64,000 nucleotides of DNA. Source: Hufsiella arboris (lineage in GTDB: Bacteria; Bacteroidota; Bacteroidia; Sphingobacteriales; Sphingobacteriaceae). This document shows positions 1-64,000 of the stretch, piece after piece (the stretch's first letter is position 1; each line of letters starts with the position of its first letter). A program made the position numbers and the translations under genes. The stretch lies in NCBI RefSeq assembly GCF_009834875.1, contig NZ_WVHT01000003.1, forward strand, positions 248,001-312,000, given 5' to 3'. The notes under the pieces are model-generated. The model searched no databases and was not told where the DNA came from. It saw nothing but the letters and a program-made list of their open reading frames with translations.

Positions 1-966
1 CGTGTCAATTTCATAGCTTAGCTCTGTTCCGATATATCCGAACTGATTTTTAAAGGAACGGCTGCCATTTTGCAGCAAAGCCGAAGGCAGTGTGTCAGTC
101 GTAAGTCTTGTACTTGAGCTCGGTTGCTGCGGCTGTTTCCAAACACCTATTCCCCCATATCCTGACGCTCCGAATTTACCTTGCTTAACCGTAAAAGACA
201 TGCCGCCGCCAGGTCCACCCACCGGAAAATTTTCCCTCAGATTCACATTACCATTATAGCCATTATCTATCTTCTTATTAGTTATAATGTTGATAATTCC
301 GGCTAATCCTTCGCTGTCATATTTAGCTGGAGGAGTAGTGATTACTTCAATTTTTTGGATGCTTGAAGCAGGCATCGCTTTAAGAACATCTTTTGGATTT
401 TTCGCCACCATACTTGACGGCTTTCCGTTTATCAGAATTTTATAATTTGATTTTCCCTGGAGCTGAATGTTGTCGTCGCCATCAAGCGAAAGCATCGGAA
501 CTTTTCGCATCATATCAAGCACATTCAATGATTTACTTTCAACGTCTGCCTGAACATCATAAGCTATCCTGTCCACTTCCTGTTTGATTACCGGTCGCTG
601 TGCATTTACAGCTACTTCTTTCAAGGATTTGCTTTCTGTAGCCAGGTAAATTTTACCCAGATTTATTACACCCTGTTCCGCATTCTTCAAATCAATGGAC
701 ACTGATTTACTTGTATAGCCTACAGCTACTACGGCAACAGAGTAATTGGCGTTTGAAAGTTGATTAAAATTAAAGGTTCCGTCTGTTTTTGACAGCGTAG
801 TCTTAAATGGTTGATTCTCTTTTTTTAAAGAGATAGTGACAAAATCAAGGGATTTTTTTGAAGCCGAATCAGCCACTACACCTTTAATTGTATAACCAGA
901 TTGGACTTGTGAATAGGAAAAAAAAGCAGAGAACAGTAGCAAAAAGCTTGAAAGGTAAAATTTCAT
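1..966 (-). CDS. Outer-membrane beta-barrel / TonB-dependent receptor-like protein (C-terminus cut by window edge)
   Basis: An open frame on the minus strand runs from an ATG at 966 to the window edge without a stop (322 codons visible). The N-terminus MKFYLSSFLLLFSAFFSYSQ is a clear signal peptide ending at SQ. A carboxypeptidase-D regulatory-like fold (about residues 25-110; YTIKGVVADSASKKSLDFV) follows, then a plug-like domain (about 120-230) with VPMLSLDGDDNIQLQG, YKILINGKPS and KIEVITTPPAKYDSEG. These are typical of the outer-membrane beta-barrel family found in Bacteroidota (TonB-receptor-like proteins of unknown ligand). The beta-barrel begins near residue 240 and most of it lies outside the window. 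The ligand cannot be inferred, and no susD-like partner is visible on this side. Confidence 0.85.
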   Translation of the reverse strand, partial: MKFYLSSFLLLFSAFFSYSQVQSGYTIKGVVADSASKKSLDFVTISLKKENQPFKTTLSKTDGTFNFNQLSNANYSVAVVAVGYTSKSVSIDLKNAEQGVINLGKIYLATESKSLKEVAVNAQRPVIKQEVDRIAYDVQADVESKSLNVLDMMRKVPMLSLDGDDNIQLQGKSNYKILINGKPSSMVAKNPKDVLKAMPASSIQKIEVITTPPAKYDSEGLAGIINIITNKKIDNGYNGNVNLRENFPVGGPGGGMSFTVKQGKFGASGYGGIGVWKQPQQPSSSTRLTTDTLPSALLQNGSRSFKNQFGYIGTELSYEIDT

Positions 967-1180
967 CACAGGATGATAGGTTAAAAGTTTAGTTTTTCAA
1001 TAATAATATTTTTATTATTAGCTAAATGTTAAAAATTGTTATCAACAGAATTTTTACATTACTACACGTTGAAAGACTTTTATTAAATCGAAACTTACTG
1101 AATGCTCATATAACACTTCCATCTGACGTTTCCTAAGATGAGACGTTGCATGGTTTTCCATAAATCATTTTGAGGACCCG

Positions 1181-1741
1181 CTATTTGTTGAAACGTGTCA
1201 TGGTAAGTTCCATACCAGCTGTCACAAAACTTTCAATCATGTCTATCGAACGATCGATGAGAGCAGGCAATTCAGGTATTTCATCGTTATCAAAGCCGCT
1301 AAGCACATAATCGACTTGCCGGCCTTTAGGAAAATTGTCACCGATACCAAAACGCAGCCGGGGATAATTTTGGCCGCCAACCAATCCTTCGATACTTTTT
1401 AAGCCATTATGGCCTGCATTTCCTCCTTTTGGTTTTAAACGTATAGCACCAAATGGGATAGCAAGATCGTCGACAATAACGAGAATATTTTCGACGGGAA
1501 TTTTCAGCTCATGCATCCAGTAATTAACTGCTTTGCCACTTAAATTCATATAAGTTGTTGGCTTAATAAGGAATAGCTTTTTCCCTTTATGGTTCATTTC
1601 GGCGTAATAAGCTAAACGCAGGTTACTATAGGTCACGCCGGCTTTTTTTGCCATCTCGTCCAAAACCATAAAACCAATGTTATGACGGGTGTCAGCGTAT
1701 TCGTGCCCAATATTCCCTAAACCAACGATTAAGTACTTCAT
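1181..1741 (-). CDS. pth: Peptidyl-tRNA hydrolase
   Basis: This cytosolic enzyme cleaves the ester bond of peptidyl-tRNAs released by stalled ribosomes and so recycles the tRNA. The 186 aa length matches the bacterial Pth family. The N-terminal MKYLIVGLGNIGHEYADTRH carries the family residues N10 and H20, and VIVDDLAIPFG holds the conserved Asp near residue 92. KPTTYMNLSG and the GGNAGHNGLKSI loop (near 105-116) are also family signatures. It is the last gene of a co-oriented prs-rplY-pth group, and an intrinsic terminator between rplY and pth suggests reduced read-through into it. Confidence 0.97.
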   Translation of the reverse strand: MKYLIVGLGNIGHEYADTRHNIGFMVLDEMAKKAGVTYSNLRLAYYAEMNHKGKKLFLIKPTTYMNLSGKAVNYWMHELKIPVENILVIVDDLAIPFGAIRLKPKGGNAGHNGLKSIEGLVGGQNYPRLRFGIGDNFPKGRQVDYVLSGFDNDEIPELPALIDRSIDMIESFVTAGMELTMTRFNK

Positions 1742-1759
1742 TTAAAATTAAGATTAAAC

Positions 1760-1792
1760 AAAAAAAGCAGTACAACTAAATGCACTGCTTTT
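1760..1792 (-). terminator. Intrinsic terminator between rplY and pth
   Basis: A 9-bp perfect stem (arms 1763-1771 and 1784-1792, AAAAGCAGT/ACTGCTTTT) has a 12-nt loop and a run of T on the minus strand. It lies just downstream of the rplY stop, so pth probably depends on read-through or a nearby promoter. Confidence 0.75.
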
Positions 1793-1815
1793 AAAATTAC
1801 ACGTTTGTGCAATAA

Positions 1816-2397
1816 TTATTTTCCTTTTGCAGCTTCTTGCTCAGCCTGACGCAATGCACGAGACATTCCTACTGAAACGATTGTATCATCTGCATTGTTA
1901 GTAATCTGAACGTTTGGAAAGTTTAACTCACCAACACGTACCGATTTACCAACTTCTAAACCTTCCATGCTAACTTCTACATATTGAGGCATGTTAGCTG
2001 GTAAAGCTTTAACACGTAATTTGCGAAGTTTCTGAGTTAACTTACCCCCCATTTTAACACCTGGAGATGTTCCTGTTAATTTAACCGGGATTTGCATTGT
2101 TAACGGCTTGTCTTCTGACAAAGCGAAAAAATCAACGTGCAGGATTGTTTCATTCAACGGGTGAAACTGAATATCTTGTATGATAGCTTTTGCTTTTTTA
2201 CCAGCAACTTCAATTTCAACAAAATTAACTTCCGGCGTATAAATCAATGGCTTAAGATCGGATACATTTACAGCGAAGTGCAATTGCTCTTTTCCACCAT
2301 ATAAAACAGCAGGTACCAATCCCTGATAACGCAGCTCTTTGGCGTCGCGTTTCCCTACGTTCTCTCTTAGAGAACCGCTAATAGCGATAGTATTCAT
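1816..2397 (-). CDS. rplY: 50S ribosomal protein L25 (general stress protein Ctc type)
   Basis: L25 binds 5S rRNA in the large ribosomal subunit. At 193 aa this is the long Ctc form: an N-terminal L25 beta-barrel (about 1-95; MNTIAISGSLRENVGKRDAK, VPAVLYGG) followed by a C-terminal TL5-like beta domain (about 100-180; PVKLTGTSPGVKMGG, LPANMPQYVEVSM). The C-terminus is a short charged tail. It sits between prs and pth, the usual Bacteroidota order, and is followed by a strong intrinsic terminator. A TATCTTTG -7 element lies about 20 nt before the start, so it may have its own promoter. Confidence 0.97.
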   Translation of the reverse strand: MNTIAISGSLRENVGKRDAKELRYQGLVPAVLYGGKEQLHFAVNVSDLKPLIYTPEVNFVEIEVAGKKAKAIIQDIQFHPLNETILHVDFFALSEDKPLTMQIPVKLTGTSPGVKMGGKLTQKLRKLRVKALPANMPQYVEVSMEGLEVGKSVRVGELNFPNVQITNNADDTIVSVGMSRALRQAEQEAAKGK

Positions 2398-2418
2398 ATC
2401 TTTAATTTAAATGAGGCG

Positions 2419-2450
2419 CAAAGATACGCTTTTGATTAATTATTTTCTAA
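2419..2450 (-). promoter_or_regulatory. Candidate rplY promoter
   Basis: On the minus strand TATCTTTG (2419-2426) fits the Bacteroidota -7 consensus TAnnTTTG exactly. A TTAG (2447-2450, consensus TTTG) lies 20 nt upstream. The predicted start site is about 15 nt before the rplY ATG. The call rests on consensus matching only. Confidence 0.45.
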
Positions 2451-3391
2451 TCTATTTTAAACAACTGACTGATTGATCCATGCTCGTTTACGTTAGCGAT
2501 AGCTTTGGCAAACAGATCGGCTGTAGACAGAACTTTAATTTTACCGCTTTCGCGACATGTAGCAATAGTGTCTGTTACAATTATCTCCGACAGCGCGGAA
2601 CTTTCAATTGTATCGTACGCTTTCCCGGATAGGACGGCATGCGTACAAACTGCCCGAACACTATTAGCACCGTTTTCCATAATTAAACCGGCGGCTTTCG
2701 CCAACGTTCCGGCAGTATCGCAGATATCATCTATCAAAACGATATCCTGACCGGTTACATCGCCAATAATTGACATTGATTCTATCTCGTTGGCTCGCTT
2801 ACGGCGTTTATCGCAGATTACCATTTCGGCGTTAAAAAACTTCGCGAACGTACGCGCCCTGTTTGAACCACCGATGTCTGGTGACGCAATGGTAAGATTA
2901 GGAAGGTTTAAACTCTTTATGTATGGAACGAAAATAATAGATCCGTCGAGGTGATCAACCGGAATGTCGAAAAATCCCTGAATCTGGGCAGCATGGAGAT
3001 CCATTGTCATGATACGATCGGCACCAGCGGCTGTAATTAAATTAGCAATTAGCTTTGCTCCAATCGCAACCCGCGGTTTGTCTTTTCTATCCTGGCGCGC
3101 AAGCCCAAAATAAGGAACCACCACTGTGATATAATGCGCCGAAGCTCGTCTGGCCGCGTCGATAAGCATTAACAATTCAATCAAGTTGTCATTTGGCTGG
3201 TTTGTCGACTGGATTAAGAAAACGTCGCATCCGCGAACTGATTCATTAAAAGCAGGCTGAAATTCGCCGTCACTGAAACGCGAGAGGGATATGTCACCTA
3301 ATTCCTTGCCATATGAACTGGCAATTTTATTCGCGAGGGCCTTTGTCCCCGATCCGGCAAATAGCTTTACAGGATTAAACTGAAGAGGCAT
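2447..3391 (-). CDS. prs: Ribose-phosphate pyrophosphokinase (PRPP synthetase)
   Basis: Makes 5-phosphoribosyl-1-pyrophosphate from ribose-5-phosphate and ATP for nucleotide, histidine and tryptophan synthesis. I chose the ATG at 3391 (MPLQFNPVKLFAGSGTKALA, 314 aa, usual length). The open frame continues 34 codons upstream, but that extension runs through a terminator hairpin and into the tRNA-Gln gene. Visible signatures are SLSRFSDGEFQP, the flexible ATP loop VPYFGLARQDRKDKPR, the metal-binding MDLHAAQIQGFF and the PRPP loop VLIDDICDTAGTL. It lies 20 bp after the tRNA-Gln terminator, so its transcript may come from read-through. Confidence 0.97.
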   Translation of the reverse strand: MPLQFNPVKLFAGSGTKALANKIASSYGKELGDISLSRFSDGEFQPAFNESVRGCDVFLIQSTNQPNDNLIELLMLIDAARRASAHYITVVVPYFGLARQDRKDKPRVAIGAKLIANLITAAGADRIMTMDLHAAQIQGFFDIPVDHLDGSIIFVPYIKSLNLPNLTIASPDIGGSNRARTFAKFFNAEMVICDKRRKRANEIESMSIIGDVTGQDIVLIDDICDTAGTLAKAAGLIMENGANSVRAVCTHAVLSGKAYDTIESSALSEIIVTDTIATCRESGKIKVLSTADLFAKAIANVNEHGSISQLFKID

Positions 3392-3410
3392 GCTTTGACA
3401 ATAAGGGATT

Positions 3411-3448
3411 AAAAAAAATTCGGATTGCACAAAGATGCACAATCCGAA
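3411..3448 (-). terminator. Intrinsic terminator after tRNA-Gln, upstream of prs
   Basis: On the minus strand a perfect 9-bp stem (arms 3440-3448 and 3419-3427, TTCGGATTG/CAATCCGAA) has a 12-nt loop and is followed by eight T. It lies between tRNA-Gln and the prs ATG and could act as an attenuator for prs. Confidence 0.8.
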
Positions 3449-3464
3449 GTATTCTTTTTTATTG

Positions 3465-3535
3465 TTGCCCGACCAGGATTCGAACCTAGACAATCTGAAC
3501 CAAAATCAGATGTACTACCTTTATACTATCGGGCA
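3465..3535 (-). tRNA. tRNA-Gln (anticodon TTG)
   Basis: A 71-nt cloverleaf on the minus strand has acceptor arms TGCCCGA/TCGGGCA and the anticodon stem TCTGA/TCAGA around the loop TTTTGGT (anticodon TTG, reads CAA/CAG). The T arm is CTAGG-TTCGAAT-CCTGG and the discriminator base is A. CCA is not encoded. A consensus promoter precedes it and a strong terminator follows it. Confidence 0.97.
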
Positions 3536-3571
3536 ATCCGCCTGCCAAAACCATTGTTTTGAACGGGACTG

Positions 3572-3603
3572 CAAATATAGAGGCTTAGAATAAATGATGC
3601 AAA
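3572..3603 (-). promoter_or_regulatory. Bacteroidota-type promoter of tRNA-Gln
   Basis: On the minus strand TTTG (3600-3603), a 20-nt spacer and TATATTTG (3572-3579) match the published Bacteroidetes -33/-7 pattern at every defined position. It ends about 37 nt before the mature tRNA. The sequence TTGCAGTCCC at its downstream edge recurs before the tRNA-Asn pair. Confidence 0.8.
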
Positions 3604-3741
3604 TGAATTTTATTTTTTTTTCGAACCAAATAATCAGGCTTTAAAACCGTTTCTAAATCAATTTAAATTTGGTTGCAACTCATTAATTAAATACTATTCA
3701 CTATTTTCGGCGCGTAATAATCGATTACAGATTCATTTTAT

Positions 3742-6700
3742 ATGACTTATAGTAAAACAAACAATTTAATAGGATGGCTATGCTTTATAATCGCTACAGC
3801 TACCTACGTTCTTACATTAGAACCTTCAGCCAGTTTTTGGGATTGCGGGGAATTTATCTCGGCTGCATATAAGTTACAAATTGTGCATCAACCGGGTGCT
3901 CCACTTTTCCTGATGATTCAAAAAATGTTTTCACTGCTTGCCGGTGGCAACATTCATAAGGTGGCTTATTGGATGAACGTAGGTTCGGCCTTATCAAGTG
4001 GCGCAACAATTCTTTTTCTTTTCTGGACTATAACAGCACTTGTTAAAAAGATTATCTGGAGAACCGGCGAAGAACTTACCACAGGCAAACTGGTTCTGAT
4101 CATGGGTTCAGGAGCTGTCGGAGCATTGGCTTACACTTTTTCCGATTCTTTCTGGTTTTCAGCTGTCGAATCTGAAGTCTATGCTATGTCGTCACTATGT
4201 ACCGCAATTGTTTTTTGGGCTATTTTAAAATGGGAACAACATGCGGACGAGCCATTTGCTGATAAATGGATCGTTTTCATCGCATATGTAATGGGGTTAT
4301 CTATCGGTGTACACTTACTTAACCTTCTTGCTATTCCGGCTATTGCACTTGTATATTATTTTAAACGTACCCCTAAGCCAACATCACGCGGAACAATACT
4401 TACGTTGTTAATCGGAATTGTAATTCTGGGAGTCATCCAATATGGCATTATTCAGTATCTCATTAAAATCGCCGCGTATTTTGACTTGTTCTTTGTTAAC
4501 TCGCTAGGAATGGGTTTTGGAACTGGTGTAGCGGTTTTTGCAATACTACTAATCGCCGCAATTGTTTATGGCGTTATGTATTCCATCCGGAAGGCTAAAC
4601 CGGTTTTAAATCTTGCCTTAATTTGCTTTGCTTTTATATTAGTTGGATACAGTTCTTTTGCGATGATCATCATCCGTGCAAAAGCTAATCCATCACTTAA
4701 TAACAGCGATCCTGACAATGCTTTTGCTTTCTTAAGCTACCTTAACCGTGAACAATATGGCGACAGGCCGCTAGCTTATGGGCCTTATTTCGATTCTAAA
4801 GCGGTTGACTATAATGAAGGCGGAAATATATATCGCAAGGGAAAAGAAAAATATGAAGTTGCTGGCCGGAAATTTGAACAAGTTTACGATCGCAATACGC
4901 TGCTTCCCCGTATGTACAGCGACGATCCTCAGCACGTTGGGTTTTACCGTGAATGGATGCAGCTGGGAGAATCTCAGTCTCCGAATTTTGTCCAAAATCT
5001 TGGTTTCCTGTTTAGTTACCAAACCGGCTTTATGTACGCGAGATATTTTGCGTGGAATTTCGTCGGCAGGCAGAATGATGAACAAGGCAACGGTAATAAT
5101 CGCGACGGGAACTGGATAACCGGTATTAAATTCCTTGACGCTATGCACCTTGGACCGCAAGACCATTTGCCTCAAAGTGTGCTTAAAAATAAAGCTTACA
5201 ACCGCTTTTTCATGCTTCCTTTCATCTTAGGGATCATTGGTGCTGTTTGGCATTTTAAACGGAATCAAAAAGACGCCGGCGTTGTTGGACTGCTTTTCTT
5301 TTTTACAGGGATGGCAATCGTGTTATACTTAAACCAAACACCTTTGCAGCCACGCGAACGTGACTACGCTTACGCGGGATCGTTTTATGCATACGCAATC
5401 TGGATCGGATTAGGAGTTGCCGGATTAGCGGAGTATCTGTTCAAAAAACTTTCGCCGGCTAATGGCGCTATTGCGGCAACTGTTATTGGTTTATTAGCTG
5501 CACCGGTTGTAATGGCTAAAGACGGATGGGATGATCACAACAGATCAACGAAAACTACGCCACGTGACTTCGCTATTGACTATTTAGAATCATGCGCGCC
5601 TAACGCGATCTTATTTACCTATGGCGATAATGACACCTACCCTTTATGGTACGCCCAGGAAGTTGAAAATGTACGGCCAGATGTAAGAATTGTTAATCTC
5701 AGCCTGCTTGGCACCGACTGGTACATTAACCAAATGAAGTATAAAGTTAACGAGGCCACTCCGTTGCCATTAACGATGGCTGATGAAAAATACGTGCAGG
5801 GCGTTCGTGATGTAATTCGCTATAACGATGATTACAAAATCGCAGGTTCAGTTGAATTAAAGAATTTATTTGACGTGCTTGTTTCTGATGACGACAATGA
5901 TAAATTAACTTATCAGGACGGGTCAAAGGAAAATTTTCTTCCAACTAAAAACTTCAAGCTTACAATAAATCCGGAGCAAGTGATTTCTACAGGAACAGTT
6001 CCGTCAAATCTTCGCGACAGTATTGCACCTTCAATGGACTGGACTTACAATAAAAACTATATCACCAAGACTGAGCTTGCAATGATCGACATCCTGGCGC
6101 ATAACGATTGGAAGCGCCCTGTATATTTTGCCGTCACTGTTCCGTCAAGCAACTTCATTGGCTTAGACAAATATTTGTACGATGAAGGATTTGCTTATCG
6201 CCTGATGCCTTTGAAAACAAAAGCAGAAACAGATTCTACGGCTGCTCAACAGGATAATGATAAGTTGAATACCGGCGCGATGTACAATAACATGATGAAT
6301 AAGTTTGTGTGGGGAAACATGAAAAATGCTAAATATCTCGATCCGGAAAGCACTCGTATGATCGGCATTATCATGAAAAGCTTCAATGGTTTAGGTTCCA
6401 GCTTGTTAAGTGAGGGCAAAACCGAAGAAGCGCGCAAAGCGGTATTGAAATCGCTGGATGTTGTGCCTGACTATAATTACTCGATGTATTTTACCCTTCA
6501 CCGTTATTATACGATTGATTTATTGTATAAACTTAAGGAAACAGAAAAGGCAAATAAGCTTGTTCAGCAAACAGCAGACTACCTGGAAAGTGAACTTAAT
6601 TACTTCTACGATTTGTCACGTACCCGTGATGGCGTTCAAAACGACGTCCAGTTAGGCATGTCAGTTTTAAATGAGTTAATCGGTGTCACCGCTGAAAATG

Positions 6701-6777
6701 GACAAAAAGAACTCAACATTAAACTAACCAATGATTTCAAATCACTGGAAACGAAGTTTATGAGTTCGGCGAGATAG
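3742..6777 (+). CDS. DUF2723-family GT-C membrane glycosyltransferase-like protein
   Basis: A 1011-aa polytopic membrane protein. Residues 1-330 hold about ten hydrophobic helices, with the family motif FWDCGEFISAAYKLQI (about 32-47) and QPGAPLF near 50; acidic residues in this first loop are typical of GT-C enzymes. A large soluble middle region and a second membrane block (about 490-610; TPLQPRERDYAYAGSF) follow. The extracytoplasmic C-terminal part ends with TPR-like helices (about 890-1000). DUF2723 proteins are related to human TMEM260, an O-mannosyltransferase, and are common in Bacteroidota. The donor and acceptor in this organism are unknown. It is monocistronic, with a strong terminator directly after it. 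Confidence 0.85.
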   Translation: MTYSKTNNLIGWLCFIIATATYVLTLEPSASFWDCGEFISAAYKLQIVHQPGAPLFLMIQKMFSLLAGGNIHKVAYWMNVGSALSSGATILFLFWTITALVKKIIWRTGEELTTGKLVLIMGSGAVGALAYTFSDSFWFSAVESEVYAMSSLCTAIVFWAILKWEQHADEPFADKWIVFIAYVMGLSIGVHLLNLLAIPAIALVYYFKRTPKPTSRGTILTLLIGIVILGVIQYGIIQYLIKIAAYFDLFFVNSLGMGFGTGVAVFAILLIAAIVYGVMYSIRKAKPVLNLALICFAFILVGYSSFAMIIIRAKANPSLNNSDPDNAFAFLSYLNREQYGDRPLAYGPYFDSKAVDYNEGGNIYRKGKEKYEVAGRKFEQVYDRNTLLPRMYSDDPQHVGFYREWMQLGESQSPNFVQNLGFLFSYQTGFMYARYFAWNFVGRQNDEQGNGNNRDGNWITGIKFLDAMHLGPQDHLPQSVLKNKAYNRFFMLPFILGIIGAVWHFKRNQKDAGVVGLLFFFTGMAIVLYLNQTPLQPRERDYAYAGSFYAYAIWIGLGVAGLAEYLFKKLSPANGAIAATVIGLLAAPVVMAKDGWDDHNRSTKTTPRDFAIDYLESCAPNAILFTYGDNDTYPLWYAQEVENVRPDVRIVNLSLLGTDWYINQMKYKVNEATPLPLTMADEKYVQGVRDVIRYNDDYKIAGSVELKNLFDVLVSDDDNDKLTYQDGSKENFLPTKNFKLTINPEQVISTGTVPSNLRDSIAPSMDWTYNKNYITKTELAMIDILAHNDWKRPVYFAVTVPSSNFIGLDKYLYDEGFAYRLMPLKTKAETDSTAAQQDNDKLNTGAMYNNMMNKFVWGNMKNAKYLDPESTRMIGIIMKSFNGLGSSLLSEGKTEEARKAVLKSLDVVPDYNYSMYFTLHRYYTIDLLYKLKETEKANKLVQQTADYLESELNYFYDLSRTRDGVQNDVQLGMSVLNELIGVTAENGQKELNIKLTNDFKSLETKFMSSAR

Positions 6778-6796
6778 CATATCCTTGTAAAAGAAA

Positions 6797-6828
6797 AAGC
6801 GGCTCTTGAAAAAAGGGCCGCTTTTTTT
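6797..6828 (+). terminator. Intrinsic terminator of the DUF2723 gene
   Basis: Stem AAGCGGCTC (6797-6805) / GGGCCGCTT (6815-6823) contains one G-T pair. A 9-nt loop and seven T follow the pattern of a classic intrinsic terminator. Confidence 0.85.
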
Positions 6829-6913
6829 GTGGTTTATATACACCAAATCTTTCTTTTATCCTTCTTAGGCCAGATGGATGAAACGGTAACCAATTGGCCA
6901 CACTTAATTAAAT

Positions 6914-6943
6914 AAAAAAAGGCGGTCTGATTTAAGAACCGCC
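6914..6943 (-). terminator. Intrinsic terminator of accA
   Basis: On the minus strand the stem GGCGGT/ACCGCC (arms 6938-6943 and 6921-6926) is followed by seven T. It lies about 20 nt after the accA stop. Confidence 0.8.
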
Positions 6944-6964
6944 TCCGTAATTATTTACAAATTC

Positions 6965-7921
6965 CTATCCTTCTACAACAACACCCATCGAGCAGAATTT
7001 CTCGATCCGCTCATTTATGATTTTGTCGATATCTTTTTTCTTGAAATTAGCTAAGTCCTCGATGATCCTATCTTTAACAGTTTGGGCCATCGTCTGTGGA
7101 TCGTTATGCGCACCGCCGAAAGGTTCGGGAATGATTCCGTCGATCAATTTGTTCTTATACATATCTTCCGACGTAAGTTTCAATTTCTCTGCGGCTTGTT
7201 CTTTGAAATCCCAGCTTCTCCATAAAATAGACGAGCAGGATTCCGGCGAAATAACAGAATACCAAGTATTTTCAAGCATATAAACTTTATCGCCAATACC
7301 TATTCCTAATGCTCCGCCTGAAGCGCCTTCTCCAACAATAAAGCATAAAATCGGAACTTTCAGCACCGACATCTCCAGAAGATTACGCGCGATAGCTTCA
7401 CCTTGTCCTCTTTCTTCGGCCTCCAATCCTGGATATGCTCCGGGAGTGTCGATGAATGTGATAACAGGTTTATTGAACTTCTCGGCAAGTTTCATCAGGC
7501 GAAGCGCCTTTCTGTAACCCTCGGGATTGGCCATACCGAAATTGCGATATTGCCGGAGTTTAGTATTCGTGCCTTTTTGATGCCCGATAACCATAACGGT
7601 TTGACCATTGATAGATGCGAATCCGCCTACAATAGCCTTATCATCCTTAACAGTACGATCGCCATGAAGCTCAATAAAGTCATCGCAGATCATCTCAATA
7701 TATTGCAGGGTATACGGCCTTTCGGGGTGACGTGATATCTGCACCTTTTGCCAACCTGTTAAATTGGAATAAATCTGCTGTTTATTATCTTCCATTTTCT
7801 TTTCTAGCTCTTTCAGCGTCGCTGACATATCAACCTTTGTTTTATCAGCTATCTGCTTCACTTTATCAATTTGCACCTGCAGATCTGCCAGAGGTTTTTC
7901 AAAATCAAAAGAAATATCCAT
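6965..7921 (-). CDS. accA: Acetyl-CoA carboxylase carboxyltransferase subunit alpha
   Basis: The alpha subunit of the carboxyltransferase half of acetyl-CoA carboxylase moves CO2 from carboxybiotin to acetyl-CoA, which makes malonyl-CoA for fatty-acid synthesis. The 318 aa length is normal. The N-terminal coiled region (about 1-60) begins [20 protein letters not shown]. Crotonase-fold signatures follow: [57 protein letters not shown] and [14 protein letters not shown]. It stands alone with its own terminator; accD is not in the window. Confidence 0.97.
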
Positions 7922-8035
7922 CTCTAAAATTTACGGTCGGCTAAATTAGGCATTTCGTCACCCAATTTAAAACGAAATAAGTTGCAAGAGAATCTAACGA
8001 ATAACAAACTGATTTATAGTAAAATAGTTTGACAG

Positions 8036-9331
8036 CTACTTTGCTTTTAAACCAACTTTATATCCTGCTATTGCATAATATAAGATAAAAACATAACATG
8101 GAAGCATGCAAACTAAAAACGCAGTGTTGTTCGCAATACCGAGATGATCCTTTAAGTTAGCGTAAATGAGCGGAACGATCGCGCCACCAGCTATACCCAT
8201 TACCAGCAATGCCGAACCTGTTTTGGTAAGTTTACCCAAGCCGTGAATTCCAAGCGGAAAAATAGCGGGCCACATCGGCGCATTTGCCAACCCTAATAGT
8301 GCAATACATACCACAGATGTATAACCGTTAGTCAGATAAGCCAATACAGACAAAATTATTCCAAGTATCGCCGCATACTTTAAACTGGCCTGCTGGCTAA
8401 TATATTTTGGAATTGTTGCTATACCGATAATATAACCGGCAAGCATAGCGATTAGCGTGAACGAAGTGAAATACCGCGTTTTGTCGATGCTCATTCCCAA
8501 AGCCTTGCCATATGTTCCGATCACATCACCAGCCATTACTTCCACTCCTACGTAAAAAAACAAACATAGAGCTCCGAGCAATAAGTAAGGATATTGAAAA
8601 ACATTCGTTCGCTGGCCAGCCATTTCAGCTGCATCATCACTTTCTTTGGCTTCAATTTCGGGCAGAGATGACCGTTTTATTAAGAATGCCAAGACTATCA
8701 AAACCAGCGCCATGACGGCGTATGGCACAATTACTTTAGAAGCGAGATCATTTAACAATACTTCTCTTGCTGACGGGTCTGTAACAGAAGTTAATTTTCC
8801 TTCAACCTCATGTGCGCTATTCAAAACAATGGCGCCTAAAATAACCGGACTTAAAGCTCCGGCAATTTTGTTGCAGATACCCATAATACTAATTCTCCGG
8901 GCAGCACTTTCAATCGGGCCTAAAATACTGGCATATGGATTTGAGGCCGTTTGCAACAAAGAAAGACCAGTACCCTGGATAAACAGTCCCGTTAAGAAAA
9001 ATCCGAAGGTGCGGGTGTTAGCAGCGGGAATAAATATCAAGGAACCAATGGCCATGATGAGTAAACCTAAAGCCATTCCGTTTTTATAACCAGTTTTTTT
9101 CAATATATACGACGAAGGCAGTGCCAAAAAGAAATACGCCATATAAAACGCAAACGTAACAAACAGCGCCTGCACATCGCTTTTTAAGTCGCAGGCGATT
9201 TTTAAAAATGGAATTAACGTTCCGTTTAACCATGTTACAAAACCAAAAATGAAGAAAAGTGCACAAATGATTAAAAGTGGCTTTGAATCACTCTTCGTTT
9301 TAACCGGTGCCGGCGAAATAACAGTTTCCAT
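8036..9331 (-). CDS. FucP/NagP-type sugar:H+ symporter (MFS), probable GlcNAc permease
   Basis: A 431-aa 12-helix MFS protein of the fucose/glucose/galactose permease (FHS) family. The family pattern is visible in FFIFGFVTWLNGTLIPFLK (helix 1), LFIQGTGLSLLQTASNPY (helix 4) and LGLANAPMWPAIFPLGIHGLG. NagP of chitin-degrading marine bacteria belongs to this family. The gene is the last of an operon with a GlcNAc-kinase-like gene (9-bp gap) and nagB-LmbE, so GlcNAc or a related amino sugar is the likely substrate. The substrate is inferred from context and not from binding residues. Confidence 0.85.
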   Translation of the reverse strand: METVISPAPVKTKSDSKPLLIICALFFIFGFVTWLNGTLIPFLKIACDLKSDVQALFVTFAFYMAYFFLALPSSYILKKTGYKNGMALGLLIMAIGSLIFIPAANTRTFGFFLTGLFIQGTGLSLLQTASNPYASILGPIESAARRISIMGICNKIAGALSPVILGAIVLNSAHEVEGKLTSVTDPSAREVLLNDLASKVIVPYAVMALVLIVLAFLIKRSSLPEIEAKESDDAAEMAGQRTNVFQYPYLLLGALCLFFYVGVEVMAGDVIGTYGKALGMSIDKTRYFTSFTLIAMLAGYIIGIATIPKYISQQASLKYAAILGIILSVLAYLTNGYTSVVCIALLGLANAPMWPAIFPLGIHGLGKLTKTGSALLVMGIAGGAIVPLIYANLKDHLGIANNTAFLVCMLPCYVFILYYAIAGYKVGLKAK

Positions 9332-9340
9332 ACGCTAATT

Positions 9341-10192
9341 TTATTTGCTTAGATTTTTCAGATGATATTCGACCAGTCCATCCATAGGCGATGAGACAAT
9401 TACCCCTGTTTGCATTCCGAAAGATTGGGCCGTTTCTGATAAAATTTCGCGGAATGAATAACCTACAGAACCAATGCAATTGAACGAATAGCTTTTATAG
9501 GAAGGGTAAACCGAAACCAGCTGTTCGAAAAACTGGATGAACGATTCCTTTATTAGGTTTTGACAATAGGATTCATGGATATTTTCGCCTGCAAACCTTG
9601 TGAATGAAGCCGCGTAACGATTGGCAAATGGTTCAGTATACACATGATCCATAATTTCAGATTCCGTCAACTGGTACTTTTCGTGAAATGCGGTCAAAAG
9701 GTTGTTTGGCATAGCGCCACGCAAATAATCCTTGAGAATTTTCAATCCAATGTGACAACCACTACCCTCGTCGCCAATGATATATCCGCAGGAATCAACA
9801 TGGTGTATAATCTGGTCACCATCATATAAACAGGTATTTGTCCCGGTTCCAAGTATCGCGGCGAATCCAGGTTCATTTCCTAAAAGAGCTCTTGCTGCCG
9901 CCAGCAAATCATGATCGATATTAACTTTACACCTATTAAATATCCTTTTGAACGCGCTTTCAACGATACCTGCTTTTTGTGCGTTGTGTACGCCTGCACC
10001 ATAAAAAGCAATCTCCAGAACAGCATCAGGATCCAGATCATCTGGTAAAGCTTGCTTCAATGAGTTCGTTATGTACTCACTGCTCGCATAATACGGATTG
10101 TACCCTTCTGTATAAAATTGTTTGGTCAACGATCCGTCTTGAATTAATGTCCAGCTGGTTTTTGTCGAGCCGCCATCTGCGATTAAAATCAT
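9341..10192 (-). CDS. BadF/BadG-family kinase, probable N-acetylglucosamine kinase
   Basis: A 283-aa ASKHA-fold kinase. The phosphate-1 motif is ADGGSTKTSWTLI (about 4-16), phosphate-2 is AAILGTGTNTCLYDGD (about 110-125), and the glycine-rich GYIIGDEGSGCHIGLKIL follows. It resembles the eukaryotic-type GlcNAc kinases that Bacteroidota use for free GlcNAc. It lies between the permease gene (9 bp) and nagB-LmbE (82 bp) on one strand, so GlcNAc import, phosphorylation and deamination are grouped. A paralogue with the same motifs lies at 26420-27280. Confidence 0.85.
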   Translation of the reverse strand: MILIADGGSTKTSWTLIQDGSLTKQFYTEGYNPYYASSEYITNSLKQALPDDLDPDAVLEIAFYGAGVHNAQKAGIVESAFKRIFNRCKVNIDHDLLAAARALLGNEPGFAAILGTGTNTCLYDGDQIIHHVDSCGYIIGDEGSGCHIGLKILKDYLRGAMPNNLLTAFHEKYQLTESEIMDHVYTEPFANRYAASFTRFAGENIHESYCQNLIKESFIQFFEQLVSVYPSYKSYSFNCIGSVGYSFREILSETAQSFGMQTGVIVSSPMDGLVEYHLKNLSK

Positions 10193-10274
10193 GGTAATAT
10201 CTTTTTAATTTGAGCATAGCTATCCTGTAACAGGCCGAAAACCTGCATAGAATTATATAGTCAATGTTGTTTAA

Positions 10275-12191
10275 TTAAAACTTGTATCGAACGAACGCTT
10301 CCATCGCTTCGTAATTAGCTAAGCCAAGCTGGTCGTAAATTCTTGCTGTTTCACGATTGCGATCCTCGGCTCTTACCCAAAACTCACGGGCGTCATCGCC
10401 AGGAAAAACAGGTGTATCTTTTTGCGACTGGTGCTTATAAATGGCATTACGCTTCCTTATAACCTCCTGCGGAGATAGCGGAACTGCCATTTCAATTTCG
10501 TAAGCCTCAAATTCGTGCCATGCGCCACGGTACATCCATAACCAGCAATCCTTTACCCAAGCTTCGTCTTTTAATTGATCGAGAGCTGCCAGAATAATAT
10601 TGAAGCAAACGATGTGCGTACCATGCGGGTCCGCAAAATCACCGGCCGCGAAAATTTGCTGCGGCTGTACTTTTTGAAGTAAGGTCTTGGTAAGATCTAT
10701 ATCCTCCTGGGTAACAGAATTCTTTTGTGTTTTACCAGTTTCGTAAAAAGGAAGCTCCATAAAATGGATGTGATCATCAGTTAAACCGGCGTATCTTGCA
10801 CCGCTTATAGCTTCCGTTTTACGTATATAACCTTTAACCAGCCTGACTTCTTTTGTATCAATCTGATTAGGCTGTTTTTCCTTAAAGAAATTACGCATGT
10901 CTTTGTAAACAGCAGTTAGTTTGCTGTTATCCTCGCCCATGCTTTGATTAAAGTCTATAGCAAATTCAACATAACGCAAAACATCGTCATCCCAAACAGC
11001 GGTGTTTCCTGAAGTTTGATAGGCCACATGAACGTCATGTCCTTGATCAACTAAGCGAATAAATGTACCGCCCATTGAAATAACATCGTCATCCGGGTGT
11101 GGCGAGAATACTATGGCTCGCTTTTTTGCAGGTAAGGCGCGCTCGGGACGCTCTGAATCATCTGCATTGGGTTTTCCTCCCGGCCAGCCGGTTATGGTAT
11201 GCTGGAGTTTGTTAAAAATATCAATATTAATGGTGTAGGCCGATCCTTTTTCGACCACCAGCTGCGCCATACCATTGTTATTGTAATCTTCATCGGTAAG
11301 TTTCAGAACGGGTTTATCCAGAGTTTTTGATAACCAGATAACCGCCTTTTTTGTCAACGGTAAATCCCATACACAGTCCTTGACAAGCCAAGGAGTATCA
11401 AAACGAGTCAAATCGGACGCTGCGTCCTGATCAAGAACAAACTCAACGTGCTCCGAAAGCTGAAGATAGGTTGCAGGAACATCTCCTGATATTTCTCCCT
11501 CAACAGCCTTTTTGATGATCGGCGCCTTCTTTTTATTCCAGGCCATCAGAATAATTTCACGTGCCTTGAAAATTGTTCCGATGCCCATCGTGATTGCTTT
11601 GGTAGGTACGTTTTCCTTGCCGCCAAAATCGCGGGAAGCATCGCGCCTTGTCAAATCATCCAATGTTACCAAACGTGTTCCTGAATTAGGAGCGGAACCA
11701 GGTTCGTTGAAACCAATGTGGCCCGTACGTCCAATTCCCAATATTTGCAGATCAAGGCCACCGAGTTCTGTTATTTTACGTTCGTAATCAAGACAAAAGC
11801 TGGCAATGTCATCCATAGCCAGTGTGCCATCAGGTATGTGGATATTTTGTTTTTCAATATCGATATGATTGAAAAGATTTTCATTCATGAAGGTTACATA
11901 ACTCTGCATGGCATCCGGTTTCATCGGATAATATTCATCCAGGTTAAAAGTAACGACGTTCTTAAAGCTTAATCCTTCTTCTTTATGTAAACGAACCAGC
12001 TCCTTGTACACTGCAATGGGTGTAACACCGGTTGCCAGACCTAAAACTGCAGTTTCACCTTTTTGATGCTTAGTCCTGATTAAGTGTGCAATCCGTGCTG
12101 CAACAGTTACTGAAGCAATTTGCTGATTAGGATAAACGCTTACGGGAAGTTTTTCAAAACGCGTTTCTTCAAGAAGATTCAATCTCGCCAT
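10275..12191 (-). CDS. nagB: Fused glucosamine-6-phosphate deaminase / LmbE (PIG-L) deacetylase-like protein
   Basis: A 638-aa two-domain protein. Residues 1-about 270 are NagB-like: the sugar-phosphate loop GLATGVTPIAVYKEL (51-65), NLDEYYPM (83-90) with the general-base Asp, and GIGRTGHIGFNEPGS (152-166) with the ring-opening His. Where E. coli NagB has Asp141 (GNDGH), this protein has Thr. Residues about 355-560 form an LmbE/PIG-L domain: the zinc motif SPHPDDDVISMGG (363-375) and a later DPHGTH. LmbE enzymes de-N-acetylate GlcNAc derivatives, so the C-terminus may replace the missing NagA (inference). The fusion type occurs in other Bacteroidota. It heads the operon; a secreted GH20 is divergent. 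Confidence 0.9.
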   Translation of the reverse strand: MARLNLLEETRFEKLPVSVYPNQQIASVTVAARIAHLIRTKHQKGETAVLGLATGVTPIAVYKELVRLHKEEGLSFKNVVTFNLDEYYPMKPDAMQSYVTFMNENLFNHIDIEKQNIHIPDGTLAMDDIASFCLDYERKITELGGLDLQILGIGRTGHIGFNEPGSAPNSGTRLVTLDDLTRRDASRDFGGKENVPTKAITMGIGTIFKAREIILMAWNKKKAPIIKKAVEGEISGDVPATYLQLSEHVEFVLDQDAASDLTRFDTPWLVKDCVWDLPLTKKAVIWLSKTLDKPVLKLTDEDYNNNGMAQLVVEKGSAYTINIDIFNKLQHTITGWPGGKPNADDSERPERALPAKKRAIVFSPHPDDDVISMGGTFIRLVDQGHDVHVAYQTSGNTAVWDDDVLRYVEFAIDFNQSMGEDNSKLTAVYKDMRNFFKEKQPNQIDTKEVRLVKGYIRKTEAISGARYAGLTDDHIHFMELPFYETGKTQKNSVTQEDIDLTKTLLQKVQPQQIFAAGDFADPHGTHIVCFNIILAALDQLKDEAWVKDCWLWMYRGAWHEFEAYEIEMAVPLSPQEVIRKRNAIYKHQSQKDTPVFPGDDAREFWVRAEDRNRETARIYDQLGLANYEAMEAFVRYKF

Positions 12192-12235
12192 AGGAGCTTT
12201 GTGTTATATTTTGATAAAGTTATTAAAAGGCTTAG

Positions 12236-12262
12236 AAAAACCCCCGCACTACACGAGGGTTA
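12236..12262 (-). other. Hairpin in the nagB leader
   Basis: The arms AACCCTCG and CGGGGGTT (one mismatch) enclose TGTAGTG on the minus strand, followed by TTTC. It lies in the untranslated leader about 50 nt before nagB. It could be a weak attenuator or a protein-binding site; no function can be assigned. Confidence 0.3.
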
Positions 12263-12342
12263 ATTCACCTTATTTAACAATTTAACTTGTTTCGAATTCA
12301 CTAGTCATAATACGGATCTCTATAAACCGAGGTTGACTAAAA

Positions 12343-12373
12343 CAAACTTAATGAATTATTAATAAAACACAGA
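12343..12373 (-). promoter_or_regulatory. Candidate promoter of the nag operon
   Basis: On the minus strand TAAGTTTG (12343-12350) matches TAnnTTTG exactly. TCTG (12370-12373), a 3-of-4 match to TTTG, lies 19 nt upstream. It would give a leader of about 145 nt in the divergent gap shared with the GH20 gene. Confidence 0.4.
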
Positions 12374-12441
12374 AATACTTTTTAATTTTTTTAAAAAGTA
12401 TATTTTACATTCAATATATTTAGCAAAAGTTAGAGTTAATT

Positions 12442-14997
12442 ATGATTTTAATCCATTTAAAAAATATCTCCACATACCTTACTGTAGGTTTGATCATACT
12501 TTTATCGACGGTTTCTAAGTCACAAACAAAAAGCTTTAATCCGGCTGATTTGAATTTGACTTGGAAAATCCTTGAAAACAATCACCAGGGAAAAGGGAAA
12601 AATTTGACCGAGCTGAACATAAAAAATACCGGATCTTTACCTTTAAGAAGCGATTGGAAAATATACTTTAATTACGCCAGGCAAATAACCGAACACACGT
12701 TTCCATCTGGAATTTCAGTCAAACATGTTAATGGTGATTTATTCTACCTATTTCCTGACAAAACATTTAAAGTTCTCAAATCGAAGGAAAGTATTAATTT
12801 AGACTTGGTTGCATCCGATTGGGTTGTTAACTACACAGATGCACCCAGTGGTTTCTTTTTGGTGTGGGATGCTGACCCCGAACGAGGATATGCCCTTAAA
12901 GAGCCGACGCTAATTAAATCTGACTCACCGAAACAATACCTGCGTACCGCAGATGATAAACTGCATTTAAAAACACCTCAGGACCTTTATGAAGAAAATA
13001 AGGGCAACATCGATATTCCCATTGATAAAATTATTCCTGTATTTCCAACTCCCCTATCCTATAAAATTAACGATCAGTCCTTCACTTTAAGCCAAACCGG
13101 CTCTATAAATTATAATGAGCGCTTTGCAAATGAGGCGGCTTTTCTAAACGACTATCTGGAAAGCTATCTTGGAAAAAAGCTGGATACACAAAAGAAAACA
13201 TCGGGGCGGATCAGTCTTGTACATAAAGATGGAATGAAAGATGAAGCATACGAGATTGAAATAACTAACACTGAAATAGCAATCGTAGCTTCTTCTAATT
13301 CTGGCATTTTTTATGGAATTCAGTCGCTAAAAACGATGCTTCCGGCGAAGCCGCAAAATGTAGTGAAAATCAAAGGCGCAATCATTAATGATGAGCCAAG
13401 ATTTGCATATCGTGGCTTTATGATGGAGGTTGCAAGGAATTTCCAACCGAAAAACGAAGTAAAACGTGTAATCGACCTGATGGCTCTTTATAAGTTAAAC
13501 ACCTTGCATTTTCATTTCAGCGATGATGAGGCCTGGCGACTGCAGATTCCATCGATACCTGAACTTACCGAAGTAGGCTCAAAGAGAAGTTTCAGCAAGG
13601 AAACGTTGCAGCCAACGTTAGGATCTGGCCCCAACGCCAATAGTTCCGGAAGCGGGTTTTACAGCAAAGCAGATTTTATTGAACTGTTAAAATATGCCGA
13701 TCAAAGGCATATTCGCGTAATACCCGAAATTGAATCGCCTGGACATGCAAGGGCGGCAATCAAATCAATGGATGTTCGCTATGAACGACTAATGAAGCAA
13801 GGAAAAAAGCAGGAAGCTGAAGAATACCTTCTCCGCGATCTTTCTGATAAATCGCAATACGTATCCGTACAAAACTGGAATGATAACGTGATCAACCCTG
13901 CAATGCCGTCAGTATACACATTTTTCGAAACTGTTATTGATGACATTGCTGCTATGTACCAGGATGCCGGCGTAAAGCTGGAAACAATTCATTTCGGCGG
14001 CGATGAGGTACCGGCGGGCGTTTGGGAAAAATCCCCTGCAATAGAATCATTTATCAAATCTAATCCCGGACTAGCATCGGTAAACGACGTATGGCCATAC
14101 TATTACACCAAAATCAATGATATTTTAAGAAAACGAAACCTGTATTTATCAGCCTGGGAGGAAGCTGGTTTGCGAAAAACCGTAGTAGACGGAACACGTA
14201 AGGAAATAGTTAATGAAGAGCTGGCGAAACAGAATGCTCATCTGTATGCTTGGAATAATCAGATTGGCTGGGGAAATGAAGACCTTCCTTACCGACTTGC
14301 CAACGTGGGTTATAAAACGATTTTAACCTGCGTAAGTAACATGTATTTTGATATGGCTTACTATAAAGATTTCTACGAGCCGGGGTATTATTGGGGAACC
14401 TATGCTGATTTGGATAAACCCTTCAGCTTTATTCCATACAACTACTATAAAAATACGGTTCTTGACAGAATGGGAAATCCGGTTGGCAATTCACTTGACA
14501 AAAAAGAACGCTTAACACCGGAAGGACAAAGGAACATCGCAGGTTTGCAGTGCGCGATATTTGGTGAAACAGTCAAAACAACTGCGCAACTGGAATATCT
14601 CTTGCTGCCAAGATTACTAGGATTTTCCGAACGTGCATGGAGCGCAGATCCCGAATGGGCTGCCGAAACAGATCCTGCGAAAAGCAACGTACTTTACAAA
14701 CGCGATTGGCAGCGTTTTGTAAACACAGTCGGAAAAAGAGAGCTTCCGCGATTAGACTATTACAATGGCGGATATTGCTACCGGATTCCATTACCGGGTG
14801 CTAAAATCGACAACGGGAAAGTTGTCGCTAACATGCAGATTCCGGGACTAACTATCCGTTATACAACAAACGGTACAATACCTACGTCTTCAGATAAAAT
14901 TTATACCGGCCCAATTTCTGCCAAGACAACCATTAAGTTAAGGGCTTTTACAACGACGGGCAGGGGCAGCCGTACAACTACTATAATTAACAAATAG
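12442..14997 (+). CDS. Secreted GH20 beta-N-acetylhexosaminidase (chitobiase type)
   Basis: Cleaves terminal GlcNAc/GalNAc from chitooligosaccharides or glycans by substrate-assisted catalysis. The 851 aa protein has a signal peptide (about 1-28, ends VSKSQ) and an N-terminal CHB/HEX carbohydrate-binding domain (about 35-175; LNLTWKILENN, FFLVWDADPERGY). A GH20b alpha/beta domain (about 190-310) precedes the TIM barrel (about 320-760) with PRFAYRGFMMEVARNFQPK, HFHFSDDEAWRLQIP and the catalytic pair D521-E522 in HFGGDEVPAGVW. A C-terminal chitobiase domain has TIRYTTNGTIPTSS. It is divergent from the nag operon, consistent with joint use in GlcNAc release and uptake. Confidence 0.95.
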   Translation: MILIHLKNISTYLTVGLIILLSTVSKSQTKSFNPADLNLTWKILENNHQGKGKNLTELNIKNTGSLPLRSDWKIYFNYARQITEHTFPSGISVKHVNGDLFYLFPDKTFKVLKSKESINLDLVASDWVVNYTDAPSGFFLVWDADPERGYALKEPTLIKSDSPKQYLRTADDKLHLKTPQDLYEENKGNIDIPIDKIIPVFPTPLSYKINDQSFTLSQTGSINYNERFANEAAFLNDYLESYLGKKLDTQKKTSGRISLVHKDGMKDEAYEIEITNTEIAIVASSNSGIFYGIQSLKTMLPAKPQNVVKIKGAIINDEPRFAYRGFMMEVARNFQPKNEVKRVIDLMALYKLNTLHFHFSDDEAWRLQIPSIPELTEVGSKRSFSKETLQPTLGSGPNANSSGSGFYSKADFIELLKYADQRHIRVIPEIESPGHARAAIKSMDVRYERLMKQGKKQEAEEYLLRDLSDKSQYVSVQNWNDNVINPAMPSVYTFFETVIDDIAAMYQDAGVKLETIHFGGDEVPAGVWEKSPAIESFIKSNPGLASVNDVWPYYYTKINDILRKRNLYLSAWEEAGLRKTVVDGTRKEIVNEELAKQNAHLYAWNNQIGWGNEDLPYRLANVGYKTILTCVSNMYFDMAYYKDFYEPGYYWGTYADLDKPFSFIPYNYYKNTVLDRMGNPVGNSLDKKERLTPEGQRNIAGLQCAIFGETVKTTAQLEYLLLPRLLGFSERAWSADPEWAAETDPAKSNVLYKRDWQRFVNTVGKRELPRLDYYNGGYCYRIPLPGAKIDNGKVVANMQIPGLTIRYTTNGTIPTSSDKIYTGPISAKTTIKLRAFTTTGRGSRTTTIINK

Positions 14998-15003
14998 ACT
15001 TAA

Positions 15004-15035
15004 ATCGGGGACTGCGCCAGTCTCCGATCTGTTTT
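15004..15035 (+). terminator. Terminator between the convergent GH20 and GH9 genes
   Basis: An 11-bp stem with one G-T pair (arms 15004-15014 and 15018-15028) has a CGC loop and is followed by CTGTTTT on the plus strand. It lies 6 nt after the GH20 stop and also touches the end of the opposite GH9 gene. Confidence 0.75.
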
Positions 15036-16869
15036 AATTACTAACTGAAACAGCCAGAAGATACCAGGCCGCGTGGGGGAGCCATTGTTCCGCCCATCTC
15101 CAGTCGGCATCCTTACCTGTTTGGCTATAAGGCAAATTAAAATCGATATCGTGTTCATTATCAAATCCCGATGTTACGCCGTTTACAATTCCGCCGGGGG
15201 CATTGGTGTATTCGAAAGTTCCGAAAAAGCCATAGCCAGGATTATTATAACCTGTTCCCTGAAGCATACTCGCGTCAAATGGATTCAGCCCAAGTATCCA
15301 GTTCAGCTGATCTACACCAAATTCATTCAGCTTATTGTAGAAGCGCTCATCATCTTTGAATAATACGGCGGCCAGTTTCGCTGCAGCAGCAACTGATGCC
15401 AAACGGGCATTTTCGCCCTGCCACCACGGCGATGCATCGCTGCCGTGAGGAAAGAAAAATGAACTGTATCTTTTTCCAAGAGTATCTTGTACTAATTGCC
15501 TGCTATAACCAAATGGATTGTTTACTTCAGCCGTAATTGACAATTCAAATTCCATCGATTTTCTGACAGCATTTTTTATCACTGCCTGTAAATCTGCGTC
15601 GGCAACAGGGTAATAATATAGCAAACTTACCACAGGGAAACCAGCATCGGATGGATGAAAGAACGGCCTGTCATTATCGTCGGCACGCCAGTAACTATTA
15701 AAGCTTTTCCATGAGGCGAGCCGCGAAATAAGATTTTTCGCGCGCTTAGATGCTACATCTTTATAGACATCTTTCTTTGTCACTTTATATAGCTCAGTCG
15801 CCGCGCTAAGCGCACAATAATCGTCAAGGATATTTTCTTTGCCGTCATAGTCCATTTTCTGATTTTCCCGTTCCAAGAACTTGAAAGCTCTTTCTGCGGC
15901 GCTTAAATATTCTTTATTGCTAAACTCCCCGGAAACCGAATATGCTGAAGCCATGGCTAACGCAGCAATCGCAATTCCGCCGCCCGAGCGGTAACTAACC
16001 TGGTAGCTTCGCCAGTTCTTACCGGCTTCATTCTCATGAAACGACTGATCCTTTGTTTTCTTAATTCGGTAACTTTGCTGTTCCGCCTGTATATTTCTGT
16101 CTTCAGGAAGTTTACCCGGGCCAGGCGCTCCCACAGACCGATAAAATGATCCGTTTTTCGCCTGTATTCTAACCAGGTAATCGGCTCCGAACATCGCCTC
16201 GTCCAGTAAACGACGGTTGTACTGGCGAAAATCTGTTCCTTGTCTTTTGGATAAAAATTCATAGCTTTTAAAAAGGCTCCAGGCGGTCAGAGATATTTGC
16301 TGTGGATTGAAGTATTGAGAAAACGACAAGTGCGAAAGATGTTTGCCGTAATCGCCTGTCGCATCAAACCAACCGCCATTGGCATCAATTGTATCGGCAT
16401 TCGTTCCTTCGAGATGAAGATGATGATCAGCTTTATCCAAAAGTCCGGAACTACGCTGGCCTTTGAAATAATAAATCACGTCTGATACAGATGCTTTTTC
16501 CAGGATATTTTTTCCGATTTTAAATGGATGCGATTCAGCAGAAATCCCGGGTTGATTGATGAGCAGCTTATAACTACCTGCTTTCCTGACCTGGCTAAAA
16601 TCGATCGTCCAGAACTGCCAGTTTTTCCATTTGTCAACAGGTCCAACAAAAACCGGCTTCCCACTCAGTATCTTCTCTTTCGAATCTGCTTTAACAAGCT
16701 CAAAATTTGAAAGTGAAAGCTTTTGATCTGACAAGACCACTGCTTTTTTTGATCCGGAATCTTCGTAGCCGACATGGTTCGTGACTATTTTAACGGTTTG
16801 ACCATACAGCGAAGCCGAAAATATGAAAGGAAAAAAGCTTAAGACTTTTTTGACGACCTTAAAAGCCAT
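15034..16869 (-). CDS. Secreted GH9-family glycoside hydrolase (endoglucanase or exo-glucosaminidase-like)
   Basis: A 611-aa protein with a signal peptide (about 1-23, ends LYGQ), an N-terminal Ig-like cellulase domain (about 25-118; VTNHVGYEDSGSKKAVV) and an (alpha/alpha)6 GH9 barrel. GGWFDATGDYGKHL (165-178) is the catalytic Asp motif, with an extra Thr compared with the common DAGD. SPWWQGENARLAS and the C-terminal WAEQWLPHAAWYLL (Glu proton donor) fit the family. GH9 contains cellulases but also the exo-beta-glucosaminidases of Vibrio chitin operons. The neighbourhood of GH20 and nag genes favours an amino-sugar substrate (inference). Substrate is uncertain. Confidence 0.85.
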   Translation of the reverse strand: MAFKVVKKVLSFFPFIFSASLYGQTVKIVTNHVGYEDSGSKKAVVLSDQKLSLSNFELVKADSKEKILSGKPVFVGPVDKWKNWQFWTIDFSQVRKAGSYKLLINQPGISAESHPFKIGKNILEKASVSDVIYYFKGQRSSGLLDKADHHLHLEGTNADTIDANGGWFDATGDYGKHLSHLSFSQYFNPQQISLTAWSLFKSYEFLSKRQGTDFRQYNRRLLDEAMFGADYLVRIQAKNGSFYRSVGAPGPGKLPEDRNIQAEQQSYRIKKTKDQSFHENEAGKNWRSYQVSYRSGGGIAIAALAMASAYSVSGEFSNKEYLSAAERAFKFLERENQKMDYDGKENILDDYCALSAATELYKVTKKDVYKDVASKRAKNLISRLASWKSFNSYWRADDNDRPFFHPSDAGFPVVSLLYYYPVADADLQAVIKNAVRKSMEFELSITAEVNNPFGYSRQLVQDTLGKRYSSFFFPHGSDASPWWQGENARLASVAAAAKLAAVLFKDDERFYNKLNEFGVDQLNWILGLNPFDASMLQGTGYNNPGYGFFGTFEYTNAPGGIVNGVTSGFDNEHDIDFNLPYSQTGKDADWRWAEQWLPHAAWYLLAVSVSN

Positions 16870-16918
16870 AGTCTGAGATGAGTTGTGCAGACTAATATAG
16901 CATCTAGAATTTAGATTA

Positions 16919-16945
16919 GGGCTTCAAATTGAAAACCTGAAGCCC
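16919..16945 (-). terminator. Hairpin after the PfkB kinase gene
   Basis: A perfect 8-bp stem GGGCTTCA/TGAAGCCC (16919-16926 / 16938-16945) lies about 9 nt after the PfkB stop on the minus strand. The T tract is poor, so terminator function is uncertain. Confidence 0.5.
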
Positions 16946-16953
16946 TTCATAAT

Positions 16954-17871
16954 TTAATCGATCACGAAGCTGCTCAATTGAACAAACTGTTGGATACGCT
17001 CAGAAATTTCTGACTCTTTTAAATTTTTAATTTTTTCTGTTCCAAACTTCTCTACACAAAGTGAAGCCACGGCCGAACCGAAAATGATGGCGTTCTTCAT
17101 GTTATTAAAATTCACCGTGCCAACTCTTGCAAGATATCCGATAAATCCTCCCGCAAATGTGTCACCGGCTCCGGTTGGATCAAATACTTCTGCCAATGGT
17201 AAAGCTGGCGCCGAAAACACTTTTCCTTCACCAAACAATAGCGCACCGTGTTCTCCTTTCTTAATAATAAGGTATTTTGGGCCCATTTGCAAAATCTTTT
17301 CGGCGGCCTTTACAAGCGAATATTCACCCGACAACTGCCGTGCCTCAGCGTCGTTGATAGTTAAAACATCAACCATTTTGATAGTTTCAAGCAGATCATT
17401 TAATGCAACGTCCATCCAAAAATTCATCGTATCTAAAACGATCAGCTTTGGACGGTTTTTCAAACGTTTGATAGTTGTTTCCTGAACTTTCGGTGTAAGA
17501 TTACCAAGTAGCAAATACTCACAGTCCTGGTAAGATTCAGGAATGATTGGATCGAAATCGGCAAGTACATTCAATTCAGTTACCAACGTATCCCGGCTGT
17601 TCATGTCGTTGTGATATTTTCCCGACCAAAAAAACGATTTCTCGCCTTTTTTTATCTGCAAGCCTTCCACGTCTATATGATGATTCTTAAAATCTTCGAT
17701 GTCTTTTTCAGGAAAATCATCGCCTACTACAGCAACAATTTTTACATTTTCACAAAAGTAAGAAGCGGCTAAACTAGCGTATGTAGCGGCTCCGCCTACA
17801 ATTTTATCAGTTTTTCCAAAGGGTGTTTCTATAGCATCGAACGCCACAGTTCCAATAATAACTAAGCTCAT
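16954..17871 (-). CDS. PfkB-family carbohydrate/nucleoside kinase
   Basis: A 305-aa ribokinase-fold kinase. The N-terminal part has VGGAATYASLAASYF (about 26-40) and VVGDDFPEKDIE. The C-terminal PfkB signature FDPTGAGDTFAGGFIGYLA carries the anion hole and catalytic Asp. DTMNFWMDVALNDLLE and VLTINDAEARQLSGE are typical of a subgroup widespread in Bacteroidota annotated only as PfkB sugar kinases. Substrate cannot be read from the sequence. It is followed by GH9 on the same strand (84 bp, hairpin between), so it may be independent of the amino-sugar genes. Confidence 0.9.
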   Translation of the reverse strand: MSLVIIGTVAFDAIETPFGKTDKIVGGAATYASLAASYFCENVKIVAVVGDDFPEKDIEDFKNHHIDVEGLQIKKGEKSFFWSGKYHNDMNSRDTLVTELNVLADFDPIIPESYQDCEYLLLGNLTPKVQETTIKRLKNRPKLIVLDTMNFWMDVALNDLLETIKMVDVLTINDAEARQLSGEYSLVKAAEKILQMGPKYLIIKKGEHGALLFGEGKVFSAPALPLAEVFDPTGAGDTFAGGFIGYLARVGTVNFNNMKNAIIFGSAVASLCVEKFGTEKIKNLKESEISERIQQFVQLSSFVID

Positions 17872-17900
17872 TAATTCGTATTAAAAAATTGAAAACAAAT

Positions 17901-17932
17901 ATTGCATTAATAATTTAAATTCCCGAATATTG
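17901..17932 (+). promoter_or_regulatory. Candidate promoter of the tRNA-Asn pair
   Basis: ATTG (17901-17904), a 20-nt spacer and GAATATTG (17925-17932) form an imperfect Bacteroidota promoter in the same position relative to the tRNA as the tRNA-Gln promoter. Both continue into the identical 10-mer TTGCAGTCCC. Confidence 0.4.
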
Positions 17933-17954
17933 CAGTCCCAAAACCGGATAACAT

Positions 17955-18028
17955 TCCTGAGTAGCTCAGCCGGTTAGAGCATCTGACTGTTAATCAGAGG
18001 GTCGCTGGTTCGAGCCCAGCCTCAGGAG
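17955..18028 (+). tRNA. tRNA-Asn (anticodon GTT), copy 1
   Basis: A 74-nt cloverleaf has acceptor arms TCCTGAG/CTCAGGA, the D arm GCTCAGCCGGTTAGAGC and the anticodon loop CTGTTAA within TCTGA/TCAGA (anticodon GTT). The T arm is GCTGG-TTCGAGC-CCAGC and the discriminator is G. CCA is not encoded. Confidence 0.97.
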
Positions 18029-18069
18029 CAAATATCTTCATACAATAACCGGAGGAATTCAAGAAAAAT

Positions 18070-18143
18070 TCCTGAGTAGCTCAGCCGGTTAGAGCATCTG
18101 ACTGTTAATCAGAGGGTCGCTGGTTCGAGCCCAGCCTCAGGAG
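18070..18143 (+). tRNA. tRNA-Asn (anticodon GTT), copy 2
   Basis: Identical over all 74 nt to the copy 41 bp upstream. The two are probably processed from one transcript that ends at the hairpin directly downstream. The spacer shows no other gene. Confidence 0.97.
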
Positions 18144-18144
18144 C

Positions 18145-18170
18145 AAAAAGCCGACGAAAGTTGGCTTTTT
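18145..18170 (+). terminator. Intrinsic terminator of the tRNA-Asn operon
   Basis: Stem AAAAAGCCGAC / GTTGGCTTTTT (11 bp, one G-T pair) has a GAAA tetraloop and a T-rich 3' arm. It starts 2 nt after the second tRNA. Confidence 0.85.
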
Positions 18171-18260
18171 CTATTTAAGCCATTGTTTCGGCAAAAGGTT
18201 ATCCTCATAAAGGAAGGGGATCGATCTTAGCAGCAAAGGCCGCTATCACGTCAGAAGCTT

Positions 18261-18749
18261 TTATAGCATTAGCTGCATAAAAACAACATCCAGCCATTTT
18301 TCAAATTTGTAACCAACTTCTTTAATACGTCCAACCTCTGTAAATCCAAATTTCTCGTGAAAAACGATACTTGCTTTATTTTCGGCGTCGATTCCGGCAA
18401 TCATCGTGTGGTAATTCTGATTCCTGGCCTCGACGATTAATGCAGTCAACAGCTGTTTCCCTATTCCATTTCCATGAAAGTCTTTATGCACATATACCGA
18501 ATGCTCAGCGCTAAACTGGTATCCAATCTTCGGCCGAAAGATTCCATAGCTGCAATAAGCCACTACACAACCGTCTCGTTCGTAAACCAGCACAGGGTAG
18601 CCTTCACTCTGTTTACCTTCAAACCATGATTCGATGAATCGTTTGTCTTTAATATCATAATCATATATAGCGGTTGAATGAAGTATGGCCTCGTTCATTA
18701 TGTCTAATATCTCATCAAGATCACCAGGATTTGCGTTTCTTATGTTCAT
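18261..18749 (-). CDS. GNAT-family N-acetyltransferase (phosphinothricin-acetyltransferase-like)
   Basis: A 162-aa single-domain acetyltransferase. MNIRNANPGDLDEILDIMN starts the fold. EHSVYVHKDFHGNGIGKQLL (about 83-102) contains the acetyl-CoA loop (Q/R-x-x-G-x-G/A type), and MIAGIDAENKASIVFHEKFGF followed by VGRIKEVGYKFEKW is characteristic of the Pat/YncA subgroup, which acetylates small amines or amino-acid analogues. The true substrate is unknown. It is monocistronic, between the tRNA-Asn pair and a divergent receiver-like gene. Confidence 0.88.
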   Translation of the reverse strand: MNIRNANPGDLDEILDIMNEAILHSTAIYDYDIKDKRFIESWFEGKQSEGYPVLVYERDGCVVAYCSYGIFRPKIGYQFSAEHSVYVHKDFHGNGIGKQLLTALIVEARNQNYHTMIAGIDAENKASIVFHEKFGFTEVGRIKEVGYKFEKWLDVVFMQLML

Positions 18750-18875
18750 TTTTTGTACAGTATTGTGTTTATTTTATAATACATCTCACGCCACATTTCA
18801 TCCTTTTTGTTCATCCCTGGCGTTTTTAACAGGTTGGCATAAATTTCGTTATATCCCCATAAAATTTTCGAGCCC

Positions 18876-19289
18876 ATGCTTAATAATATCATGTTTATCG
18901 ACAACTCTCCGTTAAATAACCAGTTAACAGAGACTCTGAATAAAAAGAATCAGTTATTTGAAACTGCAAATTTCTTTATTAACCCTATTGAAGCACTTGA
19001 ATTTTTAGTGCAAAATCACAATCATATTAACGAGTTACCCGAAGCGATTGTAGCCGACGCAAACTTTCAGGAAATCGGATTTATAGAGTTTTCAAGAACG
19101 TTAAATAGCATTATTCCGATCTTAGCAAAAAAACCAATCTTATACATAAAAAACTTCGCCCTGAGCCAGAATGAGCGAGATGTTTTGAATGAATTTGAAT
19201 TTGTAAAAGGATATTTTAACAAAACCATATCGTTAAATGAGCTAATGGAAATCTCGCAAAAAGATAACAGATTCTCTTCGGCGGTATAA
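18876..19289 (+). CDS. Degenerate response-regulator receiver-like protein
   Basis: A 137-aa protein with the length and layout of a CheY-like receiver but with an eroded active site. The N-terminal strand IMFIDNSPLNNQL has a single acid (D9) where two are usual. D61 in EAIVADANF aligns with the phospho-acceptor. YFNKTISL has the conserved Lys (K116) but Thr in place of the following Pro. The switch Thr/Ser position reads YIKNFA. It may still be phosphorylated or be a structural receiver. No kinase is adjacent. A bidirectional terminator separates it from clpC. Confidence 0.6.
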   Translation: MLNNIMFIDNSPLNNQLTETLNKKNQLFETANFFINPIEALEFLVQNHNHINELPEAIVADANFQEIGFIEFSRTLNSIIPILAKKPILYIKNFALSQNERDVLNEFEFVKGYFNKTISLNELMEISQKDNRFSSAV

Positions 19290-19314
19290 GCGTAACGCAA
19301 TTTTATAAAAAGCA

Positions 19315-19348
19315 AAAAGCCCGACTAATGATTATTAGCCGGGCTTTT
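19315..19348. terminator. Bidirectional terminator between the receiver-like gene and clpC
   Basis: A long stem (AAAAGCCCG and CTAAT on the left; ATTAG and CGGGCTTTT on the right, one A/C mismatch) has a GATT loop. T tracts on both strands fit two convergent genes. Confidence 0.85.
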
Positions 19349-19364
19349 ATGTTGCAGAGATTAA

Positions 19365-21902
19365 TTAATCCTGCTTTTTCTCTTCTTTTTTAGATCTGCC
19401 CTTTCCAGAAGGTTTTCCGGATATTTTGATTTCGCTGGTTTCTTTATCAAATCCAACTTCCATCGTATCTCCTTCTGTCATTTCGCCTTTTAAAATTTCC
19501 TCAGCGATCGGATCTTCCAGGTATTTTTGTATCGCACGTTTTAATGGGCGAGCTCCAAAGTTTGAATCATATCCTTTATCTGCAATGAAATCCTTCGCCT
19601 CGTCTGTAAGAACGATCTTATAACCCAGGCTATGAACGCGGTCAAACAACGATTTAAGTTCGATATCGATAATTTTAAATATCTCTTCTTTACCTAACGA
19701 GTTGAACACAATAACATCATCAATACGGTTTAAAAACTCGGGAGCGAAAGCACGTTTCAACGCGTTTTCTATCACGCTGCGGGAATGAGTTTCGGCCTGT
19801 AAGGCTTTCGCATTCGTAGTGAAACCTACGCCTTGTCCAAAATCTTTAAGCTGACGTGCTCCGATATTTGAAGTCATGATCACAATAGTGTTCCGGAAGT
19901 CGACTTTCCGGCCAAGGCTATCTGTTAATTGGCCTTCATCTAAAACCTGCAATAAAATATTGAATACATCCGGATGCGCTTTTTCGATCTCGTCGAGAAG
20001 TACTACCGAGTATGGCTTACGACGTACTTTCTCAGTTAATTGTCCGCCCTCCTCGTAACCTACATATCCCGGAGGCGCTCCAACTAAACGGGAAACCGCA
20101 AATTTCTCCATATACTCACTCATGTCGATCTGAATCAACGAATCTTCACTGTCGAACATAAAGCGCGCAAGTTCCTTTGCAAGTTCAGTTTTACCAACCC
20201 CGGTCGGGCCGAGGAAAATAAATGAACCGATTGGTTTTTTTGGATCTTTTAATCCGGCACGCGTACGCTGAATGGCTTTAGTGAGTTTCTTGATTGCATC
20301 ATCCTGCCCGATAATCTTGTCTTTTATCGTATCAGTCATGGCAAGCAACTTCTGACTGTCTGTTTGTCCAACACGTTGAACCGGAATGCCAGTCATCATT
20401 GAAACTACTTCTGCAACATTATCTTCCGATACGGTATAACGTTTAGTTCGTGTTTCAGCTTCCCACTCTCCTTTAGCTTTCTCTAATTCTTCGAGTAAAT
20501 GCTTTTCAGTATCGCGAAGTTTCGCAGCTTCTTCATATTTCTGGCTTCTTACAACTTTGTTCTTCTCAACTTTTATCTCTTCGATTTTTTGCTCGATATC
20601 GATTATGTTTTGAGGAACATGAATATTGGTCAGATGGACCCTTGATCCGGCTTCATCCAACGCATCAATTGCTTTGTCGGGCAAGAACCGATCTGTGATG
20701 TACCTTGAAGTTAGACTTACGCAAGCATTGATTGCTTCTTCTGTATAAGTGACTCCATGATGCTCTTCGTATTTTTCTTTAATGCGATTGAGTATCTCAA
20801 CGGTTTCGTCAGGAGTAGCTGGTTCAACCATTACTTTTTGGAAACGACGATCTAAAGCTCCATCCTTCTCGATATACTGGCGATACTCATCAAGCGTCGT
20901 AGCTCCGATACATTGAATTTCTCCACGAGCTAAAGCCGGTTTAAACATATTGGATGCATCAAGAGATCCTGACGCGCCACCAGCACCAACGATAGTATGA
21001 ATTTCGTCAATAAACAAAATAACGTCCGGCGATTTCTCCAGTTCGTTCATTACCGCTTTCATCCGTTCCTCAAACTGGCCACGGTATTTTGTACCGGCAA
21101 CCAATGAGGCAAGGTCAAGCGTTACCACTCGTTTATTGAATAAAACCCGTGATACTTTCCGCTGAACGATCCTCAAGGCTAATCCTTCGGCAATTGCCGA
21201 TTTACCGACACCGGGTTCGCCGATCAGTATAGGGTTATTCTTTTTCCGGCGTGACAAGATCTGCGAAACACGCTCAATCTCTTTTTCCCGTCCGACAATC
21301 GGATCTAACCTTCCTTCTTCAGCTGCCTTTGTCAGATCTCTTCCGAAGTTATCTAAAACAGGTGTTTTCGATTTAATATCCGACACCTTTTTCGGCTGAT
21401 TAAACGATTCTTCTTCCCTGAAATCCTCATCTCCAGCAGCCGATCCCGGAAGCTCATCTTTAAATGACTCCTTATTCTGCTCAACTTCTGCTTTGAAAAT
21501 ATCGTAGTTTACATTAAACTGCAATAAGATTTGAGAAGCAATGTTATCATCGTCTCTTAAAATTGACAATAGTAAATGTTCTGTTCCAATTACTTCACTT
21601 TTAAAGATTTTAGCCTCGAGATATGTAATTTTTAGAACTTTTTCCGCCTGCTTGGTAAGTGGAATGTTACCAAGGTTTACTGTTGTTCCTGATGCCCCGC
21701 GGACTGCATCCTCAACAGAACGGCGCAATTTTGATGTATCTACATCCAGGTTGCGTAATATTTTGATGGCCATTCCGTCACCTTCCCTGATGAGGCCAAG
21801 CAATAAATGCTCAGTACCGATATAGTCATGCCCCAACCGCAGCGCCTCCTCCCTACTGTATGAAATTACATCTTTAACGCGGGGTGAAAATTTTGCTTCC
21901 AT
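19365..21902 (-). CDS. clpC: AAA+ unfoldase ClpC (Clp protease ATPase subunit)
   Basis: Unfolds proteins and feeds them to ClpP. I chose the ATG at 21902 ([16 protein letters not shown]), which is preceded by AAAGGA at good spacing and gives 845 aa; an in-frame extension of 17 codons upstream looks unrelated. Domains: two Clp_N repeats (about 1-145), a first AAA+ domain with [15 protein letters not shown] and [15 protein letters not shown], a UVR-containing middle region, and a second AAA+ domain with [15 protein letters not shown] and [15 protein letters not shown]. The C-terminal domain ends in a charged tail rich in Lys. ClpP is not in the window. Confidence 0.96.
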
Positions 21903-22090
21903 ATGATCCTTTCTTCGTCTTGAACGCCCTAATCTATTAATTTGTTTCTTCAAAAACCAGAGCTATAATTTGTAGAGTTATCAACAATTACGCCATTTAA
22001 GTTAAAAACCCTTATCAAAAGATGAAGTTAACAAAAATTACCGCAGCTTGACTAATTTAATCGATATTTGCCGGTCACATCTTTGTTAAA

Positions 22091-23773
22091 ATGTCAGACG
22101 AAAAAATCATTTTTTCAATGGCTGGAGTAAATAAGATTTACCCGCCTCAAAAACAGGTTTTAAAAAACATATACCTATCATTTTTTTACGGCGCAAAAAT
22201 CGGCGTAATAGGCTTAAACGGCTCTGGAAAGTCTTCTTTGTTGAAAATCATCGCCGGACTTGACAAATCCTACCAGGGAGAAGTTGTTTTTTCTCCGGGA
22301 TATTCGGTGGGCTACCTGGCGCAGGAACCGCAGCTCGATCCTGAAAAAACTGTAAAGGAAATTGTGGAGGAAGGTGTGGCAGAAATCACATCTATATTAA
22401 AGGAATACGAGGAGATTAACGAAAGGTTCGGCCTGCCTGAAGTTTACGAAAATCCTGACGAGATGGATAAACTTTTGGCGCGCCAGGGCGAATTGCAGGA
22501 TAAGATCGATGCGACGAACGCCTGGGAACTCGATTCCAAACTCGAACGTGCCATGGACGCACTTCGCTGCCCTGAGCCGGACACAAAAATCGCCACTTTG
22601 TCAGGGGGCGAAAGAAGACGAGTGGCATTATGTCGTTTGTTGTTAAGCGAGCCGGACGTTCTATTATTGGATGAACCAACAAACCACCTTGACGCCGAGA
22701 GTATCGACTGGCTTGAACAACACTTGAAACAATATAAAGGAACTGTTATTGCGGTAACACACGACAGATATTTTCTTGATAATGTAGCGGGCTGGATTTT
22801 AGAACTTGACCGTGGTGAAGGCATTCCATGGAAAGGAAATTACTCATCATGGCTTGATCAAAAATCAAAGCGCTTAGCACAGGAAGAAAAAACTGAAAGC
22901 AAACGTCAGAAAACGCTTGAACGGGAACTGGAATGGGTTCGAATGGCACCTAAAGCCCGCCATGCAAAATCCAAGGCACGTATTGCAAACTACGATAAAC
23001 TGGCTTCGGAAGAAACAAAGGAAAGAGAAGAAAAACTGGAGCTTTTTATTCCGCCGGGACCACGTTTAGGAAACATCGTAATCGAGGCTCAAAATGTCAC
23101 TAAGGCATATGGAGACAAGGTGCTTTTCGAAAACCTGAATTTTAGCTTGCCGCCAGCTGGGATCGTCGGAATCATAGGCCCTAACGGCGCCGGTAAAACT
23201 ACGTTATTCCGCTTGATCACCGGCCAGGAACAGCCTGATGCCGGAACCTTCAGAGTTGGAGACACCGTTGCATTGGGTTATGTCGACCAAATGCATGATG
23301 ATCTTGACCCGGAGAAATCCGTTTGGGAGAATATTACGGATGGTTTGGACAATATTATGCTTGGTAACAAATCATCAAATTCACGGGCGTATGTATCCAA
23401 ATTCAATTTTAACGGCGCTGATCAGCAGAAAAAAGTGGGCGTACTATCCGGCGGTGAGCGCAACCGCGTTCATTTGGCAATTACATTGAAAAAAAGTTCA
23501 AATGTTCTATTGCTCGATGAGCCGACAAACGACATCGACGTGAATACATTACGCGCACTGGAAGAGGGCTTGGAAAACTTCGCCGGCTGCGCTGTGATCA
23601 TATCCCACGACCGTTGGTTCCTTGACCGCATTTGCACTCACATCCTCGCGTTCGAAGGCGATTCGCAGGTTTATTTCTTTGAAGGGAATTACTCTGAATA
23701 TGAAGAGAATCACAAAAAACGCGTTGGCGATTTGACCCCGAAAAGAATCAAATACAAAAAACTGGTTGGATAA
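22091..23773 (+). CDS. ettA: Energy-dependent translational throttle protein EttA (ABC-F)
   Basis: A 560-aa ABC-F ATPase with two nucleotide-binding domains and no membrane segment. Domain 1: IGLNGSGKSSLLKIIAG, LSGGERRRVALCRLLL, LLLDEPTNHLDAESIDWLE. The linker (about 230-320) is charged and includes MAPKARHAKSKARIANYDKL, the P-site tRNA-interaction motif region of EttA. Domain 2: GIIGPNGAGKTTLFRLITG, LSGGERNRVHLAITL, LLLDEPTNDIDVNTLRALE. EttA binds the ribosomal E site and gates the first elongation step according to ATP/ADP ratio. Length and both domains match the E. coli protein (555 aa). Confidence 0.96.
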   Translation: MSDEKIIFSMAGVNKIYPPQKQVLKNIYLSFFYGAKIGVIGLNGSGKSSLLKIIAGLDKSYQGEVVFSPGYSVGYLAQEPQLDPEKTVKEIVEEGVAEITSILKEYEEINERFGLPEVYENPDEMDKLLARQGELQDKIDATNAWELDSKLERAMDALRCPEPDTKIATLSGGERRRVALCRLLLSEPDVLLLDEPTNHLDAESIDWLEQHLKQYKGTVIAVTHDRYFLDNVAGWILELDRGEGIPWKGNYSSWLDQKSKRLAQEEKTESKRQKTLERELEWVRMAPKARHAKSKARIANYDKLASEETKEREEKLELFIPPGPRLGNIVIEAQNVTKAYGDKVLFENLNFSLPPAGIVGIIGPNGAGKTTLFRLITGQEQPDAGTFRVGDTVALGYVDQMHDDLDPEKSVWENITDGLDNIMLGNKSSNSRAYVSKFNFNGADQQKKVGVLSGGERNRVHLAITLKKSSNVLLLDEPTNDIDVNTLRALEEGLENFAGCAVIISHDRWFLDRICTHILAFEGDSQVYFFEGNYSEYEENHKKRVGDLTPKRIKYKKLVG

Positions 23774-23797
23774 GTCATTTCTGACTAAGATCAATCA

Positions 23798-23821
23798 AAG
23801 GGCTTCGTTTTCGAAGCCCTT
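23798..23821. terminator. Hairpin between convergent ettA and otsAB
   Basis: A perfect 10-bp stem AAGGGCTTCG/CGAAGCCCTT has a TTTT loop. On the plus strand it is followed by ATCATTTTT, an imperfect T tract. It most likely ends both transcripts. Confidence 0.7.
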
Positions 23822-23828
23822 ATCATTT

Positions 23829-26006
23829 TTAGCCCATTTCAGCTAATACTTTCAGCAAAGCTCTCGATTCACGAAAATCAGATAGATAAAAACGAGCCGC
23901 TGAAATATTGCCTCCGATTCTTATAGTGTAGCTGCTTGCGGGCAACTCTTTGAAAATATCTTCATCGGTATGATCATCGCCCAGAGCAAGCATAAAATCG
24001 TACGCATCTTCGCTGATCCAATTAAGAGCAGCTCTTCCTTTGTTCACTTCTGCATTTTTAATTTCTATAATTTTATTCCCCGGAAGCATCTGTAGCCCTT
24101 TATCAGCTGCAAAAAGCCGCAGGCTGTTCATCAACTCATTGGCACGAAGCTCGCCCAGCTCCTTTTCAACTTTCCGATAATGCCAAACGAGCGAGTAACT
24201 TTTTTCCTCAATAAAGCTTCCGGGCGTACGATCGGTAAAAATTTCCAGAACGGGATAAAGGTCGCTTTTCCAAGAATCATACAATGTGGGCAGTTTCACC
24301 CAGGTTTCATAATTATATTTTTGCCATGCACCGTGTTCGGCGATCATGTCTATTTGTAAATGACCAAACCAATTTTCAAGCGTTTTATGATCCCGCCCGC
24401 TGATAAGAACCACTTTGTTTCTTACATCTGAAGCCAGGCCTGTTAAAATCGCATATAATTCGTCATCGGGCGCCGCCTTTTGTATGTCGGCATTAAATCC
24501 TACTAATGTACCGTCGTAATCAAGAAACAACGCCCTCGAAGAAGCCTGCCTATAGTCGGCGTTGAGTTGGTTGACGATATTTTTGCCCGCATATTTCGCC
24601 AGCATTGAAGCCTGGTTAGCTTTTACCTCGGTAAGTTTTTCGAAAAAGATTTTCACCCAATGTTTTACGTTGAACTTTGATGTAACGCCGCGCATTTGTT
24701 CCATTCGCCTCATTTGTTCATCCTCGGTCATTGTTATTGCCTGTTCAATCGCCCTGCTTACTTCACCAATATTATTAGGATTGACAATTATTGCGTCTAC
24801 CAATTCCTTTGAAGCGCCGGCCATTTCGCTGAGAATTAGTACCCCTGTATTATTTACCCTGCTCGCTACATATTCTTTGCTCACCAGGTTCATACCATCG
24901 CGCATGGGCGTAACCAGGCAAACATCAGCGGTACTATACAGAGCAGAAAGCGTCTCAATATCGAACGATTGGTAAAAATATTGAATCGGATGCCATTGCA
25001 TGGTCCTGCGCTTTGCGTTTATATTGCCAACAAGCTGGTCTATTTCATTTTTCAGATCGCGATACTGTTGCACGTTATCACGTGAAGGAACCACAATCAT
25101 ATAGAGGTTTATCTTTTCCGCGTACTCAGGATGAAGTTCAAGAAACAAATCAAACGCTTGCAAGCGCTGCACAATACCTTTTGAGTAATCAAGCCTGTCG
25201 ATTGTAAGTATGATATGCGCATCATTGAATGTATGCTTTAATTCTGATGCTTTCTTAATCACGTCAGGCGACTGTACTAATTGATTAAACCGATCGAAAT
25301 CCACACCTAATGGGAATACCTCGACGGTGACCTGCCGATTATTGACAGTAATAACATTCGCAGAATTTTGTACTGGTAAAATGTGGTTGCAGGAACTTAT
25401 AAAGTGCCGGGCATCCTCAAACGTATGAAAACCGATCAGGTCGGAACCTATCATTCCTTCCAGCAACTGATCCCGCCATGGAATTAACCTGAAAACCTCA
25501 TAAGATGGAAAAGGGATATGCTGAAAAAAACCAATGGTTGATTGAGGAAGTTGCCTCCTCACCATATCAGGAAGCAGTAAAAGCTGATAATCGTGGATCC
25601 AGATAGTATCCTCCGGTTCTGCAACTTCTAAAATGGCATCACAAAACTTCTGATTTACCTGGCGGTAACTTTCCCAATACTCCTCTTTATAGCGGGCATA
25701 TGATGACGCATAATGAAATACCGGCCACAAAATTTCGTTACTGAAACCTTCATAAAACAGGTTAATCTCATCCTGGCTTAGATAAATGGGCTTTAAACTT
25801 AAATTTCGAAGTTTTTCTGTTATTTCCGGACGGGCATTATCCGGAAGTTCCATTCCCGGCCACCCGATCCATAAATTTTCGCCGGAAGTAAATATAGAAT
25901 TTAGCGCTGTAGCAAGGCCGCCTTCGCTCGGCGTTAATTGATAATTGTCGCCGTCTGATGTTAGTTTAACTGGTAACCTGTTAGAAACAATGATCGTTTT
26001 CCCCAT
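23829..26006 (-). CDS. otsA-otsB: Fused trehalose-6-phosphate synthase / trehalose-6-phosphatase
   Basis: A 725-aa bifunctional enzyme that makes trehalose from UDP-glucose and glucose-6-phosphate. The N-terminal GT20 synthase (about 1-465) starts [13 protein letters not shown], with [34 protein letters not shown]-type sequence, [19 protein letters not shown] and the donor site [10 protein letters not shown]. The C-terminal HAD phosphatase begins near residue 490 with [12 protein letters not shown], then [16 protein letters not shown] and [16 protein letters not shown]. The fusion occurs in several Bacteroidota. No signal peptide, so it acts in the cytosol. It is likely involved in osmoprotection; no regulatory signal was found upstream. 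Confidence 0.95.
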
Positions 26007-26133
26007 TCGGATTTAACAGGCAGTTTTAACATTTGTTAACCAAAAAAAATGAAAATAATTGTAACCTTATATTTTAATATCAGTTAAATACTAGGTAACT
26101 TACTATAGTTTAACCACTTAAATAACCTAAGAA

Positions 26134-26427
26134 ATGACATCTGCCAAAACAGCCTCAATAAAGAAGTGGATCAGATTTATGGGATTTAAGCTTGCCAAGT
26201 CGCATCGTATCCTTAAAAAATCGACCAAAATAAATTATTACACGTTAGGAAACTTCGGTGTTTACGAAGAATTACCCCTGCAAAACGGGAGAGTAGATCA
26301 TGACAAACCACATAAATTTATAACGTGGAATCCCTGGGGTGTCGATGTTGAAATCAATTCGGTAAGAGACCTTAGTGAGGCTTACCAGGATTCTGTTGCT
26401 TACAATCCGGAACTGTCCGTTATTTAA
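26134..26427 (+). CDS. Small hypothetical protein
   Basis: A 97-aa protein I do not recognise. The N-terminal third is basic (KTASIKKWIRFMGFKLAKSH, then RILKKSTK), followed by TINYYTLGNFGVYEELPL-like sequence, an acidic/His segment and WNPWGVDVEINSVRD. No signal peptide or membrane segment. It is divergent from otsAB across a 127-bp AT-rich gap and overlaps the end of the opposite BadF-type kinase gene by 8 bp. Codon use looks normal for the window, so the gene is probably real, but no role can be assigned. Confidence 0.55.
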   Translation: MTSAKTASIKKWIRFMGFKLAKSHRILKKSTKINYYTLGNFGVYEELPLQNGRVDHDKPHKFITWNPWGVDVEINSVRDLSEAYQDSVAYNPELSVI

Positions 26428-27280
26428 CGTCGAATTTTATTTCCTTGAGTATATAGCTGTTTAATTCGTGGATGGGTTTTTGTAAAATTTTACCTACCTG
26501 AATATCCTTTTTTCTGCATATCTCTCTTAGTATATCCTGAAAATGGAAGGCTATAGAGCCCACAAAATGACAAACAAATTCTTTATAGCTCGAATAAGAA
26601 AGAATATGGGATTCAACAAAATCTGTCAACGCTTTTTTTAACAGCTTTATGATGTATGGGTGATCAATATTCGGTGTCAGAAACTTTGCAAATGACGCCA
26701 GGTAAAGATTAGCAGATGGCTTTTGATAGACATTGTGAATTGCCGTCTCTTTAGTTACTTTATATTCTTTTTCAAAAGCTTTTGAAAGATCGGCTGGCAT
26801 GCGGCATTGCAAATAGTCGGTAACGAGTATTTTTCCAAGATATGTGCCGGAGCCTTCATCACCCAAAATGTAACCAAGGCCGTGTAGCCCTTGCTCAACA
26901 GTTTTCCCATTGAAAAAAGATATGTTTGATCCGGTTCCCAAAACACATGTAAACCCTTTATACGTTCCGCAGGTTGCATAGGCCGAACCGATTATGTCGC
27001 TATCGACGCTTATAAATGCGTTTTTCAACACTAATGATATGCCATTTGAAACGATTTCCCGCTTATCGGGATTAGAACAACCCGCGCCAAAGAAATAAAC
27101 TTCAGTGATTTGGTCTATATAAGGCTGCAAGTCTTTACTCGCAAGCAGTGTTTTTGAAATTTCCTTTTCTGTTTTAAAGTAAGGATTTAAACCATCGGTT
27201 GTAAACTCGACAGGAGCTGATTTTGGGATAGTCAGGATCCAATCCGTTTTTGAAGAACCGCTGTCGGCAACTAAAATCAT
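26420..27280 (-). CDS. Second BadF/BadG-family kinase (GlcNAc-kinase-like)
   Basis: A 286-aa ASKHA kinase with the same motifs as the kinase of the nag operon: MILVADSGSSKTDWILT (1-17), CVLGTGSNISFFNG, GLGYILGDEGSGTYLGKIL and the C-terminal HFVGSIAFHFQDILRE. It is clearly diverged from that paralogue. It starts 4 bp after a receiver-protein gene on the same strand, so the two are probably co-transcribed. Its substrate could be GlcNAc, glucosamine or another sugar; the family also contains acyl-CoA-dehydratase activators, but this length favours a sugar kinase. Confidence 0.8.
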   Translation of the reverse strand: MILVADSGSSKTDWILTIPKSAPVEFTTDGLNPYFKTEKEISKTLLASKDLQPYIDQITEVYFFGAGCSNPDKREIVSNGISLVLKNAFISVDSDIIGSAYATCGTYKGFTCVLGTGSNISFFNGKTVEQGLHGLGYILGDEGSGTYLGKILVTDYLQCRMPADLSKAFEKEYKVTKETAIHNVYQKPSANLYLASFAKFLTPNIDHPYIIKLLKKALTDFVESHILSYSSYKEFVCHFVGSIAFHFQDILREICRKKDIQVGKILQKPIHELNSYILKEIKFDVK

Positions 27281-27284
27281 TCGG

Positions 27285-27677
27285 TTAAATTTCCTGTAAC
27301 GTTTTGCTGGTTAGTGGTTTTCCTAAAAATTTGGTTACAAGTGTATTTTCCGCAGTTCGTTTTAAATCGTGAGGATCAAGTGAGGATGAAAGCATATAAA
27401 TTTTAATTCCCTGCTCTGCAATCCCTGCTATTTTTTTAAGTTCTTTTAAAAACTCAAAGCCGTTCATCTCAGGCATCCGGATATCCAGGAAAATGACATC
27501 GGGAATATCTTTCCCTGTCTCCATGGATTTTTGCATATAGTCAATAGCGTTCTGCGGTGAATCCATTACGATGATCCTTTCTGCAAAATTATTATTCTCT
27601 AATATTTTCCTGCTAATCAGGTTGTCAATATAACTATCGTCAACGAGCAGAACAGTCGAGTTCTTATAAAACGCCAT
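27285..27677 (-). CDS. Single-domain response regulator (CheY-like receiver)
   Basis: A 130-aa stand-alone receiver. All key residues are present: acidic pair D13-D14 (LLVDDSYIDNL), phospho-acceptor D65 (FLDIRMPEMNGFEFL), switch Ser near 97-99 (YMLSSSLDPHD) and K120 (FLGKPLTSK). No output domain, so it likely acts by protein contact, as many Bacteroidota single-domain receivers do. No histidine kinase is adjacent. It lies 43 bp after the TolC gene on the same strand and 4 bp before the kinase gene at 26420-27280. Confidence 0.93.
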   Translation of the reverse strand: MAFYKNSTVLLVDDSYIDNLISRKILENNNFAERIIVMDSPQNAIDYMQKSMETGKDIPDVIFLDIRMPEMNGFEFLKELKKIAGIAEQGIKIYMLSSSLDPHDLKRTAENTLVTKFLGKPLTSKTLQEI

Positions 27678-27720
27678 AACTCACAAAATTAGCATAAATT
27701 ACAAATTGTCAAATAGTAAT

Positions 27721-29034
27721 TTAATCAAGTTCAAGCGTGCCGGATATTTGTTTAAGCGAAACCTCAGCAAGTTTTGCTTGGTATTGAGCATTTGTGAATC
27801 TTACCCTGGCATCAACATAATTTCGTTGCGCTTCTCTGAATTCAAGGGGTGTGATGCTTCCTAACCTGAATTTAGTTACTGTAATATCAAGGTTTTGCTG
27901 AGCAATTTGCTGATTGTGCTCTTCTAACTTTACCAGTTCAATATTTGTTAAATACGTTTGATAGGCTGTTGTAAGCTGAGCCTTGATTGACTCGTTGAGC
28001 TTGTTGTATTCAAGTTTGGCGTTATCAATCAGGATGGCAGCGTTCCGCTCGTTCTTATGTTGCAAAAAACCATTAAAAATATTAATGGAAGCTGTCACAC
28101 CATAAGTAAAACCCTGCCCCTGCGAGCTTCTGGCAAATCCTAATTCAGACGTATTTTTTTGATAATTGTAGCCGGTATTTAAACCGATTACCGGATACCT
28201 GTCTGCCTTTACCTCTTTAAGACTGTATTCGGCGATTCGTTGATTGACCAAAGCTGCCTGCAAGTCCGGGTTTAGTTTCTCAGCCTGCTCCTGTAATGGT
28301 TCATAACTTAGGCCAGTATTTACCATTATGGTGTCAATTACTTTAAAATCTGTTACAGCGTTGCGCGCAATAATTTGATTGAGCTGGACTTTTATGTTTT
28401 TGATCTGTTCTACCTGACGCAACAGATTAGTGGTATCTGTGTTCAAGTCAACTGATGCATTTAACACCTCAAGCTTCGCAGCCCTCCCAATTTTGTAGCG
28501 ATTTAAGGCGATGTTATAGCGTAATTGGGAAAGCTCGAGTGCTGATTGCACTGATTTCAAGGTTTGCTGAAGACCGGCAAGCGCATAGTACGAATTAATA
28601 ACGTTTGTAAGAGTAGCCAGCACCGTTGATTTCAGATTGGCTTCGCCCAAATTGCGAAGTTCTTTCAACCGATTATAAGTTGCAAACATTCCAAAACCGT
28701 CAAAGACGGTCCAGTTTAGGTTTGCGCCATAGTTCAGATTTGTATTTTTTGCACCGTTGCGATCTACTACCTGCCCTGTCGACTGGGTTTGCTTGGTATT
28801 CGTAACAGTGGCATTATCACCAAAAGTACCAGTGACGTATGGAAATACGCCAGCATTGGCTAATGTGGCATCGTTTTTATTTATCTGTAGATTATTTTTA
28901 TACAGCTTAATATCGTAGTTATTTTCCAACGCTATTTTGATGGCTTCTTCCAGCGTTAAAACTTCCTGTGCTTTCGAAAAACTAATGCAGAAAATAATTA
29001 AGAGTGTCGTAAAACTTACGGCTTTAAATTTCAT
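27721..29034 (-). CDS. TolC-family outer-membrane efflux protein
   Basis: The outer-membrane channel of a tripartite efflux pump. I chose the ATG at 29034 (MKFKAVSFTTLLIIFCISFS, a signal peptide ending SKAQ) over an upstream in-frame ATG at 29076 that overlaps the pump gene. The mature protein (about 415 aa) has two OEP repeats. Visible are EVLTLEEAIKIALENNYDIK, the repeat-like LNYGANLNWTVFDGFGMF, LNRYKIGRAAKLEVLNASVD and TVTKFRLGSITPLEFREAQR. Last gene of the MFP-RND-TolC operon; 10 bp separates it from the pump stop. Confidence 0.93.
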   Translation of the reverse strand: MKFKAVSFTTLLIIFCISFSKAQEVLTLEEAIKIALENNYDIKLYKNNLQINKNDATLANAGVFPYVTGTFGDNATVTNTKQTQSTGQVVDRNGAKNTNLNYGANLNWTVFDGFGMFATYNRLKELRNLGEANLKSTVLATLTNVINSYYALAGLQQTLKSVQSALELSQLRYNIALNRYKIGRAAKLEVLNASVDLNTDTTNLLRQVEQIKNIKVQLNQIIARNAVTDFKVIDTIMVNTGLSYEPLQEQAEKLNPDLQAALVNQRIAEYSLKEVKADRYPVIGLNTGYNYQKNTSELGFARSSQGQGFTYGVTASINIFNGFLQHKNERNAAILIDNAKLEYNKLNESIKAQLTTAYQTYLTNIELVKLEEHNQQIAQQNLDITVTKFRLGSITPLEFREAQRNYVDARVRFTNAQYQAKLAEVSLKQISGTLELD

Positions 29035-29044
29035 TTTTTCAGGC

Positions 29045-32000
29045 TTAAATTTTAGCAACCTCCGGCTCGAGTTCATGCGTCTCTAACTTTTTCGCTTCTT
29101 CAAGACGACCGCCTTTTACATGTTCTCGAGACCACATTGAATAAATCGCCGGAATGATAAATAAGGTTAAAATAAGTGAGAACGATGTTCCGCCAACAAT
29201 AACAATACCCATTCCCATACGGCTTTTGGCCGCTGCTCCCAATGCGAGTGCAATAGGCAAAGCGCCCAGCACGATAGCCAGACTAGTCATTAAAATCGGC
29301 CGCAGGCGCGACTCGGCGGCGAGAATGATAGCCTCCATTTTGGGCTTGCCTTCTTCCTTCAGCTGATTGGCAAACTCAACGATCAGGATACCATTTTTTG
29401 TCACCAGCCCGATAAGCATTACAGTACCGATCTGGCTGAAAATATTCCATGTCTGACCAAAAAGCCATAAAGAAAGCATTGCTCCGGCAACAGCAAGCGG
29501 AACAGTGATAATGATGATCAACGGATCAATAAAACTCTCAAATTGTGCAGCAAGAATAAGATAAACCAATAACAACGCCAGTCCAAATGCAAACAAGGTG
29601 TTCGATCCGCTTTCTTTGAAGTCACGGGACTCACCTGCAAGATCCGTTGAAAAACTCTTATCGAGAACTTTTGCTGCAATACGGTCCATTGCTTCGATTC
29701 CATCACCAATGGTTTTTCCCGGAGCCAGGCCGGCAGAAACAGTAGCTGACATAAAACGGTTATTATGGAATAATTGTGGCGGACTGCTTTGCTCGTTCAT
29801 CTCAACCAGGTTGTCTAATTGGATAAGACGGCCGCTGTCGCTGCGTACGAACGTTGAGCTTAGATCCATAGGTTCTGCACGATCACGTTTGTCATATTGT
29901 CCGATAACCTGGTATTGCCTGCCATTCATTAAGAAGTAAGCAAAACGCTGTCCGCTGAGTGCAAGTTGAAGTGTTTGAGCAACATCAAGCACTGAAACAC
30001 CGAGGCTTCTGGCCTTATCCCGGTCAATAGTTACATCGATTTCCGGCTTATTGAATTTCAGATTTACATCCGAAACAGAAAATGTCGGATCATCCGCTAC
30101 AGCGTCCATGAACTGCGGCAATTTCTCCCGAAGCTTTTCAAAGTTCGGCGCCTGGATAGTGTATTGAACCGGCAAACCACCGCGTTTATTTACAGCAATG
30201 GTTGGTTGCTCGGTGAACAATATTTTGGCTTCAGAATATTTCTTAGTAAGCTTGGTGAGCTTCGTGGCAACTTCCTTTTGCGAGTGTTTCCTATCTTCCG
30301 GATCCTTAAGCGTCAAGATCAAACGACCGGTATTTACAGATCCTGTACCACCAAATCCTGGTGAAGTAATTACAAGATTCACTTTCTTTTCAGGAACCGA
30401 GTCATTCACCAGGCGGGTCATCTCGTCCATAAACTCATTGGTATATTCGTATGAAGTTCCTTCTGGTAATGTAACTGTTCCTCGAATGCTACTGCGATCG
30501 TCATAAGGTGCCGTTTCTTTCTGTAGTGTTACCCAAAATAATGCGATCAGGCCAAAACAAACAGCGACAATCGGCCAGCTGAGCCATTTTTTCTTCATGA
30601 ATGAATTAAGCGCATTTGCATAACCGCTGGTCATTTTTTCGAAATATGGCTCCGTCATTTCATAAAATTTGGACCTTTTGTGTGTCCCGCCTTTCATAAG
30701 GTAGGCGTTCAGCATAGGGGTTAGCGTTAATGACACAAATGCAGATATTAACACCGCCGATGCAATAACGACACCGAATTCACGAAACAGCCTTCCGACA
30801 AATCCTTCTAGGAAGATCACTGGCAAAAAAACTGCGGCAAGTGTTATCGAAATCGATACGACTGCGAAAAATATCTCATTCGAACCTTTAATGGCAGCCT
30901 CAATCGGCGACATGCCTTCTTCTACCTTTTTGAAAATATTTTCGGTTACCACGATACCGTCGTCCACCACTAATCCGGTTGCAAGTACAATGGCCAATAA
31001 CGTCAAAACATTTACCGAAAACCCAAAAATGTACATAACAAAAAAGGTTGCTATCAGCGAAACGGGAATATCAATCAGCGGCCTGAAGGCTATTCCCCAG
31101 TCACGGAAGAAAAGATAGATGATCAGAATTACAAGAATCAGTGCGGCTATAATTGTTTCAGCAACTTCGGTAACAGATTTCTTAATAAAAACGGTATTAT
31201 CTGAAGCCGTGTTAAGAATAATGTCTTTAGGCAGCTCGTTTTTCAGCTGTGCGACACGGTCGAGCACCGCTTTTGAAATATCGAGATAATTAGTTCCCGG
31301 TTGCGGCACAACCGCCAAACCAACCATAGGTTTACCCGATTCGGTCATCTGCGTTTCAACGTTTTCCGGGCCGAATTCAGCGCGGCCAACATCGCTGAGG
31401 CGAATGATATTGCTCCCATCTGTTTTTATGATCAGTCTTTCAAATTGATCTTCGGTAGCCAGATTTCCCAAGGTTTTTACCGTAAGCTCCGTGTTTTTTC
31501 CTGTCACTTTCCCTGACGGCAGCTCAACATTTTCGCGGTTTAATGCATCGCGGACATCCTGAGTTGTCAGCCCTAGCGCGGTTAGTTTAGTAGGATCGAT
31601 CCACAAACGCATTGCATATCGCTTCTGCCCATAGATCATTACGCTGCTTACCCCGGATATTGTCTGTAATCGTTGAGCGATCACATTTTCTGCATAGTCG
31701 CTCAGATCAAGAATATTCCGCGTTTGGCTTTGTGCCGTTAAAATAACTATCGGATCAGAATCGGCATCGGCCTTAGAAACTACAGGCGGTGCATCGATAT
31801 CTTGTGGAAGGCTTCGCTGAGCTTGCGATACTTTGTCGCGTACATCATTGGCCGCTTCTTCAAGGTTTTTGCTCAGGTCAAATTCAATCGTGATATTGCT
31901 TGAACCAAGGTTACTCGAAGACGATATATTTTTTATCCCGTCGATCGAATTAATTGACTTTTCGAGAGGCTCGGTTATCTGGGACTCAATAATATCCGGG

Positions 32001-32164
32001 TTCGCCCCTGAATAATTCGTACGAACAGAAACAATCGGCGGATCGATAGAAGGGAATTCACGAATACCCAGAAACGTAAAGCCGATGATCCCGAACAGGA
32101 TCAGAATCAGGTTCAGTACAATCGTAAGAACCGGTCTTTTAACACTTGTGGTTGATAAACTCAT
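29045..32164 (-). CDS. RND efflux permease (HAE1/AcrB-like)
   Basis: A 1039-aa inner-membrane proton-driven pump with 12 predicted helices and two large periplasmic loops. It starts LSTTSVKRPVLTIVLNLILILFG and has GIREFPSIDPPIVSVRTNYSG and SQITEPLEKSINSIDGIKN. The helix-4 motif VVDDGIVVTENIF carries the paired Asp residues of the proton relay. The central repeat includes GFVGRLFREFGVVI and TLTPMLNAYLMKGG, and the second half has GLVTKNGILIVEFANQ. The sequence resembles multidrug HAE1 pumps, not CusA-type metal pumps. It is 26 bp from the upstream adaptor gene. Confidence 0.95.
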   Translation of the reverse strand: MSLSTTSVKRPVLTIVLNLILILFGIIGFTFLGIREFPSIDPPIVSVRTNYSGANPDIIESQITEPLEKSINSIDGIKNISSSSNLGSSNITIEFDLSKNLEEAANDVRDKVSQAQRSLPQDIDAPPVVSKADADSDPIVILTAQSQTRNILDLSDYAENVIAQRLQTISGVSSVMIYGQKRYAMRLWIDPTKLTALGLTTQDVRDALNRENVELPSGKVTGKNTELTVKTLGNLATEDQFERLIIKTDGSNIIRLSDVGRAEFGPENVETQMTESGKPMVGLAVVPQPGTNYLDISKAVLDRVAQLKNELPKDIILNTASDNTVFIKKSVTEVAETIIAALILVILIIYLFFRDWGIAFRPLIDIPVSLIATFFVMYIFGFSVNVLTLLAIVLATGLVVDDGIVVTENIFKKVEEGMSPIEAAIKGSNEIFFAVVSISITLAAVFLPVIFLEGFVGRLFREFGVVIASAVLISAFVSLTLTPMLNAYLMKGGTHKRSKFYEMTEPYFEKMTSGYANALNSFMKKKWLSWPIVAVCFGLIALFWVTLQKETAPYDDRSSIRGTVTLPEGTSYEYTNEFMDEMTRLVNDSVPEKKVNLVITSPGFGGTGSVNTGRLILTLKDPEDRKHSQKEVATKLTKLTKKYSEAKILFTEQPTIAVNKRGGLPVQYTIQAPNFEKLREKLPQFMDAVADDPTFSVSDVNLKFNKPEIDVTIDRDKARSLGVSVLDVAQTLQLALSGQRFAYFLMNGRQYQVIGQYDKRDRAEPMDLSSTFVRSDSGRLIQLDNLVEMNEQSSPPQLFHNNRFMSATVSAGLAPGKTIGDGIEAMDRIAAKVLDKSFSTDLAGESRDFKESGSNTLFAFGLALLLVYLILAAQFESFIDPLIIIITVPLAVAGAMLSLWLFGQTWNIFSQIGTVMLIGLVTKNGILIVEFANQLKEEGKPKMEAIILAAESRLRPILMTSLAIVLGALPIALALGAAAKSRMGMGIVIVGGTSFSLILTLFIIPAIYSMWSREHVKGGRLEEAKKLETHELEPEVAKI

Positions 32165-32190
32165 TGCTTAGTATTTTGTATCAACACCTG

Positions 32191-33279
32191 TTAGTGGCCT
32201 TTTACTTTAACTTTTACCGGAGCCTTATCTTTTAAGCCCATCAATCCCGTGGTTATAACGGTGTCACCTGGCTTAAGACCGGAATTTACGAGAACGTCGC
32301 TATCGGTGCGGACAGTTGTTTCAATCATTACCTGTTTTGCTTCTCCATTGTTTGATATAAACACCTGTTTACCATTTAGAACCGGAATAACGGCTTGGGT
32401 AGGAACAAGCAAAGCATTCTCAATAGTAGCAAGCGGCAGCTCAACTTTTGCAAACGAACCGGGAAGCAGATCGCCGCCGGGATTAGGGGCTTTTGCTTTT
32501 AACTGAAGTGTACGGGTATTGGCGTCAATAATTGGCTCGAGGGCATAAATTATTGCCTTATAGTGTTTTTGCGATCCGGAGATTGTAAACGTCAATTGTG
32601 TATTTACTTTCAGGCGATCTGAGTATTTCTCGGGAACAGCAAATTGTATTTTGACTGGGTCGATGCTTACCAGGTTTGCAACGGCTGTAGCCGGCGTGAG
32701 ATACTCACCAACGGAGATTGCTCTTAATCCTATTTTTCCGCTAAAAGGCGCCCGGACAATAGTTTTTGCCAATTGTGCCTGTATTAGCTGTGTCTGAGCT
32801 TTCAATGCTTTTAAATCTGCCAGCGAGGTGTCGTATTCTTCCTGGCTGATCGCTTCTTTTTCCAGCAGCAATTTTGCTCTGTGTTCCGTCTCGCCGGCCA
32901 GATTCTGTTTAGTAAAAGCCTGCGACAGTTGCGCTCTCAGTTCCGAATCATCTATCCGCAAAAGTGGCTGCCCTTTTGTTACATTACTTCCTTCCTGGAA
33001 ATTGATCGCACGAACAAGGCCCGAAATCTCAGAGCGTATCTGCACCTGTTCATTGGCTTCGATACTTCCTGAAACCGATATAGTGTTAGAAAATCGCTGT
33101 GGTTTTATAACGACGCCAGACACCATTGTGGCCGGTGCGGAGCCTTTTCCTGGTCCGGCGCCTGCTCCAGGCCCGCGGCCCTGCTGCTCCTTACTTTTTT
33201 TATTTTCAATGATCCTGTAAGCAACAAGTCCACCGAATGCAATAATGATTATAGCGTAAACAATATGTTTTGTCTTCAT
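32191..33279 (-). CDS. RND periplasmic adaptor subunit (membrane-fusion protein)
   Basis: A 362-aa membrane-fusion protein. The N-terminal anchor KTKHIVYAIIIIAFGGLVAYR lacks a lipobox Cys. A Gly/Pro-rich linker (GRGPGAGAGPGKGSAPATMV) is followed by the lipoyl half-motifs (IRSEISGLVRAINFQEGSNV; VRAPFSGKIGLRAISVGEY), the alpha-hairpin (about 110-165) and a beta-barrel. It links the RND pump to TolC. It is first in the operon, and the intergenic gap to M61 (180 bp) should hold its promoter, though none was recognised with confidence. Confidence 0.93.
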   Translation of the reverse strand: MKTKHIVYAIIIIAFGGLVAYRIIENKKSKEQQGRGPGAGAGPGKGSAPATMVSGVVIKPQRFSNTISVSGSIEANEQVQIRSEISGLVRAINFQEGSNVTKGQPLLRIDDSELRAQLSQAFTKQNLAGETEHRAKLLLEKEAISQEEYDTSLADLKALKAQTQLIQAQLAKTIVRAPFSGKIGLRAISVGEYLTPATAVANLVSIDPVKIQFAVPEKYSDRLKVNTQLTFTISGSQKHYKAIIYALEPIIDANTRTLQLKAKAPNPGGDLLPGSFAKVELPLATIENALLVPTQAVIPVLNGKQVFISNNGEAKQVMIETTVRTDSDVLVNSGLKPGDTVITTGLMGLKDKAPVKVKVKGH

Positions 33280-33434
33280 AAACTAATGCCGAAGCTTTAT
33301 AAATTTTGTGATAACGGTTTATAGCTAAACTATTAAACCCAAATCTATTCCGAAGTTTTTTAATAACAGTGTTGTATCAACTATTTTACCGACGTTAAAA
33401 GATGCAAAACTGTCGTATAATTGATAGGTAACAT

Positions 33435-33442
33435 TATTTTTG
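33435..33442 (+). promoter_or_regulatory. Candidate -7 element for the M61 peptidase gene
   Basis: TATTTTTG is an exact TAnnTTTG match that would start transcription about 12 nt before the ATG at 33460. It argues against the in-frame TTG at 33421, which would lie upstream of this -7 box. No TTTG -33 box is found at the usual spacing. Confidence 0.35.
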
Positions 33443-33459
33443 CCGCACAAAACGATCGG

Positions 33460-35238
33460 ATGCTGAACAAAATTAAATTGATATTAATCCTGACAATTAT
33501 GTCCGAAATGGTTAATGCCCAACAAAAAATAAATTTCAATATTTCATTTACCGAACCTCAGGCTCATTATGTGGGCGTTAATATGAAGGTGAGCGGCTAT
33601 AAGAAAGAGTATGTGGATGTCAGAATGCCGGTATGGACTCCTGGTTCGTACCTCGTACGGGAATTTGCTAAAAACGTGGAAGAGGTTGCAGCGACGTCAG
33701 GCTCCAAAAAGCTTGATGTTAGAAAGTTAAACAAAAACACCTGGCGTGTCTATTCAAAAAACGCCGATTTCGATTTCAACTATCGCGTATATTGTTTCGA
33801 AATTTCTGTCAGAACCAGTTTTGTAGATGATTCTCATGCGTTCCTGTCATCAACCGGAATTTTTATGAATATCGACAATCAAATCCGTCAGCCGGTAACG
33901 GTGCATGTAGCACCATTCAAAGGATGGGAAAAAATATCCACCGGACTGGAACTGGTAAGAGGAAAACAGAATACATACTACGCTCCTGATTTTGACATTC
34001 TATATGATTCTCCTTTCGAAATTGGCAATCAGGACATTTTTCATTTCACGGCGTCGGGAGTGGATCATGAAGTAGCGATGTATGGAGGTGGCAATTACGA
34101 CAAAACGAATTTGCAACGCGATATGGCAAAAATCGTCGAACAGGAAACTGCCATCTACGGCGAAAATCCAAATAAGCATTACACATTCATTGTACACAAT
34201 TACAATGTTGGAAGCGGTGGATTAGAACATCTTAACTCAACCGTATTGGGTGCTTCCCGGAATGCTTATGCCACGGAAGCTGGATATTTGAATTTTCTTC
34301 GTCTGTCAGCACATGAATATTTCCACCTTTGGAACGTTAAAAGATTGCGTCCGAAGGCTTTGGGTCCGTTTGATTATAACAATGAAAATTATACCACCAA
34401 TTTATGGATCGCTGAAGGTTTTACAGCCTATTACGATAAGTTGATGGTTCACCGGGCCGGCCTGCAGTCAAGCGAGGGCTATTTATCAGCTTTGGCAACC
34501 GACATTAGCACATTGGAAAATCAGCCTGGCAAAGATATTCAGCCGCTAAGCGAGTCAAGCTTTGATGCGTGGATAAAACTTTACAGGCCAAATGAAAACA
34601 CCAAAAATTCCTCAATTTCCTATTATAATAAAGGTGCAATGATTGCCTTTTTGCTTGACCTTGCAATTATAAACTCGACAAACGCATCAAAAAAACTCGA
34701 CAATGTTATGCACGATGCGTATCATGAGTTCTACAAAAAGTTAAACAGAGGTTACACAGACCAGGAATTTAAAGCAATCCTTGAAAAAACTGCCGGAATT
34801 TCATTTGGTGAATTTTACAAAGATTATATCAACGGCCTGAAACCGCTCGACTATAATAAATATTTAGGTTACGCCGGTTTTACTCTTGAAAACACTGCCG
34901 TTAAAAACGAACCGTATCTTGGCATTGAAACTACAAAAAGAAACGACAGGCTTGTCGTTAGCAACGTTTGGCGCGGCACCGGAGCCTGGGATGGCGGCCT
35001 AAATGTGAACGATGAAATTGTCGCGGTAGATGATGTGCATATCAGCGCTGACGATCTCGCCAAAATAATTGCAGGCAAACAAGTGGGTGATAAAATAAGT
35101 GTCCAGGTTTTACGGGATGGTTTGTTAAAAGACCTATCCGTGGTACTAAAGGAGAATCCGCTTGCAAGATTTAAAATAAGTCCTGTCGCTAATCCCTCAG
35201 TAAAACAGCTGGCGGTAAGAAAGAAATGGCTGGAATAA
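33460..35238 (+). CDS. M61-family metallopeptidase with C-terminal PDZ domain
   Basis: A secreted zinc peptidase of about 592 aa. I chose the ATG at 33460 (MLNKIKLILILTIMSEMVNA, signal peptide). The N-terminal domain (about 20-180) is beta-rich. The catalytic core contains GGLEHLNSTVLGASR and SAHEYFHLWNVKRLRP, which carries the HEXXH zinc motif, then WIAEGFTAYYDKLMVHRAG with the third ligand Glu. A PDZ domain (about 470-560; VVSNVWRGTGAWDGGLNVND) follows. M61 members are glycyl aminopeptidases. It stands alone and is followed by a strong bidirectional terminator. Confidence 0.94.
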   Translation: MLNKIKLILILTIMSEMVNAQQKINFNISFTEPQAHYVGVNMKVSGYKKEYVDVRMPVWTPGSYLVREFAKNVEEVAATSGSKKLDVRKLNKNTWRVYSKNADFDFNYRVYCFEISVRTSFVDDSHAFLSSTGIFMNIDNQIRQPVTVHVAPFKGWEKISTGLELVRGKQNTYYAPDFDILYDSPFEIGNQDIFHFTASGVDHEVAMYGGGNYDKTNLQRDMAKIVEQETAIYGENPNKHYTFIVHNYNVGSGGLEHLNSTVLGASRNAYATEAGYLNFLRLSAHEYFHLWNVKRLRPKALGPFDYNNENYTTNLWIAEGFTAYYDKLMVHRAGLQSSEGYLSALATDISTLENQPGKDIQPLSESSFDAWIKLYRPNENTKNSSISYYNKGAMIAFLLDLAIINSTNASKKLDNVMHDAYHEFYKKLNRGYTDQEFKAILEKTAGISFGEFYKDYINGLKPLDYNKYLGYAGFTLENTAVKNEPYLGIETTKRNDRLVVSNVWRGTGAWDGGLNVNDEIVAVDDVHISADDLAKIIAGKQVGDKISVQVLRDGLLKDLSVVLKENPLARFKISPVANPSVKQLAVRKKWLE

Positions 35239-35270
35239 AAAAGGGGGCGAAAAAGTTCGCCCCCTTTTTT
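35237..35270. terminator. Strong bidirectional terminator
   Basis: A perfect 14-bp stem (AAAAAAGGGGGCGA/TCGCCCCCTTTTTT) has a 6-nt loop and A/T tracts on both sides. It lies between the convergent M61 gene and the 156-aa membrane-protein gene. Confidence 0.92.
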
Positions 35271-35275
35271 ATTCC

Positions 35276-35746
35276 TTAAAACGTAAATCTTACAGCAAGT
35301 CCAATATCGCTTGCCGTGACGTTAGCATCCGGCGATAGTTCCAGCCTTGGCCGCCAATCAAGCGCGAGATTAATCGGAGCTCCTCCAAATTTATAATCAA
35401 GCCCCGCCACGCCATCGATGCTAAAAAATAAGCCGGAATCATCCTGGTATTTTTGCGAACCGATACTTGCTCCAAATCCATAATACCAACGTAATCCCGG
35501 CACATCTTCAATTGGAGCATGGATCTGGTAAAGTCCGGTTAACCTTACATCTTTATACCCGTTATGCGTTCTGAAACTAAGGTTAAAATCAAGCGCGTCG
35601 TCGGCATTCAGAAACGTTTTAAAGTTAACGCCGGTGTAAGTTCCAAGGCGGACTCCTATCGCGTTTTTATAATCCTGTGCTTTCAGATTCAATGAAAAAA
35701 AGCATAAAAAGAATAGAACTAAGGCAGGTAAACATTTTCTTGTCAT
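35276..35746 (-). CDS. Small outer-membrane beta-barrel protein, unknown function
   Basis: A 156-aa exported protein. The signal peptide MTRKCLPALVLFFLCFFSLN ends near LKAQ. The mature part is a series of alternating beta-strands: NAIGVRLGTYTGVNFKTFL, DFNLSFRTHNGYKDVRLTGL, WYYGFGASIGSQ, GVAGLDYKFGG and a C-terminal SDIGLAVRFTF ending in Phe, as expected for an outer-membrane barrel of about eight strands. It resembles small OmpW/OmpX-like barrels of Bacteroidota. Ligand unknown. It is monocistronic, transcribed toward the strong terminator at 35237-35270. Confidence 0.7.
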   Translation of the reverse strand: MTRKCLPALVLFFLCFFSLNLKAQDYKNAIGVRLGTYTGVNFKTFLNADDALDFNLSFRTHNGYKDVRLTGLYQIHAPIEDVPGLRWYYGFGASIGSQKYQDDSGLFFSIDGVAGLDYKFGGAPINLALDWRPRLELSPDANVTASDIGLAVRFTF

Positions 35747-35916
35747 GTGTATTTTTAATTAGAGCGTGCGAAAATAACAGAATAAACTTTATCCGGCATG
35801 TTTATCGCCGACCGGATTTACTATGTATGCATAATTAATCCGAAATTTATTTCGTTATTTAGGTACTAAACGATAACATTGTTCAAGTGTTATTCCACTA
35901 GCCAATTTTTATTATC

Positions 35917-37689
35917 ATGAGTAGTGTAACGAGGGTTTTTGATTTACTGGATCATTCCCGGCAAAAATTCAATAAAGAGGATATTGTTTGTTGGAAAGAC
36001 AAAAACGTTTGGTTCAAGTATACAACGGCAGACTTTATTTCGGTAGTTGACCAGATAAGTCGCGGCCTTATAGCATTAGGAATCAAGAAAAACGAAAAAG
36101 TAGGTGTCATGTCTGGAAACCGGCCCGAATGGAATATCTGCGATTTCGCAATTATGCAGATCGGCGCCACGCAGGTTCCTATGTATCCAACTTTATCAAA
36201 TACCGACATCAAGTTTATTTTAAACGATGCCGGAGTAAAGATCGTTTTTGCGTCCAACAAAGAACTGGCAGATAAAATAGCGCCTGTATGTTCAGAGACC
36301 AGCGTCAAAATTTTCACATTCGACACTGTCGAAGGTTATGCCAACTATTCTGAGGTAATCGAACTTGGTAAAAACCATGAGTCGACTAACCTCCAGACAT
36401 TTCGTGATAACGTCACACCGGATGATCTGTTGACTCTTATTTACACTTCTGGAACTACCGGAACGCCGAAAGGTGTTATGTTAACGCACAATAACCTGGT
36501 AAGTAACTTCACAATTTGTTCTAAATTATTTCCGGAAGGATATAACAAAGCGTTAAGCTTTCTGCCCCTGTCGCATATTTTTGAGCGGATGGTGGTCTAT
36601 ATGTATTTCTACCTGGGCATTTCTGTTTATTACGCCGAAAGTACGGATACCATCGTAGCCGATATGAATGAAGTAAATCCGCACGGTTTTACAACGGTTC
36701 CGAGACTTCTTGAAAAAGTTTATGATAAAATTGTTGCGAAAGGCAATGAACAAACCGGAATTAAACGGAAGATATTTTTCTGGGCACTGAAGCTGGGCCT
36801 CAATTATGAGTTTGACGGTAAAAACGGCTGGTGGTATGAGTTACAGCTATCGCTTGCTAATAAACTCGTTTTCACGAAATGGCGGGAAGCTCTCGGAGGA
36901 AATATTAAAGCTATTATTTCCGGCGGAGCAGCACTTCAGCCAAGGTTAGCAAGGGTTTTCTGGGCGGCAAAGATTCCGATATTGGAAGGATACGGATTAA
37001 CGGAAACTTCACCTGTAATCGCTGTGAATGGATTCGGAGCGACGAAGTTTGGAACGGTTGGCAAGCCTATAAATAATGTAGAGGTTAAGATCGCGGAAGA
37101 TGGGGAAATCATGTTTAAAGGTCCTAATCTGATGAAAGGCTATTACAACCGCCCCGATCTGACTGCAGATATATTTGACCAGGATGGATTTTATCACACC
37201 GGTGATATTGGCGAACTGAGTGCTGACGGTTATTTGTGCATCACCGACAGAAAAAAGGAAATGTTTAAAACAGCTGGCGGGAAATATATCGCTCCGCAAA
37301 TGCTGGAAAATAAATATAAAGAGTGCCCTCTCATTGAGCAAGTGATGGTTGTTGGTGAAAACAGGCGTTTTCCCTCGGCATTAATAGTTCCGTCTTTCGA
37401 AGCGCTTTCCAAATGGTGCGAGTTACACGGATTCGCCTTTTCATCCAAGGAAGAAATGATCAAAGATTCGCATGTAATTGAAAAGTATCAGCAGGAAATC
37501 AATAAATACAACCAGGGCTTCGGTCACTGGGAACAAGTGAAAAAATTTGCTTTACTTCCTAAAGAATGGAGTATCGAAAGTGGCGAAATGACGCCGAAGC
37601 TTAGTTTTAAGCGAAAAGTAATTCTCGAAAAAAATAAAGATATTGTGGACCAAATTTATAATGATCCACGTCATGTCGAGGTACCTTAA
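35917..37689 (+). CDS. Long-chain fatty-acid-CoA ligase (AMP-forming)
   Basis: A 590-aa acyl-adenylate-forming enzyme. It contains the P-loop LIYTSGTTGTPKGVMLTH (about residues 172-189), the FLPLSHIFERMVVY segment, the A5 motif EGYGLTETSPVIAVNG, and the C-terminal TGDIGELSADGYLCITDRKKE with the hinge Asp/Lys. The catalytic Lys is in the GEMTPKLSFKRKVI segment. It activates fatty acids for beta-oxidation or lipid synthesis and resembles the FAA1/FadD15-like group of Bacteroidota. Its 3' end overlaps the start of the gamma-glutamyltransferase gene by 17 bp, so the two are probably co-transcribed. Confidence 0.93.
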   Translation: MSSVTRVFDLLDHSRQKFNKEDIVCWKDKNVWFKYTTADFISVVDQISRGLIALGIKKNEKVGVMSGNRPEWNICDFAIMQIGATQVPMYPTLSNTDIKFILNDAGVKIVFASNKELADKIAPVCSETSVKIFTFDTVEGYANYSEVIELGKNHESTNLQTFRDNVTPDDLLTLIYTSGTTGTPKGVMLTHNNLVSNFTICSKLFPEGYNKALSFLPLSHIFERMVVYMYFYLGISVYYAESTDTIVADMNEVNPHGFTTVPRLLEKVYDKIVAKGNEQTGIKRKIFFWALKLGLNYEFDGKNGWWYELQLSLANKLVFTKWREALGGNIKAIISGGAALQPRLARVFWAAKIPILEGYGLTETSPVIAVNGFGATKFGTVGKPINNVEVKIAEDGEIMFKGPNLMKGYYNRPDLTADIFDQDGFYHTGDIGELSADGYLCITDRKKEMFKTAGGKYIAPQMLENKYKECPLIEQVMVVGENRRFPSALIVPSFEALSKWCELHGFAFSSKEEMIKDSHVIEKYQQEINKYNQGFGHWEQVKKFALLPKEWSIESGEMTPKLSFKRKVILEKNKDIVDQIYNDPRHVEVP

Positions 37690-39367
37690 CCGTTTTACAC
37701 TTCTTGCTTTTGTTGTAGTTCTGTCGTCCTGCGTTGGCGGCCAGCTTGGAAAAGTTACCAGCCAGCCGGAAAAAGGAATGGTCGTTTCGGCTTATCCTGA
37801 TGCTTCTAAAGTTGGACTGGAAATTCTGAAAAAAGGCGGCAACGCAGTTGACGCCGCAGTAGCTGTCCAGTTTGCTTTAGCCGTTGTTTACCCAAACGCC
37901 GGGAATATTGGCGGTGGCGGTTTTATGGTTTACCGGTCGGCCAAAGGTGAAATTGCTGCACTTGATTTCCGTGAAAAAGCACCGGGCTTGGCATCAAGGG
38001 ACATGTTCCTCGATTCAGCCGGCAATCCCATCAAAGATAAAAGTTTGTTTGGCCACCTGGCATGCGGCGTTCCCGGATCGGTTGCCGGCATGGCCGAAGC
38101 GCATAGAAAATTCGGTCGCTTAAGCTGGCAGCAAGTGCTGGAACCGGCGATCAGCCTGGCAGAAAATGGCTTTATTATCACAGAAAAGGAAGCCGACGAC
38201 CTAAACAGGCATTCGCAGGAATTTGCGAAATATAATCCCGCAGGAACGGTATTCGTCAGTAATGGCGGATGGAAGCAAGGCGACAGGCTGGTACAGAAAG
38301 ATCTTGCCGAAACGCTTAAAAGAATAGGCGAGCTCGGTGCCGCTGGCTTTTATGAAGGCGAAACGGCTGACAAAATCGTGGCCGAAATGCAGCACGGCGG
38401 TGGCCTGATATCAAAGGAAGATTTAAAAAATTACCATGCAGTCTGGCGGACACCGATCACAGGAATTTATAAAGGTTATAAAATCATCACGATGCCGCCG
38501 ACATCCAGCGGTGGAATTGCCTTATTGCAGTTACTTCATTCGGTCGAAAATTACCCGGTGGCGAGATACGGTTTTAACAGCGATTCAACAATTCAGCTGC
38601 TAACCGAAGCAGAACGCCGCGTATACGCCGACCGTGCTACATATTTAGGCGACCCCGACTTCTTCAAAGTTCCGCAAAGGGAATTGCTTGAACACGGCTA
38701 CTCCGTTGCCAGGATGAAGTCGATGAGCTTTAGCAAGGCGACGCCAAGTTCTGAGATCAAGGCCGGCGATATAACCGTCAAGGAAAGCAATCAAACCACT
38801 CACTTTTCCATTGTTGATCAATACGGCAACGCAGTTTCGATCACGACCACATTAAACGGTTCGTTCGGGTCGAAGGTTGTCGTTCAGGGTGCTGGCTTTT
38901 TCCTTAATAACGAGATGGATGATTTTTCTGTTAAGCCGGGAAGCCCGAATATGTACGGCCTGGTTGGTGGCGAAGCGAATGCGATCGCTCCCGGCAAACG
39001 GATGCTTAGTTCGATGACGCCAACCATCATCGAGAAAGACGGTAAACTGTTTATGGTTGTCGGCACTCCCGGCGGTTCAACTATCATGACATCCGTATTT
39101 CAAACGATATTAAATGTTATCGAATTCAACAAAAGCATGCAGGCCGCAGTTTCTGCTAAACGCGTACATCATCAGTGGCTGCCCGACACTATTTATTCGG
39201 AAACCGGAGCTTTGGATAGTTTGACTAAGATCAAACTGCAGCAAAAAGGATACCCGATAAAAGAATGGGGCGCCAGCGGCCGGGTCGATGCGATATTAAA
39301 AACCAAGTGGGGTTATTATCAGGGAGGCGCGGATCCTAGAGGAGATGATACAGCGATGGGATGGTAA
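37673..39367 (+). CDS. ggt: Gamma-glutamyltransferase (lipoprotein)
   Basis: An N-terminal-nucleophile hydrolase of about 564 aa that hydrolyses or transfers the gamma-glutamyl group of glutathione. I chose the ATG at 37673 (MSRYLNRFTLLAFVVVLSSC); this gives a signal peptide with lipobox LSSC, so the enzyme is lipid-anchored in the periplasm. Visible are KGMVVSAYPDASKVGLEILK, the glutamate site FREKAPGLASRDMF, the autoprocessing Thr in QTTHFSIVDQYGNAVS, and MLSSMTPTIIEKDGKLFMVV. The proenzyme is expected to cleave before that Thr. It overlaps the acyl-CoA ligase gene by 17 bp. Confidence 0.93.
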   Translation: MSRYLNRFTLLAFVVVLSSCVGGQLGKVTSQPEKGMVVSAYPDASKVGLEILKKGGNAVDAAVAVQFALAVVYPNAGNIGGGGFMVYRSAKGEIAALDFREKAPGLASRDMFLDSAGNPIKDKSLFGHLACGVPGSVAGMAEAHRKFGRLSWQQVLEPAISLAENGFIITEKEADDLNRHSQEFAKYNPAGTVFVSNGGWKQGDRLVQKDLAETLKRIGELGAAGFYEGETADKIVAEMQHGGGLISKEDLKNYHAVWRTPITGIYKGYKIITMPPTSSGGIALLQLLHSVENYPVARYGFNSDSTIQLLTEAERRVYADRATYLGDPDFFKVPQRELLEHGYSVARMKSMSFSKATPSSEIKAGDITVKESNQTTHFSIVDQYGNAVSITTTLNGSFGSKVVVQGAGFFLNNEMDDFSVKPGSPNMYGLVGGEANAIAPGKRMLSSMTPTIIEKDGKLFMVVGTPGGSTIMTSVFQTILNVIEFNKSMQAAVSAKRVHHQWLPDTIYSETGALDSLTKIKLQQKGYPIKEWGASGRVDAILKTKWGYYQGGADPRGDDTAMGW

Positions 39368-39458
39368 AATATCTAAAGTTCGGTTATTCCGAACACCTGT
39401 CCGTTCGATTTAAACCGGATGGAAGCGGCATCCTTTTTTTGCGGGGAGAATCGGTGAG

Positions 39459-39617
39459 ATGGCTAAAAAAAGATATAGCGGACAGCCGGACCACAGGGGC
39501 CATTTGTACAAACTTTCATTTCCAAAATCCTGGATCTTGCCGTTTAATTATCCTGGCTTCTTTGGCAACATATTAAACTGGTTCCCAGGAAATCCTACTG
39601 TTATCAAAATGAGATAA
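39459..39617 (+). CDS. Possible 52-aa hypothetical protein
   Basis: A short open frame starts MAKKRYSGQPDHRGHLYKLS and ends in GNPTVIKMR. Its composition (W, F, P, N, G, no low complexity) looks protein-like, and it is preceded by a GGGGAG stretch. It lies between ggt and the antitoxin-like gene on the same strand. The function is not recognised. A 71-aa frame overlapping it in another phase is less convincing. It may be a remnant of a larger gene. Confidence 0.3.
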   Translation: MAKKRYSGQPDHRGHLYKLSFPKSWILPFNYPGFFGNILNWFPGNPTVIKMR

Positions 39618-39635
39618 TCTTTTTTAAATTTGAAT

Positions 39636-39824
39636 ATGACTTCTACACAAATAAAAACTGAAATACAAAAGGTTTTGGATGAAGTTCCTGAAAACGCTTT
39701 ACAGGACGTTTTAGACTTTCTGAAAGACTTACAATCGTCGTCATCTGAAAAAATTAAGCTGACAAACAATGTGCGCCAAATTTTAGCTGAGGACAGAGTG
39801 CTTCTGGAAAAACTAGCTCGATGA
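39636..39824 (+). CDS. Antitoxin-like protein of a Doc/Fic toxin-antitoxin pair
   Basis: A 62-aa protein, MTSTQIKTEIQKVLDEVPEN followed by LQDVLDFLKDLQSS and a C-terminal helix ending LLEKLAR. The N-terminal helical motif resembles the DUF2281-like antitoxins that precede Doc toxins. Its stop overlaps the toxin ATG by 4 bp (ATGA), typical of a coupled toxin-antitoxin operon. It appears intact although the toxin is broken. Start chosen at the ATG 39636; a TTG two codons earlier is also in frame. Confidence 0.6.
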   Translation: MTSTQIKTEIQKVLDEVPENALQDVLDFLKDLQSSSSEKIKLTNNVRQILAEDRVLLEKLAR

Positions 39825-40195
39825 TAGACGTTAAAACAGCGTTAAATATTCATAACATTCTTATCGATAAATTTGGCGGAAGTAGAGGAATCAGAGATCT
39901 CCCTGGTTTGGAAGCTGCGCTGGCAAGACCATTTATAACGTTTGACCAGATTGAACTTTACAAAACACCTTAAACCAAGGCAGCAGCCATTTTCGAAAGC
40001 GTTATCATAAATCATCCTTTTATCGACGGCAACAAAAGGACCGCATATGTACTGATGCGTTTAATTTTATTGGAGCAGGGACTAGATATATCAGCATCTC
40101 AAGACGAAAAGTACGAAATGGTAATAAATGCAAGTAAAGGAAAAATAAGAATTGAAGAAATATCTCAATGGATAACTGATAATTTGAAAAAATAA
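39821..40195 (+). pseudogene. Doc/Fic-family toxin inactivated by an in-frame stop
   Basis: The frame from ATG 39821 encodes MIDVKTALNIHNILIDKFGG and GIRDLPGLEAALARP, the usual N-terminus of death-on-curing toxins. TAA occurs at codon 51 (39971-39973). The same frame continues past it, TKAAAIFESVIIN, then the Fic motif HPFIDGNKRTA (H65, F67, D69-G70-N71, R73) and ends at TAA 40193-40195, giving 124 codons, the normal Doc length. Doc transfers a phosphate (or AMP in other Fic proteins) to translation factors. The Fic motif is beyond the stop and no Met lies before it, so no active toxin is expected unless the stop is suppressed or a sequencing error exists. Confidence 0.8.
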
Positions 40196-40228
40196 ATATC
40201 TGAGTTTCATTAACGCCAGCTTTTCAAA

Positions 40229-40600
40229 ATGGAAATTAACAAAACTGATATTGAAGCGATAGAAGCACGCCTTGTGGAAGGAATAAAAGCCGGCGATGTC
40301 GGATTTCTTGATAAATTGCTACACGACGATCTGCTTTGCATCACACCAAACGGCAAAACGATTACAAAAGCGATGGATCTCGCATCACACAAATCGCGGG
40401 AGATGATCGTTGATAAGCTTACTCATAACATAGAAAACATTAGTATCATCGGCGACACGGCTGTAGCTACCGTAATTTACGATGCAGCCGGCGTCATGCT
40501 GGGCGAACCGATCTCCGGAAAATTTAAGTACATCCGCGTTTGGAAACTAGTTGATGATGGCCTGAAAGTTATTGCCGCCAGTTGTTGCCAGATTGATTAG
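40229..40600 (+). CDS. SnoaL/NTF2-like domain protein (DUF4440 type)
   Basis: A 123-aa single-domain protein. MEINKTDIEAIEARLVEGIK followed by DLLCITPNGKTITKAMDL, and a C-terminal SGKFKYIRVWKLVDDGLKVI, give the cone-shaped NTF2-like fold. Such proteins are often small-molecule binding or enzymatic; the substrate is unknown. A Cys-Cys pair (SCCQID) ends the protein. It is monocistronic, 33 bp after the broken toxin gene. Confidence 0.7.
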   Translation: MEINKTDIEAIEARLVEGIKAGDVGFLDKLLHDDLLCITPNGKTITKAMDLASHKSREMIVDKLTHNIENISIIGDTAVATVIYDAAGVMLGEPISGKFKYIRVWKLVDDGLKVIAASCCQID

Positions 40601-40693
40601 AGTATAAAATCCTTGTTAGCCTGGGCGGTGTCGAAGGAGGTGATTGCGTTTGATTAAAATTAGGAGGCAACATTTAGACAAAACATTGCCACC

Positions 40694-40724
40694 AGTATTG
40701 GCAGGCAACTTCTCCGCCAATACT
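40694..40724. repeat. Inverted repeat (9-bp arms)
   Basis: AGTATTGGC (40694-40702) and GCCAATACT (40716-40724) are perfect reverse complements separated by 13 nt. There is no T tract, so a terminator is unlikely. Confidence 0.6.
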
Positions 40725-40735
40725 TAAAGTAGGTC

Positions 40736-40774
40736 TGACTTTGAGTTAAAGTGCCGGTGACTTTAAGTTAAAGT
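40736..40774. repeat. Direct repeat of 17-mers
   Basis: TGACTTTGAGTTAAAGT (40736-40752) and TGACTTTAAGTTAAAGT (40758-40774) differ at one base and are separated by GCCGG. Each core (CTTTRAGTTAAAG) is close to palindromic. They could be a protein-binding site. Confidence 0.55.
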
Positions 40775-40905
40775 AATGGCGATTATTGATTGATTTGAAT
40801 CGGTTATGTTCCGGCATGTAACATAGGCATATCGATGTGAAAACAAAACGAGATCTCCCGATCCCATACAATTACAACAAAGAACTTGGCTAGGCGAAAT
40901 ATCCC

Positions 40906-41187
40906 CTAATGATACTTACACAAATAAGCCACCGGTTTTTCAGCCCTCACTTTAAACCTAGAGTTTTCCGCAACCTCAAACTTCTCTCCATCTTTAAACG
41001 ATTCCCAAACCGTTTCTTTATCCAGCTGAGCGTGTAATTCTCCCTGTACAACGATCATGGTTTCCGCTGCCGTTGTATTAAATTCAAATTCGCCGGGTGC
41101 TATTACACCTACAGATGATTTTCCTTCATTTGAATCGAAGCCAAGTGACTTTACTGCGCCGTCGAAATATTCGTTTATTTTGATCAT
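40906..41187 (-). CDS. ppnP: Pyrimidine/purine nucleoside phosphorylase
   Basis: A 93-aa cupin. The PpnP (DUF1255/YaiE) pattern is clear: MIKINEYFDGAVKSLGF at the start, GKSSVGVIAPGEFEFNT, ETMIVVQGELHAQL and the ending PVAYLCKYH. PpnP phosphorolyses several nucleosides into the free base and ribose-1-phosphate, a salvage step in the cytosol. Length matches the E. coli protein (94 aa). It lies 21 bp after the esterase gene on the same strand and may be co-transcribed with it, although the functions do not obviously connect. Confidence 0.92.
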   Translation of the reverse strand: MIKINEYFDGAVKSLGFDSNEGKSSVGVIAPGEFEFNTTAAETMIVVQGELHAQLDKETVWESFKDGEKFEVAENSRFKVRAEKPVAYLCKYH

Positions 41188-41208
41188 ATCCTGTAAATAT
41201 AAATTAGC

Positions 41209-42285
41209 TCACCATTGTTTCAGTTTTTTGATATATGCGCTGAGTTCGTTGGCGATCATTGCATGTTCTGCGAGATCCGGGTGATCATCGCATCCATTAT
41301 GATATCGCTTTTTAAAAAAATAAGAACTTACATTCTGGTCGCCGGACGCATGAACGGATTTGGTAATTCCCGCAATCATATTCTCCATGAAACTCCTCAA
41401 TTTTTGATCAGCCATAGGGCTCGTTATACAAACAACAGATGTCGCAGGGTATTGGGCCCGAACCTGCTTTATAAAGGAAACATAGGCATTACAAAACATC
41501 GCTGAATCCTGAATACCGTCGTTCTGGCCAAGACAAATCGTTAATACGTCCGGCTGGTAGCGTTTAAAATCCCATTGCAATGAATCTTTATAGAAAATTA
41601 CTTTGTCAAAAAGCTGCGGCATGGTAGTTTTAATGTTGCAGCAGCTATGCGTCAGCCCGATTCCCGAGTAAGAAGTCAGCATCCATTGAGCATTCAAAGC
41701 CCTTGCCGTCGTCGGCCCGTAACTCATGTAAGCGTTATGCTGATCTTCCCATACACCTTTTCCGCATGGAATTTCAGATTGATCACTTCCGGTTCCGCAG
41801 GTGATCGAATTTCCGATGAATTCTATTCTGCGGATTGGCCCGGGCGGAGATTTAAGAAGCTTTTCAGCTTTAACTCCCAAAAATTCGAGGTAGCCGATGC
41901 TTGACTCTGTGTTTTTACAAACAGTAATAAAATGCTTGCCACTGCTTAAATTCGGTATTGTGAAGATATTTTCTTTTTCCTTCAGCTGAATCCGGTACGC
42001 CTTTTTATCGTCAACGGCTATTTCCAAGTAACTATGTTTAGTGCCGTACAATACTTCATCATTTAGCAGCACATCACATCGCTGACCTTCAATCGAAAAC
42101 TGAACATAAACACCCGGCGCCCAAAAACGAGGCTTCATTTTATCGGTAAAATCGACCCGGCCGGTGTAGGTGATCAACGGATTATCAGCACGGTAAAAGT
42201 TAATCACATTTTGTTTTGCACGTGTGATTGTAGGCAGTGTAAGCAGTAAACAGACGGAGATAATTACTAATCTTGAGATTTTCAT
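41209..42285 (-). CDS. Secreted SGNH/GDSL esterase (CE2-like)
   Basis: A 358-aa exported hydrolase. Signal peptide about 1-23 (SVCLLLTLPTITRA). A jelly-roll domain (about 28-145; ITYTGRVDFTDKMKPRFWAP) precedes an SGNH domain: Ser block RIEFIGNSITCGTGSD (block I), SYSGIGLTHS (block II Gly), CLGQNDGIQDSAMF (block III) and CDDHPDLAEHAMIA (Asp/His). This two-domain layout is that of CE2 acetyl-xylan esterases, which remove acetyl groups from hemicellulose, but other acetyl esterases share it. Three Cys pairs may form disulphides. Substrate is inferred. Confidence 0.82.
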   Translation of the reverse strand: MKISRLVIISVCLLLTLPTITRAKQNVINFYRADNPLITYTGRVDFTDKMKPRFWAPGVYVQFSIEGQRCDVLLNDEVLYGTKHSYLEIAVDDKKAYRIQLKEKENIFTIPNLSSGKHFITVCKNTESSIGYLEFLGVKAEKLLKSPPGPIRRIEFIGNSITCGTGSDQSEIPCGKGVWEDQHNAYMSYGPTTARALNAQWMLTSYSGIGLTHSCCNIKTTMPQLFDKVIFYKDSLQWDFKRYQPDVLTICLGQNDGIQDSAMFCNAYVSFIKQVRAQYPATSVVCITSPMADQKLRSFMENMIAGITKSVHASGDQNVSSYFFKKRYHNGCDDHPDLAEHAMIANELSAYIKKLKQW

Positions 42286-42929
42286 TCAACAGTTATAAAA
42301 GAAGGTATTCGCTAAAAATAAAAACTTTTCAGACTAAAAATAAGTGAGCTTACTTGATGTGTCCTACTAAGGGAATAAGCAAAAATTACAAAGCGAAATA
42401 TTGCACGATAGTTATGTTTTGAAGCGGGCGCAATAGAGTATTTATTTGAAAACCAACGTTCACTTCTTCTTTCATTTTCAGCCCCGCCATACGGTACAAG
42501 TCCTCACCCTAAATACACATTACTACCGCTTCGTTGCGGGCTTTTCCCTTTTGTCGGGTTTATTACCGAACGGTTAGCATTTCATCGGAATACAGGCCTG
42601 TGCCTTAAGATACTTCGGATTACTTTGGCAAAGTACCTGCCGATTAGCAGCTACCTTTTGCCAAAAGCACTGTCCAAAAAAAATGAAATATGAAATACCG
42701 TCTGCTCGGTTATAAACCCGGGCGACGCGGATACCGGCCAGGTGTTTAAGGCCTCGTGTAGTATGTGCAAAGCACGGGACTGACATTAATTTTAAAGATT
42801 GCCTTGCTTTTCAAATTGTCGTAAATACGCTTTTACTCCGCGAAATATTAAAGATTAGTTTATCAAATCATCACAGCCCTAATCTAGCAAAGGATAAATT
42901 TTACGTTCTGTCAATGCATATAAATATTT
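42286..42929. other. Long non-coding interval with atypical base composition
   Basis: About 640 bp without a convincing gene. The left part is AT-rich. From about 42470 to 42790 the sequence is more GC-rich and contains the 14-mer CGCTTCGTTGCGGG (42527-42540) and GGGTTTATT (42556-42564), 15 nt apart; both recur at the same spacing in the interval at 58474-58511. It may be a decayed repeat or mobile element. A 70-aa frame on the minus strand here (42574-42786) has no recognisable homology. Confidence 0.5.
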
Positions 42930-42961
42930 TTTGCTTTCTACAAATCCATTATATAAATTTG
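42930..42961 (+). promoter_or_regulatory. Bacteroidota-type promoter of the MarR/beta-oxidation operon
   Basis: TTTG (42930-42933), a 20-nt spacer and TAAATTTG (42954-42961) match the -33/-7 pattern exactly. The predicted start is about 10 nt before the marR ATG, so the leader is very short. Confidence 0.7.
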
Positions 42962-42978
42962 TTATGCTTGCATAGTAA

Positions 42979-43410
42979 ATGAAACCAGAAGAAACCGTAG
43001 ATTATTTTTTAAAAATAACGTGGCAAAGTATCGCCAATAAGTACAACCAGATCGCATCACAATTTGAAATCACCCAGTCGCTGGGTTACATGCTGATTAA
43101 TATTCATGAAAATGGAACAGCTGTTTCGCAAATCGCCAATCTGCTTGGAGTAAAAACCACCAGTTTATCCCGCATGCTTAACAACATGGAGGATATGGGA
43201 CTTATTTACCGCCAGGGTGATGAAAACGATAAGCGATCGGTGCTGATCTTTTTAACCGATTATGGTAAAGAAAAAAGACAGATCGCGAAAGATGTTGTAC
43301 GGAAATTCAATGAATATCTGAATAAACATATTAGTGAAAATGAGCGTATTCAATTGACAGAAACTCTACTGAAAATAAATCAATTAACTCAAGATTATAA
43401 ATCAAAATAA
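42979..43410 (+). CDS. MarR-family transcriptional regulator
   Basis: A 143-aa winged-helix repressor. The helix-turn-helix is in TAVSQIANLLGVKTTSLSRM (about 51-70) and the wing in MGLIYRQGDENDKRSVLIFL (about 74-93). Terminal helices for dimerisation begin PEETVDYFLKITWQ and end LTETLLKINQLTQDY. It is the first gene of the operon with FadB-like, thiolase and acyl-CoA-dehydrogenase genes; its stop shares one base with the next start (TAATG). Bacteroidota beta-oxidation operons often carry such a regulator, probably responding to acyl-CoA (inference). Confidence 0.93.
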   Translation: MKPEETVDYFLKITWQSIANKYNQIASQFEITQSLGYMLINIHENGTAVSQIANLLGVKTTSLSRMLNNMEDMGLIYRQGDENDKRSVLIFLTDYGKEKRQIAKDVVRKFNEYLNKHISENERIQLTETLLKINQLTQDYKSK

Positions 43411-45815
43411 TGAACAGATCGATCAAAAAAGTAGCAGTACTTGGTTCCGGAATTATGGGATCACGTATCGCGTGCCACTTTGCCAATATTGGCGTGGAGG
43501 TGCTGCTGCTCGATATTGTGCCGAGAGAACTTTCTGCCGAGGAGCAGGCAAAGGGATTGAGTTTGGAAAATCCGGCGGTGCGCAACAGGATTGTAAATAC
43601 GTCTTTGCAAACCGCCATTAAGTCTAATCCATCGCCAGTATACACTAAATCCGTCGTCAATAAAATAACAACCGGAAATTTCGACGACAACATGAAAGAT
43701 ATCGCCGGAGTTGACTGGGTGATTGAAGTTGTGGTTGAAAACCTGGATATTAAAAAGAAGGTTTACGAACAAATTGAGAAGTTCCGCAAGCCGGGAACTC
43801 TTATCACTTCTAATACTTCCGGTATTCCGATCCATCTTTTGGATGAAGGCAGAAGTGAAGATTTTAAAGCGTATTTCTGTGGAACGCACTTTTTCAATCC
43901 ACCGCGTTATCTGAAGTTGCTGGAAATTATTCCAACACCAAACACAAAGCCGGATATCGTGGATTTTCTAATGCATTACGGAGATAAGTTCTTAGGTAAG
44001 ACAACCGTCCTATGTAAGGATACACCGGCGTTTATTGCCAATCGCGTAGGTGTTTATTCGATTATGGCATTGCTGCATTTGGTAGAAAAGATGGATCTGA
44101 CAGTTGAGGAAGTCGACAAATTTACCGGTCCGGCTTTAGGGCGACCGAAGTCGGCGACTTTCAGAACAACCGACGTAGTTGGTTTAGATACAATGATCAA
44201 CGTGGCAAACGGTTTATATCAGAATTGCGCGGATGATAAAGCTCGGGAACTATTCAAGCTTCCGGATTATGTTCAAAAATTAGCTGAAAACAAATGGCTG
44301 GGTGATAAAACCGGCCAGGGATTCTATAAGAAAGTTAAAGGTGCTGATGGCAAGTCGGAAATTCTTGCGCTTGATTTGAAGACGCTGGAATATAAGCCGT
44401 CTCAGAAAATTAAATCCGCTACGCTCGAAGCAACAAAACCAATTGAAAATCTTCGCGACCGCATGAAGGTTTTCTCAAAAGGAACTGACAAAGCCGGCGA
44501 GTTTTTCCGGGTTTCTTTTTATGGATTGTTTGAATATGTTTCCGACAGAATTCCGGAAATTTCAGATGAGCTATACCGGATTGACGATGCCATGCGTGCT
44601 GGTTTCGGCTGGGAACTTGGCCCATTTGAAGTTTGGGACGCATTAGGTGTGAAGGAAACGGTTGCCGCGATGAAAGAAAAAGGCAACGAAGCGGCCGCCT
44701 GGGTTCATGAAATGCTGGATGCCGGAAATGAAAGCTTCTATAAAGTAGAAAACGGAATAAAAAAATACTACGACATTCCTTCAAAATCTTATAAGCCGAT
44801 TCCGGGAACAGAAGCTTTCATTATCCTGGATAATATTCGTCCAACAAAAACCATCTGGAAAAATTCAGGAACAACGCTTACTGATCTTGGCGATGGAATC
44901 ATCAACCTGGAATTTCATACCAAAATGAATACCATCGGCGGTGAAGTGATCCAGGGAATTAACAAAGCGATTGATTTAGCTGAAAAGGATTACAGAGGAT
45001 TAGTAATTGGAAACGATGGAGCTAATTTTTCTGCCGGTGCAAACGTCGGTATGATCTTCATGATGGCTGTTGAGCAGGATTGGGATGAGCTGAATATGGC
45101 GGTAAAGATGTTCCAGAACACGTCGATGCGCTTAAGATATTCATCGATTCCGGTTGTTGTTGCGCCGCATAACCTGGCGCTTGGCGGCGGATGTGAGTTT
45201 TCGCTGCACGCTGATCACGTTCAACTAAGTGCCGAAACGTATATGGGCTTAGTGGAATTCGGCGTTGGGCTGATTCCCGGCGGTGGCGGTACAAAAGAAT
45301 TTGCGCTGCGCGCTTCCGACGAATTTAAAGAAGATCAGATTGATCAAAATGTATTAAAAAACCGTTTCCTGACGATCGGTATGGCGAAAGTTTCGACGTC
45401 TGGCGAAGAAGCATTTGAATTAGGTTATTTGCAAAAAGGCAAGTATGCGATCTCTATGAACCGCAACAGGCTGCTGGCCGATGCGAAAGAAAAAGCGATC
45501 GAACTGGCAGAAGCGGGTTATACTAAACCTGTTCAACGGAAAGATATTCGCGTTCTTGGAAAACAAGGATTAGGAATTGTTTATGCCGGAGCTAATTCGA
45601 TGTTTGCCGGTAACTACATCTCCGAGCACGATAAAAAGATCTCTGAAAAATTAGGTTACGTGATGTGCGGTGGAGATTTGTCGCAGCCGACGTTGGTAAG
45701 CGAACAATATCTGCTCGATTTGGAGCGGGAAGTGTTTTTATCGCTTGCAGGTGAGCGTAAATCGTTGGAGCGCATCCAGTCGATCATTACAAAAGGTAAA
45801 CCGTTAAGAAATTAA
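43410..45815 (+). CDS. 3-hydroxyacyl-CoA dehydrogenase / enoyl-CoA hydratase (FadB/FadN-like)
   Basis: A bifunctional 801-aa enzyme for the hydration and NAD-dependent oxidation steps of beta-oxidation. The N-terminal dehydrogenase (about 1-310) has the NAD loop VAVLGSGIMGSRIACHFANI (about 8-27), the 3HCDH motif CGTHFFNPPRYLKLLEIIP and TPAFIANRVGVYS. A second dehydrogenase-C-like part (about 350-460) is followed by the C-terminal crotonase domain (about 485-760) with NDGANFSAGANVGMIFMMAV and GGGCEFSLHADHVQLSAETY. The order dehydrogenase-then-hydratase matches FadN rather than FadB. Translationally coupled to the MarR gene. Confidence 0.93.
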   Translation: MNRSIKKVAVLGSGIMGSRIACHFANIGVEVLLLDIVPRELSAEEQAKGLSLENPAVRNRIVNTSLQTAIKSNPSPVYTKSVVNKITTGNFDDNMKDIAGVDWVIEVVVENLDIKKKVYEQIEKFRKPGTLITSNTSGIPIHLLDEGRSEDFKAYFCGTHFFNPPRYLKLLEIIPTPNTKPDIVDFLMHYGDKFLGKTTVLCKDTPAFIANRVGVYSIMALLHLVEKMDLTVEEVDKFTGPALGRPKSATFRTTDVVGLDTMINVANGLYQNCADDKARELFKLPDYVQKLAENKWLGDKTGQGFYKKVKGADGKSEILALDLKTLEYKPSQKIKSATLEATKPIENLRDRMKVFSKGTDKAGEFFRVSFYGLFEYVSDRIPEISDELYRIDDAMRAGFGWELGPFEVWDALGVKETVAAMKEKGNEAAAWVHEMLDAGNESFYKVENGIKKYYDIPSKSYKPIPGTEAFIILDNIRPTKTIWKNSGTTLTDLGDGIINLEFHTKMNTIGGEVIQGINKAIDLAEKDYRGLVIGNDGANFSAGANVGMIFMMAVEQDWDELNMAVKMFQNTSMRLRYSSIPVVVAPHNLALGGGCEFSLHADHVQLSAETYMGLVEFGVGLIPGGGGTKEFALRASDEFKEDQIDQNVLKNRFLTIGMAKVSTSGEEAFELGYLQKGKYAISMNRNRLLADAKEKAIELAEAGYTKPVQRKDIRVLGKQGLGIVYAGANSMFAGNYISEHDKKISEKLGYVMCGGDLSQPTLVSEQYLLDLEREVFLSLAGERKSLERIQSIITKGKPLRN

Positions 45816-45817
45816 AG

Positions 45818-46999
45818 ATGCAACAAGAAGCATATATTATAGCGGGATACAGAACCGCAGTCGGTAAAGCGCCAAGAGGTGTTTTCCGTTTTACAAGAGC
45901 TGATGAACTGGCGGCTGATGTGATCAAACATTTGGTTGAATCAGTGCCTGGTTTAAATAAGGAACAGATTGATGATGTGATAGTGGGGAACGCAACCCCG
46001 GAGGCCGAGCAGGGATTGAATATTGCCCGGATGATTTCCCTGATGGGCCTTGACACCGATAAAGTGCCGGGTGTTACAGTGAACCGCTATTGCGCATCAG
46101 GGTTGGATACGATCGCAACCGCCGTAGCAAAGATTCGTTCGGGAATGGCGGATTGCGTTATTGCCGGCGGTGTAGAAATCATGTCGGGTATGCCTTTCGG
46201 CGGATGGAAGCTTGTTCCGCATCCTGAAGTTGCTAAAAATCACCCCGACTGGTATTGGGGAATGGGTCTAACTGCCGAAGCCGTTGCTAAAGAATACAAC
46301 GTAAGCCGGGAAGATCAGGATGCTTTTGCATTAAAATCTCATCAAAAAGCATTGGAGGCAATCAAAAACGGTCATTTAAAAGATGGCGTTGTTCCGATCA
46401 CAGTTAAGGAAACGTACTTGGATGAAAACTTAAAAAAGAAAACCAAAGAGTATGTAGTTGATACAGATGAAGGTCCAAGGGCAGATACAGCGCTGGACAA
46501 GCTGGCAAAATTGAAACCTGTTTTCGCCGCTGGCGGAAGCGTAACAGCTGGAAACTCGTCACAAACTTCTGACGGAGCAGCTTTTGTTTTGGTAGTTTCC
46601 GAAAGCAAATTGAAAGAGTTGAACGTGAAGCCAATTGCCCGCTTGGTAAGTTATGCCGTCGCTGGAGTGCCGCCCCGCATTATGGGAATCGGACCGATTG
46701 AAGCAATTCCTAAAGCTTTGAAACAAGCTGACATGACACTTGATCAGATCGACATGATCGAACTGAATGAGGCATTTGCATCTCAATCACTCGCTATCAT
46801 CCGTGAATTAGGAATCAACCAGGATATCGTGAATGTAAATGGCGGCGCCATCGCATTGGGACACCCGCTAGGCTGTACCGGCGCGAAATTGACGGTTCAA
46901 ATCTTAAACGAGCTAAAAAGACAGAACAAAAAGTATGGTATGGTGACGATGTGCGTAGGCACCGGCCAGGGCGCAGCAGGAATTTTTGAGATGTTGTAA
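45818..46999 (+). CDS. Acetyl-CoA C-acyltransferase (thiolase, FadA-like)
   Basis: A 393-aa thiolase that catalyses the last step of beta-oxidation. Nucleophilic Cys lies in VTVNRYCASGLDTIATAV (about 85-102). The second domain has NGGAIALGHPLGCTGAKL with the His, and VGTGQGAAGIFEML with the neighbouring Cys (TMCVGTGQ) near the C-terminus. It starts 2 bp after the FadB-like gene, so they form one complex-encoding pair. The next co-oriented operon gene, the acyl-CoA dehydrogenase, is 730 bp away because a GIY-YIG gene and repeats lie between them. Confidence 0.95.
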   Translation: MQQEAYIIAGYRTAVGKAPRGVFRFTRADELAADVIKHLVESVPGLNKEQIDDVIVGNATPEAEQGLNIARMISLMGLDTDKVPGVTVNRYCASGLDTIATAVAKIRSGMADCVIAGGVEIMSGMPFGGWKLVPHPEVAKNHPDWYWGMGLTAEAVAKEYNVSREDQDAFALKSHQKALEAIKNGHLKDGVVPITVKETYLDENLKKKTKEYVVDTDEGPRADTALDKLAKLKPVFAAGGSVTAGNSSQTSDGAAFVLVVSESKLKELNVKPIARLVSYAVAGVPPRIMGIGPIEAIPKALKQADMTLDQIDMIELNEAFASQSLAIIRELGINQDIVNVNGGAIALGHPLGCTGAKLTVQILNELKRQNKKYGMVTMCVGTGQGAAGIFEML

Positions 47000-47001
47000 G
47001 C

Positions 47002-47107
47002 TTTTGTCATCCTGAGGTACGAAGGGTCTCAAGGCTATGAAGTAAGGCAGAAGTTTATGCACTTCAGTGCGAATGTGAAACAGATTCTTCTTCGTCAGAA
47101 TGACAAA
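47002..47107. repeat. REPIN-like repeat, copy R1
   Basis: About 105 bp, starting TTTGTCATCCTGAGGTACGA and ending CGTCAGAATGACAAA. The ends are imperfect inverted repeats of each other. Copy R2, 10 bp downstream, is nearly identical over its whole length and lies in the same orientation. It begins 3 bp after the thiolase stop. Confidence 0.85.
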
Positions 47108-47117
47108 CAGGCAACTG

Positions 47118-47221
47118 TGTCATTCTGAGGTACGAAGGATCTCAAGGCTACGAAGTGAGGCAGAAGTTTATGCACTGCAGTGCGGATGTGAAACAGATTC
47201 TTCCTGCGTCAGAATGACAAA
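47118..47221. repeat. REPIN-like repeat, copy R2
   Basis: About 104 bp, nearly identical to R1 with a few substitutions and one 1-bp length difference near the right end (CTTCG in R1, CTGCG with an extra base in R2). It ends 5 bp before the ATG of the GIY-YIG gene, so that gene's 5' leader is repeat sequence. Confidence 0.85.
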
Positions 47222-47226
47222 ATTAA

Positions 47227-47529
47227 ATGAAAGATCATAATTACTTTGTTTACATCCTTACCAATAAAAATAGAACGGTTCTTTACACTGGAGTAACCAA
47301 TGATCTTGAAATACGATTACAACAACATAAAGAAAATAAGGAAAACACATTCTCTTTTACACATAAGTACAATTGCTTCTATCTAATTTGGTTTGAGCGA
47401 CATACTTATATAGAACATGCAATTGAAAGAGAAAAGGAAATTAAAGGCTGGGTCCGTAGAAAAAAGATTGAATTAATTAAACTTGAAAATAAAGAGTGGA
47501 AGTTTCTAAATGAAGAGATCTTATCATAA
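47227..47529 (+). CDS. Small GIY-YIG-type nuclease domain protein
   Basis: A 100-aa single-domain protein of the UPF0213-like family. Catalytic motif: VYILTNKNRTVLYTGVTNDL (about 8-27; the usual GIY...YIG is VYI...YTG here), conserved Arg in LEIRLQQH (about 28-35), and the metal-binding Glu in AIEREKEIKGWVRRKK (about 65-80). GIY-YIG domains are found in homing endonucleases and in UvrC. Single-domain members are common in Bacteroidota and of unknown role. It lies inside a beta-oxidation operon, flanked on both sides by copies of one repeat family, which suggests a mobile or repeat-associated function (inference). Confidence 0.9.
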   Translation: MKDHNYFVYILTNKNRTVLYTGVTNDLEIRLQQHKENKENTFSFTHKYNCFYLIWFERHTYIEHAIEREKEIKGWVRRKKIELIKLENKEWKFLNEEILS

Positions 47530-47573
47530 TTGAAATATCAATGTAAAGTGATTATTAGTTGCAACTAGGTAAC

Positions 47574-47633
47574 AGATCCTTCGTGCCTCAGGATGACAAA
47601 TAGTGACTTGTCATCCTGAGGCACGAAGGATCT
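47574..47633. repeat. Perfect 26-bp inverted repeat (two repeat ends head to head)
   Basis: The arm 47574-47599 (starts AGATCCTTCGTGCCTCAGG) is the exact reverse complement of 47608-47633; the 8-nt loop is ATAGTGAC. The right arm is the left end of copy R3 and the left arm is a lone end in opposite orientation. The RNA would form a very stable hairpin. Confidence 0.9.
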
Positions 47634-47701
47634 AAAAGCCGCGAATAATGCAAATCCAGCGCTAATAGTAAACAGATTCTTCCTTCGTCAGAATGACAAA
47701 A
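47608..47701. repeat. REPIN-like repeat, copy R3
   Basis: About 94 bp, with the same ends as R1/R2 (starts TTGTCATCCTGAGGCACGAA, ends CGTCAGAATGACAAA) but a different and shorter centre. It lies 28 bp before the acyl-CoA dehydrogenase ATG and in the same orientation as R1 and R2. Confidence 0.8.
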
Positions 47702-47728
47702 AGAAAAAACTAAAAAATTATAATCCAC

Positions 47729-49519
47729 ATGGAAACAATAGAAAAGAAAACAATAAAAGGCGGCGAATTCATCATTCGTGAAACAGCGGCAGAAGATATC
47801 TTCATCCCGGAAGAGTTTGATGAAGAACAATTAATGATCCAAAAAACCTGCGAAGATTTCCTTGAAGCGGAGGTATTTCCGAACCTCGACAGGATTGACA
47901 AACAGGAAGAAGGCCTGATGCAAAGCCTGCTTGACAAGGCGGGTGAACTTGGCATTTTAGGCGTTTCTATTCCCGAGGAATACGGCGGCTTTGGAAAGAA
48001 CTTTAATACTTCGATGCTGGTTACTGATTCAGTTGGTGCTGGTTACTCATTCGCTGTCGCACTTTCGGCTCATACAGGAATCGGTACATTACCAATCCTT
48101 TATTACGGAAACGAAGCGCAAAAATCCAAATATGTTCCAAAACTTGGCTCAGGTGAATGGAAAGCGGCTTATTGCCTAACTGAACCTAATGCCGGCTCCG
48201 ATGCAAACAGCGGGCGTACCAAAGCAAAATTGAATGCTGAAGGAACGCATTACCTGATCAATGGCCAGAAAATGTGGATCACCAACGGCGGTTTTGCAGA
48301 TATCTTTATCGTGTTTGCGAAGATCGACGATGACAAAAATCTTTCTGCTTTTATCGTAGAGAAAGAATTTGGCGGTATTTCTATGAACCCTGAAGAACAT
48401 AAACTTGGAATTAAAGGCTCATCGACGCGCCAGGTGTTCTTTAATGATTGTCCCGTGCCGGTTGAAAACTTGCTTTCTGAGCGTGAAAACGGGTTTAAGA
48501 TCGCAGTGAACATCCTGAATATTGGTCGTATCAAGCTAGGTGCCGCTGCCATTGGTTCTTCACGCAGAGCTTTAAGCCAGGCCATTAATTATTCGAATGA
48601 ACGTGTTCAGTTCGGCTTGCCGATTTCCAAATTTGGCGCCATCCGTTATAAAATAGCTGAAATGGCAACACGTAATTTTGCTGTTGAAAGTGCTGCTTAT
48701 CGTGCCGGTCAGAATATCGACGATGCATATGAGTCGCTTGTCGCCGGCGGTATGGACTCTGCGAAAGCGAAATTGAAATCTACTGAGCAATTTGCTGTTG
48801 AATGCGCGATACTGAAAGTATGGGGATCGGAAATGCTGGATTACATTGTCGATGAAGGCGTTCAGATTTACGGAGGTATGGGTTATTCAGCCGAAGCGCC
48901 GATGGAGCGTGCTTACCGAGACAGCCGTATTAACCGGATTTTTGAAGGGACGAATGAGATCAACCGCTTATTAATTCTGGATATGATCCTGAAACGTGCT
49001 TTAAAAGGCGAACTTGATTTAATGGGACCTGCGCAAGCGGTTGCCGGCGAATTAATGTCGATACCTGATTTTGGAGAAGAAGACGACTCATTATTCGCGG
49101 CGGAAAAGAAGGTACTCAAAAATCTGAAAAAAGCCGGATTAATGATTGCCGGTGCGGCCGTTCAGAAATTGATGATGACACTTTCCAAAGAAGAGGAAAT
49201 CATCATGAACATCGCTGATATTATTGGATACGTCTATATCGCCGAGTCTACCATTTTAAGAGTTGAAAAACTGGTTAAATTACGTGGCGAAGATGCTGTA
49301 AAAGGCCAGTTGGATATGATGCGGATTTATCTTTATGGTGCAGTTGATAAGGTAGCTGTTGCCGGTAAAGAAGCTTTAAACTCGTTTGCCGAAGGCGATG
49401 AACTGAACATGATGCTTGTCGGTTTACGACGCTTTACCAAGATGGCTCCGTTTAACGTGAAAGAAGCCCGTCAGCGCGTTGCGAAACAACTAATTGATGC
49501 GAATAAATATTGCTTTTAA
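47729..49519 (+). CDS. Acyl-CoA dehydrogenase (VLCAD-like, 596 aa)
   Basis: Oxidises acyl-CoA to 2-enoyl-CoA with FAD, the first step of beta-oxidation. The 596-aa length is that of the VLCAD/FadE-like group with a C-terminal extension. Visible: YCLTEPNAGSDANSGRTKAK (FAD/substrate site, about 149-168), INGQKMWITNGGFADIFIVF, GRIKLGAAAIGSSRRALSQA, and YGGMGYSAEAPMERAYRDSR followed by IFEGTNEINRLL with the catalytic Glu. The C-terminal part (about 430-596) is helical. It is the distal gene of the operon headed by the MarR regulator, now separated from it by a repeat cluster. Confidence 0.94.
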   Translation: METIEKKTIKGGEFIIRETAAEDIFIPEEFDEEQLMIQKTCEDFLEAEVFPNLDRIDKQEEGLMQSLLDKAGELGILGVSIPEEYGGFGKNFNTSMLVTDSVGAGYSFAVALSAHTGIGTLPILYYGNEAQKSKYVPKLGSGEWKAAYCLTEPNAGSDANSGRTKAKLNAEGTHYLINGQKMWITNGGFADIFIVFAKIDDDKNLSAFIVEKEFGGISMNPEEHKLGIKGSSTRQVFFNDCPVPVENLLSERENGFKIAVNILNIGRIKLGAAAIGSSRRALSQAINYSNERVQFGLPISKFGAIRYKIAEMATRNFAVESAAYRAGQNIDDAYESLVAGGMDSAKAKLKSTEQFAVECAILKVWGSEMLDYIVDEGVQIYGGMGYSAEAPMERAYRDSRINRIFEGTNEINRLLILDMILKRALKGELDLMGPAQAVAGELMSIPDFGEEDDSLFAAEKKVLKNLKKAGLMIAGAAVQKLMMTLSKEEEIIMNIADIIGYVYIAESTILRVEKLVKLRGEDAVKGQLDMMRIYLYGAVDKVAVAGKEALNSFAEGDELNMMLVGLRRFTKMAPFNVKEARQRVAKQLIDANKYCF

Positions 49520-49538
49520 AGAGTAAGAACTTAATGAT

Positions 49539-49573
49539 AAAGAGCAGGAATAGTATACATCCTTGCTCTTTTT
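49539..49573 (+). terminator. Terminator of the beta-oxidation operon
   Basis: The stem AAAGAGCA/TGCTCTTT (with an additional GGA/TCC part and a 1-nt bulge) is followed by TTTTT. It lies about 20 nt after the acyl-CoA dehydrogenase stop. Confidence 0.7.
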
Positions 49574-49615
49574 ATTTGTACAGGTCGCTCTTCGACCTAA
49601 AACCGGATCGAACGG

Positions 49616-50581
49616 CTATTTCTCATCCAAATTATACTGTTTCACCACGTATTCCAGCATGCTGACTGCATCTGCCTTTAGCTTCCTGTTATCGTCTATC
49701 AATTCCTTCGTGTTAATTCGTATCAGAACCATATCAGCACGTAACTGAGTAAGGTTTTCCTGGTTCAGGTTGCGCATCTGCGCGGTTAAAGGTGACGAAT
49801 GATAAAAAGCAGCATTCAGGTTATCAGGCGTAAAATGATATCGCAAAAATGGATCAAGAAAGTTTCGCTGATATTGCAACGCGATATCCTGCACTGTACG
49901 AACAAGTTCTGTGTGAGCCTCGTAGGCAGAGATATACTTGATAATATGTGATTCTGAGAACTGCTTCAGGTGAAGTTCATTTTTGATGGCCGAAACTGCG
50001 CCCGCTGAAGGATGAAAGGGCCATAAATTGTGCGAACCGATGATAGCCTTTTGGATGCGCAGCATATCAGCGGTTTTTAAAGGCTGACTTAACAGGCTGA
50101 ACAAACTATCGTTGCTCCTCATAATCTTTTTTTCCTCCTCATAAATTTCATTCAGGTGCACCGTATCGGCCTTGAGGTCGGTTACCAACTGAGAAGTCAA
50201 TTGGCGGGTATGCTCATTATTAGTGATTTCCTCACGTATGTTTTCAGCAATAAAACCCATCATTACGGCTACGAATATCATAAAACCTTCCAGGAGGTAT
50301 TCTTTCCAGGGTTTTGGATTGTGATCAAGTCTGGGATGATGATGGACTTCCATGTCGGTTACGGGTGCTGGTTTTTGAGGATTAATTTCTTCTGTGCTCG
50401 GTGCGGGTGATTTAACAAAAGATTCGTCAGACGCTTTAGGTGATACATCCTGGCTGGAAGACACTACCTTTTTATCGGCGGCTTTGCTGGCACCGTTTCT
50501 TTTTCGCGGTCGCGACGTTTTGACATCATCAGGAGAGTGGCCGGCTTTAGTATCCGGCTTTTTCTGACTGCTTTTACTCAT
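49616..50581 (-). CDS. Membrane-anchored protein of unknown function
   Basis: A 321-aa protein in three parts. Residues 1-75 are a disordered Lys/Ser/Pro-rich tail. A single membrane helix follows at about 95-113 (LLEGFMIFVAVMMGFIAENI), and the remainder is soluble, with a coiled helical stretch (DLKADTVHLNEIYEEEKKIM, about 136-155) and further helices to residue 321. The arrangement WKEYLLEGFMIFVAVMMGFI followed by a helical domain occurs in hypothetical proteins of Sphingobacteriaceae. No catalytic motif was seen. Topology is likely N-in with a periplasmic helical domain, but this is inference. Confidence 0.7.
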   Translation of the reverse strand: MSKSSQKKPDTKAGHSPDDVKTSRPRKRNGASKAADKKVVSSSQDVSPKASDESFVKSPAPSTEEINPQKPAPVTDMEVHHHPRLDHNPKPWKEYLLEGFMIFVAVMMGFIAENIREEITNNEHTRQLTSQLVTDLKADTVHLNEIYEEEKKIMRSNDSLFSLLSQPLKTADMLRIQKAIIGSHNLWPFHPSAGAVSAIKNELHLKQFSESHIIKYISAYEAHTELVRTVQDIALQYQRNFLDPFLRYHFTPDNLNAAFYHSSPLTAQMRNLNQENLTQLRADMVLIRINTKELIDDNRKLKADAVSMLEYVVKQYNLDEK

Positions 50582-50602
50582 AAAAATTTTTCAAATTTTG
50601 CC

Positions 50603-50610
50603 CAAATGTA
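50603..50610 (-). promoter_or_regulatory. Candidate -7 element
   Basis: On the minus strand TACATTTG matches TAnnTTTG and lies 21 nt before the ATG of the membrane-anchored protein. No TTTG -33 box was found at the usual spacing. Confidence 0.3.
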
Positions 50611-50704
50611 AACATCTCTTCGCGAATCCCGAGTGGTACCTATAGCAGACACTCCGATAGAAAAGTTCCGGAATTACGCTGATAGTTGATAACGATTTGG
50701 TCCA

Positions 50705-52486
50705 CTATAAAAATATCGGCTTGTCCAACTTCATCGCAATACGATACGCTGCGTTCATTAGTCCAACATGACTATAAGCCTGCGGAAAATTACCCCACTG
50801 ACTGCCGTCGGCTGAGTCTACATCCTCACTGAAAAGTAACAGGTGATTACTGTACTTAATAATGCTTTCAAATTCGCGGATAGCGTCGTCAATTCTTCCT
50901 ACGCAAGCCAACGCTTCCACATACCAAAAAGCGCAGATCAGGAAGGTCGTTTTAGGCTTACCGAAGTCATCGGCATGCAGATATCGATAGAATAACCCAT
51001 TTTCTGCTTTAAGCTCTTTCTCAATTGCAACCAGGTGATCCTTTGCTTTTTGTGAACCTGGATCCAGGTAATTCATCATAATCAACTGCAAAGTACTGGC
51101 GTCCAGAAAATTCACATCTTTTGCAGTTGTGTAAACTTTTCGTTCAGGATCGTAACAGCTTTCAATATGGGCAGCTGCCTTGTCGATTAACACGTGAGCC
51201 CGCTGTATCAATTCGTCGTTGCCGATAGTTTTAGCCATTTTTGCCGCCGCGTTTGCGCCAGCCCACTGGAACAGATTGCTGTAGCAATGTATGTTCGCGA
51301 AATTCCGAAACTCCCAAATACCGGCGTCTTTCTCATCTATAGTACGCTCAATTTTAGTTAACAGATAGTCGATCCATTTTACAGAATCTTTCCGTTCATG
51401 AAAAATAAACCTGTGATCGGTATAAAGCGGCAGCATTGATATTAAAACTTGTCCGTAAATATCATTCTGAATGTGTTCGGAAGCCTGATTGCCAACACGT
51501 ACCGGTTGATTGCCCATATAACCGTCGAGATAGTCGAGAATTTTTTCCTCCAGGTGTTTGTTTCCTGAAATACTGTAAAGCGGCTGATATCTAAAATCTT
51601 CGGAAAATGAAATATTTGTGATATAGTTAAAATATCTCTCCATCTCTTCAAAATGACCGATATGATTCAGCGAGGTTATAACATAAAACGTATCGCGCAA
51701 CCAACAATACCGGTAATCCCAGTTGCGCGTACTTCCCGGAGATTCGGGCAAACTAGTAGTGCTGGCGGCGATAATGGCGCCAGTATCTTCATACTGGTGA
51801 ATTTTTAAAGCAAGTGCCGACCGTATCACGTATTGCTGATAAAATCCGGCGATCGTCGAATGCTTGATCCATAAGCGCCAGTAATGCATGGTTTTGGTGA
51901 GAAAACTCTGCGCGGTACTTATGAGCGGCGCTTCGAGCGGCTGCCCGTAGGTCAATACCAGATATCGAACGTCCGTCAGTGAGAATGGCAGGCCATCACT
52001 GATATAGGTCAAGGGAATATCCGTTGTCAGTCGTATTTTCTCAGCCGCGCCCTCATATTCGATATGATTGCTTCCTTCCAGATCATTGAGGGAGCTGGCA
52101 CCATAATCGTAAACCGGCTTACAGGTAACCTTAACCCGCGGCGAACCCGTCAGCGGTTCAATTTTTCGGATCAGCATCAGCGGCTTATAAAACCTGTCGT
52201 ATTGACGAAATCTTGGGGCGAAGTCGGTAATACGATATGAGCCGCTTGCCGAGCTTACTTCGGTGCAAAGTATATTGGTATTTTCCAGGTAATATTGCGT
52301 GCTGGTATATTCCTCTTGCGGCAAAATGGAAAACTCACCGCCTTTCTCTTTGTCGAGCATCGCTCCAAAAACAAAAGAACTGTCGAAGCGCGGCCAGCAA
52401 AGCCATTCAATGTTGGTGTTTTTATGAACGTGGGCAAGGTAGGCGCAATTCCCAATTATTCCGGTTTGATAGATGTGTTTTTCCAT
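50705..52486 (-). CDS. GH15-family glycoside hydrolase (glucoamylase/trehalase-like)
   Basis: A 593-aa cytoplasmic protein (no signal peptide). N-terminal beta-sandwich (about 1-210): IGNCAYLAHVHKNTNIEWLC, PRFDSSFVFGAMLD. The (alpha/alpha)6 barrel follows with SPGSTRNWDYRYCWLRDTFY and the C-terminal LLFSEDVDSADGSQWGNFPQ, AYSHVGLMNAAYRI, where the Glu of FSED is the likely catalytic base. GH15 members of this layout include glucoamylases and bacterial trehalases. It is the last gene of the starch locus on the minus strand. Trehalose or maltodextrin is the probable substrate; the otsAB gene elsewhere makes trehalose hydrolysis plausible. Confidence 0.85.
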   Translation of the reverse strand: MEKHIYQTGIIGNCAYLAHVHKNTNIEWLCWPRFDSSFVFGAMLDKEKGGEFSILPQEEYTSTQYYLENTNILCTEVSSASGSYRITDFAPRFRQYDRFYKPLMLIRKIEPLTGSPRVKVTCKPVYDYGASSLNDLEGSNHIEYEGAAEKIRLTTDIPLTYISDGLPFSLTDVRYLVLTYGQPLEAPLISTAQSFLTKTMHYWRLWIKHSTIAGFYQQYVIRSALALKIHQYEDTGAIIAASTTSLPESPGSTRNWDYRYCWLRDTFYVITSLNHIGHFEEMERYFNYITNISFSEDFRYQPLYSISGNKHLEEKILDYLDGYMGNQPVRVGNQASEHIQNDIYGQVLISMLPLYTDHRFIFHERKDSVKWIDYLLTKIERTIDEKDAGIWEFRNFANIHCYSNLFQWAGANAAAKMAKTIGNDELIQRAHVLIDKAAAHIESCYDPERKVYTTAKDVNFLDASTLQLIMMNYLDPGSQKAKDHLVAIEKELKAENGLFYRYLHADDFGKPKTTFLICAFWYVEALACVGRIDDAIREFESIIKYSNHLLLFSEDVDSADGSQWGNFPQAYSHVGLMNAAYRIAMKLDKPIFL

Positions 52487-52860
52487 TGTGGTTTACAACA
52501 CGGAAAAAGCAAAGAATGTTGAGTGTTTGTGGAATTAGTGAAGGACTATTCACCTAGCCAGTTCAATGCCGACCGATAATTTAAGATCCAGAATACTAAA
52601 TAGCTGATACACAATTACTATACGAAATTTTGATTTGAAAACGTACGAAAGTCTTGCTTCGCATCTGCAGTCCTGCTGTTTGCTACAAGTTTTTTGTGAT
52701 TGACATTGCAAATTGGTTTTATCAACAACGAAAAGCTTTCCGGGGCTGCCAGGTTTATTACACCTAAGCTTAATTTTTATCGCAGCCGTGGGCTTTGTGT
52801 GTTAAGAAGCTTCAGGAACATATTACACTGACTCTTTTCAGCGCGAGAGCTAACAAGCAA
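52487..52860. other. Non-coding interval without recognisable features
   Basis: About 370 bp between the sugar permease and GH15 genes. I see no gene, RNA or strong terminator; the promoter of the GH15 gene presumably lies here but no consensus element was found. Confidence 0.5.
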
Positions 52861-54192
52861 TTATGCTATTACTTTTCGGTCGTCATCAATAAACAGAACC
52901 GCCACAGCACCACATATCATCAATATCCCCGCTAACACCAAGGCATATATTGCCTGGTCATTGTAAATATATTTGACGATCATACCACCGAAAAATCCAT
53001 TTACAATCTGCGGAAGCGTGATAAAGAAATTAAAAATCCCCATGTAAACGCCCATCTTTTTTGCAGGTAATGAGCCAGCAAGAATCGCATATGGCATTGC
53101 AAGAATGCTTCCCCAGGCAAGGCCAATGCCTACCATTGAGAATATGAGCAATTTTGGTTCACTGATAAAAAATATCGAAAGCAGACCCACGCCTCCCATT
53201 ATTAACGAAAACGCATGGGTTGCTTTTCTGCTGGTAGACCTGGCGATATACGGTAACGCAATAGCGTATATCGCGGAAACGCCGTTATAAATTCCGAACA
53301 GAAAACTCACCCAATTTCCCGCATCTGCATAGCGAATGGAAGAAGTGTCACCAGGCAAAACCTTGTATATGTGTTGCGCGACAGCTGGCGTGGTGAACAC
53401 CCACATAGAAAAGAGGGCAAACCAGGAGAAAAACTGAACAAGGCCAAGCTGTTTCATCGTTTTTGGCATGTTTGAAAAATCTGTGATGATACTTCCTAAT
53501 CCCGATTTTTCCGGACTTTTGTCTTTAGTTGTTTCGGCGAGCTGCTCGGGTGGATATTCATTCGTTGTGATAATCGTCCATAAAATCGCTCCAAGCAATA
53601 TCGCAGCACCAACGTAAAATGAATAAATGACATTTGGCGGAACCTGACCGGGAGCGGCGGTTTTTGCTACGCCGACATACTCCGACAAAATATAAGGCAT
53701 CCACGAACCGACAATTGCACCCGCACCGATTAGAAAAGTTTGCATAGAGAATCCCAAACTGCGCTGATTATCGGGTAGCTTGTCTCCTACTAACGCCCTG
53801 AATGGTTCCATGGCTACATTAATAGAGGCATCCATGATCATCAGCATGCTGGCGCCAATGATTATCGGAGGCATAAATTTCGCGAGCGACGCCGAGTTTG
53901 GCATTAATACAAGGGCCGTTGCAGTCAATATCGCACCAATTAAAAAATAAGGTCGACGGCGACCAAGCCTGTTCCAGGTACGGTCGCTATAATGACCGAT
54001 GATCGGCTGAATGATCATTCCGGTAATTGGCGCTGCTAACCAGAACAAAGAGAGATGTTCAACATCGGCTCCAAAAGTTTGAAGGATACGAGATGCGTTA
54101 CCGTTCTGTAAAGCAAATCCAAACTGAATTCCGAAAAAACCGAAACTCATGTTAAAAATCTGCCAAAAGCTTAATTGTGGCTTTACTTTCAT
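52861..54192 (-). CDS. MFS sugar transporter (GPH/SLC45 sucrose-maltose type)
   Basis: A 443-aa 12-helix transporter. The sequence WNRLGRRRPYFLIGAILTAT contains the RRRP motif of the plant/bacterial sucrose-proton symporter group. GFFGIQFGFALQNGNASRIL (helix 1) and AAPITGMIIQPIIGHYSDR (helix 2) fit. Maltose/sucrose permeases of this family occur in Bacteroidota starch loci. It lies 43 bp downstream of the GH13 amylase gene and feeds GH65, which points to maltose or maltodextrin as the substrate (inference). Confidence 0.85.
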   Translation of the reverse strand: MKVKPQLSFWQIFNMSFGFFGIQFGFALQNGNASRILQTFGADVEHLSLFWLAAPITGMIIQPIIGHYSDRTWNRLGRRRPYFLIGAILTATALVLMPNSASLAKFMPPIIIGASMLMIMDASINVAMEPFRALVGDKLPDNQRSLGFSMQTFLIGAGAIVGSWMPYILSEYVGVAKTAAPGQVPPNVIYSFYVGAAILLGAILWTIITTNEYPPEQLAETTKDKSPEKSGLGSIITDFSNMPKTMKQLGLVQFFSWFALFSMWVFTTPAVAQHIYKVLPGDTSSIRYADAGNWVSFLFGIYNGVSAIYAIALPYIARSTSRKATHAFSLIMGGVGLLSIFFISEPKLLIFSMVGIGLAWGSILAMPYAILAGSLPAKKMGVYMGIFNFFITLPQIVNGFFGGMIVKYIYNDQAIYALVLAGILMICGAVAVLFIDDDRKVIA

Positions 54193-54235
54193 ATAATTTG
54201 AGGTGTCAGCAGTTTATGACCGCCGATTAGTTAAT

Positions 54236-56014
54236 TTAAAATTCAAATATTACGGCGCCCATCGCCGGCACATCAACGGGAAAACCTCCGGACAAATCGA
54301 CCTTGGAGGTTTTTCCTGATAAAATTTCTTTCACGGTTATTTTCTCTTGTGAACTCAGACTGGCGGGCAGTTTAATACTGGTTGTAAAAGATTTTTCCCT
54401 GTCGAAATTTACGGCTACCAAGATCCGCCTGGCAGGCGTATAACGGATAAATGCATAATTATTTTTAGCGAAAGCATCTATGCCTGCTAATTCGACGAGC
54501 TGGCCACTACGTATCGCTTCGCTGTTAGCCGAATAGTTCAGTAACGTCGAGTAAAAATCGCGGAGTTTCTTTTGGTCATCCGACAAAAGCGCTCCGTCAA
54601 ACTCACCTTTGTTCATCCATTTCTGATGTTCCGGAACACCCCAATAATCAAAAATTGTCGTTCGGTTATCATCACCTCCAAAGCCTTCCCGACCAGCCCC
54701 CGGTTCACCAACTTCCTGACCAAAATATATCATCGCCGGACCGGAACTGAGTGTTGTTGTCAGAACCATTGCCGGAATTGCATACCAGGGATTTCCAGCA
54801 AATCCATTAGACGCGATGCGCTCTTCATCGTGATTTTCGAGGAACCGAAGCATGTGCGAAGCAAAGTTTCGCTGTTGCTGCGTAATATGCGTTATACTGT
54901 CAGTACTAGCGCCAGGCTCGTTCCTGATAAGCTTTTTAATTGAATCGTACAACCCGACTTTATCGTAGAGATAATCAAATTTACCTAAGGTGAGATACTT
55001 GATATATTGAGTCTGATCGTAGGCCTCAGCGATAAAAATAATCTTAGGATTGATTTTCTTCACCTCAGGAATCACCCAGTTCCAAAACTCAACAGGAACC
55101 ATCTCGGCCATATCGCAACGAAAACCATCTACTTTTTTCTTAGCCCAAAACACCAGGATATCTTTCATCTTGAGCCAGACCGGCGGCATAGTTTCAAAAT
55201 GACTTTTATTGTACTGATAATCAACCCCGTAATTTAACTTGACGGTTTCGCACCAATCGTCAATAGAAGGATTCTCCTTAAACACATTGTTTCCGGTTGC
55301 CTTGGCGGGATATTCGTCAAACCGCCCGTCCTTCATCGGATTATTAAACTCGCGGCCACCGGCATCGACGCCCTTCGGAACACGGAATCTCTTTCCCGGT
55401 ATGTAATAAAAGTCGTTCGCCGGAGAAAAGGCCTGGCTTACATCATCGTCTTCACCAAAATTGCGGACACTTTCCGGCTTCACATCAGAATGATAGGTAC
55501 GTGCTACATGGTTTGGGACGAAATCGATAATCACCTTTAATTTATGCGCGTGTGTTCGTTTGACCAGCGATTCGAATTCAGCCATCCGCTTATTCACATC
55601 GATTGCCAGATCAGGGTCAACGTCATAATAATCTTTAATGGCATAGGGTGAGCCAGCACGACCCTTTACAATATCCGGGTCATCCTGCTTTATCCCAAAC
55701 GATGAATAATCTGTCATCGTAGCATGTTCGATACAACCCGTATACCAAACGTGTGAAATGCCCAGCTTTTTCAAGCCATCAAGCGCCTTATCGTTAACAT
55801 CATTGAATTTCCCGGTGCCATTCTCTTCTACAGAACCATTGAATTTATTAACTGTATCCTTGTTTCCGAACAAACGCACCATCATTTGATAGATGATCAT
55901 TTTGCGATTCGGTTGGACAGGCTGTACTGCTGGTTTTGCGGTTTTAGTTTGTGAAAAAACGCTCATTTGGCACGATAAAAAAATCAGGATTAAGACCCGG
56001 GTTTTACGATTCAT
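54236..56014 (-). CDS. Secreted GH13 alpha-amylase family protein
   Basis: A 592-aa enzyme with a signal peptide (about 1-22, ends SVFSQ; the Cys at 15 is not a good lipobox). GH13 conserved regions: DFVPNHVART (I, 164-173), KVDGFRCDMAEM (II, nucleophile D301), IIFIAEAYDQ (III, acid E330), and FLENHDEERI (IV, D396). The C-terminal part is a beta-sandwich. It resembles Bacteroidota amylases that release maltose or maltotriose. Same strand as GH65 (13-bp gap) and the permease. Export site (periplasm or surface) is not determined by the sequence. Confidence 0.9.
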   Translation of the reverse strand: MNRKTRVLILIFLSCQMSVFSQTKTAKPAVQPVQPNRKMIIYQMMVRLFGNKDTVNKFNGSVEENGTGKFNDVNDKALDGLKKLGISHVWYTGCIEHATMTDYSSFGIKQDDPDIVKGRAGSPYAIKDYYDVDPDLAIDVNKRMAEFESLVKRTHAHKLKVIIDFVPNHVARTYHSDVKPESVRNFGEDDDVSQAFSPANDFYYIPGKRFRVPKGVDAGGREFNNPMKDGRFDEYPAKATGNNVFKENPSIDDWCETVKLNYGVDYQYNKSHFETMPPVWLKMKDILVFWAKKKVDGFRCDMAEMVPVEFWNWVIPEVKKINPKIIFIAEAYDQTQYIKYLTLGKFDYLYDKVGLYDSIKKLIRNEPGASTDSITHITQQQRNFASHMLRFLENHDEERIASNGFAGNPWYAIPAMVLTTTLSSGPAMIYFGQEVGEPGAGREGFGGDDNRTTIFDYWGVPEHQKWMNKGEFDGALLSDDQKKLRDFYSTLLNYSANSEAIRSGQLVELAGIDAFAKNNYAFIRYTPARRILVAVNFDREKSFTTSIKLPASLSSQEKITVKEILSGKTSKVDLSGGFPVDVPAMGAVIFEF

Positions 56015-56027
56015 TGCTTCATTTTAA

Positions 56028-58331
56028 TCAGGGCATTACTGTCAGGTCGGATTGGATAGTATGTTGTTTGCCCGATATAACAACAGAAATATCAGACTCG
56101 CTATGATTAATTATCCTTACTTTTTCCTTACTAACCCTGACGTTCAGTACAGCACCCCGGAAACTAATATTGAAAGAAAATGAATTCCATTTTTCCGGAA
56201 GAAACGGATTAAAATGCAGCACGCCATTGCGAACACGCATGCCCGCGAAACCTTCAACTACACTCATCCAGGTTCCTGCCATTGATGTTATATGCAAACC
56301 ATCCTCTGTATCATTGTTGTAATCATCCAAATCCAACCGCGACGTACGAAGATAAAACTCGTAAGCTCTTTTTTCGTCACCTAATTTAGCCGCCAGTATA
56401 GCGTGAACACAAGGCGATAAAGAACTTTCGTGAACGGTTCTGGGTTCATAAAAATCGAAGTTCCGTCGTAATATTTCATCATCAAACCGGTCTTCAAAGA
56501 AATAAAATCCCTGTAAAACGTCGGCCTGCTTGATAAAACACGACCGTAATATTCTGTCCCAGCTCCATTTTTGATTTAATGGCCGATCGGCTGCCGGAAG
56601 CTCGCTAACCAGGATTTGCTCCTTATCGAGATAGCCATCCTGCTGAAGAAAAACGCCGAGGTTTTCATCTTCCGGATAGTACATATTGTCGACGATCTTT
56701 TGCCAAAGTTCAAACTCTGCCGCCTCATCCAACGAAACTATTTTAGCCATTTCGGCAAATTTTTGCGGATCATTCGCCTTCACCAATTCTGCAACTTCCA
56801 AAGCATATTGCATGCACCAAGCCGCGATAGTGTTAGTGTACCAATTGTTGTTTACGTTATTTTCATATTCGTTAGGACCGGTCACACCAAGCATTACATA
56901 CTTTTGTTTATCGGCGCTCCAGTTAACCCGCTGGCTCCAGAAACGTGCAATGCCGATCAGCACCTCCAGGCCGTAATCCTTCAGATATGACTCATCGTTC
57001 GTATAGCGTACATAATTAAAAATCGCGTAAGCTATTGCGCCGTTACGGTGGATTTCCTCAAATGTAATTTCCCATTCGTTATGGCACTCCTCGCCATTCA
57101 TGGTTACCATCGGATATAATGCCGCACCGTTTTTAAAACCTAATTTTTCTGCATTTTCGATCGCCTTATCTAATTGTTTGTAGCGATACAAAAGGAGATT
57201 GCGCGTAACTTCCTGCGGTGCTGTAGCCAGGTAAAAAGGGACGCAGTAAGCTTCGGTATCCCAATAAGTTGAACCGCCATATTTTTCGCCTGTAAAGCCT
57301 TTCGGGCCGATATTCAGCCGGGCATCCTTTCCTGTATATGTCTGAAAGAGCTGAAAAATATTGAAACGAATTGCCTGCTGCGCTGCAATATCGCCTTCGA
57401 TAACAATATCACTTTCCTTCCATTTTTCAACCCAGGCATCTGATTGTTCCTTAAGCAGCGTTTCAAAACCTTTCGCTGCAGCTTCGGTGATATTAGCATT
57501 AGCAGTTTTCAGCAAGTGTTCACGCTCATAGTTTTCCGATGAAACATTGGTAGCAAATTTAAAAATCGTAAGAGCATCACCCTGGTTTAGGTTTACTGAA
57601 GTCCTAAGGCCAACGAACTTCTCCTTTTTCTCAGGCTCAAAGTCTGAGTTGATATTTTCACCATTCAAAAGGATTTGAGTGCTTATACCTGTACAAACAT
57701 CGAAGCCGGTCTTCTTGGTTTTTAATGTCAGATACGCTTCGTCATCGGTAATTTCAGAAGAAACTTCCTCCCAGAATTTCTCATCGTAATTGGAATCCTG
57801 GTTCTTAACATCGCCGTCCACAAATGAATTAATGTGAATAGTCTCGCTGAAATTCAGCGCGATCAACTCATAACGGATCGCCCCAATCTCGTCGCTTGTA
57901 ATACTGCAAAAGCGTTTAGTATTCACCTGAACCTGTTTGCCGCTCTTCAATTCAGCCGTAAATAAACGCTCAAGGTAACCCGATTGCATATTCAATATAC
58001 GCTTGAAGTTGATCACTTTACAAGTAAAAAGATCCAGTCTTTCATCGCCGATAGTGATATCCAGCCCAATCCAGTTTGCCGCGTTCAACACCTTAGCGAA
58101 ATATTCGGGATAGCCGTTTTTCCACCAGCCAACACGTGTTTTATCCGGATAATAGACACCAGCAACATAATTGCCCTGCAAGGTTTCGCCTGAATAATGC
58201 TCTTCAAAATTTGCCCGCTGTCCCATACGGCCGTTGCCAAGACTGAAGATGCTTTCAGATATTTTATTCAAATGAGGATCAAAATCTTCCTCAATGATGT
58301 TCCACTCGTTTTTTTGTATATAATTCTTCAT
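56028..58331 (-). CDS. GH65-family glycoside phosphorylase (probable maltose phosphorylase)
   Basis: A 767-aa cytosolic enzyme; I chose the ATG at 58331 (MKNYIQKNEWNIIEEDFDPH), though an ATG 12 nt upstream is also possible. The N-terminal beta-sandwich (about 1-260) precedes the (alpha/alpha)6 catalytic barrel. Signatures are WDTEAYCVPFYLATAP, YPMVTMNGEECHNEWEITFE, and GPNEYENNVNNNWYTN (from about residue 485), whose Glu is the general acid. These motifs match maltose phosphorylases (trehalose and kojibiose phosphorylases are relatives). It is grouped with pgmB, which uses its beta-glucose-1-phosphate product. Confidence 0.93.
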   Translation of the reverse strand: MKNYIQKNEWNIIEEDFDPHLNKISESIFSLGNGRMGQRANFEEHYSGETLQGNYVAGVYYPDKTRVGWWKNGYPEYFAKVLNAANWIGLDITIGDERLDLFTCKVINFKRILNMQSGYLERLFTAELKSGKQVQVNTKRFCSITSDEIGAIRYELIALNFSETIHINSFVDGDVKNQDSNYDEKFWEEVSSEITDDEAYLTLKTKKTGFDVCTGISTQILLNGENINSDFEPEKKEKFVGLRTSVNLNQGDALTIFKFATNVSSENYEREHLLKTANANITEAAAKGFETLLKEQSDAWVEKWKESDIVIEGDIAAQQAIRFNIFQLFQTYTGKDARLNIGPKGFTGEKYGGSTYWDTEAYCVPFYLATAPQEVTRNLLLYRYKQLDKAIENAEKLGFKNGAALYPMVTMNGEECHNEWEITFEEIHRNGAIAYAIFNYVRYTNDESYLKDYGLEVLIGIARFWSQRVNWSADKQKYVMLGVTGPNEYENNVNNNWYTNTIAAWCMQYALEVAELVKANDPQKFAEMAKIVSLDEAAEFELWQKIVDNMYYPEDENLGVFLQQDGYLDKEQILVSELPAADRPLNQKWSWDRILRSCFIKQADVLQGFYFFEDRFDDEILRRNFDFYEPRTVHESSLSPCVHAILAAKLGDEKRAYEFYLRTSRLDLDDYNNDTEDGLHITSMAGTWMSVVEGFAGMRVRNGVLHFNPFLPEKWNSFSFNISFRGAVLNVRVSKEKVRIINHSESDISVVISGKQHTIQSDLTVMP

Positions 58332-58343
58332 ACTTACTCTCAT

Positions 58344-58565
58344 TAACGGGTGAGATTCTTAGCTCTCTTTAAATTTCAATTACTTTAAAAATTAGAAAAG
58401 CAATATCAAAAGCCAATCGCAACCGATAGTCCCATTTTTCGCTCCAACTCCTCACTCATCCGCACTGTCCTTACGCTTCGTTGCGGGGTATCCGCTTCAA
58501 CCGGGTTTATTTTGTTCTGTTATGCTTCTATCAACTAATAAAATCAACTCGCCACGTAAGGCTCC
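58344..58565. other. Interval with recurrent CGCTTCGTTGCGGG motif
   Basis: A 222-bp gap between pgmB and GH65. It contains the 14-mer CGCTTCGTTGCGGG (58474-58487) and GGGTTTATT (58503-58511), 15 nt apart, as in the 42527-42564 interval. No gene was seen. Confidence 0.5.
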
Positions 58566-59240
58566 CTATAACGTCTTTAGTTTCTTTAAGTCCATTTCGT
58601 TCAAACCATTGATTATTAAATCGGCATCTTTTAAAACTGACGAAGACCCAATTCCTACCACTTTCATTCCCGCTGCTTTACCCGCCTGGACGCCTGCAAC
58701 AGCATCTTCAAAAACCACGCAGTTTTCAGCGCTTTCATTTAGCAATTCGGCACCTTTCAGGAAAACTTCAGGATTTGGTTTTGATGCGGTAACCGTGTTT
58801 CCATCAACTATTTCATTGAAAAATGGCGCGAGGTTGGTTCGTTCCAAAATCATTGCTGAATTTTTACTGGCTGACCCAAGAGCGGTTTTAAAGCCATTAT
58901 CTTTTAGTGATTGCAGAAATTCTAATGCACCAGGCAAAACCTCAGCCGGCGTCATTTTACTGATCATTTCCACGTACCAGTTGTTTTTTATCGTGGCGAG
59001 ATCCTGGATCTCCTGTTCATTTTTAGTAACGCCGCCCCAGCCTAAAATAAGTTTTAGCGAATCGATGCGGCTGACACCTTTCAGATGTTCATTTTGCGCT
59101 TCGGTGAAATCGAATCCCAGTGAATTGGCCAGCCGTTTCCATGCCTGATAATGATAAATAGCCGTATCAACGAGCACTCCGTCGAGATCGAATAAACAAG
59201 CTGGATAAGATTTTGAATAGTGGTTTTTTGTAGTGCCCAT
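58566..59240 (-). CDS. pgmB: Beta-phosphoglucomutase
   Basis: Converts beta-D-glucose-1-phosphate to glucose-6-phosphate. A 224-aa HAD-superfamily enzyme with a cap domain. The nucleophile motif is CLFDLDGVLVDTAIYHYQAW (about 16-35; D of DLDG), with GVSRIDSLKLIL, the phosphate loop ALGSASKNSAMI and the acidic motif CVVFEDAVAGVQAGKAAGM. It starts 4 bp from the end of the GH13 gene, in the same operon as GH65, so it takes the product of maltose phosphorolysis into glycolysis. Confidence 0.93.
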   Translation of the reverse strand: MGTTKNHYSKSYPACLFDLDGVLVDTAIYHYQAWKRLANSLGFDFTEAQNEHLKGVSRIDSLKLILGWGGVTKNEQEIQDLATIKNNWYVEMISKMTPAEVLPGALEFLQSLKDNGFKTALGSASKNSAMILERTNLAPFFNEIVDGNTVTASKPNPEVFLKGAELLNESAENCVVFEDAVAGVQAGKAAGMKVVGIGSSSVLKDADLIINGLNEMDLKKLKTL

Positions 59241-59244
59241 TCCG

Positions 59245-61089
59245 TTATTTTAATTCTAAAACCAGCGTTGTTTTTGCAGGCACTTTTAACGTAATAATTG
59301 ATGACAACTCCTCTCCGCTGATTATATTCCTGGCTTTTTCAAAAGCTTTTGTACGCTCAAAAAAACGGTCAGTCGACATTTCCTTTTCCTGCTCGTTGCT
59401 GTTGAAAATCACCATAATAGTTTTAGACTCATCGTATCTAAAGTACACATAAATTCCATCTTGCGGGATATACTGCATCAGCTTACCGCTTTGCAGCGCA
59501 GATGTGGTTTTGCGATAGTTCGCCAGCTTCTTTACGAAGTTGAACGCTTCGTTTTCTTTAGCTGTTCTTCCGTTTTCTACAAACTTATTTGTCGTATCGT
59601 CTTTCCAGCCACCCGGAAAATCCGAGCGAACCAAACCGTCAGGATTAGAAAAATTTTTCATCAGGATTTCTGTTCCATAATAAATTTCTGGTATTCCGCG
59701 CATAGTTAGCAATAGCGCCATTCCTGATTTAAACTTATCAAAATCTTCTCCAACCATCGAATAGAAACGGCTCATGTCATGATTATCCATGAACACCACA
59801 TTTTTAGAAGGATCTTTGTAAAGAAAATCCTGAGCTAAGGTTGCATACAAACGATTCACACCGTCAGTCCAGCCATTTTTGCCATTCAGTGCTTCATAGA
59901 TTGCGTCTTTCAAAACTGCATCTGTTACGCCAGGTAACCGGGTATCGAAACCCCTGTTGACAACATTTCCACCGGCAAAAAAAGCCTGGTTGGCAACGGA
60001 CCAAACGAGCGTTTCGCCAAAAATTGAAAGATTTGGAAATTCGGCTTTCAGCTTTTGTGCCCAGTCAGCCATATAAGCTGGGTCGTTGTAAGGATAAGTA
60101 TCTAATCGTAAACCATCAATTCCCGCATATTCAATCCACCAGATGTGGTTTTGTGTTAGATAATTTTGAACGAACGGGTTTTCCTGGTTCAGGTCGGGCA
60201 TTGACGGAACGAACCAGCCATCAAGCATTTGTTTGCGGTCCGCCTCAGAAGCGTGCGGATCCATAACTGTTTGATCGCGATAGGTGGTTTGCGTATACTT
60301 TGGCCACTGATGAACCCAGCTTTTCATTGGCAAATCGGTAAAAAACCAGTGGTTGGTGCCAATGTGATTATGTACGATGTCTTTAATTACTTTCAAGCCC
60401 ATCGCATGGCACTTTTCAACATACGATTTGTAGAGTTCGTTCGTGCCGTATCTCGGATCAATTTTGTAGTGATCAGTAGCGGCATAGCCATGATATGAAG
60501 CTTGTTGCATGTCATTTTCAATCTCTGGCGTCATCCAAACTGTTGTTACACCAAGTTCTTTGAGATAAGGAAGATGATTGATCAGGCCCTGGATATCTCC
60601 GCCATGACGATAATACATTGAATCACGATTCAAAGACGTTTCCTTTAAGCCTTTTACTACATCATTAGATTGATCCCCGTTTGAAAAACGATCCGGCATC
60701 AGCAGATAGATTAAATCGGCCGATGTTACACCTTTAACGCGATCGGTTTGCGTTGAACGGTCTTTAAATTCATAAATGTGCTGCGCTATAACCTTGCCGT
60801 TTTCAATGAACTGAATAGGAAACTTTCCGGCCTTAGCTGCAGAAGAAATACTCAGATCCAGGAACAGGTAATTGGGATTTTCAACTTTGTTCACCTTTAC
60901 CAGCCGGACTCCGGGATAGGCTAGTTTTACCTGGCTATTTGCAATTCTATCGCCATGAACCAGAAGCTGCAAACTGGGATTTTTCATACCAACCCACCAG
61001 TTGGCAGGTTCAATCCGCTCAAGCTTTGGTAGCTGCGCAAATAGATTTAATGATAGAAAAACGAGTAGTAAAGTCGAAATTTTTCTCAT
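59245..61089 (-). CDS. Exported GH13 amylase / neopullulanase (SusA-like)
   Basis: A 614-aa enzyme; I chose the ATG at 61089 (MRKISTLLLVFLSLNLFAQ, signal peptide), as upstream extension overlaps the SusE gene. An N-terminal Ig-like cyclomaltodextrinase domain (about 22-110; IEPANWWVGMKNPSLQLLVH) precedes the barrel. Conserved regions: KDIVHNHIG (I), GIDGLRLDTYPYN (II, nucleophile D330), IFGETLVWSV (III, acid E359), FMDNHDMSRFY (IV, D438). Closest to neopullulanase/cyclomaltodextrinase of the Sus system, which acts in the periplasm on imported maltodextrins. It is the first enzyme gene after susE. Confidence 0.93.
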   Translation of the reverse strand: MRKISTLLLVFLSLNLFAQLPKLERIEPANWWVGMKNPSLQLLVHGDRIANSQVKLAYPGVRLVKVNKVENPNYLFLDLSISSAAKAGKFPIQFIENGKVIAQHIYEFKDRSTQTDRVKGVTSADLIYLLMPDRFSNGDQSNDVVKGLKETSLNRDSMYYRHGGDIQGLINHLPYLKELGVTTVWMTPEIENDMQQASYHGYAATDHYKIDPRYGTNELYKSYVEKCHAMGLKVIKDIVHNHIGTNHWFFTDLPMKSWVHQWPKYTQTTYRDQTVMDPHASEADRKQMLDGWFVPSMPDLNQENPFVQNYLTQNHIWWIEYAGIDGLRLDTYPYNDPAYMADWAQKLKAEFPNLSIFGETLVWSVANQAFFAGGNVVNRGFDTRLPGVTDAVLKDAIYEALNGKNGWTDGVNRLYATLAQDFLYKDPSKNVVFMDNHDMSRFYSMVGEDFDKFKSGMALLLTMRGIPEIYYGTEILMKNFSNPDGLVRSDFPGGWKDDTTNKFVENGRTAKENEAFNFVKKLANYRKTTSALQSGKLMQYIPQDGIYVYFRYDESKTIMVIFNSNEQEKEMSTDRFFERTKAFEKARNIISGEELSSIITLKVPAKTTLVLELK

Positions 61090-61106
61090 GTACGAAATAT
61101 GCTTGT

Positions 61107-61140
61107 AAAAAGATCCTGCAGGATGATCGACCCTGCAGGA
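61107..61140 (-). terminator. Terminator-like hairpin between susE and the GH13 gene
   Basis: On the minus strand TCCTGCAGG/CCTGCAGGA (arms 61132-61140 and 61114-61122, perfect 9-bp stem, 9-nt loop) is followed by TCTTTTT. It lies just downstream of susE and before the GH13 ATG. It may reduce read-through so that surface proteins are made in excess over enzymes. Confidence 0.6.
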
Positions 61141-61150
61141 CAAAATAAAT

Positions 61151-62185
61151 TTAGTTTTTAACCAGGTTATAAGTGCCACCGGTAACTTTTTTATTCGAAT
61201 CGTAAGTTAAACTTAGCGTTACGGTATACTTGCCAGCTTCCGCTACGGCGATATTTCCGCCGCCAGCTGTCAGCGTGCCGTTGCTTCCGCCAAGGTTCAC
61301 ATCCCAGGCATCATTCATACGGAATTTTATGTCTCCTGAAGTAAGAGTTGTTGTAAGTTTCCAGGTGTTCTTTCCGTCATTGATAAATTTCATATCCGTG
61401 TCAGCATCCCAGCCGCCTGCCGTTGCGCTTCCAATCAAACCCCATGAATCAAATTTTTCGACAGTCCAGGTTTTCTTATTCATGTCGGCAGTAACAAGCT
61501 TTAGTCCAGCAGTTCCAACGTTCAGATTTCCACCCGAAGTGCTCAAACTTCCGGCACCGGCATCACCGTAAGCTACGTCCCATTTCTTTTCTGGTGTAAT
61601 TTTGAAATCAAGGCTGCCGGCAGGAAAATTGATAACACCCTGGTATATGCCATTGCTTGAAGTAGATACCAAACTATCAGCCGTTGAGGGATTCCAACCC
61701 TGGTATGCGCCAGGGGCATAAATCCAGGCCGAAGCCAGGTAAGGTGTTGCTGATAATGTAACAACATTCGAGAAAGTCATAGCATTGATCGCAGCGCCCG
61801 ATTTTAATCTTACATCGATTTGGGCAGGTTCGCCAACTTTTATTCCCAGAGCCAGTAACATGTTGTTAAAATCAGCCGTCGTTGGAGAAAAAGTAGTCGT
61901 GGCTACCACGTATTCCTTTGGATTTGAAAAATTGTTGCCTTTTACATCGAATTGGATTGTAGATGTTACAGGAACTGTATAACCGGTTACCGTAGCAGCC
62001 GGAAAAGCAAGCGTTACCGCAGGTTTAGCCTGATTAGCCTGTGTTAAATTTAACGTTGTGGCTGACGCCGTAAGTTGTCCGGCCGGACTAACATCGGCCA
62101 CCACCTGGGTTTCGTCTTTTTCGCACGACCATAAACTAACACTGATTAGTGCGAGTGCAATGGATTTTATAATCGATAATTTCAT
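61151..62185 (-). CDS. SusE/SusF-type starch-binding outer-membrane lipoprotein
   Basis: A 344-aa lipoprotein. Signal peptide MKLSIIKSIALALISVSLWS with lipobox LWSC. A SusE N-terminal Ig-like domain (about 35-150; LTASATTLNLTQANQAKPAV) is followed by two starch-binding-like modules (about 150-245 and 250-344) each rich in Trp/Tyr (YAPGAYQGWNPSTADS; NMNKKTWTVEKFDSWG-like; MNDAWDVNLGGSNGTL). SusE/F bind starch at the cell surface without catalysis. It lies 15 bp from susD, in the same operon. Confidence 0.88.
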   Translation of the reverse strand: MKLSIIKSIALALISVSLWSCEKDETQVVADVSPAGQLTASATTLNLTQANQAKPAVTLAFPAATVTGYTVPVTSTIQFDVKGNNFSNPKEYVVATTTFSPTTADFNNMLLALGIKVGEPAQIDVRLKSGAAINAMTFSNVVTLSATPYLASAWIYAPGAYQGWNPSTADSLVSTSSNGIYQGVINFPAGSLDFKITPEKKWDVAYGDAGAGSLSTSGGNLNVGTAGLKLVTADMNKKTWTVEKFDSWGLIGSATAGGWDADTDMKFINDGKNTWKLTTTLTSGDIKFRMNDAWDVNLGGSNGTLTAGGGNIAVAEAGKYTVTLSLTYDSNKKVTGGTYNLVKN

Positions 62186-62200
62186 TGTATTAGCTGAATT

Positions 62201-63784
62201 TTAATAACCCGTATTTTGAACCAGATTTGGATTAGCAATTAAATCTGCTGTAGGAATTGGGTACAGATTGCGGTATGCCGGGATTCCGGCTCCCGATTTC
62301 GCTCCGCCTTTATACGGCCAAACATAACTTGCATCCGTAAACTTGCCGTATCTAACTAAGTCCGTACGGCGGAAACCTTCCCAGTATAGCTCTCTTCCGC
62401 GCTCATCTAAAAAGAAATCGGTTGTTAAAGCGCCTACACTACCCGATGCATTTCCATAAGCACGCTGACGTAAAGAGTTTACGTATGTTAAGGCCTGCGC
62501 CTGGCTGCCACCGGATCCGCCGCGTAACACAGCTTCTCCGTAAATCAGGTATTGCTCAGCTAAACGGAATAAAGGAAAATCCAATGAAGCGAACGTTCCG
62601 TTTAAAGAAGCAGGAGTTGTACCGGCCGAGGTAACGTTTTTAAATTTCGTCACACGCAGTCCATCGGTAAACACTCCGATCTCATCAACAGCTGACTTTG
62701 TACCGAAGAAAACTCCTCGTTTATCAGCATTGCCATTAGGATCCGGGAACAGAGCCGGTAGATTCTGACGAGTTCTGTTTCCTCCCCATCCACCATTCGG
62801 AACGCCGTATGATTTCGGATTCATATCGCCGTTTATAGCAGCGTTAATAATGAAAGTAGTTCCACCGTAATTGGTTCCTTTAGTACCGTCGTAATTGATC
62901 GATAAAATTGTTTCCGGATTATTCGTGTCGTTATCAGCCAGAAATAAGTCTTTGTAATTAGGCTTTAGCGAGTAACCCGCATTGATAACTTTGCTTGAAT
63001 AGGTAATCGCTTCCGTGTTTTTAGCAGTGCCGGTATATACCTGAGCATTCAGATACAATCTTGCAAGCAACGCCCAGGCAGCTGCCTGATCGGCACGTCC
63101 ATACTCATTTGTACGGGGGGCTGCTAAGTCAGTTTCGATAGCCTTCAATTCTGATTCGATGTAACTAAACAATTCCTGCCGGCTGATTTGCTTTGGCGAA
63201 ACTTTGCCTATCGCATCATTTTCGGTAACAAACGGTGGATTTCCAAAACCGTCAATTAAAACCCAATATTGAAAGGCACGCAAAAAACGTGCTTCTGCGC
63301 GGTAACGATTAACATTTGTGAGTTCTGAGCCAGTAATTCCGCGGCCTGCCAGTTTTTCAGGAGTACTTTCACGAATAAATTCGTTGCATACGGTAATCTG
63401 GTAAACGGCACGTGAATATAATCCGCGAAGGAAAACGTTATCGGCCGACCATGTCGAATTATCCAATTCAGGGATCCCGATATCGCCCCATGAACATACT
63501 GCTTCATCAGTTGGTAATTCCTGTGCTGTCCAGAATAAACGGAGAAAATCTGAGAAACCCGCATTGATGCCGCCAAGGTCGCTATTGTCAGACCCGGTTG
63601 CGCTTGTTAATGCGTAGCTGGCGTATAATTTTACCAGTTCCTGCTTGTAACCTGCCGGTGTTGCATAAACCTTATCCGCCGTTAAATCATTGGTAGGCGT
63701 CAGGTTTAAGTCGTCTTTCGTACATGCATTGAGGGAAAATAACAGAACCCCGCTTGCGATAATTATTTTAAATGAATTCTTCAT
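62201..63784 (-). CDS. SusD/RagB-family glycan-binding outer-membrane lipoprotein
   Basis: A 527-aa lipoprotein; I chose the ATG at 63784 (MKNSFKIIIASGVLLFSLNA, lipobox LNAC). SusD forms the lid of the SusC channel and binds the glycan. Visible TPR-type features: VNRYRAEARFLRAFQYWVLI, AWALLARLYLNAQVYTG and the conserved C-terminal SusD part FFLDERGRELYWEGFRRTDL, with YLIYGEAVLRGG before it. It lies 13 bp from the susC end and 15 bp from susE. Substrate is inferred as starch/maltodextrin from the enzymes downstream. Confidence 0.95.
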   Translation of the reverse strand: MKNSFKIIIASGVLLFSLNACTKDDLNLTPTNDLTADKVYATPAGYKQELVKLYASYALTSATGSDNSDLGGINAGFSDFLRLFWTAQELPTDEAVCSWGDIGIPELDNSTWSADNVFLRGLYSRAVYQITVCNEFIRESTPEKLAGRGITGSELTNVNRYRAEARFLRAFQYWVLIDGFGNPPFVTENDAIGKVSPKQISRQELFSYIESELKAIETDLAAPRTNEYGRADQAAAWALLARLYLNAQVYTGTAKNTEAITYSSKVINAGYSLKPNYKDLFLADNDTNNPETILSINYDGTKGTNYGGTTFIINAAINGDMNPKSYGVPNGGWGGNRTRQNLPALFPDPNGNADKRGVFFGTKSAVDEIGVFTDGLRVTKFKNVTSAGTTPASLNGTFASLDFPLFRLAEQYLIYGEAVLRGGSGGSQAQALTYVNSLRQRAYGNASGSVGALTTDFFLDERGRELYWEGFRRTDLVRYGKFTDASYVWPYKGGAKSGAGIPAYRNLYPIPTADLIANPNLVQNTGY

Positions 63785-63797
63785 TTTCGTTTCTTTA

Positions 63798-64000
63798 TTA
63801 AAAACCAACATTCACACCCAAAGTATAAGTTCGCGGACGAGGGTAAAGATTATAGTCAATACCAGAACTTAATTCAGGATCCAATCCTTTGTAATTAGTT
63901 ATTGTAAACACATTTTGGCAATTTGCCGATATACGCAATGTGGCCGGGCTGTTAGGCGATAATTTGCCAAAGTTATAAGCCAATCCCAAGTTGTCCATTT
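63798..64000 (-). CDS. SusC-type TonB-dependent receptor (C-terminal fragment)
   Basis: The last 66 codons or so of a receptor whose start lies beyond the window. The sequence LRISANCQNVFTITNYKGLD followed by DPELSSGIDYNLYPRPRTYT and the ending TLGVNVGF is the standard C-terminal beta-strand series of SusC proteins (final Phe). SusC imports maltooligosaccharides with TonB. It is immediately upstream of susD. Confidence 0.95.
   Translation of the reverse strand, partial: MDNLGLAYNFGKLSPNSPATLRISANCQNVFTITNYKGLDPELSSGIDYNLYPRPRTYTLGVNVGF

Follow-up and report, generated by a model that had tools for sequence, protein, structure and literature searches.

A NagB/PIG-L fusion protein common in Bacteroidota as a candidate bifunctional GlcNAc-6-phosphate deacetylase/glucosamine-6-phosphate deaminase

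Closest described enzymes and pathways

An important source of carbon for Bacteroidota, the phylum of Echinicola vietnamensis, is the N-acetylglucosamine (GlcNAc) contained in chitin, mucin and cell walls. Among five bacteria examined for the use of glucosamine through NagX, four involve NagA (panels A–D), the fifth (panel E) being E. vietnamensis (Price 2022, PMC9007349). In another study, deletion of the nagB gene of the chitin locus of F. johnsoniae had no effect on growth on chitin and the NagB protein could not be expressed; this bacterium carries three further nagB-like genes and a predicted NagA, Fjoh_3974 (Larsbrink 2016, PMC5127042). These F. johnsoniae data weigh against the function proposed below, although the text consulted does not specify whether the deleted nagB encodes a fusion. 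The available text of PMC5583593 names non-orthologous replacements for NagB and for NagK, and none was seen there for NagA.

The association of a NagB domain with a PIG-L (LmbE) domain is already named, on the basis of its profile, as the family NF002557/PRK02122 ('glucosamine-6-phosphate deaminase-like protein'). The full-length architecture of this family is identical to that of the fusion described here, but the family name gives the C-terminal domain no function. The N-terminal domain of the fusion resembles monomeric NagB (2bkv/2bkx), which stands alone, without a deacetylase domain. The C-terminal domain has its fold and its HxDD + H metal site in common with BshB, BcZBP (BC1534), diacetylchitobiose deacetylase and MshB. 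The fusion nevertheless differs from these LmbE/PIG-L enzymes by its low identity (16–21% over the fold), its association with NagB, a Thr where the motif has Asp and extra conserved basic residues. In the accessible part of the 2014 LmbE review (PMC4101496), no GlcNAc-6-phosphate (GlcNAc-6-P) substrate is named and the word 'phosphate' was not found in the main text. No proposal of a deacetylase role for the NagB/PIG-L fusion was found in the literature searched, most subscription journals lying outside its scope.

For this common but little-studied bacterial enzyme, what is proposed as new here is a role for the C-terminal domain. Judged from sequence comparisons, the PIG-L domain would deacetylate GlcNAc-6-P (probability of about 0.68), which would make the fusion a bifunctional GlcNAc-6-P deacetylase/glucosamine-6-phosphate (GlcN-6-P) deaminase and a non-orthologous substitute for NagA.

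The fusion gene and its neighbours in Hufsiella arboris

The window, i.e. the whole stretch of 64,000 nucleotides analysed, carries the fusion gene at 10275..12191 on the minus strand (ORF 12191..10275, start codon ATG, product of 638 aa). The product matches the NF002557/PRK02122 profile over positions 19–652 of 653, with 1066.4 bits for an NCBIfam cut-off of 384. Pfam domains are Glucosamine_iso (PF01182, residues 27–244) and PIG-L (PF02585, residues 360–536; 60.5 bits, cut-off 28.2), and the score with the NCBIfam nagB model TIGR00502 (249.9 bits) exceeds its cut-off (236.9). The searches of Pfam and of NCBIfam (at E 0.001) detected no match to the NagA models TIGR00221 and PF01979, the only domains found being PF01182 and PF02585. 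A bacillithiol (BshB1) role for the PIG-L domain was considered and rejected: the fusion scores only 20.8 bits with TIGR04001 (cut-off 182.5) and the genome encodes a separate BshB1 (295.9 bits).

All parts of the protein are encoded on the minus strand. The NagB-type deaminase domain covers residues about 14–264 (11400..12152), as indicated by PF01182 and by the alignment of the predicted model to 2bkv, a monomeric NagB of the B. subtilis type. It is followed by an inter-domain segment (residues 265–354; 11130..11399) that contains the partly conserved stretch HTITGWPGGKP, and then by the PIG-L/LmbE de-N-acetylase domain (residues 355–638; 10278..11129), recognized by PF02585 and by the alignment of the model to BshB 6ull. 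The sequence SPHPDDD (363–369) includes the metal/base motif H365-P-D367-D368 (11088..11099) and DPHGTH (521–526) includes the second metal motif H523-G-T525-H526 (10614..10625), both being defined by conservation among 92 distinct fusions. A conserved loop of low model confidence and the following helix (residues 589–611, with Q590, K591, R602, R607 and R611; 10359..10427) may constitute a substrate lid and a clamp for the 6-phosphate.

The fusion gene is followed on the same strand, after a gap of 82 bp, by a gene encoding a BadF-type N-acetylglucosamine kinase-like protein (283 aa; 9341–10192, minus strand) and, after a gap of 9 bp, by a gene encoding a NagP/GluP/FucP-type MFS permease (431 aa; 8036–9331, minus strand). 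Both matches of the kinase are weak (NagK_SO3507, 27.9 bits for a cut-off of 370; PF01869, 19.5 bits for a cut-off of 31.5), and the permease scores 415.6 bits with NagP_SO3503 (cut-off 625) and 321.7 bits with gluP (cut-off 202.55). A divergent gene, 250 bp upstream from the fusion, encodes a GH20 beta-N-acetylhexosaminidase (851 aa; 12442..14997, plus strand; PF00728, 289.4 bits). The original prediction described the kinase, the NagP-like permease and the fusion as one operon devoid of an amidohydrolase-type NagA, and this holds, since none of the 12 amidohydrolase matches of the genome lies on the contig of the window.

The order kinase–permease–fusion is not conserved. Within four ORFs of the fusion, nagK was found at 0, nagP at 10 and GH20 at 16 of 80 named loci, in a scan at E 1e-10 that misses distant kinases and in which some loci end at contig ends. 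The window encodes a second BadF-type NagK-like kinase (26420–27280, minus strand) that shares 36% identity with the operon kinase; the latter has four matches in the Hufsiella arboris genome, itself included.

A canonical nagA outside the operon

The amidohydrolase search covered the whole assembly (4.8 Mb, 99.97% complete). One of its 12 matches, located on another contig, is a canonical nagA (379 aa; TIGR00221, 336.9 bits for a cut-off of 225.65). The lack of NagA that had been implied for the organism is therefore contradicted, and 'no nagA' is valid for the operon only. This gene sits between tsf and pyrH (G000:C1, about 799–803 kb; loci L003 and L215), the names tsf, pyrH and frr having been assigned by reading of the sequences. 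Such a position, outside the nag operon, suggests that nagA may be expressed independently of the latter. The gene is present in all eight sampled genomes of the family and adjoins tsf and pyrH in seven of them, the exception being G002. The tsf/pyrH neighbourhood is an odd place for a catabolic nagA.

The genome thus encodes both the fusion and an amidohydrolase-type NagA (TIGR00221), whose reaction is the one proposed for the PIG-L domain and whose models do not match the fusion. The fusion is the sole PF01182-type NagB of the genome; the other PF01182 match was rejected as a second NagB, as it is a 6-phosphogluconolactonase (205 bits with TIGR01198).

The presence of a canonical nagA in this genome and in the sampled members of its family, as well as the status of the fusion as the only NagB, would be expected if NagA deacetylates GlcNAc-6-P here and the PIG-L domain has become a relic or uses a different metabolite, perhaps in a reaction other than deacetylation, the fusion mattering only as a NagB. 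However, the window copy retains the metal ligands, the base D367 and H523, its close orthologs occur in Pontibacter genomes that lack nagA, and bacillithiol synthesis is already covered by the separate BshB1. This role of NagA as the sole deacetylase is thus regarded as quite unlikely. If the PIG-L domain does deacetylate GlcNAc-6-P, as preferred here, this step is probably redundant in Hufsiella arboris, because the organism and its family retain the canonical nagA beside tsf and pyrH. A relative devoid of nagA would be a better test case than Hufsiella arboris.

Distribution of the fusion and of NagA

Among 296 genomes drawn across the phylum Bacteroidota (completeness of at least 95% requested), 125 carry a fusion scoring over the NF002557 cut-off, so that the association of the two domains is not due to chance, and 45 carry a nagA over the TIGR00221 cut-off. 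The 125 fusion genomes include 25 with a nagA over the cut-off, six with a weaker NagA-like gene and 94 with nothing NagA-like; 20 genomes have nagA without the fusion. No NagA-like gene was found in any sampled fusion genome in 21 of the 27 fusion-bearing families, nor in any tabulated genome of the family in 20 of them.

A clear single-domain NagB without any fusion was found in 27 genomes (17 with nagA and one with a weak match), this status being judged by match strength rather than by a domain scan. The frequency of nagA in these genomes (17/27) differs from that in the fusion genomes (25/125; Fisher p 2e-5, uncorrected for kinship). When the 14 genomes with weaker NagB matches are added, nagA is found in 19/41 plus two weak matches (Fisher p 0.002, also uncorrected for kinship). 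The NagA protein of the window organism was also used directly as the query against 30 selected fusion genomes devoid of nagA (20 from the group of 94 and 10 Pontibacter): 17 of them yielded no match and the other 13 short ones only (39–65 residues, at most 25.3 bits).

Two genomes are true counterexamples: in G067, nagA directly adjoins the fusion gene on the same strand, and in G244 the two genes lie about 5 kb from each other. Four others (G161, G170, G248 and G292) have both genes and were rejected as examples of a fusion beside nagA, since the neighbours of their divergent NagA are single-domain NagBs of 247–268 aa, apart from the fusion. At loci L229, L230, L232 and L233, a divergent NagA class (27–28% identity to the NagA of the window organism) is paired with single-domain NagBs.

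Closer to the window, 80 loci from named genomes harbour relatives sharing 78–84% identity with its fusion. The presence of nagA was tested in 30 of these genomes, whose completeness is not stated: it was found in 20, and those that lack it are the 10 Pontibacter tested (out of 12 Pontibacter loci returned). The fusions of these 10 nagA-less Pontibacter are 78–82% identical to that of the window; therefore, a near-ortholog of the window protein exists where no NagA was found. Each of them encodes one NagK homolog (38–41% identity). Nine of the 10 have no Glucosamine_iso protein other than the fusion, whereas P. diazotrophicus has two fusions and a further protein of 261 aa. The literature search returned nothing useful about growth of Pontibacter on GlcNAc.

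Gene context of the fusions and MurQ

For 80 fusion loci of 69 genomes, window included, the neighbours lying up to 7.5 kb away were grouped into clusters. They comprise SusC (17 loci), GntR/LacI-type regulators (15), GH20 (13), a sodium-solute symporter (9), AnmK, NagX-like and AmpG-like proteins (8 each), NagP (7), GHL10 and BadF kinase (6 each), and GH3 and MurQ (5 each); each name was taken from a single representative of the cluster, SusC/SusD were named by reading of the sequences and the representatives of the NagX, AmpG and GH3 clusters score below the NCBIfam cut-offs.

In four genomes (G129, G133, G295 and G181), the genes for the fusion, an AmpG-like protein, GH3 and AnmK run together, and a DeoR-type regulator and MurQ are encoded divergently from the fusion. 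No nagA is present in G129, G133 and G295, and G181 encodes a weak NagA-like protein. G048 lacks nagA as well; there, MurQ and the kinase follow the fusion on the same strand. The product of MurQ is GlcNAc-6-P, and MurQ is encoded by 124 of the 125 fusion genomes. MurQ was considered as a proof of the need for a deacetylase, and rejected: its presence alone proves nothing, because 72 of the 218 MurQ genomes have neither the fusion nor nagA.

These 72 genomes, together with the absence of a NagA-like gene from 9 of the 27 single-NagB genomes (20 of 41 with the weak matches), are consistent with the idea that the nagA-less pattern reflects glucosamine use or another conversion of GlcNAc-6-P, no GlcNAc-6-P deacetylation taking place in the genomes concerned. 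Yet the proximity of GH20 to the fusion in 13 of the 80 clustered loci and in 16 of the 80 named loci argues against this idea, which would also leave a conserved fused deacetylase-type domain unexplained; it is considered very unlikely.

Predicted structure and active sites

The fusion was modelled from an alignment of 77 of the 92 distinct fusions, four over-long ORFs, three degenerate copies and eight near-duplicates being left out. The model has a mean pLDDT of 90.5 and a pTM of 0.83, with pLDDT below 50 at residues 592–599. Its NagB half superimposes on 2bkv (Z 37.5, rmsd 1.2, 242 residues, 43% identity) and its PIG-L half on BshB 6ull (Z 21.8, rmsd 2.5, 206 residues). The fold of the PIG-L half matches those of BshB, BcZBP and diacetylchitobiose deacetylases with Z 20.5–21.8. 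GalB, a hydratase of the PIG-L fold, matches it equally (Z 21.0, tied), so that the fold alone is no proof of deacetylation; this match is in line with an exclusive role of NagA in deacetylation and another role, or none, for the PIG-L domain.

The PIG-L half also matches diacetylchitobiose deacetylases individually, by sequence for 8bgn (E 7.7e-6, residues 354–431) and by structure for 3wl3 (Z 21.1). Like the archaeal enzymes, it might thus act ahead of phosphorylation and remove the acetyl group from free GlcNAc or from sugars of the chitobiose type, a GlcN kinase then supplying the NagB domain with GlcN-6-P, and the weak assignment of the BadF kinases to NagK would agree with this. However, murQ and anmK near the fusion provide a phosphorylated sugar and the fusion partner of the PIG-L domain uses a 6-phosphate. 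Furthermore, in an approximate alignment, the BshB1 of the same genome shares R457, K580, Q590 and R611 with the fusion but lacks the highly conserved K453, K490, K591, R602 and R607. Deacetylation of unphosphorylated sugars therefore appears unlikely.

The 110 fusion ORFs, many of which came from overlapping loci, were reduced to 92 distinct ones from 80 genomes; no fusion ORF was called at L123 (G029) and L209. In the NagB domain, D85, H158, E163 and K222, the counterparts of the catalytic D72, H143, E148 and K208 of E. coli NagB, are kept in 91, 91, 92 and 92 of the 92 fusions. The site of T156, which is that of Asp141 in E. coli NagB, is occupied in the fusions by T (62), N (19), S (10) or V (1). 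In the PIG-L site, H365 and D368 are found in all 92 fusions, H526 in 91, and D367 and H523 in 90. In the close set (79 relatives and the window), H365, D367, D368 and H526 are kept in 80/80, as are K453, R457, K580, K591, R602, R607 and R611.

Two positions of the second metal motif deviate from described enzymes. H523, the counterpart of MshB His144, is replaced by Asn in 26 of the 80 members of the close set (among loci L136–L212; 22 labelled Mucilaginibacter and four 'Bacteroidetes bacterium'), and is kept as His in all 10 Pontibacter and in the window. T525, at the site of MshB Asp146 (both mapped by the H-x-x-H motif), is invariant (92/92 distinct fusions, 80/80 in the close set); from motif mapping, the Asp that precedes the last metal His (MshB Asp146, BshB Asp112), also found in the BshB1 of the same genome, is thus replaced by Thr in the fusions. 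According to the part of the LmbE review that is accessible, mutants of MshB at His144 and Asp146 keep at most 1% activity (PMC4101496). The H523N change and T525 are therefore warnings, and both are in favour of NagA as the enzyme that deacetylates GlcNAc-6-P. In the relatives, H523N perhaps reflects a relaxed constraint where NagA is present. The only fusion of G145, a genome without nagA, carries Asn at this position.

Proposed function and its consequences

The following model can be drawn for the preferred reading. GlcNAc-6-P would originate from the NagP/NagK route, with GH20 acting upstream, and from MurNAc recycling via MurQ. The PIG-L domain, a putative metal-dependent de-N-acetylase with H365, D368 and H526 as ligands and D367 as general base, would convert GlcNAc-6-P to GlcN-6-P and acetate. 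The NagB domain would then convert GlcN-6-P to fructose-6-P and ammonia. In most fusion-bearing Bacteroidota, the PIG-L domain would thereby replace NagA. The original prediction already suggested GlcNAc-6-P deacetylation by the LmbE domain; the metal site, the 94 of 125 fusion genomes with nothing NagA-like, the orthologs of the nagA-less Pontibacter and the murQ/anmK clusters speak for this function, and the part that fell is the lack of NagA in this organism.

By a slight balance of likelihood, PIG-L-type proteins, fused to the next enzyme of the pathway, may form a second, unrelated class of GlcNAc-6-P deacetylases, by which a large part of Bacteroidota would chiefly break down GlcNAc-6-P. 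These enzymes would hold the phosphate by a dedicated clamp (K453, K490, K591, R602 and R607) and possibly transfer GlcN-6-P between their two domains. If GlcNAc-6-P is indeed the substrate, pathway tools that require NagA miss the deacetylation step in most fusion-bearing genomes, the second half of the 'deaminase-like' family NF002557/PRK02122 receives a function, and the LmbE superfamily acquires a substrate from central metabolism. The fusion would probably explain the use of GlcNAc without the textbook NagA in many Bacteroidota.

Divergent copies of the fusion

Some copies have lost residues of one of the two sites. In the paralogs L110 (G170, 8998–10953) and L112 (G107, 8998–10902), Ala replaces D367, and changes are also seen at R602, R607 and R611; an intact fusion is retained in each of the two genomes. 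This joint loss speaks for the proposed function. On the other side stands L108, in which R607 is changed and D367 is kept. Conversely, L098 (G229, 8874–10892), which lies on a long branch, shows D85Y and H158N in its NagB domain and keeps the PIG-L metal site. This separate decay of the NagB or the PIG-L site fits the presence of two distinct catalytic sites in the predicted protein. L112, beside which a SusC/SusD-like pair and stand-alone PIG-L proteins are encoded, possibly belongs to a system with a different substrate.
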